Source of the DNA: Bacteroidota bacterium
Lineage (GTDB): Bacteria > Bacteroidota > Bacteroidia > Chitinophagales > Chitinophagaceae
DNA length: 64,000 bases
Direction: 5' to 3'
NCBI GenBank assembly: GCA_018267955.1
Contig: JAFDXL010000005.1
Span: 62,001-126,000, forward strand
How positions within the stretch are numbered: the first letter of the stretch is position 1; each line of letters starts with the position of its first letter. Both the position numbers and the translations under genes were made by a program. Shown one piece after another: positions 1 to 64,000 of the stretch. The notes beneath the pieces are model-generated. The model was not told the DNA's origin, ran no database searches, and was given only the letters and a program-made list of their open reading frames with translations.

Positions 1-2
1 AC

Positions 3-2276
3 ACAGTCAGCTACACCGTAGATTCATTTAACCGTAATGCGCAGGCTACCACAGAAGATGTTCTAAAACGGCTGCCAGGCGTGGATGTTGCCAGTGACGG
101 GACTATTACAGTACAGGGTAAAACCGTTGCCAAACTATACATCAATGGTAAGGAATACACCGCTCAAGACCTTCGTACCATTACCCAGAATATGCCTGCC
201 GAGGTATTGGAAAAGATACAATTTGCCGATTACCAGGACGAGGATGCTCAGTTTACAGGCATTAAGCCCAATACGGATAAGAAGATCATCAACTTGCAAT
301 TCAAGAAAAAGTATAAAGGCACCATACTCAGCCGCCTTTCCGCGGGGTATGGCACCAACAACAGGTACCAGGCAGGTTTGTTTACCAATTACATCACTGA
401 TACCGTTCGCATCACTGCAATAGGTTATGCAGGCAATACCGGCGTAAACGATGCGAATAGCCAGGGCAATGACAACACACGCGCCGGCAGCAGGCCGCAA
501 AATGGCATCAATAACAGGCAGGGCGGCAACCTCAACTTCTCTTACGAGCCCGGCAAGCGCTTCCGGCTGAATGGCACTTATGATGTAAGCAATAGCATGA
601 ATGATCTTACACAAACCATATTCCGCACTACTTATTTACCAGGGGATAGCCAGCAATTGCGTACACAGGGTACAACACAAACAGCCAATACCATGCAGCA
701 CCACCTTTCCCTGCGAAGCTATTACGAGGTAAACGACCGTAACATCCTGCAGTTAGATGGAGGCATCGGGTATCAGGCTGCAACAACGCATAGCAATACT
801 ACAGATGCTATAGCTTACCAGTATGTGGACAACACCAGTTTTCGCAGAACGGCAGACAACCATACTGACAATAAAAGACCTTCCTATAACCTTTCTGCCA
901 TTTACAGGCGTCGTTTCCAAAAACCGAAACGTACACTTATGCTAACCGGTAACGTTAATTATGGCAATGGCAGAGGTAGTGGTACGAACAATAATATAAA
1001 TGAATATTTTGCTCCAGGCTATGACAATAGCACCAGTTTTATTTCTTCTGATGATATTAATAACCTCTCAGCTACCGGTTCGCTGCGTTATACAGAGCCT
1101 TTAGGCAAAAGACATTTATTATCCTTCAGCTATTCTTACAATTATACAAAGGGCAACAGTACCAAAGAAGTGTTTGCAGATACCGGTAACGTTCTGGTAA
1201 AAGATACGATACAAAGCAGATCGTACAACAATCGTAATATAGATCAGCCCCTGAGCCTTACTTATCAGTATAGCGCCGAAAAGCTTACGGCTAATGCTAC
1301 TTTTATGGCTAAGCCATACTATCGCTACAGCGGGCAAAATACATCAGTGGGCACAGTAGAGCAAAGTGGCATCAATTATGCGCCGGGATTATCACTAAGG
1401 TATGATCTTGGTACAGGCAAATCTTTATCCTTTGGGTACAGTGGCAGTATTACCGCTCCGGATATATCCCAGCTACAGCCCATACCTGATTATACAGATA
1501 GCCTGAACATCCGCATCGGGAATCCTTCTCTTAGACCGGAAGTAACGCACAATGCCAGCCTGTCGCTCAACTATACTGATCCTAAAAAGCAACGTGTGGC
1601 CTGGGTACAGGTAAACGGCGGTAAGACAGATAACAAGATCATCAGTAAAACAGATATTACTGCTACCAAAAGGATCAGTTCTTATGCCAATGAGAACGGA
1701 ACATATCACATGGGTGCCTCCGCCAATTACGCGGCACCATTCCTGGTAAAAAAGATGAAGCTTATCACGGGCATCAATGGTAACTACAATAATAATATCT
1801 CTTACACCAATGGCACGTTACTGAATGTAGGTAGCTATTACATACAGCCTTCTGTAAGACTGCTATATATCTCTGATGCCTACGAAGGCGATCTGAACGC
1901 CAGCTACCGAACGAGCATAGTAGATAACCCTGCTGCTATATCTAATACTTTACAAACCTATAGTGTAGTGCAAACCGGCGCAATTGCTTTACCATTTAAA
2001 ACCAAACTGGTTTATTACGTCAGCTATATGTATAATATAGGATTGGCTTCAGATCTACAAAGAGATTTCTTACTCGTCAACGCTTCTTTTGACAAGAATT
2101 TTGATCACCCAAGAGGATTCTCTATCAGGTTACAGGCTTTCGACATTTTCAATAACTATCCTACAGTCACACGCACCGTTGGTGATAATTATTTTGAGGA
2201 TCGGGGGGTAAACCGAGTCGGCAGCTATTACATGTTATCGTTGGTGTATAAATTTACGAAAGGCAAAACAAGGTAA
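3..2276 (+). CDS. Outer-membrane beta-barrel protein, TonB-receptor-like (5' end missing)
   Basis: The gene is open at the left edge; the first complete visible codon is at 3, and 757 residues are visible. The opening segment (TEDVLKRLPGVDVASDG, then LYINGKEY) is the plug-like region typical of large Bacteroidota barrels of the OMP_b-brl_3/TonB-dependent receptor group. The rest is a long run of alternating aromatic and polar beta strands, ending in a strand with YYMLSLVYKF, a typical barrel terminus. Proteins of this family sit in the outer membrane; some import substrates with TonB energy, but the ligand cannot be read from the sequence. A carboxypeptidase-like domain and signal peptide would be expected upstream of the window. 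The next gene starts 6 bp downstream, so the two are probably co-transcribed. Confidence 0.85.
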   Translation, partial: TVSYTVDSFNRNAQATTEDVLKRLPGVDVASDGTITVQGKTVAKLYINGKEYTAQDLRTITQNMPAEVLEKIQFADYQDEDAQFTGIKPNTDKKIINLQFKKKYKGTILSRLSAGYGTNNRYQAGLFTNYITDTVRITAIGYAGNTGVNDANSQGNDNTRAGSRPQNGINNRQGGNLNFSYEPGKRFRLNGTYDVSNSMNDLTQTIFRTTYLPGDSQQLRTQGTTQTANTMQHHLSLRSYYEVNDRNILQLDGGIGYQAATTHSNTTDAIAYQYVDNTSFRRTADNHTDNKRPSYNLSAIYRRRFQKPKRTLMLTGNVNYGNGRGSGTNNNINEYFAPGYDNSTSFISSDDINNLSATGSLRYTEPLGKRHLLSFSYSYNYTKGNSTKEVFADTGNVLVKDTIQSRSYNNRNIDQPLSLTYQYSAEKLTANATFMAKPYYRYSGQNTSVGTVEQSGINYAPGLSLRYDLGTGKSLSFGYSGSITAPDISQLQPIPDYTDSLNIRIGNPSLRPEVTHNASLSLNYTDPKKQRVAWVQVNGGKTDNKIISKTDITATKRISSYANENGTYHMGASANYAAPFLVKKMKLITGINGNYNNNISYTNGTLLNVGSYYIQPSVRLLYISDAYEGDLNASYRTSIVDNPAAISNTLQTYSVVQTGAIALPFKTKLVYYVSYMYNIGLASDLQRDFLLVNASFDKNFDHPRGFSIRLQAFDIFNNYPTVTRTVGDNYFEDRGVNRVGSYYMLSLVYKFTKGKTR

Positions 2277-2282
2277 TTTACT

Positions 2283-3404
2283 ATGGCTATCACCAAACTT
2301 ATCTATAAAGCTGTCATTACGGTAATAGTCTTTGGTTATATAAATACTGCTACTGCACAAGATTACTTCCAATATCACAGAAATATTATAAAAGCAGAAG
2401 AGCAGGCTTTTGTTACACAGGATTATCACAAGGCATTAAAGACATACAGCGAAACCTTTCGTCAATACGATTTCGTCTTCCTTCGCGATTGTATTATAGC
2501 AATGGAACTGGCACTTTATATTAATGATGAAAAAGCATTTATCGCATTTACAACAAAGGCTTTCCAGAATGGATTTGTACCTCGTTACTTAAACTATAAA
2601 GACCTTACCTACATCAGGAAACACTCAATTTACAATAAATACAAAGGAAAGCTCGATACTTTATACGCTGCCAACAGAGATCATTACCTCAAACGAATAG
2701 ATACAACATCATTAAAAAAAATGATGGAATTGTTTTGCGTTGATCAGGCTGAAAAGAATAATCTACCTCACGAATCGCAAAGGACATACTCCCTAAGGTA
2801 TAAGCCTTTAGTAACCAAAACAATGGCAGACTTACAAAAGTTAATCGCTGCAAAAGGATGGCCTTCCGATAAATTGATCGGCATCAACCAAAATGATATT
2901 ATGCACCAGCTTGGTTTTAAAAATATGGACGCGCTGGATTATTATAACAGGTATAAAGATGATCCTGAACATTTGGTTAGTAAGGGGCAATACGATTTTG
3001 ATGAATACATACTCGCATCATCTCTAATCCTACCCATCATCGTCCACTATTCTAATGAAACAGTTGGCATCCATAATAAAAGAAGAAACCTGCAGTATCC
3101 GGACGAATACTATTTGGCACAGATCAAAGCAGGCAATATGCATCCGCAGGATTTTGCGTTGCTAAATGATTGGCCTTTTGATGTCACCGGCCTGACACCG
3201 GTAAAAGGCGACAGGTATTTTGACATTGGCTATAAGCCCCCGGAAATACTCGAATGCAAGCCCGCCGCAATACCAAACAAAGAAATAAATGGATACCGGG
3301 CTACGTTCTGCATAGCACCTATTGAAATTACCAGGGCAAAATTGCTTTTCCTTACTATGAATAAGATGAGTGGTGCCGGTGGATGGAGTGGATGCAGGCT
3401 TTAA
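2283..3404 (+). CDS. Secreted protein of unknown function
   Basis: I do not recognise a family for this 373-residue protein. Residues 1-25 form a signal peptide ending near ATAQ. The mature part is rich in Tyr, Lys and Asp, and its N-terminal 130 residues look alpha-helical, with a TPR-like flavour (alternating short helices around KALKTYSETF and AFIAFTTKAF). The start is an ATG 6 bp after the stop of the upstream barrel gene, so it is likely the second gene of that operon and may be a periplasmic or surface partner of the barrel. It converges on the membrane glycosyltransferase gene to its right with only a 13-bp gap, and I see no clear terminator between them. Confidence 0.6.
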   Translation: MAITKLIYKAVITVIVFGYINTATAQDYFQYHRNIIKAEEQAFVTQDYHKALKTYSETFRQYDFVFLRDCIIAMELALYINDEKAFIAFTTKAFQNGFVPRYLNYKDLTYIRKHSIYNKYKGKLDTLYAANRDHYLKRIDTTSLKKMMELFCVDQAEKNNLPHESQRTYSLRYKPLVTKTMADLQKLIAAKGWPSDKLIGINQNDIMHQLGFKNMDALDYYNRYKDDPEHLVSKGQYDFDEYILASSLILPIIVHYSNETVGIHNKRRNLQYPDEYYLAQIKAGNMHPQDFALLNDWPFDVTGLTPVKGDRYFDIGYKPPEILECKPAAIPNKEINGYRATFCIAPIEITRAKLLFLTMNKMSGAGGWSGCRL

Positions 3405-3417
3405 AAAACGGTGACTC

Positions 3418-5007
3418 TTACCTGCTACGCTCATACACTTCGTTCCACACCATACCTTTCTGATACCTGTGCACCAGTTTATAATGCGGATCTTTACTGT
3501 ATTGTTTGCTGGAGTCTACCGCGCGCATACTTTCCACATTATCCAGTATCACCACCTGAGTACTATCCATTATCCCCCATAGCAGTTTATTGAACGGCCT
3601 GTTATTACTTCTAAAACCCGAGCCCGGATCTTCCAGGTGAAGCTTCTGCAGATTCTCAAAAACAGTCGTCCACTTGTCGTAATAATTAGCGTCTTCTGCA
3701 AATTTCACTTCATCCTGCTGCACATCCATAGCATCATAGGCGGTCATGTTCACATCAGCAATATGATCTACCCTATGTGGGGTTATAACCTGCAGCGCAA
3801 TAATGAACAGCAAACCCGGAATAAAGAAATACTTATTCAGGCTGAGCAGGCTGCGCGTATATACAATACCGGCAACAAACAACATAGGTACCAGGGCAAT
3901 AATCAGATACCGTACTATAAAGAAATTCGTTGCAGTAAAAATGCTGAAGGCAATCACAACACATATGCTCAGCAACAGAAACTTCCGGTACTCCTCTCTG
4001 ATATCCATTATTTTGTAAGCCCACTGATATACAGCAGTGACCATAATGGCGATCCATCCCCAAAACAATATATAATCATTCAGCACAAATGGATTAATGC
4101 ATAATGCCGTAATGAAGAATGCCAATATAGCAATAGTGATCGCAAACCACTTTCGCCTTTCTTTAATGGCCACTATAAACGAGCATATACCTGTCGCCGC
4201 ATAGAATGCTTTACGTAGGTCATCACGAAATAATACCCTGTTGCAGTCTTTAATTTTATCAAAAAACTCATTCCATGATAGCTGTATAGCTTCTGTATGC
4301 AGCGGAAACATATACCAGCCACACCTTTGCTTTTGTATTATGAAAAATACCCCAACAGCCAGTGCAGGCAAGATCAATGACCCCAGCTTATATATTTTCT
4401 CTTTTACACTTACTTGTTTTTGGAACAAGGATATTAATGCATCAATACCCAATACAATGCCAACTACCATTCCGCTTTCTTTGGTAAAGCACAACAGCGT
4501 TACAAACAGAGTAGTTAATAAATACCTGCGTTGCGTATAGAAGTAGACGCTTAAAAAAGCGAGCATTGCCAGTAATACTTCAGGCATCACAAAACTGGCT
4601 TGCACAAAAAATACTTGCTGAAAGCCTATCAACACAGTGGTTATTACGGCGGCCTTAACACCTCCTATCTTCTTAGCTGCTTCATACACGCCTATAAGCA
4701 GCAGGCAGGCTATCAGCAATATTACCGAGTGCATCGCCATATGCGACGGCCCAAACACCCTCATCCAGGAGCTTATAATAAAATGCAGCAATAGCGGGTG
4801 CCCCCTCGATAGCTCGCTGTCAATTACACCTGGCAGCAGGCTGGGGCCACGTCCATACATCTGGTTGATGGCGCTGGCGTAAGGCCAGCTCTCATCCCAT
4901 ATAAATGGATAAGACAGGTGTGGAAACTTTAATACAATAAATACCAGCAATATTGCCAGCAGCGGCAGCCTTTGCTTTAGTGCTTCATTAGCGGTGGTTG
5001 TAGACAA
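3418..5007 (-). CDS. GT39/ArnT-like membrane glycosyltransferase
   Basis: The 529-residue protein has about eleven hydrophobic segments over its first 400 residues and a soluble C-terminal tail. The first loop carries WDESW (Asp38-Glu39), the acidic pair placed like the catalytic acid of PMT/ArnT-type transferases. It is followed by DSELSRGHP near residue 63, which matches the conserved loop of that superfamily. Family members transfer a sugar from a polyprenyl-phosphate donor to a lipid, protein or glycan on the outer face of the inner membrane; donor and acceptor here are unknown. The best start is TTG at 5007, as no ATG gives the first membrane helix. It stands alone, with no sugar genes beside it. 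Confidence 0.75.
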   Translation of the reverse strand: MSTTTANEALKQRLPLLAILLVFIVLKFPHLSYPFIWDESWPYASAINQMYGRGPSLLPGVIDSELSRGHPLLLHFIISSWMRVFGPSHMAMHSVILLIACLLLIGVYEAAKKIGGVKAAVITTVLIGFQQVFFVQASFVMPEVLLAMLAFLSVYFYTQRRYLLTTLFVTLLCFTKESGMVVGIVLGIDALISLFQKQVSVKEKIYKLGSLILPALAVGVFFIIQKQRCGWYMFPLHTEAIQLSWNEFFDKIKDCNRVLFRDDLRKAFYAATGICSFIVAIKERRKWFAITIAILAFFITALCINPFVLNDYILFWGWIAIMVTAVYQWAYKIMDIREEYRKFLLLSICVVIAFSIFTATNFFIVRYLIIALVPMLFVAGIVYTRSLLSLNKYFFIPGLLFIIALQVITPHRVDHIADVNMTAYDAMDVQQDEVKFAEDANYYDKWTTVFENLQKLHLEDPGSGFRSNNRPFNKLLWGIMDSTQVVILDNVESMRAVDSSKQYSKDPHYKLVHRYQKGMVWNEVYERSR

Positions 5008-5045
5008 GGGTCACTAATTGTTTAGCGGCAAGATACCCAAAACAA

Positions 5046-5069
5046 ATAAGGAGGCAAAAGCCTCCTTAT
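5046..5069 (-). terminator. Rho-independent terminator of the T9SS cargo gene
   Basis: A perfect 10-bp stem (ATAAGGAGGC pairing with GCCTCCTTAT) encloses an AAAA/TTTT loop. It lies 28 bp beyond the stop at 5098 and, read on the minus strand, is followed by TTGTTTT. Confidence 0.85.
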
Positions 5070-5097
5070 CTCTTCATATCCTGTTATGGTTTTACTC

Positions 5098-6009
5098 TTA
5101 TCGCTCAACCGTGAATTTGCTGCGTTGCAGCACATTCCCTTTAGTATCAGTTACTGTATAAAAGTACATTCCCGGCATATATCCGGTTATGTCCACAGGT
5201 GTATTTCCTTTAATGGTTGCGCTACCCACTTCCTGGCCACTGATATTGCAGGCCTGCCAATGTAGCTCCATATTATCCGGCCCTTGCACATAGAAGGTAT
5301 TATGTGCAGGATTAGGATAGCAACTTACTTTAATATTGTTTTCTACTGTGGTTACAGCCACGGGAAACAAGGTATAAGATACATCATCCACGTACAGCAC
5401 GCTGCTATCTACAGGCTGCGATCCGCTGCTGGCAAATATTACCTGTATCGCATCCGGCTTAGAGTTCGGATCGTCATAGGTAAGTGGTACAGATATCAAC
5501 GTGTAACCGGGTAAGGCACTAAAGGCAGCAAACCCCATGCCTAAAGATGAATCTGTACCATCAGATGCGCCGCCGGTAATGATAGCATTAGCTACAATAT
5601 TGGCACTGTCATCTCCCATCGGGCTATATTTTACCCATGCGTTTATATAATTCACACGACCTGCCAGTGGCGTACCACCGGATAATGTAAATGTTCGATT
5701 CGCGATGTCTACATTTATTGTCGCATTAGTTAGCACTCCGGGTACAGAGCCAAAAGGGCCTTGCGTCACAGTTATTACTTTTGCTGCATAGCTACCGCCA
5801 TGTGCATCTGTGGTTTTGAACAATTGTTTTTCGTATCCGAATGTTACTGCAATAGAATCGGGGCAGTTCCATCCCTGGGGTGCTTCCATAGATTTTGGAG
5901 GGAACCCGGCACTATAACTGCGCCACGTTTCCATATCGCCATAAAGGCTCTGCGCCTGTACCTGCACACCGGCAAAAGCTGCTATCAGTAGGGTAAAAAT
6001 TCTTTTCAT
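5098..6009 (-). CDS. Secreted T9SS cargo protein, PCMD-like
   Basis: A signal peptide (MKRIFTLLIAAFAGVQVQAQ) precedes a beta-sandwich region of about 200 residues containing DMETWRSY, GGSYAAKV and a late DDVSY motif. This resembles the putative carbohydrate-metabolism (PCMD) or carbohydrate-binding-like modules of Bacteroidota lipoproteins and secreted proteins. The last 75 residues, from SCYPNPAHNTFYV to RSKFTVER, form a type A T9SS sorting domain, so the protein should be exported through the type IX system and anchored at or released from the cell surface. ATG at 6009 is preferred over ATG at 6018, because the promoter -7 element at 6024-6031 would start the transcript near 6018. The function of the cargo part is unknown. 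Confidence 0.75.
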   Translation of the reverse strand: MKRIFTLLIAAFAGVQVQAQSLYGDMETWRSYSAGFPPKSMEAPQGWNCPDSIAVTFGYEKQLFKTTDAHGGSYAAKVITVTQGPFGSVPGVLTNATINVDIANRTFTLSGGTPLAGRVNYINAWVKYSPMGDDSANIVANAIITGGASDGTDSSLGMGFAAFSALPGYTLISVPLTYDDPNSKPDAIQVIFASSGSQPVDSSVLYVDDVSYTLFPVAVTTVENNIKVSCYPNPAHNTFYVQGPDNMELHWQACNISGQEVGSATIKGNTPVDITGYMPGMYFYTVTDTKGNVLQRSKFTVER

Positions 6010-6023
6010 AGAATACATTTAAG

Positions 6024-6031
6024 CAAATGTA
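6024..6031 (-). promoter_or_regulatory. -7 promoter element of the T9SS cargo gene
   Basis: TACATTTG on the minus strand is a full match to the Bacteroidota TAnnTTTG element, 15 bp before ATG 6009. No -33 TTTG is visible. The element is half of a small palindrome, ACATTT-aagc-AAATGT. Confidence 0.55.
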
Positions 6032-6040
6032 ATTATTTAC

Positions 6041-6511
6041 TTAATTCAGCGACTCCAGTGTTTTATTGATAGCCTCAAAATTGGGCACTTCACCTGCATT
6101 TTCCAGTACTTCCGCATATCGTACTATACCTTCTTTGTCTATTACAAACGCAGAACGTTTAGACACACCCTTCATATCGTTAGAGAATGTTTCATAAATG
6201 GTGTCATAAGCTGTGGATACTTCCTTATTAAAATCACTCAGCAGCGGAAAGTTCAGCTTTTGCTCCTCTTTGAATTTGCCATTGGTATAGAGGGAATCTA
6301 CAGAAATACCATAAACCTGGGCATTTGTATTATTATAAAAAGAAATATTATCCCTTACGCCGCACAGCTCTGCCGTACATACGCTGGTAAATGCCAGGGG
6401 GTAAAAAAGCAAAACCACATTCTTACCCTTTTGCTCACTAAGGGTTACTTTGTTCTTTTCTGTGTCCCTAAGTGTGAAATCTGGTGCTTGTTGTCCAATT
6501 TGTATAGCCAT
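6041..6511 (-). CDS. Peroxiredoxin, AhpC/TSA superfamily
   Basis: This thioredoxin-fold peroxidase has 156 residues and reduces hydroperoxides in the cytoplasm. The active-site loop reads YPLAFTSVCTAELC, giving Pro38, Thr42 and peroxidatic Cys45 in the P-x3-T-x2-C pattern. A second cysteine, Cys50, lies five residues on, as in BCP/PrxQ enzymes, where it acts as the resolving residue. The PLAFT stretch, by contrast, is more like AhpE. The conserved Arg of the active site is probably in SKRSAFV. ATG 6511 is chosen because it begins the canonical N-terminus (MAIQIGQQAPDF); the in-frame ATG upstream would add 15 basic residues and overlap the promoter. It is monocistronic by spacing. Confidence 0.9.
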   Translation of the reverse strand: MAIQIGQQAPDFTLRDTEKNKVTLSEQKGKNVVLLFYPLAFTSVCTAELCGVRDNISFYNNTNAQVYGISVDSLYTNGKFKEEQKLNFPLLSDFNKEVSTAYDTIYETFSNDMKGVSKRSAFVIDKEGIVRYAEVLENAGEVPNFEAINKTLESLN

Positions 6512-6529
6512 AATGTTCCGTTTTTTTGG

Positions 6530-6537
6530 CAAATGTA
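6530..6537 (-). promoter_or_regulatory. -7 promoter element of the peroxiredoxin gene
   Basis: TACATTTG on the minus strand matches TAnnTTTG, 18 bp upstream of ATG 6511. A TTTG lies 16 bp further upstream, somewhat closer than the usual -33 spacing. Confidence 0.55.
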
Positions 6538-6775
6538 GCCGTTTTGAATTGTTCAAATGTTAAACCGCCGGATAGCCTCTATTGTTCAATGACAGTCCGC
6601 ATACTACTTAAACTGACAGAAAAACAAAGAACATATAAAAAAATTTCTTTCTTTCTGAAATTTTGACGCAACTTACATCGCTTTCAGGCCTTGGCATAAA
6701 ACATGATTGGGAGATAGTACCCACTCGGGTAAACATTACATATTTAGTTTAAAATCAAAAAACAATAATACAACT

Positions 6776-7054
6776 ATGGCTAACGTAAACATTACCCCAC
6801 TTCATGACAGGGTGATCGTTAAACCTGCTGCGGCAGAAGAGAAGACAGCTGGCGGCATCATCATCCCTGACACTGCAAAAGAAAAACCACAACGCGGCAC
6901 TGTAGTAGCTGCTGGTCCTGGTAAAAAGGACGAGCCAATAACGGTAAAAACAGGCGATACTGTATTGTACAGCAAATATGCAGGTACAGAGATCTCGCTG
7001 GAAGGTAGCGATTACCTGATCATGCGCGAAACAGATATCCTGGCTATCATCTAA
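6776..7054 (+). CDS. groES: Co-chaperonin GroES
   Basis: This 92-residue protein is the heptameric lid of the GroEL chaperonin. It begins with the family N-terminus ([12 protein letters not shown]) and has the mobile-loop region [18 protein letters not shown] at about residues 18-35 and the roof-hairpin region further on; its length is normal for GroES. ATG 6776 is chosen over an in-frame ATG at 6707 because the extra 23 residues do not belong to the family. groEL follows after 89 bp, and the pair is the usual heat-shock operon. I saw no CIRCE element upstream, so HrcA control is not supported. Confidence 0.97.
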
Positions 7055-7143
7055 TGCCGGTTCCCGGTATTTCCGGGGAGATTATTAATGTTTTACATTA
7101 TCAAAAAACTTAAACTCCGAAGGAGCAACAAAATTTAAAAATT

Positions 7144-8778
7144 ATGGCAAAACAACTTTTCTTCAATAACGAATCACGCAATAAAATGAAGCGTGGTGTA
7201 GATACACTGGCTGATGCCGTGAAAGTAACCCTGGGCCCTAAAGGCCGCAACGTGGTGATCGAAAAGAAATTCGGTGCACCTGCAATCACTAAAGATGGTG
7301 TTTCTGTGGCTAAAGAAATAGAACTGGAAGACGCTATCGAAAACATGGGCGCGCAAATGGTAAAAGAAGTAGCTTCTAAAACTGCTGATGTAGCAGGTGA
7401 TGGTACTACTACTGCTACCGTACTGGCACAGTCTATCGTTAGCGAAGGCCTGAAAAACGTAGCTGCAGGAGCTAACCCAATGGATCTGAAACGTGGTATC
7501 GACAAAGCAGTTACTGCTGTGGTTGCTAACCTGAAAACGCAGAAACAAGACGTTGGTAACGACAACAAGAAGATCGAACAGGTTGCTACTATCTCTGCAA
7601 ACAACGATAACGAGATCGGTAAACTGATAGCCCAGGCTATGGAAAAAGTAGGTAACGAAGGCGTTATCACTGTAGAAGAAGCAAAAGGTACAGAAACAAC
7701 GGTAGACGTTGTAGAAGGTATGCAGTTCGACCGTGGTTACCTGAGTGCTTACTTCGTAACAAACACAGAAAAAATGCAGGCTGAACTGCAAAACCCATAC
7801 ATCCTGGTGTATGACAAAAAGATCAGCACGCTGAAAGATATACTGCCAATACTGGAAAGCGTGGTACAAAGCGGTCGTCCGCTATTAATCATCGCTGAAG
7901 ATGTAGATGGCGAAGCGCTGAGCACACTGGTAGTAAACAAACTGCGTGGTTCTCTGAAGATCGCTGCTGTAAAAGCTCCGGGCTTTGGCGACCGTCGTAA
8001 AGAAATGCTGCAGGATATCGCTGCCCTTACAGGTGCTACCGTTATCAGCGAAGAACAAGGTTACAAACTGGAGAATGCTTCTATGGCTTACCTTGGCCAG
8101 GCCGAAAGCATTACCATCGATAAAGACAACACGACTGTTGTAGGTGGTAAAGGTGAAAAAGAACACATACAAGGCCGCATCAACCAGATCAAATCTCAGA
8201 TAGAAACTACTACCAGCGATTACGATCGCGAAAAACTGCAGGAACGCCTTGCTAAACTGAGCGGCGGTGTTGCGGTACTGTATGTAGGTGCTTCTACAGA
8301 GGTAGAAATGAAAGAAAAGAAAGACCGTGTTGACGATGCGCTGCACGCTACACGCGCTGCGGTAGAAGAAGGTATCGTACCGGGTGGTGGTGTTGCTTAC
8401 ATCCGCGCTATCGAAGCACTGGATGCTGTTAAAGGCGACAACAACGACGAAGTTACCGGTATCAAAATAGTACGCCGTGCGCTGGAAGAACCACTGCGCC
8501 AGATCGTTGCTAACGCAGGTATCGAAGGCTCTATCGTAGTACAGAAAGTACGTGAAGGTAAAGCTGACTTTGGATTCAACGCTCGTACAGAAGTGTATGA
8601 AAACATGTTTGCTGCGGGTGTTATCGACCCAACTAAAGTAAGCCGCGTAGCGCTTGAAAACGCAGCTTCTATCGCCAGCATGTTGCTGACTACAGAATGT
8701 GTGATCGCTGACAAACCTGAACCAAAACAAGCCGCTATGCCACAAGGCATGCCGGGTGGTATGGACATGGGATACTAA
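7144..8778 (+). CDS. groEL: Chaperonin GroEL
   Basis: The 544-residue ATP-dependent chaperonin forms the double-ring folding chamber in the cytoplasm. The ATP-site motif GDGTTT is at residues 85-90, with TLGPKGRNV near the start. The equatorial C-terminus ends with the Gly-Met-rich tail ([10 protein letters not shown]) that projects into the cavity. Length and sequence are typical for Bacteroidota. Codon use is strongly biased, as expected for an abundant protein. It is co-transcribed with groES and ends at a strong terminator. Confidence 0.98.
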
Positions 8779-8821
8779 TTTAGTTGACCGGTTGATTCGT
8801 TGATCGGTTAATGAAGAATAC

Positions 8822-8856
8822 AAAAGCCTGCTTCGGAAACGAGGCAGGCTTTTAGT
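8822..8856 (+). terminator. Terminator of groES-groEL
   Basis: The 10-bp stem AAAAGCCTGC/GCAGGCTTTT extends inward by four pairs (one G-T) to a GAAA tetraloop. A T-rich stretch follows. Confidence 0.9.
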
Positions 8857-8962
8857 TTATAGGCGACTGTACTGACCACAAATACCCTCCTGCCTGACGA
8901 ACATCATATTAACAAAATGCGCATGGCAATAGTTTTAGGATAGTAACCTAATACTACTCGTC

Positions 8963-10045
8963 ATGGCACATACAATACAGCTAAATACAAAACCACCGGT
9001 TGAAATCCACCAGGCACATTGGCAACGGATCATCCTGCTGATCGTATTGGCCTATGAAGGTTTAGGCTGTCTATTAGGAGGAATGCTGTTGGTAATTGCA
9101 TCTGACGGCAGGTTGATGGACATGCCTGTCGACCTGATGCATGGTGCATTTCCCGATTTCATAGTACCGGGCATTATTCTCTTTGCTTTAGGCATCCTCA
9201 ATGCTATCGCATTCATAGCTGTGTTGCGGAAAAATTCGGCAGACTGGCTACTAGCCGCTATGGCCATGGGTGGATTGCTGATCTGGTTCTGGGTAGAGAT
9301 CGCTATACTATCAGAGCTTCATTGGCTGCACGCTATGTGGGGCATACCTGTTGTGTTGGGCGCCATGATGGTCATCCCGATGATCCCAATAAAAGCCTGG
9401 CAACAGACTTTGTTGATATCAGGTATCCTGGCATCCCTGTTATATGCTGCTATCAATGTTATTGTAGCCATGCAATGGCCGGTATATAATGTTGCATCTC
9501 AAACCGTGAGCGAATTATCGGCCATAAATGCTCCTACACGCATGCTCTGGATCGTGCTATGCACACCATACACTTTACTCATGATGGCCTTTTCATGGGG
9601 TGTAGTGAAGGCCGCGCACAGTAATCGCCGCCTGCGCGTTACCGGTGTTTTGCTGCTTGCCTATAGTGCCTTAGGTATCTTCTGGCCGTTTGCACCCATG
9701 CATCTCCGCGAAGTACTAGCCGCAGGCGGATCAACTTTTTCAGACACCATACATCTTACGCTCGGCGCGGTCACAGAGGTTATCTATTTCATAGCCTTAG
9801 GCTTTGCTGCTGCAGCTTTGGGCAAACAATTTCGTATCTACTCCATTGCTACCCTTGTTGTACTATGCATCTTTGGTGCACTCACTTTTATAGATGCACC
9901 CAATGTGTCTAAAAACCTGCCCACACCGTTTATAGGCATTTGGGAACGCATCAATATCGGGGTTTTCCTGCTTTGGGTGATTGTGCTGGCTGTTATCCTC
10001 CTCCGGAAAAAGCACTTAGCTGAAGAGGCGCAGCATATTCTGTAA
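8963..10045 (+). CDS. DUF998-like polytopic membrane protein
   Basis: The 360-residue integral membrane protein has about ten to eleven predicted helices. The second half, starting at YNVASQTVSELSAINAPTR (about residue 172), matches the DUF998 pattern, a five-to-six-helix family of unknown function. The first half has four further helices with a conserved-looking GxxxG start and may be a divergent repeat or a separate module. The gene is isolated. Its 3' end converges on the small barrel gene to the right, with a weak 8-bp hairpin (AAGAGGCG/CGCCTCTT) straddling both stops. The biochemical role is unknown. Confidence 0.65.
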   Translation: MAHTIQLNTKPPVEIHQAHWQRIILLIVLAYEGLGCLLGGMLLVIASDGRLMDMPVDLMHGAFPDFIVPGIILFALGILNAIAFIAVLRKNSADWLLAAMAMGGLLIWFWVEIAILSELHWLHAMWGIPVVLGAMMVIPMIPIKAWQQTLLISGILASLLYAAINVIVAMQWPVYNVASQTVSELSAINAPTRMLWIVLCTPYTLLMMAFSWGVVKAAHSNRRLRVTGVLLLAYSALGIFWPFAPMHLREVLAAGGSTFSDTIHLTLGAVTEVIYFIALGFAAAALGKQFRIYSIATLVVLCIFGALTFIDAPNVSKNLPTPFIGIWERINIGVFLLWVIVLAVILLRKKHLAEEAQHIL

Positions 10046-10052
10046 CGCCTCT

Positions 10053-10634
10053 TTAAAACCGGTAACCAATATGTACCGTAGCAAAGTAGCCTATATTCCC
10101 TTCCTTGTATCCCGTAAGTTTCACCTCGTCATATACATGGTTGTAGCTGATCCCTGCCCATGGTGTTATATACAGTCCCGATAAGAAATTGCTCTTATTA
10201 GGAAACAGGAAAAACCGGTAACCTGCATGCACCCCTAAAGACAGGTTATGCCCTACATCTGTTTGCATTGTATTCTTGTCCTTTACATCATTTGCAGCAT
10301 AGCCGGCATCCAATCCCGCATACAGGCCACGTATGCCGGTAACCATATAATTTACCTTCAATCCAAAACCTCTTGTCATAGTGGTAAAATCTTTGTTGCC
10401 GGTAATGCTGCCCGGTTGCTCAATACCAAATACCCCAAGGTCAAATCGCAGGCGCTTATGTGCATAGATGCCATGCAGCGAATATCCTTTTAGCGCATAG
10501 GCTATAGGGTCTACTTCTACCTCTATTGTTTTACAGGCCTCAAATGTTTTGTTCTGTGCCATTGCCTGCTGGCTTATCAATACCAGCACCATTAATAGTT
10601 GTTTCATTTTTATTGTTGTTTTTATTTTATTCAT
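10053..10634 (-). CDS. Small outer-membrane beta-barrel-like protein
   Basis: The protein has 193 residues and a signal peptide ending at AMAQ. The body consists of short amphipathic beta strands (LRFDLGVFGIEQ, GLYAGLDAGYAAND, NLSLGVHAGYRFFLF) and ends in an aromatic strand, TVHIGYRF. The terminal Phe is typical of outer-membrane barrels assembled by BAM. Size and pattern suggest an eight-strand barrel like the OmpW/OmpA-type barrels. An internal ATG at 10607 gives a cleaner signal peptide and is an equally good start. No partner gene is adjacent, and function is unknown. Confidence 0.6.
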   Translation of the reverse strand: MNKIKTTIKMKQLLMVLVLISQQAMAQNKTFEACKTIEVEVDPIAYALKGYSLHGIYAHKRLRFDLGVFGIEQPGSITGNKDFTTMTRGFGLKVNYMVTGIRGLYAGLDAGYAANDVKDKNTMQTDVGHNLSLGVHAGYRFFLFPNKSNFLSGLYITPWAGISYNHVYDEVKLTGYKEGNIGYFATVHIGYRF

Positions 10635-10706
10635 AAAAGTGGCTGCACCGCAGGGTACGCCTGTAGTTCAATTAACCTTTCAATACTTGTTTAAAGGGAA
10701 ATCAGT

Positions 10707-11141
10707 TTAGCCTTGCTCAGCCAGTTGCTTGAGCGCATTATTCATGCGGATGAAATTATTACGGGTATCTGCTCCTATCTTCTTAAATATCTGTGCACTC
10801 AATATGCCGGTAAATACTTCGCCATGTTTCAGGTTCACCTGTCCGGGCGAAACTTCTTCTATTTCAAAATAGTGCCTGCCATCAAACAACCCTTTTATAA
10901 AAAGGCTGCCCAGCCATTCTAATTTATTTGGAGCGTCGGCCACCAGTATCCTTGGTTTAAATACAAAAGCTTTGCCCTTATTCATCATGGTATTCCTCAG
11001 GCGGGTTCCTGCTATGGCTGCTCCTTCTACGTTTACCATAAAAGGGTTCCATGCGGGGAAATGCCTGAAATCTGTAAGCAATTTCCAAACACGCTCTTTA
11101 TTGGCATTAATGATGATCTCTGTGCGAATACTTCTGCTCAT
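10707..11141 (-). CDS. SRPBCC-family ligand-binding protein
   Basis: The 144-residue cytoplasmic protein has the START/SRPBCC fold. The N-terminal strand IRTEIIINANKERVWKLLTD, the FPAWNPFMV segment, and the C-terminal helix (FIRMNNALKQLAEQ) are the usual helix-grip landmarks. Members bind small hydrophobic ligands, and the substrate here is not predictable. ATG 11141 is preferred over an in-frame codon at 11186, because it starts the fold directly and lies 18 bp below a -7 promoter element. Confidence 0.75.
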   Translation of the reverse strand: MSRSIRTEIIINANKERVWKLLTDFRHFPAWNPFMVNVEGAAIAGTRLRNTMMNKGKAFVFKPRILVADAPNKLEWLGSLFIKGLFDGRHYFEIEEVSPGQVNLKHGEVFTGILSAQIFKKIGADTRNNFIRMNNALKQLAEQG

Positions 11142-11159
11142 ATCTTTTGTTGTATGATG

Positions 11160-11167
11160 CAAAAGTA
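11160..11167 (-). promoter_or_regulatory. -7 promoter element of the SRPBCC gene
   Basis: TACTTTTG on the minus strand matches TAnnTTTG, 18 bp before ATG 11141. No -33 element was identified. Confidence 0.5.
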
Positions 11168-11227
11168 GAGCGGCTACCTGCCTCATTCCATTAACAATTG
11201 TAAAGAAAATGCAGAGCCATAATTTTC

Positions 11228-11800
11228 TTATTCAGACATACGCTTGCGTATCCTGCTCATAGATACGGGTGTGATGCCAAGGTAAGATGCTATGATATGA
11301 TGCGGTACACGCAGCAGCAGATCGCCATGCTGCGCTACAAACTTCTTATATCGCTCTTCAGGGCTGTCAAGTATAAAAGAGGATAGTATCATTTGCCCGT
11401 TGATGAATCTTTGCTCTGCTACCTTGCGTCCCAATACCTGCATCTTCGGAATAGCCTCGTACAGTTCTTCCAATGCTTTAGCGGTGATCACCAGCAACTC
11501 ACAATCCTCTAATGTTTCCAGGGTTTGTATACTGGGTGTTTGCCTTAGCAGGCTGTCGTAGCTGCTGGCAAAAAGATGTTCTTTAAAAATGAACCCGGTG
11601 ATCTCCTCGCCATCTTTTGTATAGTACAGCCTTACCAATCCTTTGTTGATGAAATACAGTTCCCGCGCTATTTTGCCCTCTTCCGTCAGCTTAAACTTTT
11701 TAGGTACCTGCCTGAAGGTAAATGCCCCTTCTATAATTGCTTTCTCTTTTTCTGTAAAGCTTACTATCTGTTCTGTATACTTATAAAAACCTTCGAACAT
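11228..11800 (-). CDS. Crp/Fnr-family transcriptional regulator
   Basis: The 190-residue protein has an N-terminal cyclic-nucleotide-binding-like beta roll (residues about 20-115, including EGKIARELYFINKGLVRLYY and EITGFIFKEHLF) and a long dimerisation helix. A short C-terminal winged helix ends with the recognition helix IASYLGITPVSMSRIRKR. It lacks the Cys set of FNR oxygen sensors and the full cAMP-binding signature of CRP, so its ligand is unknown. It belongs to the group of short Bacteroidota Crp-like regulators. A 7-of-8 match to the -7 element lies at 11820-11827. The SRPBCC gene 85 bp beyond its stop has its own promoter. Confidence 0.85.
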   Translation of the reverse strand: MFEGFYKYTEQIVSFTEKEKAIIEGAFTFRQVPKKFKLTEEGKIARELYFINKGLVRLYYTKDGEEITGFIFKEHLFASSYDSLLRQTPSIQTLETLEDCELLVITAKALEELYEAIPKMQVLGRKVAEQRFINGQMILSSFILDSPEERYKKFVAQHGDLLLRVPHHIIASYLGITPVSMSRIRKRMSE

Positions 11801-11928
11801 CGCGTATCAATTGCCTACTAAAGTTAATCTTACATGTGCATTTCTTGCATTTCACCCAAAATTTCACCCTCTACATAACTTATTGATTATCAGTAATAAT
11901 AGTCCACAATACTTTAATTTTTGTACAT

Positions 11929-11986
11929 TTTACTTATAAAAAAGTAAAGTTTACTTGTATTTTAGGAAAGTTTGCTTTTATCTTTG
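11929..11986 (+). promoter_or_regulatory. Promoter with overlapping palindromic operator for the membrane protein/XRE pair
   Basis: A full -7 element, TATCTTTG, is at 11979-11986. ACTTG at 11953-11957 is a plausible -33 region, 21 bp upstream. A perfect 7-1-7 palindrome, AAGTAAA-g-TTTACTT (11942-11956), covers that -33 region, and a third half-site, TTTACTT, lies at 11929-11935. The arrangement predicts repression by steric block, probably by the XRE protein encoded downstream; the assignment of the regulator is inference. Confidence 0.6.
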
Positions 11987-12030
11987 TACCAGCAAATCAA
12001 CCAATACTAAAACGTAAAACACATAAAATT

Positions 12031-12561
12031 ATGAAAGGCTTCAACTCACTGGCTTCACACAATAACAAGATCGCAGGTCTTGTTATCTTATCCATCGGCC
12101 TGTTGGTAACCATCGCCGAAAAGCTGCACCCTTTTACTGTGGTCGCTAAATGGAATGCTGATACGCACCTGGCTGCTTGTATCTGGATCATTGTCTTCGG
12201 CATGTACATGACTGCTTTCAGCCGCGAAAAATTTGAGGACGAACGCGTAAAGAAAATTCGCGCCCGCGCCTTGCAAACTACCATGATGTTACTTACCGGT
12301 ACTACGCTTGCATTTTCTCTTACTGTCATCACACAAAACCTTGGAGATCTCGACGTGATGATACTATTGATGATGCCTGCTATATACCTGGCACTCTACC
12401 TGGCTATGTTTCATATCGGACTTTACTTTGACGAAATGTGGGATTATGATGAAAAACCTATTGGCATCATAGAAAATTTCAAAAAGAATAAAAAACCTAT
12501 CATCATCTTCCAGCTTATATCTTTGGCGATCATTTTTCTTATTTATCTACTGCTTTCGTAA
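12031..12561 (+). CDS. Four-to-five-helix membrane protein paired with an XRE regulator
   Basis: The 176-residue protein has hydrophobic segments at about 16-30, 48-62, 88-105, 112-132 and 153-175, with charged loops (SREKFEDERVKKIRARA) between the second and third helices. I do not recognise a named domain. Its companion is a 66-residue HTH protein starting 6 bp downstream, an arrangement common in Firmicutes and Bacteroidota, where a small Cro-like repressor is coupled to a small membrane protein. The pair shares one promoter with an operator-like palindrome. A membrane sensor or an envelope-stress or bacteriocin-related role is possible but unsupported. Confidence 0.65.
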   Translation: MKGFNSLASHNNKIAGLVILSIGLLVTIAEKLHPFTVVAKWNADTHLAACIWIIVFGMYMTAFSREKFEDERVKKIRARALQTTMMLLTGTTLAFSLTVITQNLGDLDVMILLMMPAIYLALYLAMFHIGLYFDEMWDYDEKPIGIIENFKKNKKPIIIFQLISLAIIFLIYLLLS

Positions 12562-12567
12562 TTACCA

Positions 12568-12768
12568 ATGAAGAATACCATTAAAGTAGAACGGGCAAAG
12601 CTGAATATATCTCAGACAGAGCTTGCAGAACAGGTAAAGGTGTCGAAGCAGACCATTCACTCTATCGAAACAGCAAGGTTTGTTCCCTCCACCGCATTGG
12701 CACTAAAGATTGCGCGCTTCTTTAAGGTCAGGGTAGAGGACATCTTCGAGCTCGAAGACACCGATTAA
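12568..12768 (+). CDS. Small XRE-family HTH regulator
   Basis: The 66-residue protein is almost entirely one Cro/C1-type helix-turn-helix. ISQTELAEQVKVSKQTIHSI (residues about 13-32) holds the two DNA-contact helices, and LALKIARFFKVRVEDIFEL completes the five-helix bundle. There is no ligand or dimerisation extension. It resembles the YozG-like short regulators that sit next to membrane proteins. The start ATG is 6 bp after the membrane-protein stop. It probably binds the TTTACTT palindrome upstream of the operon. Confidence 0.85.
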   Translation: MKNTIKVERAKLNISQTELAEQVKVSKQTIHSIETARFVPSTALALKIARFFKVRVEDIFELEDTD

Positions 12769-12908
12769 TTACCGGCAACATTTATTAGCAACCATGTAAA
12801 TGCTCCTGTACAGAGTATATAGCCCAAACTATGCCCGTTCGGCAACCCGGCCACTAAAAAACTAAAGGATCTTAAACCAATTACATCATCTCTAAAAAAC
12901 TAAAAACA

Positions 12909-13214
12909 ATGAAAAACTTCATCATCATCGCTGTCATCAGCATTCTCAGCACCACAGCAAAAGCTGCCGTAGCAGTTACAGGCAATCCTCTTTGCAATAT
13001 CTATGCTACAGCACAAAATGTCGTAGTGAGCAATCCGCAGAACCAGCCCCTGGAAATCACTATCACCAAAAGATCTGGTACCATAGTTTCTAAAATGAAA
13101 GTTACCGGCCGCGAAAAACAGATCCCTATCAAAGACCTCAATGTAGGCAAGTATAATGTTGTTGTGAAAAACCCCGGCCAGCAACAGCAAACATTCAGAT
13201 TGGATGTATTGTAA
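12909..13214 (+). CDS. Miniature secreted beta-sandwich protein resembling a T9SS sorting domain
   Basis: The 101-residue product has a signal peptide (residues 1-19, ending AKA) and then about 80 residues whose strand pattern copies a type A T9SS C-terminal domain: VVVSNPQNQPLEITITKRSG, then a central turn, then LNVGKYNVVVKNPGQQQQTF. There is no cargo domain, and the last residues (RLDVL) lack the usual basic ending, so it may be a periplasmic or surface protein that borrowed the fold rather than a secreted substrate. The gene is monocistronic and ends at a strong hairpin. Function is unknown. Confidence 0.6.
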   Translation: MKNFIIIAVISILSTTAKAAVAVTGNPLCNIYATAQNVVVSNPQNQPLEITITKRSGTIVSKMKVTGREKQIPIKDLNVGKYNVVVKNPGQQQQTFRLDVL

Positions 13215-13219
13215 GAACA

Positions 13220-13245
13220 AATAACCCCGCCAATGCGGGGTTATT
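13220..13245. terminator. Bidirectional terminator between convergent genes
   Basis: A perfect 11-bp stem (AATAACCCCGC/GCGGGGTTATT) has a CAAT loop and T-rich flanks on both strands. It lies 6 bp after the stop at 13214 and 9 bp beyond the convergent stop at 13254. Confidence 0.9.
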
Positions 13246-13253
13246 CTTTAATA

Positions 13254-13691
13254 TTATTGTGGTTCGCCCACACCTATATTCACCAGGCTTTGCAAGCCTT
13301 TTTCCAGGTGGCAATCCCAGCCCACTCGGCAGTTCTCATAACACTCTGCTTGTGGCGTAAGCCCTTCATGGGTAAAATCGATACGGGTACCTTCTGCAAC
13401 AGGGTTAATATCAAATATCACCCTTGTTCCGTTCCATTCTGTTTTGTTGTTTTTTAGCCATGGTAGGTAGCAGTCCGTTACCAGCCATACTATACGTTTT
13501 CCAGGTATGGCTTCTGTTATCCTGAATGTTACAAAGGTGGTACTGAAGTGTACGGTAAACACATCATTAAGCTGTTCCGTGTTGCCTTCCAGGTTCTTAG
13601 CCCACCAGCCTTTTACCTCGCATATTCTTTCAAAAGCTTCCGCAGGTGTACCATTTACAAGGATACTCTTGTGATAATGTTCTTGTTTCAT
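13254..13691 (-). CDS. SRPBCC/AHSA1-type protein, third gene of the ArsR operon
   Basis: The 145-residue START-like protein has an N-terminal strand of the pattern YHKSILVNGTPAEAFERICE, then WWAKNLEGN, and a central KRIVWLVTD strand. A late RIDFTHEGLTPQ segment is followed by the C-terminal helix (CHLEKGLQSLVNIG), which is typical of the AHSA1/SRPBCC group encoded beside ArsR regulators. It begins 4 bp after the ArsR stop, so the two are translationally linked. The ligand is unknown. Paired SRPBCC genes around one ArsR gene are common in soil Bacteroidota. Confidence 0.8.
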   Translation of the reverse strand: MKQEHYHKSILVNGTPAEAFERICEVKGWWAKNLEGNTEQLNDVFTVHFSTTFVTFRITEAIPGKRIVWLVTDCYLPWLKNNKTEWNGTRVIFDINPVAEGTRIDFTHEGLTPQAECYENCRVGWDCHLEKGLQSLVNIGVGEPQ

Positions 13692-13695
13692 GCTG

Positions 13696-14025
13696 TTATT
13701 TTTTATGGTTTGCAGATCGTTCGTTCATAATATCTTTCAACACATGTAGTTTGCTATGCCAGAATTTGTCAAAATAATTGATCCATTCCTGCAGCTCCTT
13801 AAAGCCATCCTGTTTTAGTTTGCAATAGCGTTCCCTGCCTACATCCTCTATATGAATAAAACCGGCAGTGTTCAATATCTTAATGTGCTTGGACACCGCA
13901 GGCCTGCTCATTTCAAACTTGTCGGCAATACTGTTAATGCTCATACTGTCTTTGGTAAGCATTTTCAGTATCTCTCGTCGGCTGGGGTCTGCTATCACCT
14001 GGAATACATCTAGTGACGGTACCAT
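13696..14025 (-). CDS. ArsR-family transcriptional repressor
   Basis: The 109-residue winged-helix protein carries SINSIADKFEMSRPAVSKHI (residues about 29-48), the helix-turn-helix of ArsR repressors, followed by the wing strand IHIEDVGRERYCKL. No ELCVC-type metal site is present, so it is of the SdpR-like, SRPBCC-linked class rather than a metal sensor. It lies between two SRPBCC genes and starts 1 bp after the stop of the first. The two GTAACT-tttg-AGTTAC palindromes in the operon promoter are its likely operators, giving autoregulation. Confidence 0.9.
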   Translation of the reverse strand: MVPSLDVFQVIADPSRREILKMLTKDSMSINSIADKFEMSRPAVSKHIKILNTAGFIHIEDVGRERYCKLKQDGFKELQEWINYFDKFWHSKLHVLKDIMNERSANHKK

Positions 14026-14026
14026 C

Positions 14027-14464
14027 TTATACAGTTTTTAAAAGCCCTGCTATCTCGTTCATATTTTTCAACCAGCCCATATCCATCAGTGATATGATAG
14101 AAGGATTGGTCAGTTCGGTAAAGCCGCTATGACGCAGTTGCAATTCAGTACCGCCATCTTTAGGTACCAGCGTAAATGTAACGAGTGAATCCATGGTCAT
14201 GGTTCCATCACCCGGGCCACCTTTCCATGTATAGCTTAGCTTCTCGTTGGGTATTACTTCTTTCACCTCGCAATATATTTTACCATCAAAACCAAAGTCG
14301 GGCATTGCGCGTGTATTAAACATAAATTGATGTCCTACAACAGGTTTAAAATCGCTTTTCATCAGCCATTGCTCCATTAGTGCTGCATCGGTCAGATATT
14401 CCCATACGGCCTCCGGCTGATGTTCATAAAATACGGTATGCGTTATTTCGTTTTTCATAATCAT
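14027..14464 (-). CDS. SRPBCC/AHSA1-type protein, first gene of the ArsR operon
   Basis: The 145-residue START-like protein has ITHTVFYEHQPEAVWEYLTD, then EQWLMKSDFKPVVGHQF, the KIYCEVKEVIPNEKLSYTWK strand pair, and the final helix MGWLKNMNEIAGLLK, all standard for the AHSA1 family. It differs from the third gene of the operon by its WLM and GGPGDGTMT segments. The start may be ATG 14464 or ATG 14458 (MKNEITH). With the promoter -7 element at 14482-14489 the leader would be only about 12-18 nt, which favours 14458. It is not an antisense artefact: codon use and family match are clear. Confidence 0.8.
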   Translation of the reverse strand: MIMKNEITHTVFYEHQPEAVWEYLTDAALMEQWLMKSDFKPVVGHQFMFNTRAMPDFGFDGKIYCEVKEVIPNEKLSYTWKGGPGDGTMTMDSLVTFTLVPKDGGTELQLRHSGFTELTNPSIISLMDMGWLKNMNEIAGLLKTV

Positions 14465-14514
14465 GTAACTTTTGAGTCACACAAATATAAAGCGTAACTT
14501 TTGAGTTACACAAA
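14465..14514 (-). promoter_or_regulatory. Promoter with two ArsR operators
   Basis: Read on the minus strand, a -33 TTTG (14511-14514) and a full -7 TATATTTG (14482-14489) are separated by 21 bp. Palindrome O2, GTAACT-tttg-AGTTAC (14494-14509), fits entirely within that spacer. A second copy, O1 (14465-14480, one changed base), lies between the -7 element and the start codon and would cover the transcription start. The two are 29 bp apart and belong to a 22-bp direct repeat. Confidence 0.8.
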
Positions 14515-14614
14515 TTTTTCTTTGTGTTTTTTATAAATTGCTGAAACAGGTGCGTTCCTGCATTTGGTATATTTGGTAAGAGTGGGGGGAGGATAGAAAA
14601 GAGAAACTGAGTTG

Positions 14615-14630
14615 GAGATTACGCCGAGCG
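14615..14630 (+). repeat. Left arm of an imperfect inverted repeat
   Basis: GAGATTACGCCGAGCG here matches, with one mismatch in 16, the inverted sequence at 15753-15768. The two arms bound a 1.1-kb patch containing one AT-rich gene. The rest of 14516-14798 holds no gene that I can support. Confidence 0.6.
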
Positions 14631-14698
14631 TGGATTATAACCAGTGAGATTTTCTAGCTCGTTATCTTTAATGTAGCGTTAATTATCCGGCGCGAGGC

Positions 14699-14732
14699 TT
14701 GTTGGTGAAAGGAACACCAACACGGGCGAAGG
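14699..14732 (+). repeat. Left copy of a direct repeat with hairpin
   Basis: An 8-bp stem, TGTTGGTG/CACCAACA (14700-14707, 14715-14722), with a 7-nt loop is followed by CGGGCGAAGG. A near-copy in the same orientation is at 15428-15462, just after the next gene's stop. It looks like a dispersed REP-type element. Confidence 0.6.
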
Positions 14733-14798
14733 GGGTTACCGAGAAAATTATTCAAGGTACACAAGGTGACAAAAAAAGACTTCTGATTTATCAACCGT

Positions 14799-15410
14799 AT
14801 GCGAATAATGTCTAAAGAAACTTTTATTTTTTTTATTTTTTTTGTTTTTGCTGCTCCGTCATGGGCCCAAAAACAGAATTACAACTGTGTGATTCTTGAC
14901 AGTATAATTAACAAAATTCAATTACGTAAGGCTCAGAATGATTTTCTCCTACCATTATTTAGATCTGGAGATGTAAAAACTGATGGGTATAGAATTTATA
15001 GAACTACCCAGGATAAAATAAAGAGTAGAAGAATCGACAGCTTACTTAGCAAAGTTGACACAATAGAAAGAGAATGGTTTCTCAACGACACTCTTTTTTC
15101 TTTAGACACGTTTAATATTATTATTGACACATTTGGCTTTTTTGATAATACGTGTAATGTGTATAATGGTTGTCATTACTTAGTTGTTAACGATTACGGA
15201 ATAATAAAACAATTAAAAAAAACATGTAATGCAATAGTGGTTGAATATGTAGGTTATAACGGCAGAGGAGGGTTGGTGATAGCAATGAGAAATACCAAAA
15301 GTGAATTTGTGATTATATTTATTGTTGAAAAAGGGTCAATATTATATCCTAGGATTTCAATACTTGGCAGGTATTTGTTTGATCCGATAGAAGGTATAAT
15401 TATAGAGTGA
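14799..15410 (+). CDS. AT-rich secreted or membrane-anchored protein of unknown function
   Basis: The 203-residue protein starts with a hydrophobic signal segment (ETFIFFIFFVFAAPSWAQ). No known domain is visible. The body is rich in Ile, Asn and Asp, with a Cys-containing central part (DNTCNVYNGCHYLVV, later KTCNAIVVEYVGYNGRGG), suggesting an extracytoplasmic beta-rich fold with possible disulfides. Base composition and codon use are clearly more AT-rich than in neighbouring genes, and the gene lies inside a patch of direct and inverted repeats, so recent acquisition is plausible. An internal ATG at 14808 is an alternative start. It ends at its own terminator. Confidence 0.6.
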   Translation: MRIMSKETFIFFIFFVFAAPSWAQKQNYNCVILDSIINKIQLRKAQNDFLLPLFRSGDVKTDGYRIYRTTQDKIKSRRIDSLLSKVDTIEREWFLNDTLFSLDTFNIIIDTFGFFDNTCNVYNGCHYLVVNDYGIIKQLKKTCNAIVVEYVGYNGRGGLVIAMRNTKSEFVIIFIVEKGSILYPRISILGRYLFDPIEGIIIE

Positions 15411-15427
15411 CTCTTTCTATTCCGCCT

Positions 15428-15462
15428 GTGTTGGTGAGAAGGAACAACAACACGAGCGAAGA
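15428..15462 (+). repeat. Right copy of the direct repeat
   Basis: It matches 14699-14732 with one indel and a few substitutions; the stem is TGTTGGTG against CAACAACA. Together the copies bracket the AT-rich gene. Confidence 0.55.
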
Positions 15463-15474
15463 GTTTTTAAAGAA

Positions 15475-15506
15475 GCCTTGAGATCACCAGATCTTGAGGC
15501 TTTTTT
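15475..15506 (+). terminator. Terminator of the AT-rich gene
   Basis: The 11-bp stem GCCTTGAGATC/GATCTTGAGGC (two G-T pairs) has an ACCA loop and is followed by TTTTTTGTTTT. Confidence 0.85.
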
Positions 15507-15578
15507 GTTTTGGGGAGGGAATGTGGTAAATTAATTGAGTGGATCGCAAAACACGAGATTTGCTACGGATGCGGTATA

Positions 15579-15659
15579 ATGGAACACTATGCCAAGCGGG
15601 AGAAGTCGGAAAGCATAGAAGTTGATATTATTTCTAAAAAAGTGGACTACAAAATATGA
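15579..15659 (+). CDS. Tiny possible ORF (26 aa or longer)
   Basis: The frame encodes MEHYAKREKSESIEVDII and a few more residues. It stays open upstream to 15498, where it reads IEWIAKHEICYGCGIMEHY with a CxxC pair and a possible TTG start at 15510. The composition is protein-like, but no family is recognised. It may be the 3' remnant of a decayed gene. Its TGA overlaps the ATG of the next tiny frame. Confidence 0.25.
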   Translation: MEHYAKREKSESIEVDIISKKVDYKI

Positions 15660-15751
15660 AGCATGAAAAATATCTGATCCTCATTAGTCTGTTAGCCATA
15701 TTCTTTATAGATCTGTTAGGCATTGCTCATGGAAATTGGAAGATAAGATAA
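15656..15751 (+). CDS. Tiny one-helix membrane peptide or gene remnant (31 aa)
   Basis: It encodes MKHEKYLILISLLAIFFIDL and 11 further residues, a single membrane span. The segment LLAIFFIDLLG resembles the N-terminus of GldL-like and related small Bacteroidota membrane proteins, so it may be a truncated remnant. The ATG overlaps the preceding stop (ATGA), which would allow coupled translation. Confidence 0.3.
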   Translation: MKHEKYLILISLLAIFFIDLLGIAHGNWKIR

Positions 15752-15752
15752 C

Positions 15753-15806
15753 CGCTCGGCGTAGTCTCTGACTACGCTGTAAAAGGAAGCAAATCTCCTG
15801 ATTTGC
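15753..15806 (+). repeat. REP-like twin hairpin and right arm of the inverted repeat
   Basis: Hairpin 1 is CGTAGTC-tct-GACTACG (15760-15776, extendable to 10 bp). Hairpin 2 is GCAAATC-tcct-GATTTGC (15789-15806). Bases 15753-15768 are the inverted counterpart of 14615-14630. Twin short palindromes in an intergenic gap are typical of dispersed REP elements. Confidence 0.6.
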
Positions 15807-15989
15807 GTTGTAGCTATTCAAACCAACAGTTGGCGCAAGTATGCCGCATGGGTAATTGTATAGCGTACTTGTGCCAGCTTAGCACTGTGCAACGTATCGA
15901 GTCTACGCCTAGGACAGTATTGATTGCGATTTGCTATGGTAGTATCAAAGCTGTAAAGACAACAAATACCTGGATAATACTTATTTCCC
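15807..15989. other. Intergenic remainder with a further hairpin
   Basis: No gene is supported here. A 10-bp imperfect stem (GGCGCAAGTA at 15832-15841 with TACTTGTGCC at 15866-15875) continues the palindromic character of this gap. Confidence 0.4.
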
Positions 15990-15997
15990 TATTTTTG
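15990..15997 (+). promoter_or_regulatory. -7 promoter element of the LOG-family gene
   Basis: TATTTTTG matches TAnnTTTG and ends 5 bp before ATG 16003, so transcription would begin at or next to the start codon. No -33 element was seen. Confidence 0.4.
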
Positions 15998-16002
15998 ATA
16001 TT

Positions 16003-16596
16003 ATGCACACAGCCATCAAAAGTATCGCGGTCTTCTGCGGATCTTCAGAAGGTTATAACGAAACATACAGGAACACAGCTTACGATCTTGGCGCCGTACT
16101 GGCATCCCGTAGCATTTCCCTTATTTACGGTGGGGGCAAAATAGGCCTTATGGGTGCAGTTGCCGAGGGCGTATTACAAAATGGCGGTTCTGTTACCGGC
16201 GTCATTCCCAGTTTTCTGCAAACCAAAGAAATAGCCCATGAGGGCATTACCCAGCTGATACTTACAGAAAACATGCATGAGCGCAAGCTGAAAATGCATG
16301 AGCTGAGCGATGGGGTCATTACCCTACCCGGCGGCTGGGGTACTATGGATGAGTTGTTTGAGATACTTACCTGGGGCCAATTGGGCCTGCACAAAAAACC
16401 GGTGGGCCTGCTCAACATCAATGGATATTTCGATAGCCTGAAGGTGCTGATGAACAACATGGTGCAGGAGGGATTCCTGAACGAATGCACGCACGATATT
16501 TTGTTAGTCAGCGAGGATATAGATGAGCTGCTGGATATGATGATGAACTACGAAGCACCGCCGGTAGAAAAGATGCTGAACAAGGCGCGCACCTGA
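16003..16596 (+). CDS. LOG-family (TIGR00730) nucleotide 5'-monophosphate phosphoribohydrolase
   Basis: The 197-residue Rossmann-like protein has the two family signatures: IYGGGKIGLMGAVAEG (residues about 41-56) and LPGGWGTMDELFE (about 107-119), the PGGxGTxxE motif that binds the nucleotide phosphate. Plant and bacterial LOG enzymes release adenine-type bases from N6-modified AMP. In bacteria the physiological substrate is often unclear, and some act as general nucleotide hydrolases. The only good start is ATG 16003. It is monocistronic, with 78 bp to the next gene. Confidence 0.9.
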   Translation: MHTAIKSIAVFCGSSEGYNETYRNTAYDLGAVLASRSISLIYGGGKIGLMGAVAEGVLQNGGSVTGVIPSFLQTKEIAHEGITQLILTENMHERKLKMHELSDGVITLPGGWGTMDELFEILTWGQLGLHKKPVGLLNINGYFDSLKVLMNNMVQEGFLNECTHDILLVSEDIDELLDMMMNYEAPPVEKMLNKART

Positions 16597-16674
16597 TCGC
16601 CGCTTTAGTAATGCGGGCTTTATTTACTACATTCATCCTGCAATTATCAACCAGTAACATTCACAACCATTTTT

Positions 16675-18144
16675 ATGGCGCTTAGCAGAATATGGTCTGC
16701 CTTTATCGTTATTGCAGTATTGGTTGCCGGGTACCTGTGTTTTGTTTCCGGCGATAAGGCCATTTTCAACCGCATGGTTACCGGCAAGGCCGATGACCCA
16801 ATCGATACGGTATATTACCAACCCTATGGCAATGCGCAATCTGCCGGATTTACGCCTGATGGCTTTAATAAATACATTACTCCATACGGTTATGCACCGG
16901 CAGATAGTCTGCATCCGGCTACTGTAATTATTACAGATAATAAAGCTATTGCCGGTAATACCTCCTTACCTGTTTATACTTATTCCTCTATACAATGGCA
17001 CCTTACCCACCGTGCCGATGGTATTATTGAAACCTGCAAAAGCGCAGTAACCATCTGTATTGGTTTAATAGGAATCATGGCGCTGTTCATGGGCTTTATG
17101 AGCATTGCAGAAAAAGCAGGCGGGGTACAATTCCTTTCGCGCATCATTGGCCCTTTTTTCTCACGTATATTTCCCAGTGTCCCCAAAGGGCATCCTGCTT
17201 TCGGGCATATGATGATGAATTTTTCGGCTAACCTGCTAAACCTCGATAACGCTGCCACACCATTTGGCATCAAAACCATGCAAAGCTTGCAAGAGCTGAA
17301 TAAAGACAAAGAAACGGCCAGCGATGCACAGATCATGTTCCTATGCCTCCATGCATCGGGGCTTACATTGGTACCCGTCACCATTATAGCCTGGCGTTCT
17401 GCCCTCAAGGCTGCCAGCCCTACAGATATTTTCGTCCCCTGCATGATAGCTACTTTTGTGGCTACAATAGCAGCTTTGAGTATAGTAGCACTCCGCCAGC
17501 GCATCAATCTACTGCAGCCGGTCATACTGGCGTGGGTTGGTGGTTTATCGGTTATTATCGCCGGTTTGGCGGTTTACCTCCGCTCGCTCGATGCTGCTTC
17601 CATGCAATCCTTCTCAGGCCTGCTGAGCAACGGGCTGATATTGCTCATCTTCCTGCTCATTGTTTTGGGTGGTATTTATAAAAAGATCGACATATTCGAT
17701 GCTTTTGTAGAGGGTGCAAAAGGCGGTTTCGAGGTGGCAGTAAAGATCATCCCTTACCTCGTAGGCATCCTGGTAGCAGTTAGCATGCTGCGCACCAGCG
17801 GGGCTTTTGATGTGGTTATTACAGGTATTAAATCCATATTTTCGGTATTAGGTACAGATACCCGTTTTGTAGATGGGTTGCCTACAGCGCTCATAAAACC
17901 TTTGAGCGGCAGTGGTGCGCGTGGTATGATGATTGATACGATGAAAACTTTGGGCCCTGATTCGTTCGCCGGCAGGCTGTCCTGTGTTTTGCAGGGCTCG
18001 TCTGATACTACTTTTTATGTGGTAGCAGTTTATTATGGCGCGGTAGCCATTAAAAATACGCGCTATTCTATCAGCACCATGCTGCTGGCCGATCTGGCGG
18101 GCATTATTACTTCTATTGCTATTTGTTATTTATTTTTTGCCTAA
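16675..18144 (+). CDS. Fused SpmA/SpmB-like nucleoside-recognition membrane protein
   Basis: The 489-residue protein carries two Gate/nucleoside-recognition domains in tandem. The first follows an N-terminal helix and a soluble loop of about 100 residues, and has GIMALFMGFMSIAEKAGG and MMMNFSANLLNLDNAATPFG. The second has GGFEVAVKIIPYLVGILVAVSM and a late GSSDTTFYVVAVYYG segment. These correspond to the B. subtilis spore-maturation proteins SpmA and SpmB, here joined in one chain as commonly seen in Bacteroidota. The organism is not a spore former, so a transport or envelope role is likely. The approximate helix count is twelve. It probably follows the LOG gene without co-regulation. Confidence 0.85.
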   Translation: MALSRIWSAFIVIAVLVAGYLCFVSGDKAIFNRMVTGKADDPIDTVYYQPYGNAQSAGFTPDGFNKYITPYGYAPADSLHPATVIITDNKAIAGNTSLPVYTYSSIQWHLTHRADGIIETCKSAVTICIGLIGIMALFMGFMSIAEKAGGVQFLSRIIGPFFSRIFPSVPKGHPAFGHMMMNFSANLLNLDNAATPFGIKTMQSLQELNKDKETASDAQIMFLCLHASGLTLVPVTIIAWRSALKAASPTDIFVPCMIATFVATIAALSIVALRQRINLLQPVILAWVGGLSVIIAGLAVYLRSLDAASMQSFSGLLSNGLILLIFLLIVLGGIYKKIDIFDAFVEGAKGGFEVAVKIIPYLVGILVAVSMLRTSGAFDVVITGIKSIFSVLGTDTRFVDGLPTALIKPLSGSGARGMMIDTMKTLGPDSFAGRLSCVLQGSSDTTFYVVAVYYGAVAIKNTRYSISTMLLADLAGIITSIAICYLFFA

Positions 18145-18358
18145 TATTTAACTCATTGTTACAGGTCCCCCTTGGGACGATGACCAAAATTCATTATATT
18201 GTGTTAAGTTGCCCATTACATTTTTATTTCGCGATACCACTGACGGGGTTGTTGCGCTAATATATACGTGTGCTATATCGAAAAAGTCCGTATTGTATTA
18301 CAGGTAACATAAACCCTTTATATGGTGTCTGTAATTGTGGGCTTTAACCATAAACTGG

Positions 18359-19057
18359 ATGAAACAAAACATACTCCTGGTAGAAGATGAAAAAAAGATA
18401 GCTGATGCCTTACAATCAGGGCTGATGGAAGAACATTTCGATGTAGATGTTGCTTACAACGGGCTCGAAGGCAAAAAACTCTATCTCAGCAACGATTATG
18501 ATCTCATCATTCTCGATATCAATATGCCTTTTATTAATGGTTATGAGCTATGTCGTATCATTCGCGAGCGGGATAGTCGCATACCCATCATTATGCTTAC
18601 CGCATTAAACCTTACCGACAATAAGGTACAAGGCTTTGACATGGGTGCCGATGACTACATAGTAAAGCCATTTGAATTCCGGGAACTGCTGGCGCGTATA
18701 AAGGCTATGCTTCGCCGTGCCGATGCGCAGACGGAAAATGCGGAAGAGGAAAAGATTCTTTCTATTGCGGATCTGGAAGTAAACCTGGATAATAAAGAAG
18801 TAAAACGCAGCAACCAGAAAATAACCCTTACAGCCAAAGAATTTCAATTATTGGAATACCTGCTGAAGAATAAAGGCAAAGTGGTTTCCCGCGCCGATAT
18901 TGCAAAAGATGTTTGGGATATCGATTTTGATACCCAAACCAATGTTATAGATGTTTATGTAAATTTCCTGCGCAAGAAGCTGGATAAAGATTTTAGCCCT
19001 AAACTGATACATACACAGGTAGGTATGGGCTATATATTAAAAACAGAGGAAGACTGA
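18359..19057 (+). CDS. OmpR-family response regulator
   Basis: The 232-residue two-domain regulator has the acidic pair in LLVEDE, phosphoacceptor Asp53 (LIILDINMP), Thr81 and Lys103 (IVKPFEF), forming a complete receiver. The C-terminal winged helix, from about residue 130, has LTAKEFQLLEYLLKNKGKVV and the DNA-contact helix TNVIDVYVNFLRKKL, as in OmpR/PhoB proteins. It starts at ATG 18359; an upstream in-frame ATG at 18335 adds residues outside the family. It overlaps the sensor kinase start by 1 bp (TGATG), so the pair is translationally coupled. Confidence 0.95.
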   Translation: MKQNILLVEDEKKIADALQSGLMEEHFDVDVAYNGLEGKKLYLSNDYDLIILDINMPFINGYELCRIIRERDSRIPIIMLTALNLTDNKVQGFDMGADDYIVKPFEFRELLARIKAMLRRADAQTENAEEEKILSIADLEVNLDNKEVKRSNQKITLTAKEFQLLEYLLKNKGKVVSRADIAKDVWDIDFDTQTNVIDVYVNFLRKKLDKDFSPKLIHTQVGMGYILKTEED

Positions 19058-20481
19058 TGAAGATCAAGAGCAGGATAACGCTTGGTTATGCCGCGATAGC
19101 AACTATTCTTATTTTAGGTATATGTGTTGCAATCTATGAATTTACCATGCGCGACAGGGTACAGCAGTTCGAGCATAGATTACTGGTGAAAGCAGTAAGC
19201 GTATCACAGGCGCTGAGAACCAGGGGTATTACAGATGAAATGATGAATTCCCTGAATCGCAATTCTGCCAGCTCTTTACAAGACAAAAGCATACTTGTGC
19301 TGGATGCGGATGGCAAACAGCGTTATATGTTCGATGATGAGCCTACACAACCGCTGCACATCAATTCCCCGGAGATCGTGAAGCTGGCTGCCGCTCACAA
19401 TATTTCTTACATCTCTCCGGATATTCGTTCTGCCGTAGTATATAAAGACAATTCTTCCATAAAGCCGCATATTATCATCGTTGCTGCCCTTGATAAAGAT
19501 CGCATCCTGTGGATGTCGCAGTTGCGAACTATTCTTATTCTAAGCTTTATCGGTTTTGTAGTAATATTCCTTATTGCAGGTTATTTCCTGGCGCAAAATG
19601 TGGTAAGCTCTATCAGTGCGCTCACAAACAAGCTCACACAGATATCATCTGAAGCTTTTTCCGCACGCCTTACTGTAGGTAAAGAAAAAGATGAATTGCA
19701 GGAGTTAGCGGTAACTATCAACAACCTGCTCGACAGGCTCCAGTCTTCTTTCGATACGCAACGTCGTTTTATATCCAATGCATCGCACGAACTTACAACG
19801 CCACTCGCCGCTATCAGCAGCCAGTTGGATGTGGCTTTACAAAAAGACCGTACGAAGGAAGAATACAAAAAAGTATTCCTCTCTGTAAAAGATGATGTGA
19901 AGCGATTAGTGCTTCTTCTTCGCAGCATTCTCGAAATAGCAAAGGCAAGTGGATCTGTGGGTGGTATTGATCTGTCCAAAGTGCGTATTGATGAGTTGCT
20001 GATGCGTATCCCTGTCGAAATGAAAAAGATAAGCCAGCTATACGATGTAAAGCTGAACTTTGAAGACTTCCCCGAAAACGATGGCTACTACATTCTATAT
20101 GGTAACGAAGCGCTTTTATACAGTGCGTTGCGTAATATCATTCACAATGCCTGTAAATTCTCTAAAGACAAATGCGCATATGTCTCACTCACCTATACTT
20201 ACCAGAATATTGTAGTAGAGGTGAAGGACAATGGCCCCGGCATCAGCCCCGAAGAGCTGCAAAACCTCTTCCAGCCGTTTTTCCGCGGCCATAAGTACGA
20301 AAATACAATGATGATACACGGTACCGGCCTTGGCCTGGCGCTGGCACACCGCATTATTGAGCTGCATAAAGGCGATATATATGTAGAATCGGTTGTAGGT
20401 GAAGGCAGCACATTTAGTGTGTTCCTGCCGGTAGATAGTACTAAGACCTATAAAAAAACCAAAGACAGCCTAACGCAATAG
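19057..20481 (+). CDS. Sensor histidine kinase of the adjacent regulator
   Basis: The 474-residue inner-membrane kinase has a membrane helix at 9-29, an extracytoplasmic sensor region of about 125 residues, a second helix at 156-178 and a HAMP linker at 178-232. The HisKA H-box NASHELTTPLAAI places the phosphorylated His at 244. The ATPase domain has an N-box (NIIHNACKFS), a G1 box (VKDNGPGISPEE) and a G2 box (HGTGLGLALAH). The overall layout matches the CusS/ArlS-type class. The stimulus is unknown; the sensor region has no metal-binding motif that I can point to. It is coupled with the regulator gene upstream. Confidence 0.95.
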   Translation: MKIKSRITLGYAAIATILILGICVAIYEFTMRDRVQQFEHRLLVKAVSVSQALRTRGITDEMMNSLNRNSASSLQDKSILVLDADGKQRYMFDDEPTQPLHINSPEIVKLAAAHNISYISPDIRSAVVYKDNSSIKPHIIIVAALDKDRILWMSQLRTILILSFIGFVVIFLIAGYFLAQNVVSSISALTNKLTQISSEAFSARLTVGKEKDELQELAVTINNLLDRLQSSFDTQRRFISNASHELTTPLAAISSQLDVALQKDRTKEEYKKVFLSVKDDVKRLVLLLRSILEIAKASGSVGGIDLSKVRIDELLMRIPVEMKKISQLYDVKLNFEDFPENDGYYILYGNEALLYSALRNIIHNACKFSKDKCAYVSLTYTYQNIVVEVKDNGPGISPEELQNLFQPFFRGHKYENTMMIHGTGLGLALAHRIIELHKGDIYVESVVGEGSTFSVFLPVDSTKTYKKTKDSLTQ

Positions 20482-20563
20482 TTTTGTTAGAATTACTGCT
20501 GTAAAGAAGGCTTTTACCCAAATTACCGTATTTTCACACCCGCATAACAAAACCATTTTTTTT

Positions 20564-21562
20564 GTGAAAGCCATTATACCGGTAGCTGGCGCAGGTACCA
20601 AACTCAGGCCGCTTACTTATACGCAACCAAAGGCGTTGATACCTATCGCCGGTAAAACTATCCTTAGCGTTATCATTGATCAGTTGCTGGATGCAGGTGT
20701 TACAGAATTTGTATTTGTAATAGGCTATCTCGGCGAAAAAATACAACGCTACATTGCAAAGACCTATCCGGGCCTCAACTGCACTATGGTCAACCAGGCA
20801 GACCGCCGCGGGATAGGACACGCGATATGGCTTACCAAGGATGCTATACAAAATGATGAGGTCATCATTGTACTGGGCGATACTGTCTGCGATTATAATG
20901 TCAAGGATTTCATCAGCAACAGTATATCACAGATAGGCGTAAAGAAGGTAGATGATCCCCGCAGCTTCGGCGTGGTAGAACTGGACACCAAAGACCTGGT
21001 ACTGAAAGCAGTAGAAAAACCACTCATACCAAAATCAAACATGGCAATGGTGGGTGTTTATTATATCAAGGAAACGGCAGATCTTTTCAATGCACTGGAG
21101 AAGAACATTGCAGGCCACCTCGATGAACAGGGCGAATATCACCTGACCAATGCATTGGAATATATGATAGAACATGGCACGCAATTCCATGCCTATCGTG
21201 TAAATAACTGGTTCGACTGTGGCAAGAAGGAAACTTTATTATCGACTAATGCTATCCTGCTAAAGCAGATGAGCGATGAAAAAGGAGAACATCAGCCTTA
21301 TCATTACGATACCAGCGTTATCATACCCCCGGTAAGTATTGCAGAAGGATGCAGGATTCATAATTCTATCGTTGGGCCTAATGTTACCATCGGTGAATTC
21401 ACTACGATCAATTCATCCATTATCAAAGACACGATCATTGGCTCTTATGCAGAGTTGGAGGAAGTAGTGCTGCACTCGTCTATAATAGGCAGCGATGCCT
21501 TCGTCAGAGGATTAAGTCAAAGTCTTAATATTGGTGACAATACAGAGATAGACCTGGGATAG
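20564..21562 (+). CDS. Sugar-phosphate nucleotidyltransferase with C-terminal beta-helix
   Basis: The 332-residue protein has an N-terminal Rossmann-like transferase domain beginning AIIPVAGAGTKLRPLTYTQP, the nucleotide-binding loop of the GlmU/RmlA/GalU group. It has PKALIPIAGK, then IIVLGDTVCDYN, where Asp binds metal. From about residue 235, hexapeptide-like repeats (SIVGPNVTIGEFTTINSS) form a short left-handed beta-helix, as in archaeal-type glucose-1-phosphate thymidylyltransferases. It makes an NDP-sugar from NTP and sugar-1-phosphate; the exact sugar is not fixed by sequence. The start is GTG 20564. Divergence from RmlA and the C-terminal helix argue against classical RmlA. Confidence 0.85.
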   Translation: MKAIIPVAGAGTKLRPLTYTQPKALIPIAGKTILSVIIDQLLDAGVTEFVFVIGYLGEKIQRYIAKTYPGLNCTMVNQADRRGIGHAIWLTKDAIQNDEVIIVLGDTVCDYNVKDFISNSISQIGVKKVDDPRSFGVVELDTKDLVLKAVEKPLIPKSNMAMVGVYYIKETADLFNALEKNIAGHLDEQGEYHLTNALEYMIEHGTQFHAYRVNNWFDCGKKETLLSTNAILLKQMSDEKGEHQPYHYDTSVIIPPVSIAEGCRIHNSIVGPNVTIGEFTTINSSIIKDTIIGSYAELEEVVLHSSIIGSDAFVRGLSQSLNIGDNTEIDLG

Positions 21563-21584
21563 AATAACTTAAAAACATTGGATT

Positions 21585-21626
21585 AGCTGCCAATCAGTTC
21601 ATACTGATCCTGGCAGCTTCTTTTTT
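21585..21626 (+). terminator. Terminator of the nucleotidyltransferase, inside the galE 3' end
   Basis: The two-part stem AGCTGCCA/TGGCAGCT and ATCAGT/ACTGAT has a TCAT loop and a CC bulge, followed by TCTTTTTT. It overlaps the last codons of the convergent galE. Confidence 0.7.
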
Positions 21627-22634
21627 CATAGCTTGTTCCCAGCGCCATGCAGTATCCATCATCTGGTCCAGGTTATATTTTATATCCCAATCCAGCAATG
21701 CGCGTGCTTTGGCATTATTGGCATATACTTCTACAACATCACCCGGCCTTCTATCTCCAATTATATAGTTCAGTTTTTCGCCGGATACTTTTTCAAATGC
21801 CTTGATCAACTCCAATACGGTAACTCCATTACCGGTACCAAGGTTAAAAACATCGCAGTTGGTAGTATTTTCACCCGCCAGTGTGTATTGCAGTGCTTTG
21901 GTATGCGCGTTAGCAATATCCATTACATGTATATAATCCCGCACACAAGATCCGTCTCGCGTTGGGTAGTCTGTACCAAACACGGTCATCTCGGCGCGTT
22001 TACCAATGGCTGTTTGTGTTATTACAGGCACCAGGTTCTCCGGCTTTTCCTGCAGCTCGCCTATCAATACCGTCGGGTGCGCACCTACAGGGTTGAAGTA
22101 TCTCAGCAATGTTACATTGAAATCAGGGTTCTGCTTTGCAAGGTCTCGACATATAGCCTCACCTATCTGCTTGGTACGTGCGTATGGCGATTCAGGTTCT
22201 GCCAACGGCGCTGTCTCTTCTACCGGCAATGTGGTGGTATTACCATATACAGAGCAGGAGGAGGAGAATACAAAATTATTGACCTTATAATTCGCAGCAC
22301 ATTGCAATACGTTTACAAGGGAGTCAATATTGTTACGGTAATAATTCAAAGGAGATTGTACAGATTCCGGTACAGACTTGTAAGCTGCAAAATGTATAAT
22401 ACCGGCAATGTCGGGGTTTTCTATAAAGATAGTTTCTGTATCATCGGCGTCGCATAGGTTCACTTTATAGTTCTTCACCGGCTTCCCTACTATCTTTTCA
22501 ATGCCCTGCAGCATACGCAGCGATCCTCTTGAAAGATCATCTACAGATATTACTTCAAATCCATTTGCTATAAGGTCTACTATTGTGTGCCCGCCTATAT
22601 ACCCACATCCTCCTGTAACCAATATTTTTTTCAT
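21594..22634 (-). CDS. galE: UDP-glucose 4-epimerase
   Basis: The 346-residue short-chain dehydrogenase-type enzyme interconverts UDP-glucose and UDP-galactose. The NAD-binding motif TGGCGYIGGHTIVDL is at the N-terminus, catalytic Ser is in SSSCSVYG, and the YxxxK dyad is in SPYARTKQIGE. The C-terminal region contains the family ANNAKARALLDWDIKYNLD pattern. A precise match over full length supports GalE, rather than WbpP- or GalE-like enzymes for N-acetylated sugars, though such dual specificity cannot be excluded. It has its own promoter in the 32-bp gap after the ABC transporter stop. Product could feed glycan synthesis. Confidence 0.95.
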   Translation of the reverse strand: MKKILVTGGCGYIGGHTIVDLIANGFEVISVDDLSRGSLRMLQGIEKIVGKPVKNYKVNLCDADDTETIFIENPDIAGIIHFAAYKSVPESVQSPLNYYRNNIDSLVNVLQCAANYKVNNFVFSSSCSVYGNTTTLPVEETAPLAEPESPYARTKQIGEAICRDLAKQNPDFNVTLLRYFNPVGAHPTVLIGELQEKPENLVPVITQTAIGKRAEMTVFGTDYPTRDGSCVRDYIHVMDIANAHTKALQYTLAGENTTNCDVFNLGTGNGVTVLELIKAFEKVSGEKLNYIIGDRRPGDVVEVYANNAKARALLDWDIKYNLDQMMDTAWRWEQAMKKEAARISMN

Positions 22635-22652
22635 TGCCGGTGTTTATTGCTG

Positions 22653-22660
22653 CAAATATA
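22653..22660 (-). promoter_or_regulatory. -7 promoter element of galE
   Basis: TATATTTG on the minus strand is a full TAnnTTTG match, 18 bp before ATG 22634 and immediately after the upstream gene's stop. Confidence 0.55.
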
Positions 22661-22666
22661 CCTTAT

Positions 22667-24463
22667 CTATTTCACCTGCTGCATGTCCACCAGCTTTTTA
22701 TATAGGCCATTACTGCTTATCAGTTGCGCGTGTGTGCCGCGTTCTGCTATATTGCCTTTGTCCAGCACTATGATCTCATCTGCATGTTGCACGGTAGACA
22801 GGCGGTGCGCAATAACAATGCAGGTCCTATTTTTCATCAGGCTGTTGATGGCATCCTGCACCATACGTTCGCTTTCTGTATCTAAGGATGAGGTAGCTTC
22901 ATCCAGTATCAATATCGGCGGATTCTTCAACACAGCTCTCGCAATGGTAACACGCTGACGTTCACCACCACTCAGCTTCATACCCCTGTCGCCTACGTTA
23001 GTTTGATACCCTTCCGGCTTTTGAGCAATGAAGTTATGTGCATGTGCTATGTGCGCAGCTTCTTCTACCTGTTCCTGGCTGGCGCCACCTGTGCCAAGTG
23101 TAATGTTGTTGTAGATAGTATCATTAAACAAAATAGGATCCTGGCTTACTACGCCTATCAGCTTACGCAGGTCATAGAGCTTAACATCTTTTACATTTAC
23201 GCCATCTACCAGTATCTCCCCTGCCGTTACATCATGGAAGCGCGGTACAAGGTCCACCAATGTAGACTTACCCGCACCTGACGCACCTACAAGTGCTATG
23301 GTTTTGCCCTTCGGTATGGTGATGTTGATGTTATTAAGTATCTTCTTATCGCCATAAGCAAACTGCACGTTCTTCAGTTCTATAGCACGTTCAAAAGAGT
23401 CTATTGGCAATGCATCGGGGCGCTCTGTAATATTATTATCAGCGTTCAGCAGGTGCTCTATCCTATCCAGGGCGGCGGCGCCTTTCTGTACATTGTTCAA
23501 TGCGGTAGAAAGATTCTTCAGCGGGTTAATGATCATGTAGAATAACGCTATATAAGTAATAAAGAAGGGGCCTGTAAGAGCAGACTTACCTGAGAAGATA
23601 AGCATACCGCCATACCATAATATCATACACACAACGAGTACACCTAATGTTTCAGACATTGGTGAGCCAAGTTCTTTGCGGCGTGATATCTGGTTGCGTA
23701 TCCTGAAGAGATTGTTATTAAGCTCCCTGAACTTTAAATGCTGATGACGTTCTGCATTGAATGCCTTTACTACGCGCATACCAGCAATGGTCTCATCAAT
23801 AACACCAAGCATAGTGCCCAATCTCTCCTGTGCAAGGTTCGATGGCTTTTTCAGTGATTTACCTATCCTGCCTATTACAATGCCAGCTATGGGCAGGAAC
23901 AGCACCATGAATATAGTAAGTTGCGGACTGATGACCACCATAGAGCCAAGCACAAAAAGAATTGTCAGAGGTTCGCGGATGAATGACTCTAATACATTCA
24001 TAATAGATACTTCTATCTCATTAATGTCATTGGTCATACGTGATACCAGATCAGACTTACGTTCTTCTGTAAAGAATCCTATTGGTAGCGAAAGCACTTT
24101 GGTAAACATATCATCCCGCAGGCGGCGCAATACTGCATAGCGTATCGGGTTAAGAATATTCAGGGAAAGGTAGATAAACAGGTTCTTCAGTACGGTGCAT
24201 ATCACCACCAGTACTACCATGTAAGTAAGTGCTGTAAGCTTATCATATTTCATCACCAGGCCGGTAACGAACCTCGTGATATACCCTACTATTCCGTTGC
24301 TGTTTGGCGAGCCTCCTGCATCAAATAAAACTTGTAATACCGGGGCAAGTGTAGCAAATGAAACAAGCCCAAATACCACGCCCAGCAACGTAGTAAGAAA
24401 AAACAGACCTACCTGCGCCTTAAAATCCTTTATGTACCTGAACAGTTTTAGTGCCTGCTTCAT
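22667..24463 (-). CDS. MsbA-like ABC exporter (fused membrane and ATPase domains)
   Basis: The 598-residue half-transporter works as a homodimer in the inner membrane. Six helices occupy about residues 15-320, then a nucleotide-binding domain has Walker A GASGAGKST, the signature LSGGERQR, Walker B ILILDEATSSLD and the switch histidine in IAHRLSTV. Sequence and length match the MsbA/lipid-exporter clade (lipid A flippase or a multidrug exporter). It ends 33 bp before galE. The cysS stop lies just upstream (3-bp gap), so cysS and this gene are likely co-transcribed. Substrate is inferred only. Confidence 0.9.
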   Translation of the reverse strand: MKQALKLFRYIKDFKAQVGLFFLTTLLGVVFGLVSFATLAPVLQVLFDAGGSPNSNGIVGYITRFVTGLVMKYDKLTALTYMVVLVVICTVLKNLFIYLSLNILNPIRYAVLRRLRDDMFTKVLSLPIGFFTEERKSDLVSRMTNDINEIEVSIMNVLESFIREPLTILFVLGSMVVISPQLTIFMVLFLPIAGIVIGRIGKSLKKPSNLAQERLGTMLGVIDETIAGMRVVKAFNAERHQHLKFRELNNNLFRIRNQISRRKELGSPMSETLGVLVVCMILWYGGMLIFSGKSALTGPFFITYIALFYMIINPLKNLSTALNNVQKGAAALDRIEHLLNADNNITERPDALPIDSFERAIELKNVQFAYGDKKILNNINITIPKGKTIALVGASGAGKSTLVDLVPRFHDVTAGEILVDGVNVKDVKLYDLRKLIGVVSQDPILFNDTIYNNITLGTGGASQEQVEEAAHIAHAHNFIAQKPEGYQTNVGDRGMKLSGGERQRVTIARAVLKNPPILILDEATSSLDTESERMVQDAINSLMKNRTCIVIAHRLSTVQHADEIIVLDKGNIAERGTHAQLISSNGLYKKLVDMQQVK

Positions 24464-24466
24464 TCT

Positions 24467-25960
24467 TTATTCTATAGTGTAAGAAACACTCCCGTCTTTC
24501 TCGTCTTTTAATGTAATGCCGGCCTCTGTAAGTTTATTGCGTATCTGGTCAGATGTTGCAAAGTCCTTACGTGTACGGGCGTCTTTTCTTATATCTATCA
24601 GTAGCGATAATACCTTATCTAGTTTATCGCCCTGCTCCTGTGCTAATGGCTGCAACCCGAGAATGTCTTCCATGTATGATTTGAAGGTCTGCGATAGCAA
24701 AGTAAAAGTGTCAGCAGATATTGCGTTAAGTTTTATCTGCCCGCCTTTCATACCATTGATCACAGGCACCAGTTCAAACAAGTTGGCAACAACACGCGCG
24801 GTGTTGAAGTCATCATTCATAAACTCATCGCACTCCCTGCACCAATCTGTTACTTTCTTATCTAATGCTTTATCCTGCGCTTCTGTATTACCTGGATGGT
24901 TTAATTTCTTCAGCACTTCATATCCTTCCCACAGCCTGCGCAGTGCACGTTCTGATGCCTGCAATGCCTCGTTAGAGAAATCAAGCGTACTGCGGTAGTG
25001 TGTTTGCAGTATATAGAAGCGCACTACCATTGGGTGATAAGGCTGCTCCAGCATAGGGTGGTTACCGCTAAACAATTCTGTAAGCTTTATTACATTGTTA
25101 TAGCTCTTACCCATCTTCTTGCCGTTGATGGTGATCATATTGTTATGCATCCAGTAACGTACAGGTGCATGGCCATGCGCTATAGTCGATTGCGCTATTT
25201 CACTTTCGTGGTGCGGAAACTGAAGGTCCATACCACCACCATGTATATCAAACACCTGCCCCAGGTATTTGCTGCTCATGGCAGAGCATTCTATATGCCA
25301 TCCCGGGAAGCCTTCACCCCAGGGGCTTGTCCAGCGCATGATGTGTTCCGGCGGTGCATTCTTCCAAAGTGCGAAGTCTGCCTTATTTCTTTTTTCTTCC
25401 TGGCCGTCTAATTCTCGCGTAGTTTCCAGCTGGTCATCCAACACCCTGCCCGATAATTTACCATAGGGAAAATGCTCTGCATATTTCTTTACATCAAAAT
25501 AGACCGATCCATTCACCTCGTAGGCATATCCTTTCTCAATGATATCCTGTATCATATTGATCTGCTCTATCACATGGCCCGTTGCTGTAGGCTCTATACT
25601 TGGGTCAAGCGTATTAAACAACCTCATACCCCAGTGAAACAGGTTAGTATATTTATGCACCAGTTCCATTGGCTCCAGTCTCTCCAGCAATGCTTTGGTT
25701 GCTACTTTATCTTCTGCTTCACGGCCTTCTTCCTCAAAGTGCCCTGCATCGGTAATATTCCGCACATAGCGAACTTTATAACCCAGGTATTGCAGGTAAC
25801 GGTTTACCACGTCAAATGTTATATACGGCCGTGCATGGCCCAGGTGCGATTCTCCTGATACAGTAGGCCCGCACACATACAAACCCACATAACCGGGCAC
25901 TAATGGTTCAAACTTCTCTTTTTCCCGTGTGTACGAATTATATATATATAGGTCTGACAT
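24467..25960 (-). CDS. cysS: Cysteinyl-tRNA synthetase
   Basis: The 497-residue class I aminoacyl-tRNA synthetase charges tRNA-Cys. The HIGH-type motif is ESHLGHARPY, and the KMSKS loop is KKMGKSYNN. Zinc ligands are recognisable as CGPTV near the N-terminus, with WHIECSAM and HHESE in the central part. The anticodon-binding DALR-like end is present. ATG 25960 (MSDLYIYN) is chosen because an in-frame ATG at 26017 would add 19 residues not found in the family and overlap the next gene. A -7 promoter element lies just upstream. It is followed by the ABC exporter. Confidence 0.97.
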   Translation of the reverse strand: MSDLYIYNSYTREKEKFEPLVPGYVGLYVCGPTVSGESHLGHARPYITFDVVNRYLQYLGYKVRYVRNITDAGHFEEEGREAEDKVATKALLERLEPMELVHKYTNLFHWGMRLFNTLDPSIEPTATGHVIEQINMIQDIIEKGYAYEVNGSVYFDVKKYAEHFPYGKLSGRVLDDQLETTRELDGQEEKRNKADFALWKNAPPEHIMRWTSPWGEGFPGWHIECSAMSSKYLGQVFDIHGGGMDLQFPHHESEIAQSTIAHGHAPVRYWMHNNMITINGKKMGKSYNNVIKLTELFSGNHPMLEQPYHPMVVRFYILQTHYRSTLDFSNEALQASERALRRLWEGYEVLKKLNHPGNTEAQDKALDKKVTDWCRECDEFMNDDFNTARVVANLFELVPVINGMKGGQIKLNAISADTFTLLSQTFKSYMEDILGLQPLAQEQGDKLDKVLSLLIDIRKDARTRKDFATSDQIRNKLTEAGITLKDEKDGSVSYTIE

Positions 25961-25976
25961 ATTGTAAAATGAATGA

Positions 25977-25984
25977 CAAAAATA
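25977..25984 (-). promoter_or_regulatory. -7 promoter element of cysS
   Basis: TATTTTTG on the minus strand matches TAnnTTTG, 16 bp upstream of ATG 25960, between cysS and the preceding gene's stop. Confidence 0.5.
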
Positions 25985-25988
25985 ATGT

Positions 25989-27134
25989 TTAGTTACCAGC
26001 CTTGGGGAGAATTTCAAAATTCACGATCAGCGGGTTATGGTCAGAAAGGGGTGTATAATTACATTCAAATCCCACAGGCTTCAATATAGACGGGTCATAG
26101 AACATATGATCTATCCGCAGGGTGGGCGATATCTCGTTATAGGTACGTCCCAGCCCTTTGCCTTTTTCCAGGAAGGCATCTTTCAGGTTCCCGCGAATGG
26201 TAGTATAGGTATAGGAAGCCGGCAGATCATTAAAATCGCCACATATCACTACAGGATAAGGGCTTTGCGCAATGATGCCCGCTGCTTTATCGGCCTCTGC
26301 CGCCCGCATAGCATACGCATGGTTAAATTTCCATATAAATGTGCGCGACTTTGCCTTATCAGCCTGCAGGCTCGAGTTATTCTTTTTTACTTCTTCTATA
26401 TATGCTTTGTCCTGGTCGCTGAGCCCGAAAGAACTTAGATGCAGGAAAAACATACGCAGCATACGTCCATCCGGCAGTTCTACATCACCTTGTAATAAAT
26501 AAGTAATGGCAGAGAGCTTATACGCTACATAATTACGGAATGGATATTTGCAGAATACCGCCGTGCCTAAAAATATAGTAGTGCCCAGGGTATTATCATA
26601 TCTGAAACGGAAATCCTTGTAATTACCCGCCTTAATGATCTGCCTGGCATAAGGCTTCATCATATCTGTCTTCGGGCAGCTATATTCGGGCAGGCTCATG
26701 ATATCCGCATTTTCCTCCGCCAGGAAATCAAGTATCCTTTTATCAAAGGCTTTATCATGTGGCTTTTTAAATATACCCATGCCATGGGCATTCCAGCTCA
26801 TGATCTTCACACGGCCCGGCAGCCGCGCCATATCATTCTTGCCAAAGTTGAATGCAAAAACCGTAAATACCAACTTGTAACATATCCCTAGCGCCAGCAA
26901 GGATAACAGGAAGCGTAATTTCTTACGTGTAAATAACCAAAAGACTACAAAAAACAGGTTTGCTAAAATGGCAAACGGAATAGTAAGCCCGAACAAGGCA
27001 ATATTACGTACGTCTGTCGGGCTTGTATAAGGTACAAATGCACAGATACCAAGCCATACAATCGTTCCTATGTTCAGGATGAGGAAAGTATGCCCTAATA
27101 ATCTGCTAAAGAAACCTGGATGATCGTGTTTCAA
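25989..27134 (-). CDS. Membrane-anchored endonuclease/exonuclease/phosphatase (EEP) family protein
   Basis: The 381-residue protein has three N-terminal hydrophobic segments (residues about 10-100) and then an EEP catalytic domain. Landmarks in order are MSWNAHGMG (metal-coordinating Asn), SLPEYSCP (Glu), ICGDFNDLP (GDxND) and LSDHNPLIV (catalytic SDH), so the active site is intact. The EEP family covers nucleases, sphingomyelinases and phosphoinositide phosphatases; this membrane-anchored subtype is common in Bacteroidota and its substrate is unknown. TTG 27134 is the best start. It follows the rhomboid genes with a 10-bp gap and shares their operon. Confidence 0.85.
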   Translation of the reverse strand: MKHDHPGFFSRLLGHTFLILNIGTIVWLGICAFVPYTSPTDVRNIALFGLTIPFAILANLFFVVFWLFTRKKLRFLLSLLALGICYKLVFTVFAFNFGKNDMARLPGRVKIMSWNAHGMGIFKKPHDKAFDKRILDFLAEENADIMSLPEYSCPKTDMMKPYARQIIKAGNYKDFRFRYDNTLGTTIFLGTAVFCKYPFRNYVAYKLSAITYLLQGDVELPDGRMLRMFFLHLSSFGLSDQDKAYIEEVKKNNSSLQADKAKSRTFIWKFNHAYAMRAAEADKAAGIIAQSPYPVVICGDFNDLPASYTYTTIRGNLKDAFLEKGKGLGRTYNEISPTLRIDHMFYDPSILKPVGFECNYTPLSDHNPLIVNFEILPKAGN

Positions 27135-27144
27135 TGGTTTTTGT

Positions 27145-28041
27145 TTAGGTATCTTTTTCTTTGCTGGCTTTCAGCAATGTTTCCTTTTCCTCTTTGGTAA
27201 GCGACTCGTATCCCTTCTGGTTGATCTTATCTAATATCTCGTCTATCTTCCGGGCATTCGCATCGCGCTCTGTCATATTATGCAGCACCCTGTTGCGTTT
27301 CACATTGTTTTTGCTTCTCAACGCCTCTTCATTAGGGGTTGCCATATCTTCCAGTTTATCAAACATCCGGTACACCCACATACCCGGCTGGTAGCCATTT
27401 TTCAATAGCGTTATATATAAGAACCCTGTCAGGGCACCACCTCCCAGCATAAACAGGAAGGGCATACTTAATCCCCTGCTCACGAACATGAGGACAAGAA
27501 AGATCACATATAATACTACTATCGGTATACTGAATTCTGACGCCAGGTAAAAGCGGTATTTCGGTGACAGCGTGAACGCTGCCGTAGCTACGCCCACTAT
27601 TGCTGCCTGCGCACCTATGACGTACCCTGAAGTATCAGCGCCCGGTATCAGTTGCGATAGCTCATAGAATAACCCACCCACTATCATACTATATACAAAC
27701 AGGGGAATGATCTGTTTATAGCTGATCAGTGTTTGTATGATGGTACCGAATGCATATAGCCATACCATGTTGCTGAATAGCTCCCAGAAACCGCTGTGCG
27801 TCCATCCATAAGTGAATATCACCCAAAACTTAGAGGCGTAGTCATGTACTTCCTGCAGCGCCAGGTTCGGCACAAAATGAATGTTGAAATAGGATTGATC
27901 CATACCTGCCACCAGCAATACTACGCGTATAAAATGGTAGATGATAAATCCTGTTGCCGATGCTACAATAAGCTGCAATACCGCATTTTCGCTATAGCCG
28001 GGTATATAAGATAGTGGAGACCTTTTGTCTGATGTTCTCAT
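27145..28041 (-). CDS. Rhomboid-like pseudoprotease
   Basis: The 298-residue protein has the six-helix rhomboid fold, but the catalytic residues are gone: the GxSG position reads GAQA (residues 143-146, Gln instead of Ser), and no His is found in the last helix (GGGALTGF). The region before the second helix has FWELFSNM, where active enzymes have HLFSNM. The C-terminal 60 residues form a charged, probably helical cytosolic tail (KIDEILDKINQKGYESLTKE), a feature of a Bacteroidota rhomboid-family group. It is placed directly after an intact rhomboid (13-bp gap) and probably binds membrane clients rather than cleaving them. Confidence 0.85.
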   Translation of the reverse strand: MRTSDKRSPLSYIPGYSENAVLQLIVASATGFIIYHFIRVVLLVAGMDQSYFNIHFVPNLALQEVHDYASKFWVIFTYGWTHSGFWELFSNMVWLYAFGTIIQTLISYKQIIPLFVYSMIVGGLFYELSQLIPGADTSGYVIGAQAAIVGVATAAFTLSPKYRFYLASEFSIPIVVLYVIFLVLMFVSRGLSMPFLFMLGGGALTGFLYITLLKNGYQPGMWVYRMFDKLEDMATPNEEALRSKNNVKRNRVLHNMTERDANARKIDEILDKINQKGYESLTKEEKETLLKASKEKDT

Positions 28042-28054
28042 TTGTTCTGTCTGT

Positions 28055-28936
28055 TTAATAGATTCCGCGCTTGCTGTTTCGTTTCCAAATGAGCAATAAA
28101 ATATAAGCTACCAGCATACCGCCTATATGGGCAAAGTGTGCTACGTTATCGCCTGCAGAGTTCCTGATCCCTGAAAACAGTTCAAACACTGCGTAGGCTG
28201 CCACTATATATTTTGCCTTAATCGGCACCAGGAAGTATAGGTATAACAATGTATTGGGGAACATATAACCAAATGCAAACAGCACGCCAAACACAGCACC
28301 GGATGCACCTACCGTTGCCTCATCAAACACACCGGGAAAATATACGCCCTGGTAGTTAAAGCCTGTCAGGTAATGATTAATTGCCGCTATGGATTCATTA
28401 GCGAGGTTTTGTGAGGGATTATTGTTCCATACGTTCTTTATGTCTATCAGTTGCATAAACAGCGGGTTAGAAGGATCTGCACGTACCTGCTGTTGCAAAA
28501 ACAAGTTGTAATGGTCAAGTGTCGGGCTTTGCTGAAAAACGTGGAATGCATTTTCTATGGTATGAAACTCATATCCTACCACGCCCATGTGCATCACAGC
28601 CGCACCTAAACCACATATTATATAAAACGTAAGAAATTTCTTAGGGCCCCACACATTCTCCAGCCAGCTGCCAAACATAAACAAGGCAAACATGTTAGAG
28701 AAAAGGTGCATGATGGTCAGGTTCACATCATTATAACTGCCATGCATAAACATATGCGTGAAATACTGCCAGAAGTGTGCATAATGCGACTTCCAGTAGT
28801 GCAGGCCAAAATAGTCTGCCATATCAATGCCAAACTTTCCTACTACATACTGCGCCAGCGCCACTATGGTATTAATAATGATCAGATTTTTTACTACGGG
28901 TGGAAGTGTTTGTGCTCCGGGCCTGAATGATGCCAT
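28055..28936 (-). CDS. Rhomboid intramembrane serine protease
   Basis: The 293-residue polytopic protease cleaves within or near membrane helices. The catalytic Ser212 lies in GASGAVFG, the catalytic His270 in HFAHIGGML, and the upstream HLFSNM segment (residues 77-82) supports the oxyanion region. An insertion of about 85 residues (roughly 121-205) separates the third and fourth helices; it is hydrophilic and rich in Asn and Gln, and would face the periplasm. Substrates are unknown. It is the first gene of a minus-strand operon with the pseudoprotease and the EEP protein; a -7 element is 62 bp upstream. Confidence 0.93.
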   Translation of the reverse strand: MASFRPGAQTLPPVVKNLIIINTIVALAQYVVGKFGIDMADYFGLHYWKSHYAHFWQYFTHMFMHGSYNDVNLTIMHLFSNMFALFMFGSWLENVWGPKKFLTFYIICGLGAAVMHMGVVGYEFHTIENAFHVFQQSPTLDHYNLFLQQQVRADPSNPLFMQLIDIKNVWNNNPSQNLANESIAAINHYLTGFNYQGVYFPGVFDEATVGASGAVFGVLFAFGYMFPNTLLYLYFLVPIKAKYIVAAYAVFELFSGIRNSAGDNVAHFAHIGGMLVAYILLLIWKRNSKRGIY

Positions 28937-28998
28937 TTTCTAATTGTTACGCTTGTTTTACCTAAAATCAATTATCACGCCTTATTCCGTCGTTCTGT

Positions 28999-29006
28999 CA
29001 AAATTA
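28999..29006 (-). promoter_or_regulatory. -7 promoter element of the rhomboid operon
   Basis: TAATTTTG on the minus strand matches TAnnTTTG, 62 bp upstream of ATG 28936. Confidence 0.4.
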
Positions 29007-29061
29007 CACGTTCTGTACTTTTATGCACGCACTTTAGTAATGTTAATATTATATCATTATG

Positions 29062-30393
29062 TTATAAATGAGATTCTTTTGTATGCAACAACTGCAACAC
29101 CCCTTCCTGTTGCAATATTTTATACCCTATCCTGTCATTAGATATACCATTTCTCAATTCGTAGGTAAAGTGGAAATGCTCCTGCTCCATTTCTGTAACA
29201 AAGTATTTGAAGATGATGGAAGGATCTGTACTAAAATGCTGCGCCACCTCATACAGGTGGGTCGATAATATCATCAGGTGGTGTGGATGGTTTTGCAGCC
29301 CCTCTATCACCGCACGGGTGCATTCATAAGCGTCGTGCACATTCGTGCCTTTAAACAGTTCATCCATCAGCACCAGGTGCGGGCCATGTTGCAGCAGTTG
29401 TTCCGCAGTTAGTTTCATCCGCTTTACTTCTGCAAAAAAGTAACTTTCGCCCTGCATAATATTATCTTCAACATGCATATTGGTGATAATACCATGCAGG
29501 AAGCTGATCTTCAAAGAGTCGGCCGGTACCCCGCAACCGAGGTGTGCCAGCAAAGCCGCTACCCCCAGCGATCGCATAAAAGTGGTCTTGCCCGACATGT
29601 TGGCTCCTGTAAGCAGCAAAAAGTTTTTGCCTGCTTCCAGTTCTATATCATAAGAAACGGGAGCCTTTAATAATGGGTGATGCACCTGCTTTGCCACAAA
29701 CATCGCCGGGTTCGACGGCGTTAACTGCGGAAAGGTCCAGTTGTGCGCTACCGTTGCCAATGCCAGGGAGCGCCACGCGTCTAGTTGTGCATATGCATGT
29801 AGCAATCTTTGTATGGGGTGTTTCATTTCCCTGCGCACTTTATAGTTTAGCGCAGCCAGTTCTTTATAAGGTGTGTTTTTGTTGGTCGCTGCTACATCCT
29901 CCGTAAGGCGATGTCTCAACTCGTCCTGCATCAGCTCCAGCTGCGATCTCAGTAATGCCGGCAGCTTATCTTCTTCCAGCAAACGCACCAGTTGCAAACA
30001 TCCTTTCAGAAAATCAGCAATATGCGATATGGAAAATTGCGTAAAGAAATATTCGTTCCGGTTAAAAAGCTTTTGAAATGCCGGGCCAAACATGGTGCTG
30101 AAACTACCCGGTGGCGAGCCGGCCGTGTCTGCCGATTCAAAGAATTTCTCCAGCATCACCAGCGTGCCGTTAGAAATGATGTCCGGCCAGAAATCTTCAC
30201 GTCCAGCAATATATTTCACCACATCCTGCATCTGTTGCAGTGTTTCCTGTGTAGCCGGCGGCTGTGTTATGTGCTTACGCAGCATATCCCGCCCAGCCTG
30301 TGTAGTGGTCCTGTCGAGCAGGGCAAATATGCTGCCTGTTTCCTCGCCACCAAATACAGACAGGTCTTTTAATGTGGTCTTGTCATTCAGCAT
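29062..30393 (-). CDS. MutS-like ATPase lacking the mismatch-binding domain
   Basis: The 443-residue protein has a MutS core (lever and clamp-like helices, residues about 10-240) and a C-terminal ATPase domain. Walker A is GANMSGKTT (263-271), and Walker B with its neighbouring switch is LVLMDELFKGTN. A late STHLYEVAQ segment corresponds to the His-containing switch region. The N-terminal mismatch-recognition domain with its Phe-x-Glu motif and the connector of MutS1 are absent, and there is no C-terminal Smr nuclease domain, so it is neither MutS1 nor MutS2. Its role in repair or recombination is unknown. It overlaps pyrC by 1 bp (TAATG). Confidence 0.88.
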   Translation of the reverse strand: MLNDKTTLKDLSVFGGEETGSIFALLDRTTTQAGRDMLRKHITQPPATQETLQQMQDVVKYIAGREDFWPDIISNGTLVMLEKFFESADTAGSPPGSFSTMFGPAFQKLFNRNEYFFTQFSISHIADFLKGCLQLVRLLEEDKLPALLRSQLELMQDELRHRLTEDVAATNKNTPYKELAALNYKVRREMKHPIQRLLHAYAQLDAWRSLALATVAHNWTFPQLTPSNPAMFVAKQVHHPLLKAPVSYDIELEAGKNFLLLTGANMSGKTTFMRSLGVAALLAHLGCGVPADSLKISFLHGIITNMHVEDNIMQGESYFFAEVKRMKLTAEQLLQHGPHLVLMDELFKGTNVHDAYECTRAVIEGLQNHPHHLMILSTHLYEVAQHFSTDPSIIFKYFVTEMEQEHFHFTYELRNGISNDRIGYKILQQEGVLQLLHTKESHL

Positions 30394-31724
30394 TACCTGT
30401 TATATAGTATCCTTTTACCTCTCACAGTATCATCTATCTTACCGTTCTCATAAGCAACGTGTCCGTTTACCAGGGTATATTTAATCGATGAGGGAAAGCT
30501 ATGCCCTTCAAAAGGCGACCACCCGCATTTATACAGGATATTTTCTTTGGTCATGGTTGTTGGCTTATTCATATCCACTAATACAAGATCAGCGTAATAC
30601 CCTTCGCGTACATAGCCGCGCTCTGCTACCTGGAAGCATATTGCAGGCGTATGGCTCATCTTCTCCACTACTTTTTCTATGCTTATCTTTCCTTCCTTCA
30701 CATATTGCAGCATCAGTAGCAGGGAATGCTGTACCAGCGGTACACCTGCAGGTGCCTGCTGGTAAGGTTGTTGCTTTTCTTCCCAGGTATGCGGTGCATG
30801 ATCTGTTGCTATGATATCCAGCCTGTCATCCAGCAGTCCTTCCCAAAGCGCAGCTTTATTTTCCGGTGCTTTGATGGCGGGGTTACATTTTATCAGGTTA
30901 CCCAGCTTTGCATAATCTTCTGATGTAAAGTGCAGGTGATGTACGCATACTTCAGATGTAATACGTTTCTCTTCCAGCGGCAGCATATTGGTAAACAATT
31001 GCAGCTCCTTCGCGGTAGATATATGCAGTATATGCAGGCGGGTGTTATATTTCTTCGCCAATTGTATTGCTGAAAAGGAACTTTCGAAGCATGCTTCCAC
31101 ATCACGGATAATAGGATGGAAAGATGCATCATTCGCATCAGGATATTTTTCCTTATTGGCTTTTATAATTCTTTCGTCTTCGCAATGTGTGGCTATGAGC
31201 AGTTCCGATTCTGAGAATATCTTATTCAGCGTCACGTAATTATCTACCAGCATATTACCGGTACTGCTGCCCATAAATATCTTTAGCCCTGCTATCTTAT
31301 CCTTACGGTCGTTTGTCCGCAGCGCTTCTTCGGCATTATCATTGGCCACACCCATAAAGAAGGAGTAGTTGGCAATAGATGTATTAGCTGCTATTGTGTA
31401 TTTATCTTCCAGTAGCTGGTGGGTTAGCGCCGGTGGGTTGGTATTCGGCATCTCCATAAAAGAGGTAGTACCACCTGCTACCGCAGCCGCTGCTTCGGTA
31501 CCTATAGTTGCTTTATGTGTAAGCCCCGGCTCACGAAAATGCACCTGGTCGTCTATCACGCCGGGCAGCAGGTATAGCCCTTCTGCATTTATCTCCCTGG
31601 CATTTCCTTTAGGCTGCAAATTATTGCCTATCTGTTCTATACGCTCACCAACTATATATACGTCCTTTACTTCCTGTTTGCCTTCGTTTACTATTGTTGC
31701 ATTCTTTATTAAAACGGCCGCCAT
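30393..31724 (-). CDS. pyrC: Dihydroorotase
   Basis: The 443-residue amidohydrolase closes the ring of carbamoyl-aspartate to dihydroorotate in pyrimidine synthesis. The N-terminal metal site reads DDQVHFREPG (residues 58-67), where one His of the usual HxH pair is Gln; I recall this variant from other Bacteroidota dihydroorotases, so it is probably a family feature and not a defect. Further landmarks are the Asn-binding MEMPNTNPP, metal ligands in RLHILHIST and the catalytic Asp of ATDHAPHT. Length is standard for class I enzymes. It is transcribed first, followed by the MutS-like gene. Confidence 0.92.
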   Translation of the reverse strand: MAAVLIKNATIVNEGKQEVKDVYIVGERIEQIGNNLQPKGNAREINAEGLYLLPGVIDDQVHFREPGLTHKATIGTEAAAAVAGGTTSFMEMPNTNPPALTHQLLEDKYTIAANTSIANYSFFMGVANDNAEEALRTNDRKDKIAGLKIFMGSSTGNMLVDNYVTLNKIFSESELLIATHCEDERIIKANKEKYPDANDASFHPIIRDVEACFESSFSAIQLAKKYNTRLHILHISTAKELQLFTNMLPLEEKRITSEVCVHHLHFTSEDYAKLGNLIKCNPAIKAPENKAALWEGLLDDRLDIIATDHAPHTWEEKQQPYQQAPAGVPLVQHSLLLMLQYVKEGKISIEKVVEKMSHTPAICFQVAERGYVREGYYADLVLVDMNKPTTMTKENILYKCGWSPFEGHSFPSSIKYTLVNGHVAYENGKIDDTVRGKRILYNR

Positions 31725-31749
31725 ATATTAACTAACTGAATTATAAATC

Positions 31750-31757
31750 TATTTTTG
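31750..31757 (+). promoter_or_regulatory. -7 promoter element of the Wzi/RemB-like gene
   Basis: TATTTTTG matches TAnnTTTG, 37 bp before ATG 31795, in the divergent gap next to pyrC. Confidence 0.45.
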
Positions 31758-31794
31758 CAGCAAGTTAGCGCATAAGCTTATAGAAAACGTTATC

Positions 31795-33477
31795 ATGTAC
31801 AAAAAAGCAGCCTTCGCATTCACCGTAGTTTCATCCTTGTTTTTATCTGCATCCGCACAAACCACTTACCTGCAACTTAACCAGGAAGATTATCATTTGC
31901 TCGACAGGTTAGAGACGCGCAGCGGTGCGCTTTCAGATGATCTTTTCCTCACCGTAAAACCGGTAGCGCGCAAAAGTGCGGTTAGCTTTTTGCAGGAACA
32001 GCGCAAGGATGCACGTATTACAGAGCTCAGCGGAGTGGATAGGTACGATATTGCACACGCTATTTCTGTAAGTGGCGAATGGGCATTGGAAGAAAATGGC
32101 GCTATCGACTCAAAAAAACCAATACTCAAGACTTTTTATAAAAAGCAACCGGATTTTATATACGTAAATACTGATAATTTCTTCCTGTCGGTAAATCCTA
32201 TTATCACAGCGCAAGGTATGTACGAAAAAGATGCTCCGGATAGTAAGCTGTTCAGCAGCAGCCGCGGTGCAGAAATGCGTGGGCTAATAGCTAAGAAAGT
32301 GGGTTTCTACACTATGTTTACCGACAACCAGGAACAGATGCCTAGCTATGGTGCAAACTGGGTAGATAGTTTTGGCGCAGTACCAAATGTAGATTTCTTT
32401 ACGCGTCATGGTAACACATTTGATTACCTGCGCGCAACAGGATATATAGATTTCGCCGCCATTAAAGATCACATAAATGTGACCTTTGGGTACGACAGGC
32501 ATTTCCTCGGCGATGGTATGACCAGCCTCTTTCTCAGCGACTTTTCTGCAGGGGCTGCATTCCTCCGCCTGAATACAAAGATCTGGAAGCTTAATTATCA
32601 GAACCTATATATGGAGCTCACCCCGCAATTCGTCCGTGGTTCCGACAGGTTGCTGCCGCATAAATATGCCACCATGCACCACCTCAGTGCCAACATTACT
32701 CGCTGGCTGAATGTTGGTTTGTTCGAAGGGGTGATATTCGACCGCCGCGATCGTTACGAATTCAGCTACCTGATACCTTTAATATTATACAGGCAAACGG
32801 AACGTTCTTTGGGTAGCCCCGATAACGTAGTCCTCGGTTTCAATTTCAAAGCCCTGGCAGCACGTCATTTGCAGTTTTATGGTCAATTACTGCTGGATGA
32901 ATTTACCTCTAAAGAATTATTTGCAGGTACTGGATACTGGGCTAATAAATTCGGCATTCAGCTTGGCGGCAAATACTTTGATGCCTTTACAGTTAAGAAC
33001 CTTGACCTGCAGGGTGAATTGAACATCGTACGCCCGTACACATATACACACTATGACAGTACGGCCAATTACACACATTACAATCAACCTCTTGCCAACC
33101 CCTTGGGCGCAGGTTTTGCTCAATTAATAGGGGATATCAAATACCAGCCTTTCAACAAACTATATATTGATGTCAAGGGCATGTATTACCAGCAGGGTGT
33201 AGACACGGCCGATATGAACTTCGGTAGCAATATCTTTAAGGATTATGACACGCGCGCTATGAGTTATGGCGTAAAACTGATCAACGGCGAAAAAGTACAA
33301 TGCGCTTCACTGGGTGTAAATTTTGCGTACGAACTGAAGGAAAATCTCTTCATTGACCTTGGCGGTTCTTACCGCAAATACGCTTATGTCGATGGCAAAT
33401 ATCCATCTCAAAACAGCACCTTATTATACCTCGGTTTCCGGCTGAATTTTGCACGGAGGGATTACAATTTTTATTAA
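31795..33477 (+). CDS. Outer-membrane beta-barrel protein, Wzi/RemB-like
   Basis: The 560-residue protein has a signal peptide (cleavage near SASAQ), a helical N-terminal segment of about 75 residues and a long series of amphipathic strands typical of a large barrel, with the aromatic motif FGYDRHFLGDGMTSLFLSD. The C-terminus ends RRDYNFY. The layout resembles capsule-assembly Wzi-like proteins and the gliding-motility lipoprotein-associated barrel RemB of Flavobacteria; I cannot separate these by eye. Either would place it in the outer membrane with a role in surface polysaccharide attachment or motility. It is monocistronic with its own promoter and a strong terminator. Confidence 0.6.
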   Translation: MYKKAAFAFTVVSSLFLSASAQTTYLQLNQEDYHLLDRLETRSGALSDDLFLTVKPVARKSAVSFLQEQRKDARITELSGVDRYDIAHAISVSGEWALEENGAIDSKKPILKTFYKKQPDFIYVNTDNFFLSVNPIITAQGMYEKDAPDSKLFSSSRGAEMRGLIAKKVGFYTMFTDNQEQMPSYGANWVDSFGAVPNVDFFTRHGNTFDYLRATGYIDFAAIKDHINVTFGYDRHFLGDGMTSLFLSDFSAGAAFLRLNTKIWKLNYQNLYMELTPQFVRGSDRLLPHKYATMHHLSANITRWLNVGLFEGVIFDRRDRYEFSYLIPLILYRQTERSLGSPDNVVLGFNFKALAARHLQFYGQLLLDEFTSKELFAGTGYWANKFGIQLGGKYFDAFTVKNLDLQGELNIVRPYTYTHYDSTANYTHYNQPLANPLGAGFAQLIGDIKYQPFNKLYIDVKGMYYQQGVDTADMNFGSNIFKDYDTRAMSYGVKLINGEKVQCASLGVNFAYELKENLFIDLGGSYRKYAYVDGKYPSQNSTLLYLGFRLNFARRDYNFY

Positions 33478-33498
33478 AGATCTGCCATAATATTTATG

Positions 33499-33529
33499 AA
33501 AAGGCCGCATTAAAAGAATGCGGCCTTTT
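33499..33529 (+). terminator. Terminator of the Wzi/RemB-like gene
   Basis: A perfect 13-bp stem (AAAAGGCCGCATT/AATGCGGCCTTTT) has an AAAAG loop. Confidence 0.9.
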
Positions 33530-33776
33530 CGTTTATGACCCTGACCCGTTCTTAAAGATCTATATATGCTAATTATAAGTATTTAACACTTGTTTTTAAA
33601 ACACTCTCTAATCCTTTTACATAAATAAATTACCCATATTTCTGATAGTTAAAAATCGAATGTGATTTATAACTTATAGATAAAAAAATAAATTAAAATA
33701 ATGTATTATAGGACAAGATTTTCATAGTAAATTTATGCCAGCCTGAAAAAGGCCTTTTTTCCATTTTGCAAAGTTT
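33530..33776 (+). other. AT-rich leader of the first giant adhesin gene
   Basis: The gap contains no gene. It is strongly AT-rich and has a palindromic AAAAAGGCCTTTTTT near 33746 and a near-match to the -7 element (TAAATTTA) at about 33728. It presumably holds the promoter of the adhesin gene. Confidence 0.35.
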
Positions 33777-36700
33777 ATGTTTATGAAAAGAAACTCTATT
33801 TTACTACTGCTTATGGTAGTGCTGATGTCGGTCAGGGCCGGTGCTCAGATCACAACCTACTCGCGCACCGTGTTAACAGGCCAGGCCTACAACTCTATCT
33901 CCAGCGGAACCGTTGTTTCCGATGCTGATTTTACGACCACACCCGGAGATGATGATGACGGTGCTTTTACATTGACACTTCCGTTCACATTTACCTATAA
34001 TGGTACGGGATACACTACGGTCACTTTTTGCACCAACGGCTGGATTGCTTTTAACGACCAAACCAGTGTTATAGCTACAAACAATGGTAATGTATCATCT
34101 GACTTATTCACAAGCAGTGACCCAAAGCTGGTGCTCGCACCTTGGTTTGGTGATATGAATGCCAACTTTGATAATTCCTCACCAGGTATCATGCAATACG
34201 GCAGTATAGGTACTGATATTTATGCATTTGAGTGGTACCAGGCATCTGGTGATGGCGCAAATGAATCATCCACTAACCTGGTGTCTTTCATGGTTAAGCT
34301 ATACGGGCCAAGTTCTTCTAACCCGGGCAGAATAGAGTTTTGCTATGGCGCTGCTACGGACCCAGGTAACATTGTTTTGGGCAATCGTAATGGCGATTGG
34401 ACCATCGGTATTAAAGATGCTACCGGCGGATCCAGGCACTTTATAAACGCACTGGATAATTCATTTACTTCTACAGCTACTGTAACAGCGTTCCCCGATA
34501 GCGGTACTGTTTACCAGTTCAATCCGCCACCGGCCTGTACCGGCACACCTACTCCGGGTGCACTGGCAACTACCAATGCTGTAGTTTGTTCCTCTGACAA
34601 CTTCACCCTATCTATGGCTAATGTTATCATGGAAGGTGATCTTACCTATCAGTGGGAAAAAAATACAGGTAGCGGCTGGTCTGCTATCTCATCTAATGGT
34701 ACTAATGAAACATATACCGGTACGCAGTCAGCTTCAGCCTGGTACAGGCTGGCCGTTACCTGCGGTAACAGCAGCGCTACCGGCTATTCCGATTCTATAT
34801 ACGTGTCGCATGTTAGCAGTTGCTATTGCCACCCTACCACAACAAATGGCTGCCAATATGGCGACCGTCTTAATGAGGTAAAATTAAATACGCTTGATAA
34901 TATATCAGACTGCAGCGCTAATAATCAGAGTACAGACTACGGTGCAACCGCAGGTATTACAACACTCGGCCTGGGCCGTACTTATACAATGACAACAAAC
35001 GTTGGAGACGGTGGTACCGAATATGTTTCTGCCTGGATAGATTTTGATCATAGCGGCACTTTTGATGCCAGTGAATATTTCTTTATTGGCAGTGGCGACG
35101 ATAGTGGTCCTATCTCATCAGACATTACCATACCTACATCCGCAAGCCTTGGATATACCAAAATGCGCGTACGCGTACGCTGGGATAACGAACCAACAGA
35201 TGCATGCTCTAACCGTTACAGCTATGGAGAAACCGAGGATTATGATGTAAACATCGCTTGTCTTGCTCCCCTGGCCGATCCATTGGCGGCTAATACTTAT
35301 GTATGCCCAGGCGACGCGGCAGTTTTCACTGCTAAAGGCATTGGCGCAGGCATTACCTACAAATGGCAGGAAAGCCAGGATGGCGGCACTACATGGAATA
35401 TGCTTGCCGATGCCGGCGACTATAGCGGTACGTCTACCAACGAGCTGACAGTGTCTAACGCAACTTCTACTTACAACAATTATCAATACCGTGCTATTGT
35501 TTATTCTTCCTGCAACCCCGATAGTGCATTTACCGCTCCGTCTGTTCTAAACATCAATGCAACACCGGTAATAGGCACAGACCCTGTCGATGTTGCTGTA
35601 TGTGCTACGGACAATGCCAGCTTCACAGCAGCTGCAACCGGTGGCATCATCACTTATCAATGGCAGGAAAGCCAGGATGGTGGCATCACATGGGCAGATT
35701 TGAGCGATGACGCTACTTATAATGGTGTCACAACAGGTCAATTGGATATCACAGGTACTACAGATGCCATGAACGGTTACAAATACCGTGTTGTGGCAGA
35801 CAATAGCTGTTTTACTGCTAACTCAGCAACCGCTACGCTTACGGTAAATCCGCTTCCTAAGATCACCGCGGACCCTGTAACAACTACTATCTGTCCAAAC
35901 GCAAGTACATCGTTCACGGCTGCTGCTTCAGGGCTCGGCCTTTCTTACCGGTGGCAGGTAGATGACGGTAGTGGCTGGGTAAATCTTTCTAACAATACTA
36001 CATATAGCAATGTAACCACTAATACGCTCACAATCACCAACGCACCATATACATTTAGTGGTTATAAATATCGTGTGATAGCTACCAGCAGCGTTTGCTC
36101 GCCACCGGCAGCATCTGCACCTGCTACAATGTATGTTACAAACGACATCAATGTTACGCTGCAGCCCGGTAACACAAGTGTTTGTGCTAATACGTCAGCT
36201 ACCTTCTCTACCAATGCGGTAAGTACCAACGTTACCTATCAATGGCAGGAAAGTACAGACCAGGGTGTTACATGGACGGATCTTTCAAATACAGGCGTGT
36301 ATTCAGGTGTTACTACAGGTACACTTTCCATTAGTGCAGCACCTCTGTCTATGAATGGATATTGGTATCGTTGTACTATTACCAGTGCTTGTAACACAAC
36401 ACACAGCATTGCTGCGGTTCTCGGCGTTTGGGATTATCCTGCTATTACAGGCAACCCATCTGATGTAACTCTTTGCGATGGCCAGGTAACCACATCAAAA
36501 GCTACGTTTGCTATTACTGCAACCGGAAGTAATCTTATTTATCAATGGGAAGAAAGTACAGATAATGGTAGTACATGGACGGCTCTGAGCACTAGCAGCA
36601 TGTATGTTGGTGTTAATACCAACCTACTGTGGATCTGGAATCCTATCCCATCACAAAATGGTAATCTATACCACTGCGTAGTAAGCGGATCTTGCTCACC

Positions 36701-38492
36701 TACAGTAACTTCTACTGACGCTAAGATGACCGTAAATACAAGGCCGGCAATCACTGCTCAGCCTGCAGATCAGTATATCTGTGCCGGTGACGATGCTACC
36801 TTTACATTCACTGCAGTAGGTACCGGTATATCTTATCAATGGCAAATCTTTAACGGATCAGCATTTACAAACCTGAGCAATAATGCTACGTTTAGTGGCG
36901 TAACAACCAATACGCTTACGGTTACCGGTGCTACAACCAGCAACAATAATGACAGGTATCGTTGCGTAGTTAGCGGTATTTGCAGCCCGGATGTTTATAC
37001 AACTACAGTACGCCACTTTATTTCTACACCTCCGACAATTACAGGTCAGCCAGTGAATGTAAACGGATGCGAAACGGGTACAGCTACCTTCTATGTCAAT
37101 GCCGGCGCCATTACTCCATCAGGCTCTCCTAATTACCAATGGGAAGAAAGTGTTGACAATGGTGTAACATGGCATACACTCAGTAATGGTCCAGGTTATA
37201 CCGGCGCTAATGCATCTGCTTTAAATGTGCAGAATGTAAATCCTACGATGGATAATAACTTATACCGTTGCGAGGTAAGTACTACTTGTGGTGCGCCGAT
37301 TATGTCTAATCCCGGTAAACTCACTGTAATATTCTTGCCAAGGGTTGGCTTACAGCCTGTTAATCAAACTATATGCCCGGGTACAAGGATCAACTTTGCA
37401 ATCACAGGAACCGGTACGCATATCAATTATCAATGGCAGGTTGATGATGGTTCAGGCTACGTAGATATATCTTCTTCTGACCCTGCATATATAGGTAATC
37501 ATAGCCCGACCCTGATCTTACCTTCACCAGTTACAACTATGGACAATAATAAATACCGTTGCGTTATAACAGGTGATTGCACCCCGCCTGCTATATCCCG
37601 CCCTGCTCTGTTGAAAGTACACAATCCGGTTACAATCGTTTCTCAAACAATTAAGGATACCGTTTGCGAAAACAATGATAAACGTATAGGTGTATATGCA
37701 AGGGGAAATTCACTGATCTATCAGTGGCAGGTACAAACATCTCCGGGTGTTTATAGTAATCTGGCCAATATTCCTCCATATTCCGGTGCAAATACAGATA
37801 CATTGCGTATTTCTTCAGCTCCGGCTTCTATTTCAGATAACCTGTATCGTTGTATGATTACAGAAAATATCCTCTGCAATCTTAAATTCTATAGCAACGA
37901 CATACCGGTACATGTGGATTCCGCACCTGTAACTAGTCCGGCTACTATCAAGGTTGGTTTCTTCAGTTCGGTTACGTTTAAAGTACCAAATGTTGGTACC
38001 AGCTTCCAATGGCAGGAAAATGCAAACAATACCGGCTTTACAGATATCACAGATGTTAACCGGTTCGATGGTATCAATACCTATGAACTTACCATTAAAA
38101 ATGTAGGATTTGATATGACAGGCAACCAATACAGATGTGTTGTTGACGGCATCTGTCTTGCACCTATGGCAAGTGTACCTGGTACTTTGATTGTTGATCC
38201 GGCTTTAAGTGTTAACAAAGTTACTTCTGCTTCAGACCTTTCTATGAAAGTGTATCCTAACCCACTGTCAGGTACACAGCTGAACATTAGCTTTAACAAA
38301 GCGCTTAAAGGCATTACCAACGTTCGTGTACTGGACAAGTTAGGCAACCTTGTTTACCAGGGCACGCTTACTCCGGGCCAGGCAAATAATGCTTCAATAG
38401 AACTTGAGGCAATTGCAGCCGGTGTATATATGCTACAGGTAACGAATGATAACGATCATTTCAACCAAACGGTAAGCTTTACCAAGCAATAG
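33777..38492 (+). CDS. Giant secreted GEVED/Ig-repeat protein with T9SS sorting domain (paralog A)
   Basis: The 1571-residue surface protein starts with a signal peptide; ATG 33783 (MKRNSILLLL) is an equally likely start. An N-terminal beta domain (about 25-255) is followed by one Ig-like domain and a GEVED domain (about 347-490, ending YGETEDYDVNI). Ten tandem Ig-like domains of about 97 residues follow, each with a Cys pair and a YQWQ-type core strand. The final 95 residues (MKVYPNPLSGTQLNISFNK onward, ending VSFTKQ) form a type A T9SS sorting domain. It is probably an exported adhesin or matrix protein, but ligands are unknown. Each Ig unit matches its positional counterpart in paralog B. 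Confidence 0.88.
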   Translation: MFMKRNSILLLLMVVLMSVRAGAQITTYSRTVLTGQAYNSISSGTVVSDADFTTTPGDDDDGAFTLTLPFTFTYNGTGYTTVTFCTNGWIAFNDQTSVIATNNGNVSSDLFTSSDPKLVLAPWFGDMNANFDNSSPGIMQYGSIGTDIYAFEWYQASGDGANESSTNLVSFMVKLYGPSSSNPGRIEFCYGAATDPGNIVLGNRNGDWTIGIKDATGGSRHFINALDNSFTSTATVTAFPDSGTVYQFNPPPACTGTPTPGALATTNAVVCSSDNFTLSMANVIMEGDLTYQWEKNTGSGWSAISSNGTNETYTGTQSASAWYRLAVTCGNSSATGYSDSIYVSHVSSCYCHPTTTNGCQYGDRLNEVKLNTLDNISDCSANNQSTDYGATAGITTLGLGRTYTMTTNVGDGGTEYVSAWIDFDHSGTFDASEYFFIGSGDDSGPISSDITIPTSASLGYTKMRVRVRWDNEPTDACSNRYSYGETEDYDVNIACLAPLADPLAANTYVCPGDAAVFTAKGIGAGITYKWQESQDGGTTWNMLADAGDYSGTSTNELTVSNATSTYNNYQYRAIVYSSCNPDSAFTAPSVLNINATPVIGTDPVDVAVCATDNASFTAAATGGIITYQWQESQDGGITWADLSDDATYNGVTTGQLDITGTTDAMNGYKYRVVADNSCFTANSATATLTVNPLPKITADPVTTTICPNASTSFTAAASGLGLSYRWQVDDGSGWVNLSNNTTYSNVTTNTLTITNAPYTFSGYKYRVIATSSVCSPPAASAPATMYVTNDINVTLQPGNTSVCANTSATFSTNAVSTNVTYQWQESTDQGVTWTDLSNTGVYSGVTTGTLSISAAPLSMNGYWYRCTITSACNTTHSIAAVLGVWDYPAITGNPSDVTLCDGQVTTSKATFAITATGSNLIYQWEESTDNGSTWTALSTSSMYVGVNTNLLWIWNPIPSQNGNLYHCVVSGSCSPTVTSTDAKMTVNTRPAITAQPADQYICAGDDATFTFTAVGTGISYQWQIFNGSAFTNLSNNATFSGVTTNTLTVTGATTSNNNDRYRCVVSGICSPDVYTTTVRHFISTPPTITGQPVNVNGCETGTATFYVNAGAITPSGSPNYQWEESVDNGVTWHTLSNGPGYTGANASALNVQNVNPTMDNNLYRCEVSTTCGAPIMSNPGKLTVIFLPRVGLQPVNQTICPGTRINFAITGTGTHINYQWQVDDGSGYVDISSSDPAYIGNHSPTLILPSPVTTMDNNKYRCVITGDCTPPAISRPALLKVHNPVTIVSQTIKDTVCENNDKRIGVYARGNSLIYQWQVQTSPGVYSNLANIPPYSGANTDTLRISSAPASISDNLYRCMITENILCNLKFYSNDIPVHVDSAPVTSPATIKVGFFSSVTFKVPNVGTSFQWQENANNTGFTDITDVNRFDGINTYELTIKNVGFDMTGNQYRCVVDGICLAPMASVPGTLIVDPALSVNKVTSASDLSMKVYPNPLSGTQLNISFNKALKGITNVRVLDKLGNLVYQGTLTPGQANNASIELEAIAAGVYMLQVTNDNDHFNQTVSFTKQ

Positions 38493-38511
38493 TTTTAAAT
38501 CAATAATGATT

Positions 38512-38542
38512 AAAGACGCAGCATACGCTGCGTCTTTTTTTT
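38512..38542 (+). terminator. Terminator of adhesin paralog A
   Basis: The 11-bp stem AAAGACGCAGC/GCTGCGTCTTT with an ATAC loop is followed by a run of T. Confidence 0.9.
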
Positions 38543-38869
38543 GCCTCACCTTATCCATTTTCAGGAGCAACTATTTTAATAATGAGTTGCTCTTTTTATT
38601 CCCACATTAAAATCTTTCCATTCATAATTATTCTTTAATCTATATCAAAATGATAACCTGTAAGGGAGTCAATTCTTTGAAATCCTTTACTGCACTTATA
38701 TATTAATATATAATTAATTCATTAATAATATCATATAATAGATTATAATATATTCCTGAAAATTAAAATTTCATTAGAAATATATACCTCATAATTTAAT
38801 GTTAAACTAAATGTTAAATTTATTAGACTCCCTAATAACTATTTGGGTTATCTCTATTGGTAATATAAA
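38543..38869. other. AT-rich gap between the adhesin paralogs
   Basis: No gene is supported. From about 38690 to 38790 the sequence is nearly pure AT, with several TATATTAATATATAATTAAT-like tracts that would bend or melt easily. It presumably carries the promoter of paralog B, but no full -7 element was found. Confidence 0.35.
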
Positions 38870-41800
38870 GTGAATGTTATGAAAAAAAGTTCTATTCTAT
38901 TCCTACTGCTCGCCATGCTTATGGCCATGCGATCAAACGCGCAATTGGTAACACTTAGCGAATCCTTTGATGGTACAACATTTGTTCCTTCCGGTTGGAC
39001 TGACCTGCTGACATCTGGTTCCTGCCCGTGGACACGCGTTACATCCGGAAACGTTGGTTATCCCTCCGTCTCAGTAAGCCCCCACTCAGGTGCCGGTATG
39101 GCGTACTTTAATTCTTACAACTACAGCAGCGGCGTCCGCTCTATGGTAACACCGGCATTCTCATTAAGTAACAGGGGCTCTAACTCTGCTTCTGTTACCT
39201 TCTGGATGTTTAGAGATGGCGGTTACAGCTCCTGGTTAGATAAGGTAGATGTCTATATTAATACCAGCGGCTCGGTGTCGTCTGCTACATTGTTAGGCAC
39301 TATCTACAGATCCAGCAGCCAATCTCCATCCGTATCATCCAATGGCTGGTATCAATACACATTCAGCATACCATCATCATTTTCCGGCAGTACCAATTAT
39401 CTTTTCTTCCAGGGTACGAGCGATTATGGTAATAGCATTTTTGTTGATGATATATCTTATACCACTTATCCCAGTGTCTGCACAGGTACACCAACTCCCG
39501 GCAATACAATTACCTCAAATGGCCTTGTATGCTCTACTTCATTAAATTTTACACTCTCTGCACAAAACAGCACACCGGGTACCGGAATATCATATCAATG
39601 GCAAACATCATCAAACGGCACTACATGGAGTAATGTTTCTTCAGGCGGAACATCTGCCACTTATACTACCACGCAATCTGCAAGCACATACTATAGGGTA
39701 GCTGTTACCTGCAGCAATTCGGGCAATACAGGATACTCCAATCCTACACGGGTTATTTCCACTTCCAGTTGTTACTGTACCACTTCTAATGGTAGCGGTT
39801 GTAGTTATGGAGACAGGATAGATAATGTAACCATCAGTACTTTAAATAACAGTAGCGGTTGTAATTCCAATTCGGGTAGTCATATAGATTATGGTGGATC
39901 CGCGGGCATCCCTACGCTTGGCCTCGGTTTTACGTACCCATTATCGGTTACCGGTGGTGATGGGGGCTCGGAATATGTTGCTGCCTGGATAGATTATGAC
40001 CAAAGCGGCACGTTCGATGCCAGTGAATATATTTCAGTTGGTAATTACACCAGCTACTATGGCGATGTAACAGTTACAAACAATGTAACAATTCCATCAA
40101 CCGCAACGCAGGGATATACTAAAATGCGCGTACGTATCCGTTACGGCAGTTCTATCGGCAGCTCAGATGCCTGTACTTCCTTTGGTTATGGCGAAACAGA
40201 AGACTACGATGTAAACATTGCTTGTGTTACCCCGACGCCAACTGCATTACCTGCAACTACAAGCGTCTGCTCCGGAAACAATGCTACGTTTACAAGCACC
40301 GCAACGGGCTTAGGCGTTACCTACCAATGGCAGGTAAGTACCAATGGCGGTAGTACATGGACTAATATAACAAACGGCGGTAACTATAGCGGTGCCACTA
40401 CAAGCACACTTACTGTTTCAAATGTTACTTCTGCTATCAGTGGTAATCAATATCGCCAGGTAGCTTCTACTACTTGTTCCGGCAACACAGGTGCCAGTAA
40501 CGCGTCCACATTAATATTAAATACAAATCCGGTAGTTAATACACAGCCATCTTCTACAACTACCTGCGCTAACTCATCTGCAAGCTTCACTACCGCTATG
40601 ACCGGTGGTACCATCACATACCAATGGCAGGTAAGCACCAATGGAGGTAGTACGTGGACTAACATTAGCAATAGCTCACCATATAGTGGCGCTACTTCCG
40701 CAACCTTAAATATCTCAAGCGCACCAATAGGGTATAACAATTACCAATATAGGGCTGTAGGTAGCAACGGCTGCTTCAATACTAACAGTAATGCCGCAAC
40801 ACTGACGGTCAACCCATTACCGGCAATTACTTCCAACCCAACAAGTACTACTATATGTCCAAATAGCAACGCAACTTTTACCGGCGCTGCGTCTGGGCTT
40901 AGCCTGTCATACCAATGGCAGATCAGTACCAACAGTGGCTCTACCTGGACAAATCTCACAAATAACGCTACATATAGTGGTGCTACAACAACCACGCTTG
41001 CAATTACCAGTGCAACAACCGCACTCCATGGTTCTATGTACCGTATGATAGCAACAAGTAGTGTGTGTGCACCGCCAGCTACCACTACAGCTGCTACACT
41101 GAACGTAGGGAACGGCATCCTGATCACACAGCAGCCTGTTTACCAATATATTTGCGACGGCAGCAATGCCACTTACAGCGCTGCAGGCCAAAGCACCAAC
41201 CTGGCATTCCAGTGGCAGGAAAGCCGCGATAGCGGTGTTACCTGGACTAATCTTAGCAATATAGGCGTTTACAGCGGCGTTACCACAGGAACTCTATCCC
41301 TTACAGGAGCACGAGTTGCAATGAATAACTATCGCTATCGCTGTGCACTATCAAGCGCTTGCGCATCGGCTGTATATACATTGCCGGCAGCGTTATATGT
41401 AGCAACTTTGCCTGCTATTACCTCAAGCCCTTCAAGCACTACTATATGCGATAATCAGGCAGCTCATTTCGTTGTAAGTGCAACAGGGTATTCGCTAACC
41501 TACCAATGGCAGGTAAACAATGGTTCGGGTTATACCAATATCTCAAACGGTGTTATGTATGCAAATGCTACAACCAATACACTCACCGTACGAGGTACTA
41601 ATTCGGGAATGAGCGGATATACATACCGTTGTGTAGTCAGCGGCTACTGTACCCCTTCTGTAACGTCATCAGCGGCCACACTGACTATTAATACTACTCC
41701 TGTTATTAATGTACAGCCTGCTAACAATTTCATATGTCCCGGCAGCAATGCTACCTTTACTATAAATGCATTAGCTACAGGCATATCTTACCAATGGCAG

Positions 41801-43447
41801 GTAAATACAGGGGCTGGTTTTACCAACCTAAGCAACAACAGTACCTACAGTGGTGCAACCTCAGCAACACTCACGGTTACTACACCAACCACTTCGATGA
41901 ACAGTTATAGGTATCGCTGTATTGTCAGCGGCATTTGTTCACCTTCTGTTACTTCTGACATCGCATATCACTTTGTTTCTACGCCGCCAACGATATCAGT
42001 TCAGCCTGCAGATAAGCAAACTTGCAACAATACAAATACTTCCTTCTACATTGGTGCAGGTGCCATTACGCCAACAGGCTTTGTAAACTATCAATGGCAG
42101 CTCAGCCCTGACAATGGCAACTCATGGATTTCACTCGCCAATTCTGGTCCTTATAGTGGTGTAACAACTGATAATCTTAAAATTGCCAGTCCGGACATGA
42201 CCTTCAATGGCAACCTTTACAGATGCATTGTAAGTACCACTTGTAGTCCTTCCGCTACCTCCAATGCAGCAAGCCTTACTATACTTATGCCGCCGGCAAT
42301 AGGCGCGCAGCCGGCAAATGTTACTATTTGCCCCGGTAGCCGTGCAATATTTGCAGTTGGTGCAAATGGCAGCAACCTCAATTATAAGTGGCAGGTAAAT
42401 AATGGTTCTGGCTTTGTAGACATCTCAGGCTCTGACCCTCTGTATGTAGGTAATACAAGCCCTCAACTTATAATTCCACGTACGTCTGTGCCTATGGATG
42501 GAAACCTGTATCGTTGTATAGTAAGCGGTAGCTGCACACCTGCTTTGACATCAAGCGCAGCAGCTTTGAAGGTGCATAATCCAGTTACAATAGTATCTCA
42601 AACTATCGAAGACACAGCTTGCGAAACCAATGAGAAAAAACTGGGTGTGCTGGCAAAGGGTAACGCGTTACTGTATCAATGGCAGGTACAAACATCACCC
42701 GGAATATTTAAGGATCTTGTAAACATTCCTCCTTACTCAGGTGCAAATACAGACTCTCTGCGTATTACGGAAACTCCTGCTTCATTAAGCGGTAATATAT
42801 ATCGCTGTATGATCACTGAGAATATTCTTTGTAATCTCAAATTCTATACAAACGATATTCCATTGTATGTAAATGCAGCGCCACAAAGTACACCTGCGCA
42901 GGTTATCACTCCATTCTTCAGCCCGGTAACATTTAAAGTACCTAATGTTGGCACCAGCTTCCAGTGGCAAGAGAATGTAAATAACAGTGGGTTTGCAGAC
43001 ATTACTGATACTATTCGTTTCCAGGGTGTTAACACCGCGTCACTAACAATCCTCAATGCTGGCTTCGATATGAGCGGAAATCAGTACCGTTGCGTTGTTG
43101 ATGGTGTTTGTAAAAATGCGGTAGCCAGTTCTGTATCTAAACTCATAGTAGATGCTACACTTGGTGTTAATACAGTAAGTAAATCATCCGACATATCCAT
43201 GAAGGTTTATCCTAACCCTCTTGCAGGTGCCCAGTTGAATATCAGTTTCAACAAAACACTTCCTGGCACAACACATGCCAGGGTGCTCGATAAATTAGGT
43301 AACCTCGTGTACCAGGGCACTATAACGCCGGGCCAGTCAAACATTGCATCAATAGAATTGGATGCACTGGCAGCAGGTGTTTATATGCTGCAGGTAACTA
43401 ATGAAGACAGTCACTTCAACCAGGCTATAAGCTTCACGAAGCAATAA
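38870..43447 (+). CDS. Giant secreted GEVED/Ig-repeat protein with T9SS sorting domain (paralog B)
   Basis: The 1525-residue paralog of the preceding protein has a signal peptide (ATG 38879 is an alternative start) and an N-terminal domain of a different type: LSESFDGTTFVPSGW and a late FVDDISYTTY make it a choice-of-anchor J/cleaved-adhesin-like domain (about 24-200). One Ig-like domain, GEVED (about 299-450) and ten Ig-like domains in the same order as paralog A follow, then a T9SS sorting domain (MKVYPNPLAGAQLNISFNK). Ig units nine and ten and the sorting domain are nearly identical between the two. This points to tandem duplication followed by replacement of the N-terminal module. Confidence 0.88.
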   Translation: MNVMKKSSILFLLLAMLMAMRSNAQLVTLSESFDGTTFVPSGWTDLLTSGSCPWTRVTSGNVGYPSVSVSPHSGAGMAYFNSYNYSSGVRSMVTPAFSLSNRGSNSASVTFWMFRDGGYSSWLDKVDVYINTSGSVSSATLLGTIYRSSSQSPSVSSNGWYQYTFSIPSSFSGSTNYLFFQGTSDYGNSIFVDDISYTTYPSVCTGTPTPGNTITSNGLVCSTSLNFTLSAQNSTPGTGISYQWQTSSNGTTWSNVSSGGTSATYTTTQSASTYYRVAVTCSNSGNTGYSNPTRVISTSSCYCTTSNGSGCSYGDRIDNVTISTLNNSSGCNSNSGSHIDYGGSAGIPTLGLGFTYPLSVTGGDGGSEYVAAWIDYDQSGTFDASEYISVGNYTSYYGDVTVTNNVTIPSTATQGYTKMRVRIRYGSSIGSSDACTSFGYGETEDYDVNIACVTPTPTALPATTSVCSGNNATFTSTATGLGVTYQWQVSTNGGSTWTNITNGGNYSGATTSTLTVSNVTSAISGNQYRQVASTTCSGNTGASNASTLILNTNPVVNTQPSSTTTCANSSASFTTAMTGGTITYQWQVSTNGGSTWTNISNSSPYSGATSATLNISSAPIGYNNYQYRAVGSNGCFNTNSNAATLTVNPLPAITSNPTSTTICPNSNATFTGAASGLSLSYQWQISTNSGSTWTNLTNNATYSGATTTTLAITSATTALHGSMYRMIATSSVCAPPATTTAATLNVGNGILITQQPVYQYICDGSNATYSAAGQSTNLAFQWQESRDSGVTWTNLSNIGVYSGVTTGTLSLTGARVAMNNYRYRCALSSACASAVYTLPAALYVATLPAITSSPSSTTICDNQAAHFVVSATGYSLTYQWQVNNGSGYTNISNGVMYANATTNTLTVRGTNSGMSGYTYRCVVSGYCTPSVTSSAATLTINTTPVINVQPANNFICPGSNATFTINALATGISYQWQVNTGAGFTNLSNNSTYSGATSATLTVTTPTTSMNSYRYRCIVSGICSPSVTSDIAYHFVSTPPTISVQPADKQTCNNTNTSFYIGAGAITPTGFVNYQWQLSPDNGNSWISLANSGPYSGVTTDNLKIASPDMTFNGNLYRCIVSTTCSPSATSNAASLTILMPPAIGAQPANVTICPGSRAIFAVGANGSNLNYKWQVNNGSGFVDISGSDPLYVGNTSPQLIIPRTSVPMDGNLYRCIVSGSCTPALTSSAAALKVHNPVTIVSQTIEDTACETNEKKLGVLAKGNALLYQWQVQTSPGIFKDLVNIPPYSGANTDSLRITETPASLSGNIYRCMITENILCNLKFYTNDIPLYVNAAPQSTPAQVITPFFSPVTFKVPNVGTSFQWQENVNNSGFADITDTIRFQGVNTASLTILNAGFDMSGNQYRCVVDGVCKNAVASSVSKLIVDATLGVNTVSKSSDISMKVYPNPLAGAQLNISFNKTLPGTTHARVLDKLGNLVYQGTITPGQSNIASIELDALAAGVYMLQVTNEDSHFNQAISFTKQ

Positions 43448-43463
43448 TTACAATAGAGCTAAC

Positions 43464-43493
43464 AAAAGGCGCGGTGTTTACCGCGCCTTTTTT
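43464..43493 (+). terminator. Terminator of adhesin paralog B
   Basis: The 12-bp stem AAAAGGCGCGGT/ACCGCGCCTTTT with a GTTT loop is followed by TT. Confidence 0.9.
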
Positions 43494-43539
43494 ATGCCTG
43501 CTATACATTCGATAATTAATAGCATCATCATACATAAAG

Positions 43540-43575
43540 AAAAATCCCTGGTTAAAATATCAACCAGGGATTTTT
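43540..43575 (-). terminator. Terminator of the polysaccharide operon
   Basis: A perfect 14-bp stem (AAAAATCCCTGGTT/AACCAGGGATTTTT) has an 8-nt loop. It lies 21 bp beyond the last stop of the minus-strand operon at 43596. Confidence 0.92.
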
Positions 43576-43595
43576 TAATAGTTTACTTATTAACC

Positions 43596-44735
43596 CTAAC
43601 TTATTTTAAATACCTTCTCTATCACGTCAAATATCCGGCTCATATCTTCTTCGCTCATATTGGATCCCGATGGCAGGCATAGCCCGTTCTCGAACAACTT
43701 ATCAGAAGTGCGATTGCCATAATAAGGTGCGTCCTCAAATATTGGCTGCAGATGCATTGGCTTCCACAATGGTCTTGATTCAATATTTTCAGCATCGAGA
43801 GCCAGCCTTAGGGTTTCTCTTGTTACGCCACCTGTTTGCGCCGGGTCAATCAATACTGTACTCAGCCACCTGTTGCTGTAATAGCCTGTCGGTTCATCTA
43901 CAAAATTAACGCCGGCAATACCTTTCATCTTTTCATAATACTGTTCGTAAACATTCCTCCGCTTTGCTATTCTGTCTTTCAGCACCTCCATTTGCCCACG
44001 CCCGATACCTGCGCAGATATTGCTCATGCGGTAATTATATCCTACATGGGAATGCTGATAATGCGGTGCGGCATCCCTTGCCTGTGTTGCAAGGAAAGTT
44101 GCTTTAGCTGTAACTTCTTTATCATGTGCCACCAGCGCGCCACCACCCGAGGTAGTAATGATCTTATTACCATTGAAAGATAAAATACCAATGCTGCCAA
44201 ACGTGCCACACATCTTACCATTTACCGACGACCCCAATGCTTCCGCGGCGTCTTCAATCACAGGTATCTCGTATCGCTTAGCTATCTCCATGATCTCGCT
44301 GATGCGCGCCGGCATACCATAAAGATGTACGGGGATAATAGCTTTGGGCTTCCTCCCTTTCGCTATCCTGTCTTTTATCGCTGCTTCCAATGTATCGGGG
44401 CACATATTCCAGGTATGTGTTTCGCTATCAACAAATACCGGCGTGGCAGATAAATATTTTATTGGATTAGCAGATGCAGAGAAGGTCATGCTCTGGCATA
44501 TCACCTCATCTCCCGGTTCCACACCTGCTATTACTAGTGCTAGATGCAAAGCCGCGGTGCCGGAGCTAAGCGCTGCTGCATGTATATTATCGTCTAAAAA
44601 AGTAGCTATATCCTTCTCAAACCCATCAACATTTGGGCCCAAAGGAGCTACCCAATTGGTATCAAAGGCTTCGTGCACATAGTCTAATTCTGTGCCGCCC
44701 ATATGTGGTGATGATAACCAGATCTTTGGCTTCAT
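43596..44735 (-). CDS. PglE-like DegT/DnrJ aminotransferase (bacillosamine-type sugar)
   Basis: The 379-residue PLP-dependent sugar aminotransferase has PLP Lys in SFNGNKIITTSGGG, the phosphate-binding SSGTAALHLAL near residue 59 and an aromatic VIEDAAEALGS loop containing the Asp that contacts PLP. The N-terminus WLSSPHMGGTELDYVHEAF and close neighbours PglD- and PglC-like proteins indicate the UDP-4-keto-6-deoxy-GlcNAc C4 aminotransferase (PglE/EpsN type). The required 4,6-dehydratase (PglF-like) is not in the window. It is the last gene of the operon, 9 bp after the acetyltransferase, and is followed by a strong terminator. Confidence 0.9.
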   Translation of the reverse strand: MKPKIWLSSPHMGGTELDYVHEAFDTNWVAPLGPNVDGFEKDIATFLDDNIHAAALSSGTAALHLALVIAGVEPGDEVICQSMTFSASANPIKYLSATPVFVDSETHTWNMCPDTLEAAIKDRIAKGRKPKAIIPVHLYGMPARISEIMEIAKRYEIPVIEDAAEALGSSVNGKMCGTFGSIGILSFNGNKIITTSGGGALVAHDKEVTAKATFLATQARDAAPHYQHSHVGYNYRMSNICAGIGRGQMEVLKDRIAKRRNVYEQYYEKMKGIAGVNFVDEPTGYYSNRWLSTVLIDPAQTGGVTRETLRLALDAENIESRPLWKPMHLQPIFEDAPYYGNRTSDKLFENGLCLPSGSNMSEEDMSRIFDVIEKVFKIS

Positions 44736-44744
44736 GAGTTTTGT

Positions 44745-45344
44745 TTAGTTTGATTGACTGATGATCCTGCCGGGATTGCCTACTACCTTGGCACCATCAG
44801 GCACATCATTTATGATAACACTTCCCGCTCCTATCACACACCATTTCCCTATTTTTTTCCCGGGTATCACCACGGTTCCCGCTCCTATATGCGTGCCTTC
44901 TCCTACACTCACATCACCACACAGTGCCACGTTCGGAGAAATATGTACGTAGTCACCGATCACGCAATCATGATCTATAGAAGCATTTGTGTTGATGATA
45001 CAGTGCTGACCTATTATAGTATCCGGGTTTACCGAAACACCTGCCATTACCACAGTACCACGGTCTATGCTCGCACTCTTACTAATGGTTGCACCGGGAT
45101 GTACCACAGAGTAAAACAAAGTATCGGGCGATAGCTTCTCTGCTATTTTTTTACGTGTAGCATTATCGCCAATAGAAACGATCAGCGGTATATCTTCGTA
45201 CTCGGTTGCCTGAGGTAAGGTTATTTCATAACCGCTCAAATGATCTTTGGGGTTATCATCCCATACCATTATTTCCCTGATACCATTCAGTTCCAGGATA
45301 TCAACAATTACCTTACCGTGTCCGCTTGCTCCGTATATGATCAT
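44745..45344 (-). CDS. PglD-like sugar O/N-acetyltransferase
   Basis: The 199-residue protein has an N-terminal Rossmann-like UDP-sugar-binding half ([19 protein letters not shown]) and a C-terminal left-handed beta-helix built from hexapeptide repeats ([13 protein letters not shown] linker, then [20 protein letters not shown], with catalytic His in the DHD segment). It closes with GNPGRI. This is the layout of PglD/NeuD-family N-acetyltransferases, which acetylate UDP-4-amino-sugars using acetyl-CoA. It overlaps the sugar-transferase stop by 4 bp (ATGA). With its neighbours it predicts a UDP-2,4-diacetamido-trideoxyhexose. Confidence 0.92.
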
Positions 45345-45967
45345 ACTAAATCCTGTTTTGGTGTGCCTTTAAATTTTTCCATGGTTGTAGCATCATTTTG
45401 ATTGACTCCCTTCGCAGCAAATACTTTCCCTATGGTCATAAAAACGATCTTTAGATCCAGTGCAAAACTAAGATGATTCACATAGTAAACATCATATTCA
45501 AATTTATCTTCCCAGGATATGGAGTTACGGCCATTTACCTGAGCCCATCCCGTGATGCCGGGCTTCACGTGATGCCTGGTACGTTGTCTCTCATTATATA
45601 GTGGCAGGTACTCCGCCAGCAAGGGCCTTGGCCCTATAAGGCTCATATCTCCCTTCAGCACATTTATCAATTGCAGCAGCTCGTCCAGTGATGCTTTACG
45701 CACTATCCTGCCAACTGCTGTAAGCCTTTCGCTATCAGGCAGCAGGTTACCATGCTCATCTTTCTTATCATTCATGGTCTTGAACTTCAATATGCGAAAG
45801 ATCCTTCCTTTGTATCCCGGCCTCGGTTGCACAAAAAATGGTTTGCCGTCATTGGCAATAAAAAGCAGTATCGTCGTCAGTAAAATAACAGGGGATAATA
45901 TCACCAGCACCACAAGCGATATGATCTTGTCGGCCAATGGTTTTGTGATGTCCCTGTATAGCTGCAT
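45341..45967 (-). CDS. PglC-like monotopic phosphoglycosyl transferase
   Basis: The 208-residue initiating transferase of the WcaJ/PglC superfamily has a membrane-inserting helix (residues about 14-37) and the [13 protein letters not shown] loop. The catalytic Asp95-Glu96 lies in ASLDELLQ, then [13 protein letters not shown] and [19 protein letters not shown] are the family hallmarks. It moves a phosphosugar from UDP onto undecaprenyl phosphate, starting the repeat unit. The compact single-domain size places it with PglC rather than the larger WcaJ/WbaP enzymes. It is coupled with genes on both sides by overlapping codons. Confidence 0.95.
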
Positions 45968-47202
45968 TATGCCATTGCCTTATTTACTACTTGCGCAATA
46001 AAATCTATCATCCGCCCGTATACCACTTTAGCATCACCTAACTGCACTGTCAGCGCAAGGGCATTGCTTCTATATTGTTGCAGTAATTCTTTACTATCCA
46101 TGAACCCTGCAATATTCTTTGCCAGGCCGGCAGCATCACCACTTTTATTATTGAAGCCCACTCTATTGGTTACGATAATGTCTGCCATCTCACTATGCAG
46201 CGAATTCATGATTGGCAGCCCAGCTGCGAGATAGTCAAACAATTTATAGGTGACTGATTGTGTAGCGCCCGGTACATGTTGCGTAAGGCCTATGTCTGAC
46301 AGGTATAGTTCGCGATACATCCCTTCGTGATCCAGCCAGCCCAGGTATTGTACATTAGGTAATTGCTTCTGTTTCTCTTTCACCAATTCCTCCTGCGGCC
46401 CTTTACCTGCTATTACAAATTTTGTTTTACCTGGATATTCCTTTTCCAGTATCTCAGCTGCATTCAATATCGTGGGGATGTCATAAGAGCTTGCAAGGGA
46501 ACCTGCATAGATGATCCTTAGTATAGACTCATCCTTTTTATGTGTACTACTCAGCTTTTCAAACGCCTGTTTTATTTCTTCATAAGGTACTGCCGGGTAA
46601 AAACACCCTGCCGGCTTATTCGTCTTAAAATATTGCTGTGCCCATTTTATGTAATCGTTCGATATCGCAGTTACCGCTGCACAATCGCGCATGATCTGTT
46701 TTACTTTACCATAAAATGGCGACAAAGCTGTTTTTGCCAAGCCTTTCACGGAAGGAGGGAATGCTTTGATAAAAACATCCGGCCAGGGATCTATTATGTC
46801 TACGATCACAGGCACACCATGTTTCTTTCCCCATTCAGTTATCTTTTGTACAGTGCTTAGTGGTGGCAGGCTTATTAAAATAGCATCCGGCTTATCTTTT
46901 CTCTCCTCTATCTCCTGCAATAATTTCTTTGCAAGGTCCAGGTGCGCCATCATGCGCTCAGCAGAGATATTTTTTTGGTAGGGTTTGGAATGTATATACA
47001 CTACTTCATATCGGTCTGGCGTCACTGTATGATACGAATTAGATTCATATCGCTGCGATTTAGAGAAGTGATTGAAGGTGGTAGTGAAGAATACAATATT
47101 ATGCCCTGCACGAATACCGGCATTTGCAATGCCCATAAAGCGCATCGGGCGCACCTTATCTACAGGTGTGGGTTCAAAAGCAGATATCAGCCAGATGTTC
47201 AT
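45967..47202 (-). CDS. GT4-family glycosyltransferase, PglA/WbuB-like
   Basis: The 411-residue GT-B enzyme probably adds the second sugar to the lipid-linked monosaccharide. It has the N-terminal [10 protein letters not shown] loop, a central [13 protein letters not shown], and the donor-binding motif in the C-terminal half ([39 protein letters not shown], with an acidic residue near EMADII). This resembles WbuB-type and PglA-type transferases, which usually sit next to the phosphoglycosyl transferase, as here. ATG 47202 is used; a TTG at 47208 would add only two residues. It overlaps the next gene by 1 bp. Confidence 0.85.
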
Positions 47203-47208
47203 CAACAA

Positions 47209-48936
47209 TTATCGTTCTACTACACAGTTCTCCAGCACCAGCATATCCATGCGGGTACGCAGGAAGCAATCCAACGCTTCTGCCGGTGTATTTACGATAG
47301 GTTCATTTTCGTTGAAGGATGTATTCAGTAATATGGGCACTCCTGTTTTCTGCCTGAAGGCATCTATCAGTCCATAATATCTTGGAGACACTTCTTTATC
47401 TACACTTTGCAACCTGCCAGTTCCATCTACGTGCGTTACAGCAGGTATCTCTTTATATTTTTCCTTTTTTATCGGGAACACCTTTTCCATGAACGGTACA
47501 TTCTCTGTACGTTCAAAATATTCTGGTACATATTCTTTAAGTATAGATGGCGCAAATGGCCTGAAGCTTTCACGACGTTTGATCTTTGCATTCAGCAGAT
47601 CTTTCGCATCGGTCCTGCGCGGATCGGCTAGTATAGAACGTCCTCCCAATGCACGCGGCCCAAATTCTGCTCTTCCCTGGAACCAGCCTATCACACCTGC
47701 GTTCACCAACTTATCCGAAACATAATCATACAATTCAGCATCAGCTAAACGCTTGTAGCTTATGTTCCTGCTCTTCAAAAATTCTTCGATCTGTTCGTTG
47801 CTGAATTTGCTGCCGGTATAGGCCGAGTAGATAGGCTTGGCACGAGGCATATCCAGCGTTTGATTATATACATAATACGCAGCGCCCATAGAGATGCCCG
47901 CATCATGCCCTGCTGATGGTATATACAGTTCTTCAAACCCTGAGTTAGCCAGTATCTTACCATTGGCAACTGAATTCTGCGCTACGCCACCCGCAACGCA
48001 TAGATTCTTTAATCCTGTACGCTTTTGCAGGTGATTAACAATATGGAATATTAGCTCCTCTGTAAATCGCTGTACCGAAGCTGCTATATCTTTATGATAC
48101 TGTGTCAGCTCATCCTCTTTTTTTCTGGCCGGTCCGAATTGCTCTTCCATATAGGATGTAAAAAGTGTCCCCACTACCGGTATATGATCATCGCCATAGG
48201 TTACCACTACATCCTTGGCCGACTTGAAATATTTAGGATTCCAGTCGAACAGGCCATTGTCGGTAAACTTAATTACATCTCTTAGTTTATCTACGTATTT
48301 AGGTTCGCCGTACGGCGCAAGCCCCATTACTTTGTATTCATCACCATAATGGGGAAAGCCAAGGAACTGCGTAAACGAAGTATAGAAGGTACCAACAGAA
48401 ACAGGGAAATCTACTGAGTCTATTACCTCAATTTTATTTCCTTTACCACGGCCTATCATAGTGGTAGTAAAATCACCTGATCCATCTATAGATAGTAATG
48501 CAGCCTCATCAAACGGACTGGCAAAAAATGCGGAGGCAAGATGGCTTCTATGATGCTCTACCTGGTGTATCTTAGGTTTGATCTTATCGGCATCAACGCC
48601 AGACATGCGAGAAAATTCCTGCTCCAGCGATGCCACTTTTTTGTTGTTGCTCAACCTGTTTAATACAGTCTTTACGCCGCCCTGCGGGTTCTTCAGCAGG
48701 TACAGCATTTTCTTATCCAGCTTAGCCTTAGGGTCTCTTCCTATTGCTATATGGTCAACCTGGTCAAGGGTAATGCCTAATTCATCCAAACAAAACTGTA
48801 TAGCTTTTTCAGGGAAACCTGCCCAGTGCTTCACACGAGTGAATCTCTCTTCTTCTGATGCGGCTATTAACACACCATCTTTTAATATAGCCGCACTTGA
48901 GTCGGCATGGTATGCATTAATACCTAAGATTATCAT
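47209..48936 (-). CDS. NodU/TobZ-family carbamoyltransferase
   Basis: The 575-residue O-carbamoyltransferase has an N-terminal Kae1-like domain (LGINAYHADSSAAILKDG, then SEEERFTRVKHWAG, and HHRSHLASAFFAS with metal His residues) and a C-terminal carbamoyltransferase region (RAEFGPRALGGRSILADPR; TGVPILLNTSFNENEPIV). Both halves are intact. These enzymes carbamoylate a sugar hydroxyl using carbamoyl phosphate and ATP, as in Nod factors, nebramycin and some O antigens, so an O-carbamoyl group on the glycan is predicted. It directly follows the GT4 gene in the operon with no gap. Confidence 0.92.
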   Translation of the reverse strand: MIILGINAYHADSSAAILKDGVLIAASEEERFTRVKHWAGFPEKAIQFCLDELGITLDQVDHIAIGRDPKAKLDKKMLYLLKNPQGGVKTVLNRLSNNKKVASLEQEFSRMSGVDADKIKPKIHQVEHHRSHLASAFFASPFDEAALLSIDGSGDFTTTMIGRGKGNKIEVIDSVDFPVSVGTFYTSFTQFLGFPHYGDEYKVMGLAPYGEPKYVDKLRDVIKFTDNGLFDWNPKYFKSAKDVVVTYGDDHIPVVGTLFTSYMEEQFGPARKKEDELTQYHKDIAASVQRFTEELIFHIVNHLQKRTGLKNLCVAGGVAQNSVANGKILANSGFEELYIPSAGHDAGISMGAAYYVYNQTLDMPRAKPIYSAYTGSKFSNEQIEEFLKSRNISYKRLADAELYDYVSDKLVNAGVIGWFQGRAEFGPRALGGRSILADPRRTDAKDLLNAKIKRRESFRPFAPSILKEYVPEYFERTENVPFMEKVFPIKKEKYKEIPAVTHVDGTGRLQSVDKEVSPRYYGLIDAFRQKTGVPILLNTSFNENEPIVNTPAEALDCFLRTRMDMLVLENCVVER

Positions 48937-48943
48937 TTGAATT

Positions 48944-50092
48944 TTATTTTATGGTTTGTGTGGGTACCGCCTGAGCAGTACCAAACATATTTTCGTATCC
49001 CTTTCTGATGGCAGGGACGTCTACTTTATTGAGAGCATATTCATAAGCCTGCATGGTCCAATGCTCATAAGTGTCATTATCAAAAGCAGTGAATACATCT
49101 ATACTTTTAACAAGTTCATCTGTATTCTCTATGCTTACATTATAGCCTGCCTTATTCTTCACCAAATCATTCCAGGGCGTAAAATTACTGGTAATAACAG
49201 GCATGCCCGCTGATAGTGCCTCAAAAATAGAATGACCGAAATTCTCGCTCTTGCTCGGTTGAACCATCACATGATAATGACTCAGCGTTTCTTTTACCTT
49301 TTCCGGTTCTAAAGAACCTTTATAATTAACTTGCACATTTGATGGCAGGCTAGCCATCAATGCTTTACACTCCTCCCAATATGCTTCATCTTTCACGGGG
49401 CCGTAAATATCATATACAATGTTGCCCTTGCTCTGCATGAGGGCCTCTATCACCAGTTTAATATTTTTCATGGGGCTTATAAGGGCTATACTCAACAGCT
49501 TGAGCTTACCCATCAATTTTTCAAGAGGCTCATAGTAACCTATTACTTTCGGGAAATTAGGAACCACCCATATCTTTACATTATCGCCAAACTGGTTCCT
49601 GATAAATTGCGCTTCTTCCTCCGTCGTTGCATGAAAATCTGCTAAACGATGCCAGGAACGCAATTTGAAAAGAGAGAAAAACAATTTCTTTTTAAAACTC
49701 TTCTGGCTCAAAGCACCTGCATGTAGCATACCTCTTACCGAAAGGATTTTCTTCGCATTAGTTTTAGCCAATAATGGTGCGATAGAAAAATAACGAGAGA
49801 AAATGCCATTAATAAAAACCACATCAGGCTGTATCTCGTCCAGAAGCCTCTGCAGAATATTTTGCCGGCATTCCTCTGGGGATGCATAATATACCAGCGT
49901 GCTTTCATTGTATTGTTGCCAGCTTCCATGTCTTACATTCAGCACTGTACCATCCATGTCCCTGTCACTGCAATACACATAAAAGCTTACCTCACCAGTG
50001 GCAAAGTTCTTTACCATATTATCCAGCGATTGGATAGGCCCCCCGGCTTTGTAGGCCGGTAAAAAATACTCGTATGTTACAAATACCTTTAT
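48944..50092 (-). CDS. GT4-family glycosyltransferase with apparent non-ATG start
   Basis: The gene is a GT-B enzyme with VRGMLHAGALSQKSFKKKLF and KLLSIALISPMKNIKLVIEA. The donor-site motif is VQPSKSENFGHSIFEALSAG, with both the GHSIFEAL Glu and the ENFG loop. The first ATG (50017) would miss the usual GT4 N-terminus. The frame reads on upstream as KVFVTYEYFLPAYKAGGP, exactly the first strand and acceptor loop of this family, to an ATA codon (50092-50090). That codon overlaps the polymerase stop as TGATA where TGATG is expected. A start at ATA or CTG 50095 is therefore inferred, giving about 382 residues. Confidence 0.8.
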   Translation of the reverse strand: MKVFVTYEYFLPAYKAGGPIQSLDNMVKNFATGEVSFYVYCSDRDMDGTVLNVRHGSWQQYNESTLVYYASPEECRQNILQRLLDEIQPDVVFINGIFSRYFSIAPLLAKTNAKKILSVRGMLHAGALSQKSFKKKLFFSLFKLRSWHRLADFHATTEEEAQFIRNQFGDNVKIWVVPNFPKVIGYYEPLEKLMGKLKLLSIALISPMKNIKLVIEALMQSKGNIVYDIYGPVKDEAYWEECKALMASLPSNVQVNYKGSLEPEKVKETLSHYHVMVQPSKSENFGHSIFEALSAGMPVITSNFTPWNDLVKNKAGYNVSIENTDELVKSIDVFTAFDNDTYEHWTMQAYEYALNKVDVPAIRKGYENMFGTAQAVPTQTIK

Positions 50093-51489
50093 CAGGCTTT
50101 AATATATTTATTCAGACGGGGGAATATAAGCCAGTTACCCAGCAATAATACAACCACATAGTTCCTTATAGACCCGAGGTAGAATATGATATCCGACTCA
50201 AAGGTACCAAGGCTCATAAACACTGCGATAAACAGGCAATAGGTAAATATCAAATTGTATCGCTTATTATTCATGATATAAGATGCCGCTTTACCTATAC
50301 CAAAGGCAATGATTAAAAGAGGAATTATCATGCCCCACAGGCCGAAATCAATATAAAAATCACAAAAATAGCCCATTGATATGGAGGTACCATGTGCAGC
50401 ATCCGTAAATGTTTTACCTGTGTAATAAGATGCTTTTGTAGATGGATCAAGAATGCCTTTATTATCGGAAAATGTTCTTGGCATTAATAGAAAAGTCAAT
50501 GCACTGGAAGTGTTCTTACCCTCGTCGAAGGGTATTACAGAGGGCACACGCGAGTAAACAGAAGAATACTGTTGCATATACTGCATACGGTGCAGCAATA
50601 TCTCTCCACCTTCAGAAAAGGCATTTGCATCATAGGCCTCGGCCTGGTCTGCTACATAGTTCAGTGCATCAGATGTGCTTACTGATATCTCTTGCTGCCG
50701 GCTACCTTGGTTCAGATAATTTCTATAATCATTCTTGATACTCGACCAAAAGACCATCAATACAACGACGAAGACAACAAATGGCAACAAACGGACAATA
50801 GCTTTAGTCTTGATATTTGGGAAAACCGTAAGATATGCGATAAGGATGTAGACAAATATTTCTTTAAAGCTTGAGAAGTAAGATACAAAGCTCAATATAA
50901 ATTCTGCTATAAAAATGAAAATGATAAGATTGCGGTATTGCGTTTTTCGCAGAAAAACAATAAACAGCAACATGATCAAAAACAACTTCTTAATTACCGC
51001 AAATGATTGTATTAACTGACTAACGGAGGATATAGAACGGGTTGCAGATATTAATATCGGAAAAAACAGGGAAGTAATCACATAGGCTGTTAATACCTTT
51101 TTTACATCCAGTTCCATCACAGCGGCACGCAGATCATCCAGCCCAGGTACTTTTTTCATCTTAAATACAAAAGAAGCAAGCCCTGCCATTAATACCAATT
51201 GTATTAATGTGAACATTACAAGAAACTCAGAATCAATACTTTCGTATAAAGAATCTAACGGTTGGTGTAAAAAATCGGCATACCATATTGCACCAAATAT
51301 TTGCAAAAACTGGTAAGCAAAAAGATATGGCAGCATTGGTGGTATTCTCGGGGTCCACAGTAAGGCAACTATGGTAGCAAGGGCTAGTCCTGCTATTATA
51401 GAAACATAAGCATACTGAGAAATAAACGCATATAATGAGAAAATTACGATTATTGAGACTATTGCATTATTGGGTCTTTTCTCTGCCAT
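50092..51489 (-). CDS. Wzy-like O-antigen polymerase
   Basis: The 465-residue integral membrane protein has about eleven to thirteen predicted helices and a large central loop of about 75 residues (roughly 280-350, hydrophilic, with RVPSVIPFDEGKNTSSAL). This is the general architecture of Wzy polymerases, which join lipid-linked repeat units on the outer face of the membrane. The sequence itself is poorly conserved, as is usual for this family, so the call rests on topology and the operon context. No Wzx-type flippase was found in the window; it may lie to the right. Confidence 0.75.
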   Translation of the reverse strand: MAEKRPNNAIVSIIVIFSLYAFISQYAYVSIIAGLALATIVALLWTPRIPPMLPYLFAYQFLQIFGAIWYADFLHQPLDSLYESIDSEFLVMFTLIQLVLMAGLASFVFKMKKVPGLDDLRAAVMELDVKKVLTAYVITSLFFPILISATRSISSVSQLIQSFAVIKKLFLIMLLFIVFLRKTQYRNLIIFIFIAEFILSFVSYFSSFKEIFVYILIAYLTVFPNIKTKAIVRLLPFVVFVVVLMVFWSSIKNDYRNYLNQGSRQQEISVSTSDALNYVADQAEAYDANAFSEGGEILLHRMQYMQQYSSVYSRVPSVIPFDEGKNTSSALTFLLMPRTFSDNKGILDPSTKASYYTGKTFTDAAHGTSISMGYFCDFYIDFGLWGMIIPLLIIAFGIGKAASYIMNNKRYNLIFTYCLFIAVFMSLGTFESDIIFYLGSIRNYVVVLLLGNWLIFPRLNKYIKA

Positions 51490-51491
51490 TC

Positions 51492-52586
51492 TTAATTCTT
51501 AATTCTTAACTCTAATGCTGATAGAATTTCACTCTTAAAAGCCTTCTCACTAAAAAGATTTTGTACTCTTTTCCTGCCGTTCTGCCCCATCTCTATTAAA
51601 GTTTGCCGATCATACAATTTATATATCCTATCCGCAATACCGGCCGGGTCTTCCTTAGCAACTACAAAACCGGTCCTCCCATCTTCTACGATCTCACTTA
51701 ATGCGCCGGCATCTGTTACAATGGTTGCGCAATAATACATACCCGATTCTGCTGCTACCAATCCAAAGGACTCATTTTTTCTGCTAGGTACAACTACAAC
51801 ATCAAGGTTTTCATAAACCTGCCCCTTGTCCTCCACATATCCGTTCCAGTTCACCAGTTCACCTAATCCACTTGCAGATATTTTGTTTTTCAAAATTTCA
51901 ATATAATCCTTATCACCGGTACCGGTGATAGATAAGACGAAATCCATCTTTCCCTTCAATAAGATAAGGGCATCTATAAGATCTTCATGTCCTTTGGTTT
52001 TCAGCACCTGGCCTATAATGCCTATTCTTAACACATCACCTGGCATATATGCCTTTTTTACCCCGTCAACCCCCTTTGTGCTGTTGTATACAACTCTGAC
52101 CATCGTTTCCGGGACACTACAAGCCAATAAATCTTTCTTAATAAATTCAGAAACTGCGATAAATTTATTTGTCTTTGGTAACACTTTCTGAATAAATCCC
52201 TTACCTCTTTTTACATACGCATGTTCCTCATGCACATGCAGCACTACAGATTTCTTTCTGAGAAATGGCCATAACAATATTACGTTACGATAAGAGTCTG
52301 TGTAAATAATATCCGGTTTATACTCTCTTATTATTTTCATATAAGACAACCATGCACCGGGTATATGTATTAGGGTATCCAGTGTCCATAACGGCTTGGT
52401 TATATATATCCACCCCAGCTTAATGATCTTATATGCAATATTTCTGTGTTCCAATTCCTTTTTAAACGCCCCATCGTTCCACCCACTGATGAGCGTCAGC
52501 AAATCGGCGCTCGTATTCAATGCTTCTAGTGCCTGCAAGCCCACTACTTCTTTACCGTATATATAGTTTCCTGCAATTACAGCCAA
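51492..52586 (-). CDS. GT4-family glycosyltransferase
   Basis: The 364-residue GT-B enzyme starts with ILAVIAGNYIYGKEVVGLQA, the family's first Rossmann strand, and has VVLHVHEEHAYVKRGKGF. The C-terminal donor site has LRIGIIGQVLKTKGHEDLID and VVPSRKNESFGLVAAESGM. The first codon of the usable frame is TTG 52586; the frame continues upstream (KRNQPRILAV) to a CTG at 52613, which would better complete the first strand, so the true start is uncertain. It lies 13 bp after the next GT gene. Which linkage it makes is unknown. Confidence 0.85.
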   Translation of the reverse strand: MAVIAGNYIYGKEVVGLQALEALNTSADLLTLISGWNDGAFKKELEHRNIAYKIIKLGWIYITKPLWTLDTLIHIPGAWLSYMKIIREYKPDIIYTDSYRNVILLWPFLRKKSVVLHVHEEHAYVKRGKGFIQKVLPKTNKFIAVSEFIKKDLLACSVPETMVRVVYNSTKGVDGVKKAYMPGDVLRIGIIGQVLKTKGHEDLIDALILLKGKMDFVLSITGTGDKDYIEILKNKISASGLGELVNWNGYVEDKGQVYENLDVVVVPSRKNESFGLVAAESGMYYCATIVTDAGALSEIVEDGRTGFVVAKEDPAGIADRIYKLYDRQTLIEMGQNGRKRVQNLFSEKAFKSEILSALELRIKN

Positions 52587-52599
52587 TATCCTGGGTTGG

Positions 52600-53775
52600 T
52601 TACGCTTTTCCAGAAGGTATTATTTTAAGTAGGGTAAGGATATTATTACAAATATGCTCAAAAGAAAAATCAGCAATAATCTGTTTTGACCGCGCTCCGG
52701 CTTTTCTCAGTCCATCCTCAGATGCTGTTACTTTCCTGATGTAATCTACAGCGCCCATAGTATCCCCCGGCGATATGATAGTACCATTATCTTTTATGAG
52801 GTCGATAGACCCCCCGCATTTTGTTGTAGCTATTACAGCCCTTCCACTGGCCATTGCTTCATTAATGCCCAAGCCCCATGTTTCGGGTCCGTTAGAAGGC
52901 AGGATGAATACATCTCCAAGACGATAAACTACAGGCATCCTGTTCTGATTCTGAAACCCCAGGAACAGTATCCTTTCATCTCCTTTGGCTTGTTCTTTAA
53001 GTATGGCTTCTGTTTCTCCATTTCCTACAATCACAAATCTGTACCTGTCGTCCGAGAGTATGTCCGCCATTTGCAATAGCAATTGCACATTTTTACTCGG
53101 CTCCAGTTTTCCTGCATACAATATCACCACTTTATCCTTTCCTATTCCCAGTTCTTGTCGCCATCTTGCAGCTTCTGTGTCATAATTATCTCCTTCACCT
53201 GCAAATCTCTTATTATCTATTGCATGTGGTACATACCAAAGTTCATTTTCTTTAATGCCATGCGCCAGGAAGTATTGTTTATTGTTCTCACCAACATACA
53301 TGGCATAATCCACAAAAGAATAGATATATTTCAGTACAGGCGTCCTCAACAACTTTTTTATACCGGCACGCTCTTCAAGCAAGGTAGAGTCACCTCTAAA
53401 TAATACAGGTATCTTCCCTTTAAAATATCGCATGCAAGCCAGGTGGCTTTTAAAGGGCCATCCTATCACCAGCACACAGTCTGCTTTCCATTCCTTTATT
53501 TCACTGATAAGGGTGGGGTTATATATCCCTTTAAAATGATGGGAGCCCGGGTCGACACTTACATTTTTTACAAACTTATAGTCATATCCATCCAGCAATG
53601 GTATATCCCAACTGATAACCTTACCGAAACCCGGATCATATTTTTCATTCGTTTGCGATTGTTCCCATGTATAAAATACACGTAGGGTCACTTCACCGCT
53701 TTCTGCCAATAACCTGAACCAGGGAGCATTGTATTGTATCGGGTGTGTTGTAACTATGGCCAGTCGTCTTCCCAT
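52600..53775 (-). CDS. GT4-family glycosyltransferase
   Basis: The 391-residue GT-B enzyme has an N-terminal RLAIVTTHPIQYNAPWFRLL, typical of one GT4 subgroup with a THPIQY motif. The donor-binding half has KVVILYAGKLEPSKNVQLLL and DVFILPSNGPETWGLGINEA, where the WGLGINEAMASG segment carries the conserved acidic residue. The THPIQY class is often found in Bacteroidota polysaccharide loci and resembles rhamnosyl or mannosyl transferases, but specificity is not predictable. It overlaps the next gene by 1 bp and so is translationally linked. Confidence 0.88.
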   Translation of the reverse strand: MGRRLAIVTTHPIQYNAPWFRLLAESGEVTLRVFYTWEQSQTNEKYDPGFGKVISWDIPLLDGYDYKFVKNVSVDPGSHHFKGIYNPTLISEIKEWKADCVLVIGWPFKSHLACMRYFKGKIPVLFRGDSTLLEERAGIKKLLRTPVLKYIYSFVDYAMYVGENNKQYFLAHGIKENELWYVPHAIDNKRFAGEGDNYDTEAARWRQELGIGKDKVVILYAGKLEPSKNVQLLLQMADILSDDRYRFVIVGNGETEAILKEQAKGDERILFLGFQNQNRMPVVYRLGDVFILPSNGPETWGLGINEAMASGRAVIATTKCGGSIDLIKDNGTIISPGDTMGAVDYIRKVTASEDGLRKAGARSKQIIADFSFEHICNNILTLLKIIPSGKA

Positions 53776-55040
53776 TATTCCATTGCTTTGTTCAGCAACT
53801 GCGCCAGTTGCCTGGTCACAGCTTTTGCACTATAAGCGTCAAACTCATTTTGTTGCACCTGCGCAGGCGTAAATTCTGCGGCAAATATTTTGTATTGCTG
53901 ATACAGCTTCACAAAATCCGTTTCAAGCGCTTTCACGTTTTCAGGATCCAGCAGGTAGGCAAGCCCCGCGTTTGTCCGCTTCAGCACCTGGGCTGCAGTA
54001 GATGCTTTATGCAAGACTGCCATGACAGGCTTTCCGGCCAATACGCCCTGGTACACTTTAGATGGGGTATAATGTGGTTCGGTGCTGCCAAGTATAAACA
54101 CTCCGTCTGCGGCATCCAGGTGTACTAAAACATCCAGGTAAGGTATACGCTTAGGATATTCAAATACTATTGTCTGCCACAATCCATACTTTTCTGCATA
54201 CGGCTTAATGTTAAACCCATTAGGATCGTCCGGTGTTTTACCGGTTCCTATAAAATGAAATTCAACATCTGCGAAGGCTTCCTGATTTTGCTGAATGGAT
54301 TTAAAAATCGCCTCCAGCGGTTCGTATGCTTTGGGCAACATGGCACCGGCATACACCATCTGCCTCTTACCATTTTTCATGAACAGGTATGGCTTTAAAT
54401 CCAGTTCTTTCAGCTTTTCATGGTCTTCGCGTTCACCCCCGTATGGCATAGCGCCAAACACGCAGGTTGCTTCCAGTACAGGTGTACGTTCCAGCACCCC
54501 TTTATAATAGCCCTCAGCCACACCGGTGATCAGGGATGCATTCCTTATAGCTATTGGCTCCAGGAAACTTGCAAGTGATTCACTTAGCCGATGCCTGAGC
54601 GACTTATCCCTGTTAGGGAAGGGATGCACCCACGGGTCTATATAATCAATGCCATATTTTACTCCTGTAGCTACATGCAGCCACCTGCCCAATAGTGCGG
54701 CGTAAAAGGATGGTATCGGTATGTAAACGAAATCTATTTTTTCTTCTTGTATCAGGGATTTAGCCCTTCTATACAATTGCCTGAAAGCTCTTAAACCAAT
54801 ATCACCGATCAATCTCGGCCCCTTCACTTTCATCGCTTTTACCTTTTCTATACGCAGATCCTTAGGGAGCAATTGCTCCAGGTTGCGATCCAGTTGCTCT
54901 TCATAAAAGTCTTCGTGTACAGTCAGAACAATAGGCTGCCAGCCAAACTCGGGAAGATGTTGCGCAAACAACCTGGACCGGTGTACTGCTGCAAGATTAG
55001 ATGGCGGAAAGTGTGGTGATATGATAAGTATCTTCTTCAA
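53775..55040 (-). CDS. Glycosyltransferase of the GT4-like GT-B fold
   Basis: The 421-residue protein begins KILIISPHFPPSNLAAVHRS, a GT4-type start loop, and includes YGIDYIDPWVHPF and VYAGAMLPKAYEPLEAIFKS. The C-terminal donor region is divergent (GVFILGSTEPHYTPSKVYQG in place of the usual ExxG pattern), so it belongs to a side branch of the family. TTG 55040 is the only start that fits this N-terminus. It is separated by 11 bp from the upstream gene. Confidence 0.85.
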   Translation of the reverse strand: MKKILIISPHFPPSNLAAVHRSRLFAQHLPEFGWQPIVLTVHEDFYEEQLDRNLEQLLPKDLRIEKVKAMKVKGPRLIGDIGLRAFRQLYRRAKSLIQEEKIDFVYIPIPSFYAALLGRWLHVATGVKYGIDYIDPWVHPFPNRDKSLRHRLSESLASFLEPIAIRNASLITGVAEGYYKGVLERTPVLEATCVFGAMPYGGEREDHEKLKELDLKPYLFMKNGKRQMVYAGAMLPKAYEPLEAIFKSIQQNQEAFADVEFHFIGTGKTPDDPNGFNIKPYAEKYGLWQTIVFEYPKRIPYLDVLVHLDAADGVFILGSTEPHYTPSKVYQGVLAGKPVMAVLHKASTAAQVLKRTNAGLAYLLDPENVKALETDFVKLYQQYKIFAAEFTPAQVQQNEFDAYSAKAVTRQLAQLLNKAME

Positions 55041-55051
55041 AATGTATTGGG

Positions 55052-56290
55052 CTAATTATTGATGCTTTTGGCTAAATATTGTAAGAACACTTTTTGCTCT
55101 TGTTCCCAATTCAATTTGGCAGCTGCGAGCTGGTACGCTGCAAGACGCATACTTTGCAAACTTCGCTGGTCAGCGTATAAAAGTCTTAATTGCCTTGCCA
55201 GTTCAGCGCCATTTCCTTTAGAATACAAAAATCCGACATCGGGATAAGTATTCATAAATAACGATTGCGCCTGCGTATCTGAAGCTGCAATTGCATTTCC
55301 GGCAAGCAGATAGGTTAATATTTTATTAGAAAGCGCAATATCATTATTGATAGAAAAAGCAGGCTCCAACGCGAGGCCTATATGATGTTGAGAAACTGTT
55401 TCAAATAATTCCTTTTCGCCACATGGCAATTTATAATGGATGGCATGCTTAGCATTAATCAAAAGTTTTTGAAGACCTGCTTTTACATCGTCCGTAGCAT
55501 TACCTATTAGTGTTAGTGTTACGGGGAATTCTGAAATACCATTCATTGCTTCTATAGCATCCTGTATCCCCCTATCCATGCCCAAATGCTGAGAAAACCA
55601 AATCATCTTCAATGGTGCACCATTATCTATTCCCAGGTCCTGAAAAACAGGCTGCATACTAACCGGGAAAACATTATTCACAACAAAAGCAGGCTTATCC
55701 GTTACGATATCATTGATAACCCGCTGAAGTATCAGCGGAGATGCAGCAGAAATATAGCTGGCTTTCCGCAATGCACTATTCACAAGTGTATGTTGCGTTT
55801 CATCAATCACATGCCCTTGTTCACCAGCATGATAATCTTCAATATCTACAGCGTAAGGAATATTATGAGTTGTTGCATAATTACTTACAGCCCATAGCGT
55901 ACCGGGATTATGAGCTATTATAAAATCATAATTCGGCTCTAACCTGCTCATAGCTTTGTGCAAAAGATAGCTTCTTCTGTCCAGGCTATATGCTTTTAGC
56001 CTATCTGCTGATCTAAAAAATTTCAACAAAAGACCGGAAAGTTTACTAGCAATGGCAGATGTGACCCATGGGAAATATGGATGACGTGTAGCACTTATTT
56101 TTATCCATCTGACAGTTCGCAACTCTTCTTCTAGTTGCAGCTCATTTTCATTACTCCAGTTATTGAATGTAAATTTAATAACTGTAACATCGGAGCCTGC
56201 ATCTATCAACGAACGTATTTCTTTTAAACTCCGTGGATTGGCAGACAGATTAACACTCGTAACAATTAATATCTTCTTTCCTTTCAACAT
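55052..56290 (-). CDS. GT4-like glycosyltransferase
   Basis: The 412-residue protein begins KKILIVTSVNLSANPRSLKE, the ANPR loop of a GT4 subgroup. It has FIIAHNPGTLWAVSNYA and YAVDIEDYHAGEQGHV in the first half, and KMIWFSQHLGMDRGIQDAIE and HHIGLALEPAFSINNDIALS in the donor half. The NDIALSNKILTYLLAG segment corresponds to the end of the nucleotide-sugar site. It overlaps the next gene by 1 bp. Substrate is unknown. Confidence 0.85.
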   Translation of the reverse strand: MLKGKKILIVTSVNLSANPRSLKEIRSLIDAGSDVTVIKFTFNNWSNENELQLEEELRTVRWIKISATRHPYFPWVTSAIASKLSGLLLKFFRSADRLKAYSLDRRSYLLHKAMSRLEPNYDFIIAHNPGTLWAVSNYATTHNIPYAVDIEDYHAGEQGHVIDETQHTLVNSALRKASYISAASPLILQRVINDIVTDKPAFVVNNVFPVSMQPVFQDLGIDNGAPLKMIWFSQHLGMDRGIQDAIEAMNGISEFPVTLTLIGNATDDVKAGLQKLLINAKHAIHYKLPCGEKELFETVSQHHIGLALEPAFSINNDIALSNKILTYLLAGNAIAASDTQAQSLFMNTYPDVGFLYSKGNGAELARQLRLLYADQRSLQSMRLAAYQLAAAKLNWEQEQKVFLQYLAKSINN

Positions 56291-57432
56291 TATTTGGATG
56301 CTGCAGTCAAAGCCGCTTCGATCTTATTTACCAGGATGGGATATGTTTGTTGCCGGGCATAAGCTATGCGTTGCTTCTGGCGCTCCGGAGCGTTATATGT
56401 AGTGATGTTTGTTATAACCTTATTAAACAATACCGGCAGTTCATCATTATCATTTCTGCTTTGTATCATTTCTATTAATCCGGGCAGTTCTTTATAAGTA
56501 GTTACATTGTTCGAAACCACTACTTTCCCTGTCCCAAGGTATTCCATTATCTTATGATAGTTAGTCCCTTTGCTTTGATCTCTATTTACATCGTAGCATA
56601 TAAGGAAACCATCCATGTTCTTTATTTCTTCTGCTAATTGTTTAGGAGGCACAGCACCATGCAAAACCACATTCTCATTTTGTTCAAGGTCACTTATAAA
56701 TTGCATAGCACTAGTATCCGCGCCACCCACCAGGTTCGAATTTGTCTTGCCAACAGACCCCCAAAAGTGAAATTGAACATCTTTATGGTTAGCAATGATA
56801 TTTAGCAATGTTGCCCTGTCAATATCAGGCCTCAGGAAGTTGCCGGATAATCCTATACTGATAACATCATTAGTGCTGTTAACCGGTTGTTCAGCAAGAA
56901 ACATTTCAGACACACCGTGATTCAAAAAAACCAGCGGAACATTAAGCGACTGGAACTTATCCAATATTTCATTCGTTACCGAAAAGATCATGTCTGCACC
57001 TTTCGCTGCTTTCACAGCCACCTTTTCTTCCAGCTCATCAACCGGCATATATAACTTTACACAACTATCGGGGAAGGCACTAAGCGGTATGGTATTGGAC
57101 AAGTCAAAAGACCATACAATATCTATCGGGCCTGTATGTTTCAGGATATTAGTTATATGACTCTTCAGTAAAAGATCGTATAAAAATCTGGCTCTGAATT
57201 TTAACACATAGGGAAATGGCAACCTGTGCTCAACATTGAACAAGTTATCATGTCCCAGCGAACTTATTTTTATTTCACCGGGCTTTAATTTATTCCGCTG
57301 ATCGGGCCCTGGTAAATAAAATACTTTATTACCCCTGCGCGCCAGTTCCAGCGCATAGTGGTTCTTGGATATAAACATCTCGCCCCAATCCTGTTGCGAT
57401 ATGATCAGAATGGATTTATTTCTTAACTCCAA
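56290..57432 (-). CDS. Glycosyltransferase, GT-B type
   Basis: The 380-residue protein begins SILIISQQDWGEMFISKNHY and has IDVVW-like IDIVWSFDLSNTIPLSAF, ISIGLSGNFLRPDIDRATLL, and a C-terminal DGFLICYDVNRDQSKGTNYH with KIMEYLGTGKVVV, a pattern seen in the GT1/GT4-like transferases of teichuronic or capsular clusters. TTG 57432 is the likely start, 2 bp after the aminotransferase stop. The TNYHKIMEYLGTGK stretch is the probable donor phosphate site. Linkage is unknown. Confidence 0.82.
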   Translation of the reverse strand: MELRNKSILIISQQDWGEMFISKNHYALELARRGNKVFYLPGPDQRNKLKPGEIKISSLGHDNLFNVEHRLPFPYVLKFRARFLYDLLLKSHITNILKHTGPIDIVWSFDLSNTIPLSAFPDSCVKLYMPVDELEEKVAVKAAKGADMIFSVTNEILDKFQSLNVPLVFLNHGVSEMFLAEQPVNSTNDVISIGLSGNFLRPDIDRATLLNIIANHKDVQFHFWGSVGKTNSNLVGGADTSAMQFISDLEQNENVVLHGAVPPKQLAEEIKNMDGFLICYDVNRDQSKGTNYHKIMEYLGTGKVVVSNNVTTYKELPGLIEMIQSRNDNDELPVLFNKVITNITTYNAPERQKQRIAYARQQTYPILVNKIEAALTAASK

Positions 57433-57434
57433 AC

Positions 57435-58541
57435 TTATAATTTGTAAAATGCTGCTATGGTTTCAGCCACGTATGCTATCTGTTCTTCGGTCAGCTCAGG
57501 ATACATGGGCAGCGATAATATAGTATCCTGGTAAGCGGCTGCTACCGGAAAATCTTCGGATGTATAACCTAAATGGGAATATGCTTTTAATAATGGCAGT
57601 ATTACCGGGTAGTGCAATGCTGTTTCAATGCCATGTTCTTTCAGGTATGCCATTAGCTCGTCGCGTCGCTCTGCCCTTATCATATATACATGATAGGTGT
57701 GCTTGCTCTCCGGCCGTACTGCTGGCAAGATGACCTCTTTAATATCGCCCAGGTATTTGGCATATAATGCAGCATTAGCTATGCGCTGCTCAGTCCATTG
57801 CAGTATATGAGGAAGCTTTGCCGACAACACTGCCGCCTGCAAGCCATCCATACGGCTGTTAATGCCTTCTATCTCATGTTTATGCTTTACCAACGATCCA
57901 TGATTGGCATACATACGGCATTTATTGGCCAGTACATCATCATTGGTGATGATACAGCCTGCATCTCCGTATGCACCAAGGTTCTTACCGGGATAAAAAC
58001 TAAAACTACCGGCAATACCTGTTAACCCTGCACGTATTCCTTTATACTCACTAAAGTGCGACTGTGCACAATCTTCTATTAAATAAATACCTTTTGCCTT
58101 ACAAAGTTTTTCTATGGCTTCTATATTAGCCATCTGCCCCTGCAGGTGCACTAATATGATAGCTTTAGTACGCGGTGTTATTGCTTGCTCCAGCAAGCTT
58201 TCATCCATACTGTAATAGTCAGGATGAATATCCACAAATACTGGTTGAGCACCGGCTTGTGTGATAGTCTCGGAGCTCGATATCCAGCTGTTTGCAACTG
58301 TTATTACTTCGTCACCGGCTCCGATGCCCAGCATCTTCATTAATATATACAAGCTATCAGTACCATTGGCACAAGCGATCACATGTTTCACCCCGTATAG
58401 TTCGGCAAACTGCTGCTCGAAGGCCTTTACATATTTACCACCTATAAAAGCTGTATGCTCTACTACATCCTGTATTGCTTTATCAATTGCAGGCTTTATA
58501 TCCTGGTATTGTTTCTTCAGATCTACAAAAGGAACGTTCAT
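57435..58541 (-). CDS. WbpE-like DegT/DnrJ sugar aminotransferase
   Basis: The 368-residue PLP enzyme has CANGTDSLYILMKML (PLP phosphate loop), VIEDC-type LIEDCAQSHFSEYKG (Asp to pyridine N), and catalytic Lys in SFYPGKNLGAYGDAG. Full length matches the WbpE/FdtB/QdtB group. Its place beside a Gfo/Idh dehydrogenase and a beta-helix acetyltransferase identifies the WbpB-E-D triad, which converts UDP-GlcNAc-uronate to UDP-GlcNAc(3NAc)A: the aminotransferase adds the C3 amino group. It starts 5 bp after the acetyltransferase stop. Confidence 0.9.
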   Translation of the reverse strand: MNVPFVDLKKQYQDIKPAIDKAIQDVVEHTAFIGGKYVKAFEQQFAELYGVKHVIACANGTDSLYILMKMLGIGAGDEVITVANSWISSSETITQAGAQPVFVDIHPDYYSMDESLLEQAITPRTKAIILVHLQGQMANIEAIEKLCKAKGIYLIEDCAQSHFSEYKGIRAGLTGIAGSFSFYPGKNLGAYGDAGCIITNDDVLANKCRMYANHGSLVKHKHEIEGINSRMDGLQAAVLSAKLPHILQWTEQRIANAALYAKYLGDIKEVILPAVRPESKHTYHVYMIRAERRDELMAYLKEHGIETALHYPVILPLLKAYSHLGYTSEDFPVAAAYQDTILSLPMYPELTEEQIAYVAETIAAFYKL

Positions 58542-58546
58542 TCTTC

Positions 58547-59011
58547 TTAAAGGCTTTTTATTTTCCTGGCCGGGTTACCTGCATATACGCCCGGTTCTGT
58601 AATATCTTTTGTTACTACGGCTCCCGCACCTATCACCACATGGTCGCATATTTTTACAGGTAGGATAGTAGCGTTTGATCCTATAGACACATGATTGCCA
58701 ATATGGGTTTCTTTCCATAAACTTTTATCTCCCCTTGCCGGCCCACCTTTTGCAAACAAGTCGTTTATGAACATAACACCGTGCCCAATGAAACAATCAT
58801 CGCCAATGCACACCAGCTCACATATAAAGCTGTGCGACTGCACCTTGGTGCGTTTACCGATCACTACATCTTTCTGTATCTCAGTAAACGGACCAATAAA
58901 ACAATCATCGTCAATGCGGCAGCCGTATATATTTACAGGCTCTACCACTTTTACATTTTCTCCAAAATGTACGTCAACGATCTTGCAGGATAATATCTTA
59001 GGCTCGCCCAT
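58547..59011 (-). CDS. WbpD-like sugar N-acetyltransferase
   Basis: The 154-residue protein is almost wholly a left-handed beta-helix of hexapeptide repeats (VHFGENVKVVEPVNIYGCRI, FIGPFTEIQKDVVIGKRTKV). GHGVMFINDLFAKGG includes the Asn-Asp pair of WbpD-type enzymes, and the C-terminal ITEPGVYAGNPARKI closes the fold. Members acetylate the C3 amine of the UDP-uronic acid sugar using acetyl-CoA. It shares 1 bp with the oxidoreductase stop, so the triad is coupled. Confidence 0.9.
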   Translation of the reverse strand: MGEPKILSCKIVDVHFGENVKVVEPVNIYGCRIDDDCFIGPFTEIQKDVVIGKRTKVQSHSFICELVCIGDDCFIGHGVMFINDLFAKGGPARGDKSLWKETHIGNHVSIGSNATILPVKICDHVVIGAGAVVTKDITEPGVYAGNPARKIKSL

Positions 59012-60030
59012 TATTTAATATTCTTTGCAGCAGAATATATCTTATCAATGATCTCCACAGTCTTCAATCCTTCAAACGCGCTGGTAGATATGCTGGCATT
59101 GTTGGTTAGCACGTCTATCAGGTTTTCGTACACCTTGTCGTGGTTAGACATCGATCCCTGGTAGTTGCCATAGTTATTGGCTTTATTACCTTCAGGCAGG
59201 TTATCTATCTTATAGTTTTCAATGTTCTGGTATTCCAGTTCGTTCAAATACTGGCCACCGATCTTCACTGTACCCTTCTCTGCAAATATGGTAAGTGACC
59301 CTTCCATATTTTTCTCATAGCTGTTCACAGTATAATTTACCGTACCAATTGCTCCATTGTAAAAAGACAATATAGCAACACCTGTATCTTCAAATTCTAT
59401 AGTATCCTGGTGTGCATAGTTACCGGTAAAAGCCTCCACACTTTTTACATCACCTATCATCCAGTACAGTAAGTCTATAAAATGCGAGAACTGGGTGTAC
59501 AGCGTACCTCCATCTAAATCCTTTGTGCCCTTCCACGAATTTTCGTAATAATCTTTATTCCTGTTCCAGAAGCAACTTAACTGTACGCTGTATATCTTGC
59601 CAAAACGGCCTTCGTCAATTGCCTGCTTTACAGCAGCTACCGGCGGGTTAAAACGATTTTGCTTAATTGCAAACAGTCTTTTGTTTACCTGCTCTGCCAT
59701 CTTTATCATCTCACCGCAATCATACACACTGGTAGCCATCGGCTTTTCGCACAGTACGTGGAATCCTGCCTTCAAAGACTGGATAGAATGTGTTGCATGC
59801 AGGCCGTTGGGCGAGCATATAGATACTACATCTACATCCTTTGCATTTTTCAAAAGGTCCGCAATATTGTAAAATGCCCGGGCATTGTATTTTTCAGCAA
59901 GTGCATCAGCCTTTTCTTTTACAATATCACAAACAGCCACAAGTGTTCCCTGTTTGTTTATATGCTCGGCATGTCGTTGCGCAATACGGCCACAGCCTAC
60001 TATTGCAAAACGAACGTTGCTTTTATTCAT
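59011..60030 (-). CDS. WbpB-like Gfo/Idh/MocA oxidoreductase
   Basis: The 339-residue dehydrogenase has an N-terminal NAD-binding Rossmann fold (RFAIVGCGRIAQRHAEHI), CEKPMATS at about residue 95 (the EKP motif with the catalytic Lys) and a C-terminal substrate domain with DLDGGTLYTQFSHFIDLLYW, where His and neighbouring residues form the active site. With WbpE- and WbpD-like neighbours it is expected to oxidise C3 of UDP-GlcNAc-uronate. ATG 60030 is preferred to TTG 60039, as it directly starts MNKSNVRFAIVG. It begins 1 bp after the HisF2-like stop. Confidence 0.9.
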   Translation of the reverse strand: MNKSNVRFAIVGCGRIAQRHAEHINKQGTLVAVCDIVKEKADALAEKYNARAFYNIADLLKNAKDVDVVSICSPNGLHATHSIQSLKAGFHVLCEKPMATSVYDCGEMIKMAEQVNKRLFAIKQNRFNPPVAAVKQAIDEGRFGKIYSVQLSCFWNRNKDYYENSWKGTKDLDGGTLYTQFSHFIDLLYWMIGDVKSVEAFTGNYAHQDTIEFEDTGVAILSFYNGAIGTVNYTVNSYEKNMEGSLTIFAEKGTVKIGGQYLNELEYQNIENYKIDNLPEGNKANNYGNYQGSMSNHDKVYENLIDVLTNNASISTSAFEGLKTVEIIDKIYSAAKNIK

Positions 60031-60031
60031 T

Positions 60032-60781
60032 TTATACAATTATTTTTTTACCGGTAGGAAAGCTTATCAATACTCCCATACCTTTTTTTTGAAAAACAAA
60101 CATGCTGCCTGCAGCCACAGCAGAGGCGCCTGCTTTTGCAGCTTTTTCCAGGTCATCGAAACTTCCGGCACCGCCGCACGCAATTACCGGAACAGAAACT
60201 TTATGCGATACCTCACTGATCACATCCAAAGCATAACCACTCCAGGTACCATCCCGCTCTATACTGTTGATCATTATTTCTCCGGCACCAGCTTGTTCCA
60301 GTCTTATTGCCCACTCGGCCGGCGTGTACCCGGTCTTTTTCTTGCCTGATTGTGCATACACTTTATTTCTGCCCAACAGATCTTTCTTAATATCTACGCT
60401 ACCAACAACAGCCTGCGAGCCATATACAGCAGCGATCTTATCTATCAAAGAAATATCATCGAATAAAGCTGAGTTAAGTACCACTTTCTCATATCCGCAA
60501 TCAAACACTTTCTTTGCTATATCCCAGCTTTTAATGCCACCTCCGTAAGCCATCGGCATAAATGCTTCTCCTGCTATTTCAGAGATCTTATTATAATCGG
60601 GCTCCCTGCCTTCTGCAGAAGCCAGGTAATCGAGCAACAATAACTCATCCGCTTCTTTCTCATTAAATATCTTTACTGCATTTATAGGATCGCCTACATA
60701 CACCGGATTTTTAAAATTCACTGTTTTGTACAAACCTGAATTGTGCAGCAGTAAAGTGGGAATAATGCGGATCTTAGCCAT
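60032..60781 (-). CDS. HisF2-like protein of acetamidino-sugar synthesis
   Basis: The 249-residue TIM-barrel protein resembles HisF, beginning RIIPTLLLHNSGLYKTVNF and with FKNPVYVGDPINAVKIFNEK, the signature of the AglZ/HisF2 group found in O-antigen loci. The catalytic first Asp of histidine-pathway HisF (in IPCLDV) is absent here, replaced by the LLLHN stretch; the second (VVGSVDIK) remains. In P. aeruginosa, HisF2 works with WbpG and HisH2 to convert an N-acetyl group to an acetamidino group; the same is inferred here. There is no HisH-like gene beside it. It overlaps the amidotransferase by 1 bp. Confidence 0.9.
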   Translation of the reverse strand: MAKIRIIPTLLLHNSGLYKTVNFKNPVYVGDPINAVKIFNEKEADELLLLDYLASAEGREPDYNKISEIAGEAFMPMAYGGGIKSWDIAKKVFDCGYEKVVLNSALFDDISLIDKIAAVYGSQAVVGSVDIKKDLLGRNKVYAQSGKKKTGYTPAEWAIRLEQAGAGEIMINSIERDGTWSGYALDVISEVSHKVSVPVIACGGAGSFDDLEKAAKAGASAVAAGSMFVFQKKGMGVLISFPTGKKIIV

Positions 60782-61926
60782 TATTTAGCAGGGAAAATAG
60801 TACGGTATATTTTCTTTATGGGTTTCAATAAAGGATAACGCTTATCTATCGGCATCTCGTAATCAAAATCATAATGGCTGCGAGGAGGCGTATCCATTAT
60901 AGCCTTGAATTGCTGTTCTGTAAGGCCTAACTTCTTTAATACAAAATCATAATCCTGCCTGAACTGCTCCGGATCATACATTGGCCTTGCCAGCTCCTCC
61001 AACGCTTCCGCTTTAGTTATCTGTCCACCAAATATCAGGTCGCTCAGGTGTGCTTTACGTTTATCTATTTTAAATTTTTCAGGTAAAATATATCCCTGGT
61101 AAAATCGTGTCCAGATACTTTCGTAGTGTTTACCTCCATAATCGCGCCAACCCAATTTTTCCTGTATCAGACTTTTTACTTCTTTCTTGTTGTAAGGAAG
61201 GTTATTCAGAACTGATATCGAATGCACCCCCTTCACCTGCTGATAATAACGTTTTACCTTAGCATCCATAAAAGGAAAAGTTTTCAGAGGAACTTTTCCG
61301 TAGGCTTTGTGTATCGCCTGTATATTCACATGATCGCTCTTAGGATGTATCCATGTTTTGGGCAGTGTATTCTCCGTCTGCACATTGGTACCGCTGAGGA
61401 TGTACTTGATATTATTTTGCCCTGCGAGCCTGTACAAAGTAGCAAAGATCGCATGGTCAGTAATAGCTTCAATATCTACTACTGATGCTTTAAGATATGC
61501 AATCTGCAGATCTTTAAATTCCTCCCAGTTGATCACATAGGTAGACAGATCGAAACCCAATTTGCTAACTATATTCTCAATATTCTTTACTGCCAGTTCG
61601 CTATTCCATCCGTTATCAAAATGTATAGCAAGTGGCCTCAGGCCCAGGCGATGAGCGGTATAGGCTACATAAGTGCTATCCACACCACCACTCAAGCCCA
61701 TGATGCAATCATATTGCTTACCCTTGCCTTCTTCTTTTATTTTTGCGGCCAGATCCTGCAATATCCGTTCTCCTTCTGCATCTTCATGCACGTTTTCTGC
61801 ATAGGCTTTTTTAAACTCGTAATAGTAGTTGCAGATGCCTTTATCATCGAAGCTGATATCAGGATCAGCAATATTATCCATTACGGAAATACTGCACTGA
61901 CGATATGAATTACTTTTTGCCTCCAT
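60781..61926 (-). CDS. WbpG-like N-acetyl sugar amidotransferase
   Basis: The 381-residue PP-loop ATPase has SGGVDSTYVAY at residues 79-89, the ATP-pyrophosphatase loop that adenylates the amide before ammonia attack. The family's usual N-terminal CxxC and CxxC zinc ligands appear as CSIS (Cys11) and CNYY (Cys32), so only one Cys of each pair is kept. The rest (IKYILSGTNVQTENTLPKTW and DYDFVLKKLGLTEQQF) fits the TIGR03573-type amidotransferases of WbpG/PseA/LegG relatives. It works with the HisF2-like protein on a 2-acetamido sugar. It lies 14 bp after the acyltransferase gene. Confidence 0.88.
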   Translation of the reverse strand: MEAKSNSYRQCSISVMDNIADPDISFDDKGICNYYYEFKKAYAENVHEDAEGERILQDLAAKIKEEGKGKQYDCIMGLSGGVDSTYVAYTAHRLGLRPLAIHFDNGWNSELAVKNIENIVSKLGFDLSTYVINWEEFKDLQIAYLKASVVDIEAITDHAIFATLYRLAGQNNIKYILSGTNVQTENTLPKTWIHPKSDHVNIQAIHKAYGKVPLKTFPFMDAKVKRYYQQVKGVHSISVLNNLPYNKKEVKSLIQEKLGWRDYGGKHYESIWTRFYQGYILPEKFKIDKRKAHLSDLIFGGQITKAEALEELARPMYDPEQFRQDYDFVLKKLGLTEQQFKAIMDTPPRSHYDFDYEMPIDKRYPLLKPIKKIYRTIFPAK

Positions 61927-61940
61927 TATTCCTAGCCTTA

Positions 61941-62615
61941 TCAGGCGAATTTTTTCAGATACTTTCTTTTGTACTTCTCAAAATCAGATGCCCTGATATA
62001 ACCATTATACTCGTGCTCATTGCGATAACGCACAAACTTTTCCTTTATAGACGGGTTATCGCTATAATCGGCTATCATTTCTGCGGGGTTTCCCCCTATC
62101 ACACAATATCCTCTAGGGAAACTCTTGGTAACTACAGAACCTGACGCAACTGTGGTAAAATCACCTAATACAACACCTGCATTAATGATCGATCCCATAC
62201 CTATCCTGCAATATTTCCCTATTCTAACTTCACTTTCAATATGCTTCCTGATGTCAAGCATAAAATGGTTAGAACTTATAATGCCAACATTTGGTGCAAT
62301 CTGTGTATAATCATCAATAAATATCTTACCTACTGCTTGTATATAGCAACCAGGCGATATACCAGGTGCAGCGTCTATGCCTACATATATATTATTCGGG
62401 AAACGTACTGTTGATGTAAAGTGTACCGGCCAGTAACAATGCTTGTTATGTCCCAACACCTTTTGCCTGTACCAGGTTTTAAATTCTACCGGGCTTTCAT
62501 TGTCTTTTGTATAATAAATAGGTTTTAAAAAGGGTATTATACGACAGATAGAGTAAAATGCATCCTCGAAGACAAACTTATATACCCGCGCGTATATCTT
62601 TTTTACAACGTTCAT
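61941..62615 (-). CDS. Left-handed beta-helix acyltransferase
   Basis: The 224-residue protein has an N-terminal helical extension of about 60 residues (VKKIYARVYKFVFEDAFYSI, YRQKVLGHNKHCYW), then a hexapeptide-repeat beta-helix (RFPNNIYVGIDAAPGISPGC, PNVGIISSNHFMLDIRKHIE, with the probable catalytic His, and IGMGSIINAGVVLGDFTTVA). GGNPAEMIADY closes it. It resembles the LbH acyltransferases of capsule and O-antigen clusters. Its position next to an acyl carrier protein suggests that it transfers an acyl or aminoacyl group from that carrier to an amino sugar; this is inference. Confidence 0.8.
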   Translation of the reverse strand: MNVVKKIYARVYKFVFEDAFYSICRIIPFLKPIYYTKDNESPVEFKTWYRQKVLGHNKHCYWPVHFTSTVRFPNNIYVGIDAAPGISPGCYIQAVGKIFIDDYTQIAPNVGIISSNHFMLDIRKHIESEVRIGKYCRIGMGSIINAGVVLGDFTTVASGSVVTKSFPRGYCVIGGNPAEMIADYSDNPSIKEKFVRYRNEHEYNGYIRASDFEKYKRKYLKKFA

Positions 62616-62617
62616 AT

Positions 62618-62857
62618 CTACGCTCTGGAGCTAATAACAGTTGCCAGGTCTCCTATATTTTGCGCATTCAGAATATCATCAAGTTCAAACTTCATATTAA
62701 AAGTCTTTTCCAGTTCGTCTATTAAAAACAAATTGCTGATAGAATCCCATCCATCTACATCTTTCGCCGCAGTAGCTTCTGTCACGGTAAGTGATTCGTC
62801 TCTGAAAACACGTTTACAAACTTTATTGATTTCCTGTAATACAATATTCTTATCCAT
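62618..62857 (-). CDS. Acyl carrier protein
   Basis: The 79-residue four-helix carrier has the phosphopantetheine attachment Ser39 in DGWDSISNL (DSI rather than the DSL of fatty-acid carriers) and the helix II region LFLIDELEKTFNMKFELDD. A short acidic second half is typical. It differs from housekeeping AcpP and is encoded within the cluster, so a dedicated carrier for an acyl or aminoacyl group is likely. ATG 62857 is chosen over TTG 62866. The GNAT stop lies 5 bp upstream of this ATG. Confidence 0.92.
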   Translation of the reverse strand: MDKNIVLQEINKVCKRVFRDESLTVTEATAAKDVDGWDSISNLFLIDELEKTFNMKFELDDILNAQNIGDLATVISSRA

Positions 62858-62862
62858 TGTGG

Positions 62863-63606
62863 TCAATTAAAATTATAAAATAAAATAAGGCTATTATATG
62901 CCTGATATCCAAGCGAGGTATATAAAGGCATACCCACTTGTGTGGCATGCAAACAAACACACCTGTAGCCTGCATTATAAACGAGCTTTTCAGCTTCTGA
63001 CATCATTATTTTTCCAAAGCCCTTCTTTTGTTGTTCCTGTTCTGTAGCAACCATATAAATCCCAGCTTCATCACCGCAATACACCATTAGAGTTGACACA
63101 GGTGTATCTTTTGTTTTGCCAAGCAACAATTTAAATTTCCCTTCTTTTACGGCATCTAAAAGAACATCTTTCGGAAGTAGTTGTCCTTTAAACAGTACTT
63201 TACTTGCAACAGATATCCACTGTTCTATTGATTCAATAGTATCACACAAACAAACATCCAGATTAGCAAGCTCTCCCCCAAATTGCTTTTCTGTCAGTTG
63301 TTTACTCATATTATACCACCTGGTAACCGGCATAAATCTTAATTCTTTTAAGATCGAAAGCTCGTGATCTGATATACTGTCCTTAAGAATCAATGTTTTG
63401 CAAGTACTTCTGCTAAGCGTCTTCTTCAGCTGTACCAGGTTTGCAGTAGAAAGCTCTCCTTGCTGATTATATACCATAGAAGGCCATTCATTCCCTTCAC
63501 TGGTAATAATATTAAATGGTCCATCATTTACTATGCTTATCTGCTGGTATCGACCGAGATAAGTATATAACGCAAAGAGATTTTCCACAATAACATTGTT
63601 ATCCAT
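62863..63606 (-). CDS. GNAT-family N-acyltransferase
   Basis: The 247-residue protein ends with a GNAT domain (about residues 120-247): VYCGDEAGIYMVATEQEQQ, followed by the acyl-CoA loop KKGFGKIMM (motif A, QxxGxG), then MSEAEKLVYNAG and YTSLGYQAYN (motif B). The N-terminal 110 residues form a second, weaker alpha/beta region that may be a degenerate GNAT or a substrate-binding part. It lies between the adenylation enzyme and the acyl carrier protein, so it may load or transfer the carried acyl group. Specificity is unknown. Confidence 0.8.
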   Translation of the reverse strand: MDNNVIVENLFALYTYLGRYQQISIVNDGPFNIITSEGNEWPSMVYNQQGELSTANLVQLKKTLSRSTCKTLILKDSISDHELSILKELRFMPVTRWYNMSKQLTEKQFGGELANLDVCLCDTIESIEQWISVASKVLFKGQLLPKDVLLDAVKEGKFKLLLGKTKDTPVSTLMVYCGDEAGIYMVATEQEQQKKGFGKIMMSEAEKLVYNAGYRCVCLHATQVGMPLYTSLGYQAYNSLILFYNFN

Positions 63607-63612
63607 ACCTAC

Positions 63613-64000
63613 CTAAACCAATGCTTTCAAAGCTATTCTGTCTATCTTGTTGCTATTATTAATTGGAAATGTCTGCAGGCTTTTTATTGTATGCGGTAGC
63701 ATATAGTAAGGCAACTCATTTTTTAATGTGTTTTGAACCATTTCCACATCTTCGCAATTTTCAAGAAACAAGCATATTTTATCTATTCCGTCCTTATCTC
63801 TATAAAGGGTTGCTATATTGTTAATGGCATATAGTTTTCTAACCGTAGCTTCAATCTCCCCAAGTTCTATCCTATGTCCATTTACCTTTACCTGATAATC
63901 CATCCGACCGCAATAGTACAGGTCTCCCGTTTTATCTTTATAACACAGATCGCCGGTTTTATAAAATAATTCGCCATTAATCTTAATAAAGCTTTCTTCG
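63613..64000 (-). CDS. Amino-acid/AMP-binding adenylation enzyme (C-terminal part only)
   Basis: The gene is open at the right edge; its last 128 or so residues are visible. The frame contains YKTGDL (A7 core motif), then GRMDYQVKVNGHRIELGEIE (A8) with the hinge Asp, and NSNKIDR (A10), the last Lys of which contacts the substrate carboxylate. This identifies an ANL-superfamily enzyme, most like NRPS adenylation domains. Such enzymes activate an amino or other carboxylic acid as an AMP ester and pass it to a carrier protein. The adjacent GNAT, carrier and LbH acyltransferase support an aminoacyl or acyl modification of the glycan. The N-terminal specificity code is outside the window. Confidence 0.88.
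   Translation of the reverse strand, partial: EESFIKINGELFYKTGDLCYKDKTGDLYYCGRMDYQVKVNGHRIELGEIEATVRKLYAINNIATLYRDKDGIDKICLFLENCEDVEMVQNTLKNELPYYMLPHTIKSLQTFPINNSNKIDRIALKALV

Follow-up and report, generated by a model that had tools for sequence, protein, structure and literature searches.

A WbuX-HisF2 operon without linked HisH in a Chitinophagaceae genome, and a glycan HisH that may serve two sugar loci

How does a sugar amidotransferase obtain its ammonia when the glutaminase gene is missing from its operon, and does the absence have anything to do with an altered zinc site in the same protein? The amidotransferases WbpG of Pseudomonas aeruginosa O5 and WbuX of Escherichia coli O145 presumably act with the partners HisH2-HisF2 and WbuY-WbuZ, respectively. 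In the window, a stretch of 64,000 nucleotides from a Chitinophagaceae genome (contig C6:62001-126000), a polysaccharide gene cluster at the end of the stretch runs along the minus strand in the order WbuX-type amidotransferase, HisF2, Gfo/MocA dehydrogenase, hexapeptide acyltransferase and DegT aminotransferase (Table 1).

Table 1. Features of the sugar module in the window (window coordinates).
Feature	Position	Strand	Details
WbuX/WbpG-type N-acetyl-sugar amidotransferase-like protein	60781..61926	-	381 aa; TIGR03573 match
First former zinc half-site CSIS, residues 11-14	61885..61896	-	Cys11 invariant in sample, second Cys replaced by Ser
Second former zinc half-site CNYY, residues 32-35	61822..61833	-	fourth Cys replaced by Tyr
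TAATG stop/start overlap, wbuX TAA/hisF ATG	60779..60783	-	one shared base
HisF2/AglZ-type synthase subunit	60032..60781	-	249 aa; NF038364 match
Gfo/Idh/MocA oxidoreductase, probable sugar 3-dehydrogenase	59011..60039	-	PF01408, PF22725, PF02894
Hexapeptide acyltransferase	58547..59011	-	PF00132; TIGR03570 76.3 bits, below cut-off 160.8
DegT/DnrJ/EryC1 aminotransferase	57435..58541	-	PF01041 375.6 bits

The sequence-only reading had placed WbpG-like and HisF2-like genes at 60032-61926, and both the coordinates and the identities proved right. The first protein scores 283.3 bits against the NCBIfam WbuX model TIGR03573 (cut-off 203.2), matching model positions 3-344 of 344, and has the PP-loop, expected as SGGxDS, in the form SGGVDS at residues 79-84. 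The second exceeds the cut-off of the AglZ/HisF2 model NF038364 (338.4 bits against 310) and falls below those of WbuZ (TIGR03572, 274.9 against 299.7) and the histidine cyclase HisF (TIGR00735, 177.8 against 294.55). Of Asp11 and Asp130, which we take to be the catalytic residues of the HisF cyclase in histidine biosynthesis, it retains only the latter; position 11 is Leu. The remaining enzymes are presumably WbpB/GnnA-like (oxidoreductase), WbpD-like (acyltransferase) and WbpE/GnnB-like (aminotransferase), a gene set that would suit a pathway in which a 3-acetamido sugar nucleotide is made and then amidated. Since the stop codon of wbuX and the start codon of hisF overlap, no gene is hidden between the two. 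A hisH2 just past the right edge or elsewhere in the locus would have spoken against the sequence-only reading; neither the stretch listed to C6:138000 nor a whole-genome profile search revealed one in the locus, and contig C6 holds no HisH over the cut-off. Measured against the three-gene definition WbuX-HisH-HisF2, the window operon thus has two of the genes, and all three are found at a second locus on contig C3.

Two further observations concern the surroundings of the module. It is adjoined at 62618-63999 (continuing into L022, 7613-9091) by genes for an acyl carrier protein, a GNAT-like protein and an amino-acid adenylation (NRPS/DltA-like) enzyme, which suggests aminoacyl or acyl decoration of the amino sugar. 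At 33777-38492 and 38870-43447 the window also encodes two adjacent, long and similar secreted-looking repeat proteins (1571 and 1525 aa) whose C-termini appear related by eye.

The zinc site of the WbuX-type protein reads C11-x-x-S14 ... C32-x-x-Y35, as the sequence-only reading had described it. The tetracysteine motif CxxCxn[GN]xCxxC is given as a family characteristic, with zinc seen in the structure 8WEX, in the available part of PMC10607449. The window protein (CSIS...GICNYY) lacks this motif and is therefore a WbuX-type variant, and not a member under the published definition (PMC10607449). How widespread such variants are was assessed in 184 distinct WbuX sequences (loci L021, L022, L054-L133 and L247-L339, duplicates removed), a sample collected for the most part by searching with the window protein, and biased to its kin. 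Four sequences lacking the N-terminus were left untyped; among the other 180, 102 have four Cys and 78 are degraded. The degraded proteins keep Cys1 in 78/78 cases, Cys2 in 0/78, Cys3 in 46/78 and Cys4 in 1/78, and being related by descent they do not represent 78 independent cases. The sequence-only reading had named Cys pairs that are not conserved in active relatives as evidence against it, and in these relatives, which may or may not be active, the pairs are indeed not conserved. In another class of the phylum, where the family model matched in 21 of 244 genomes, four Cys were present in 27 of 29 distinct WbuX, including all 15 not seen before, which lowers the estimate of how frequent the degraded form is in general.

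A WbuX tree of 66 rows, computed after the motif region had been cut out (eight outliers and sequences below 300 aa were omitted, and each Cys state was thinned to one row per cluster at 60% identity), requires ten changes of Cys state, five of them forced by well-supported branches, and a single clade of degraded proteins is rejected (p-AU 0.003). Rows below 300 aa are likewise omitted from the 180-row tree. The Cys state of the window protein persists across a large group in the WbuX tree. From these alignments and trees, decay of the zinc site looks like a separate, repeated and older trait of the family. Unusually long WbuX-type frames of 662-977 aa, possible fusions, were also seen (L319 at 7131, L322 at 6834, L327 at 6753, L281 at 9782, L425 and L426).

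The sequence-only reading had tied the missing glutaminase to the changed Cys site, and this link is not supported. HisH lies in the stretch examined for 59/78 degraded proteins (absent from 13, with 6 near contig ends) and for 74/102 intact ones (absent from 24, with 4 near ends); coupling of the two losses was rejected by a Fisher test that excludes the ten typed HisH-less rows near a contig end, six degraded and four intact (p=0.35). Eight of the 13 degraded HisH-less rows come from the window's own genus. In two genomes of the genus without linked HisH (G326 and G396), both WbuX of the window-type locus have four Cys. A phylogenetic pair test had no power, with only five pairs on starred branches. 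The missing HisH and the changed zinc site are two independent things; the observation is real, and its interpretation mostly does not hold.

A rival reading is that an altered Cys site means altered chemistry: the protein might use a different metal or none, or Cys1 might act as a catalytic thiol. The retention of Cys1 in every degraded protein, over at least five well-supported state changes and with a single origin rejected, speaks for it. However, the other well-conserved positions are common to the four-Cys relatives: the columns conserved to at least 90% there but not in degraded relatives are just the three lost Cys. Moreover, an AlphaFold model of the window protein (mean pLDDT 92.9) is confident through residues 11-40 with no metal in it (about 94 for residues 11-30 and 97 for 31-40), Cys1 could be kept for packing, and the degraded sequences are related. 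We regard altered chemistry as rather unlikely. In the preferred reading, the window protein would be active without zinc. The repeated loss suggests that the site is not a safe test of family membership or, probably, of activity, and it singles out Cys1 for mutagenesis.

The source of ammonia can be approached through the HisH inventory of the window genome (G000), which is 98% complete and of which all contigs were searched. Just two HisH exceed the family cut-off, and one further match of 30 bits lies within a 512-aa frame on C10. The HisH at C1:41011 sits in the histidine operon. The other, at C3:411355, is the second hisH for which the sequence-only reading had advised a genome-wide search, and belongs to a complete WbuX-HisH-HisF2 trio whose WbuX carries all four Cys (CSRC...CNYC). 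The same region encodes a TviB-like UDP-sugar 6-dehydrogenase (555.6 bits, which falls short of the equivalog cut-off, 592, but exceeds that of the general family TIGR03026), a WecB-type 2-epimerase, a DegT aminotransferase and a Gfo/MocA enzyme. Given this enzyme set, the C3 locus probably makes another sugar than the window locus, namely a 2,3-diamino uronic acid sugar.

A search of 15 genomes of the genus for HisH, HisF2 and WbuX found a window-type locus with HisF2, and without HisH in the stretch examined, in ten (G000, G298, G221, G372, G265, G169, G395, G396, G397 and G326). All ten encode exactly one glycan HisH, which always adjoins a WbuX of the C3 type. The C3-type locus is a full trio in G000, G298, G221 and G372, so these genomes have two HisF2 per HisH2. 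In the other six (G169, G265, G326 and G395-G397) it consists of WbuX and HisH without HisF2, and the sole HisF2 of the genome sits at the window-type locus; further matches in these split genomes reach at most 29.5 bits for the HisF family and 30.2 bits for HisH. The distance between the two subunits is about 651 kb round the circle in the complete chromosome of G169 (CP075895.1, 3,322,193 bases; HisH at 309129, HisF2 at 2979252) and about 252, 203 and 197 kb on one contig in G265, G326 and G395, respectively, and the two lie on separate contigs in G396 and G397. As for the remaining genomes, G094, G393 and G398 have only the C3-type trio, and G394 has HisH and a C3-type WbuX with no HisF2 over the cut-off and no window-type locus, an absence that is unsure at 91% completeness. 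The genome search of G350 gave no HisH, HisF2 or WbuX over the cut-offs. In the WbuX tree, from which the G396 row is absent, C3-type rows from the split genomes cluster with that of G394 in one clade (support 97), so the loss of HisF2 at the C3-type locus was probably a single event and not six. One contig of 11,379 bases, JANLJF010000005.1 (L287), is titled Azovibrio restrictus, and its length and match are as in G221, which suggests a mislabelled or mixed assembly.

Gene order and trees bear on how the arrangement arose. The nearest relatives outside the genus have the order WbuX-HisH-HisF, mostly abutting or overlapping, with exceptional gaps of 444 bp (L122), 46 bp (L296) and 2122 bp (L132). 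Within the genus, WbuX and HisF are spaced by -1 to +8 bp in eight of the ten loci; G326 and G396 have two WbuX plus HisF2 at spacings of 1.1-4.9 kb. In a quick HisF tree the window-type HisF2 of the genus form one group (support 86), separate from the C3-type HisF2 (support 100). Similarly, the genus HisH form one group in a quick HisH tree (support 96), separate from the HisH of window-type loci elsewhere. The two lineages thus stay separate in both trees, and the loss of HisH in the genus may have been one event.

The residues R5, E46, K99 and E167 of Thermotoga maritima HisF, which we take to form the ammonia gate, are all kept in the window protein (the last as E168). They are present in 13/13 HisF2 without HisH in the stretch, one of which (L068) has a stretch ending 627 bases away, and in 110-112 of the 112 with HisH, although they could be kept for fold stability instead. 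Departures at 48 conserved sites amount to 2.1% without HisH (n=13) and 2.6% with it (n=112), and relaxation at conserved positions is rejected. No Asp occurs at position 11 among the letters listed for either group, so neither has the look of histidine cyclases. At position 184, where most other sequences have Asp, 10 of the 13 HisH-less HisF2 deviate, but so do some HisH-bearing relatives, and the position was set aside. On the glutaminase side, the catalytic Cys of HisH is present in 134/134 ORFs (126 distinct), and its His and Glu in all 133 that are readable. Selection on the genes is strong where measured: dN/dS between the window genome and G298 is 0.025 for WbuX, 0.049 for HisF2 and 0.016 for the C3 HisH (dS 0.75-1.66), and the less saturated pair G221 and G372 gives 0.093 for WbuX and 0.020 for HisF2, within an overall range of 0.016-0.093 in which dS is near or past saturation for most pairs.

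On sequence evidence, we consider it probable that the acetamidino-type sugar module in the window is active and receives its glutaminase in trans, and that decay of the zinc site is a separate matter. The dehydrogenase, aminotransferase and acyltransferase encoded nearby would make a 3-acetamido sugar nucleotide, and WbuX, with ATP bound at its PP-loop, would activate the N-acetyl carbonyl of this compound. Ammonia would come from a HisH-HisF2 pair in which the window HisF2, with its gate residues kept, docks to the HisH2 encoded on C3. In an ancestor within the genus, hisH would have been removed cleanly from the window-type operon when the HisH2 of the C3-type locus already sufficed for the two; hisF would then have disappeared from the C3-type locus in one clade of the genus, splitting the pair over two unlinked sugar loci. 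The zinc-site decay would be a separate and repeated change that left Cys1 and the other well-conserved positions intact. The complementary absence of genes within the genus is the strongest evidence for a shared HisH2; the likeliest arrangement is that several WbuX ligases draw in trans on one HisH-HisF2 source of ammonia. Genomes whose sole HisH and sole HisF2 sit in two separate sugar operons amount to a natural experiment, because there the two subunits would need to work with different amidotransferases, which operons with linked genes cannot reveal.

A broader version of this idea, which we hold tentatively and put at slightly under even chances, is that HisH-HisF2 acts as a genome-wide ammonia hub for two to four acceptor-specific WbuX at separate loci, with its subunits split between loci, and that WbuX in parallel repeatedly dropped the zinc site while keeping Cys1 for a role of its own. 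At six loci (L116, L118, L119, L123, L126 and L128) the stretch encodes just one HisF2 together with two or three paralogous WbuX, of which one is degraded and another keeps four Cys; such loci would be a cis version of the same sharing.

It could also be that the window pair runs without a glutaminase on free cytosolic ammonia, with HisF2 a mere scaffold or conduit. PP-loop ligases such as NH3-dependent NAD synthetase use free ammonia, and that enzyme is among the fold matches of the window model. The window locus has no linked HisH, and in some relatives the stretch examined around WbuX encodes no HisH and no HisF2. Furthermore, the four genomes with two HisF2 per HisH2 are also compatible with free ammonia at one locus, a counterpoint to sharing. 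Against this, the ten genus genomes keep a HisH2, under strong selection where measured, and the gate residues are intact in every HisH-less HisF2. A wider sample points the same way. Twenty genomes outside the genus whose WbuX loci lack HisH in the stretch examined were searched genome-wide (six loci cut by a contig end, L068, L073, L074, L075, L082 and L338, were left out), and HisH is encoded in 20/20, in 19 of them apart from the histidine operon as judged by neighbouring matches. In seven (G422, G630, G780, G789, G790, G791 and G792) a HisH apparently lies about 10-33 kb from WbuX along one contig, as judged by contig number or length, which means that some of the seeming absences are mere distance within one region; in the other 13 it is on a different contig or at least 300 kb from WbuX. 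The one genome without a HisH apart from the histidine operon, G557, has a sole HisH adjoining a HisF of the histidine-operon type, and no HisF2 over the cut-off, a case that weighs against sharing. On balance, free ammonia seems rather improbable as the source.

Of the three mechanisms offered by the sequence-only reading, the one that comes nearest is borrowing of a HisH, there the housekeeping HisH of histidine biosynthesis; the glycan HisH2 of a second locus is the most likely donor. A histidine-operon copy is available in G000 and G298, whereas the other eight of the ten genomes with a HisH-less locus have no HisH over the cut-off except the glycan one and no histidine-operon HisF over 31 bits, which makes the housekeeping enzyme a very unlikely donor. 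Across the genus, histidine-operon HisH and HisF were seen in just three of 15 genomes (G000, G298 and G393), and the remaining ones may, judging from the HisH/HisF search alone, be histidine auxotrophs. Outside it, G781 (L398, 777-2840) has a hisA-hisF-hisIE run with no hisH adjoining, and its sole HisH over the cut-off adjoins a glycan HisF2 and may serve histidine synthesis; the match lists of G782 look like those of G781, and both are perhaps incomplete assemblies. That the locus is simply decaying, its WbuX-like protein no longer functional after losing zinc site and partner, is hardly credible: two of the four motif Cys are gone (three in some relatives) and so is the partner gene, but WbuX and HisF2 are strongly constrained against the nearest genome, the three Cys are the only conserved columns lost, the TAATG junction is clean and the Cys state has persisted across a large group.

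Supply of the glutaminase in trans may be compared with known systems. Among the matches listed, no titles or beginnings of abstracts concern shared or split HisH/HisF in acetamidino systems, subscription journals being mostly outside that scope. A histidine-gene survey of Bacteroidota reports second hisH/hisF copies outside the histidine operon, with three strains named and 91 analysed (PMC8305728, in its available part). It treats the extra hisH2/hisF2 as histidine paralogues, and that part of it contains no split or shared arrangement, unlike the window genus. WbpG of P. aeruginosa O5 and WbuX of E. coli O145 are described in the available part of PMC10607449, and the window has in common with these systems a PP-loop amidotransferase adjoining HisF2 in an O-antigen or exopolysaccharide cluster; it differs in that HisH is at a second locus and the zinc site is incomplete. 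The best structural match of the window model is LpNASAT of Legionella pneumophila (8WEX; TM-score 0.70/0.68, 18% identity), in common with which it keeps the PP-loop. LpNASAT binds zinc by four Cys (PMC10607449, same part); the window protein keeps just two of these, and the site is likewise incomplete in 78/180 relatives of the window-biased sample. Finally, a Sphingomonas exopolysaccharide cluster, as far as the available part of PMC11340318 describes it, brings together the same WbuX, HisF2, MviM-type dehydrogenase, PLP aminotransferase and acetyltransferase as the window, and it differs in including the HisH that the window cluster lacks.
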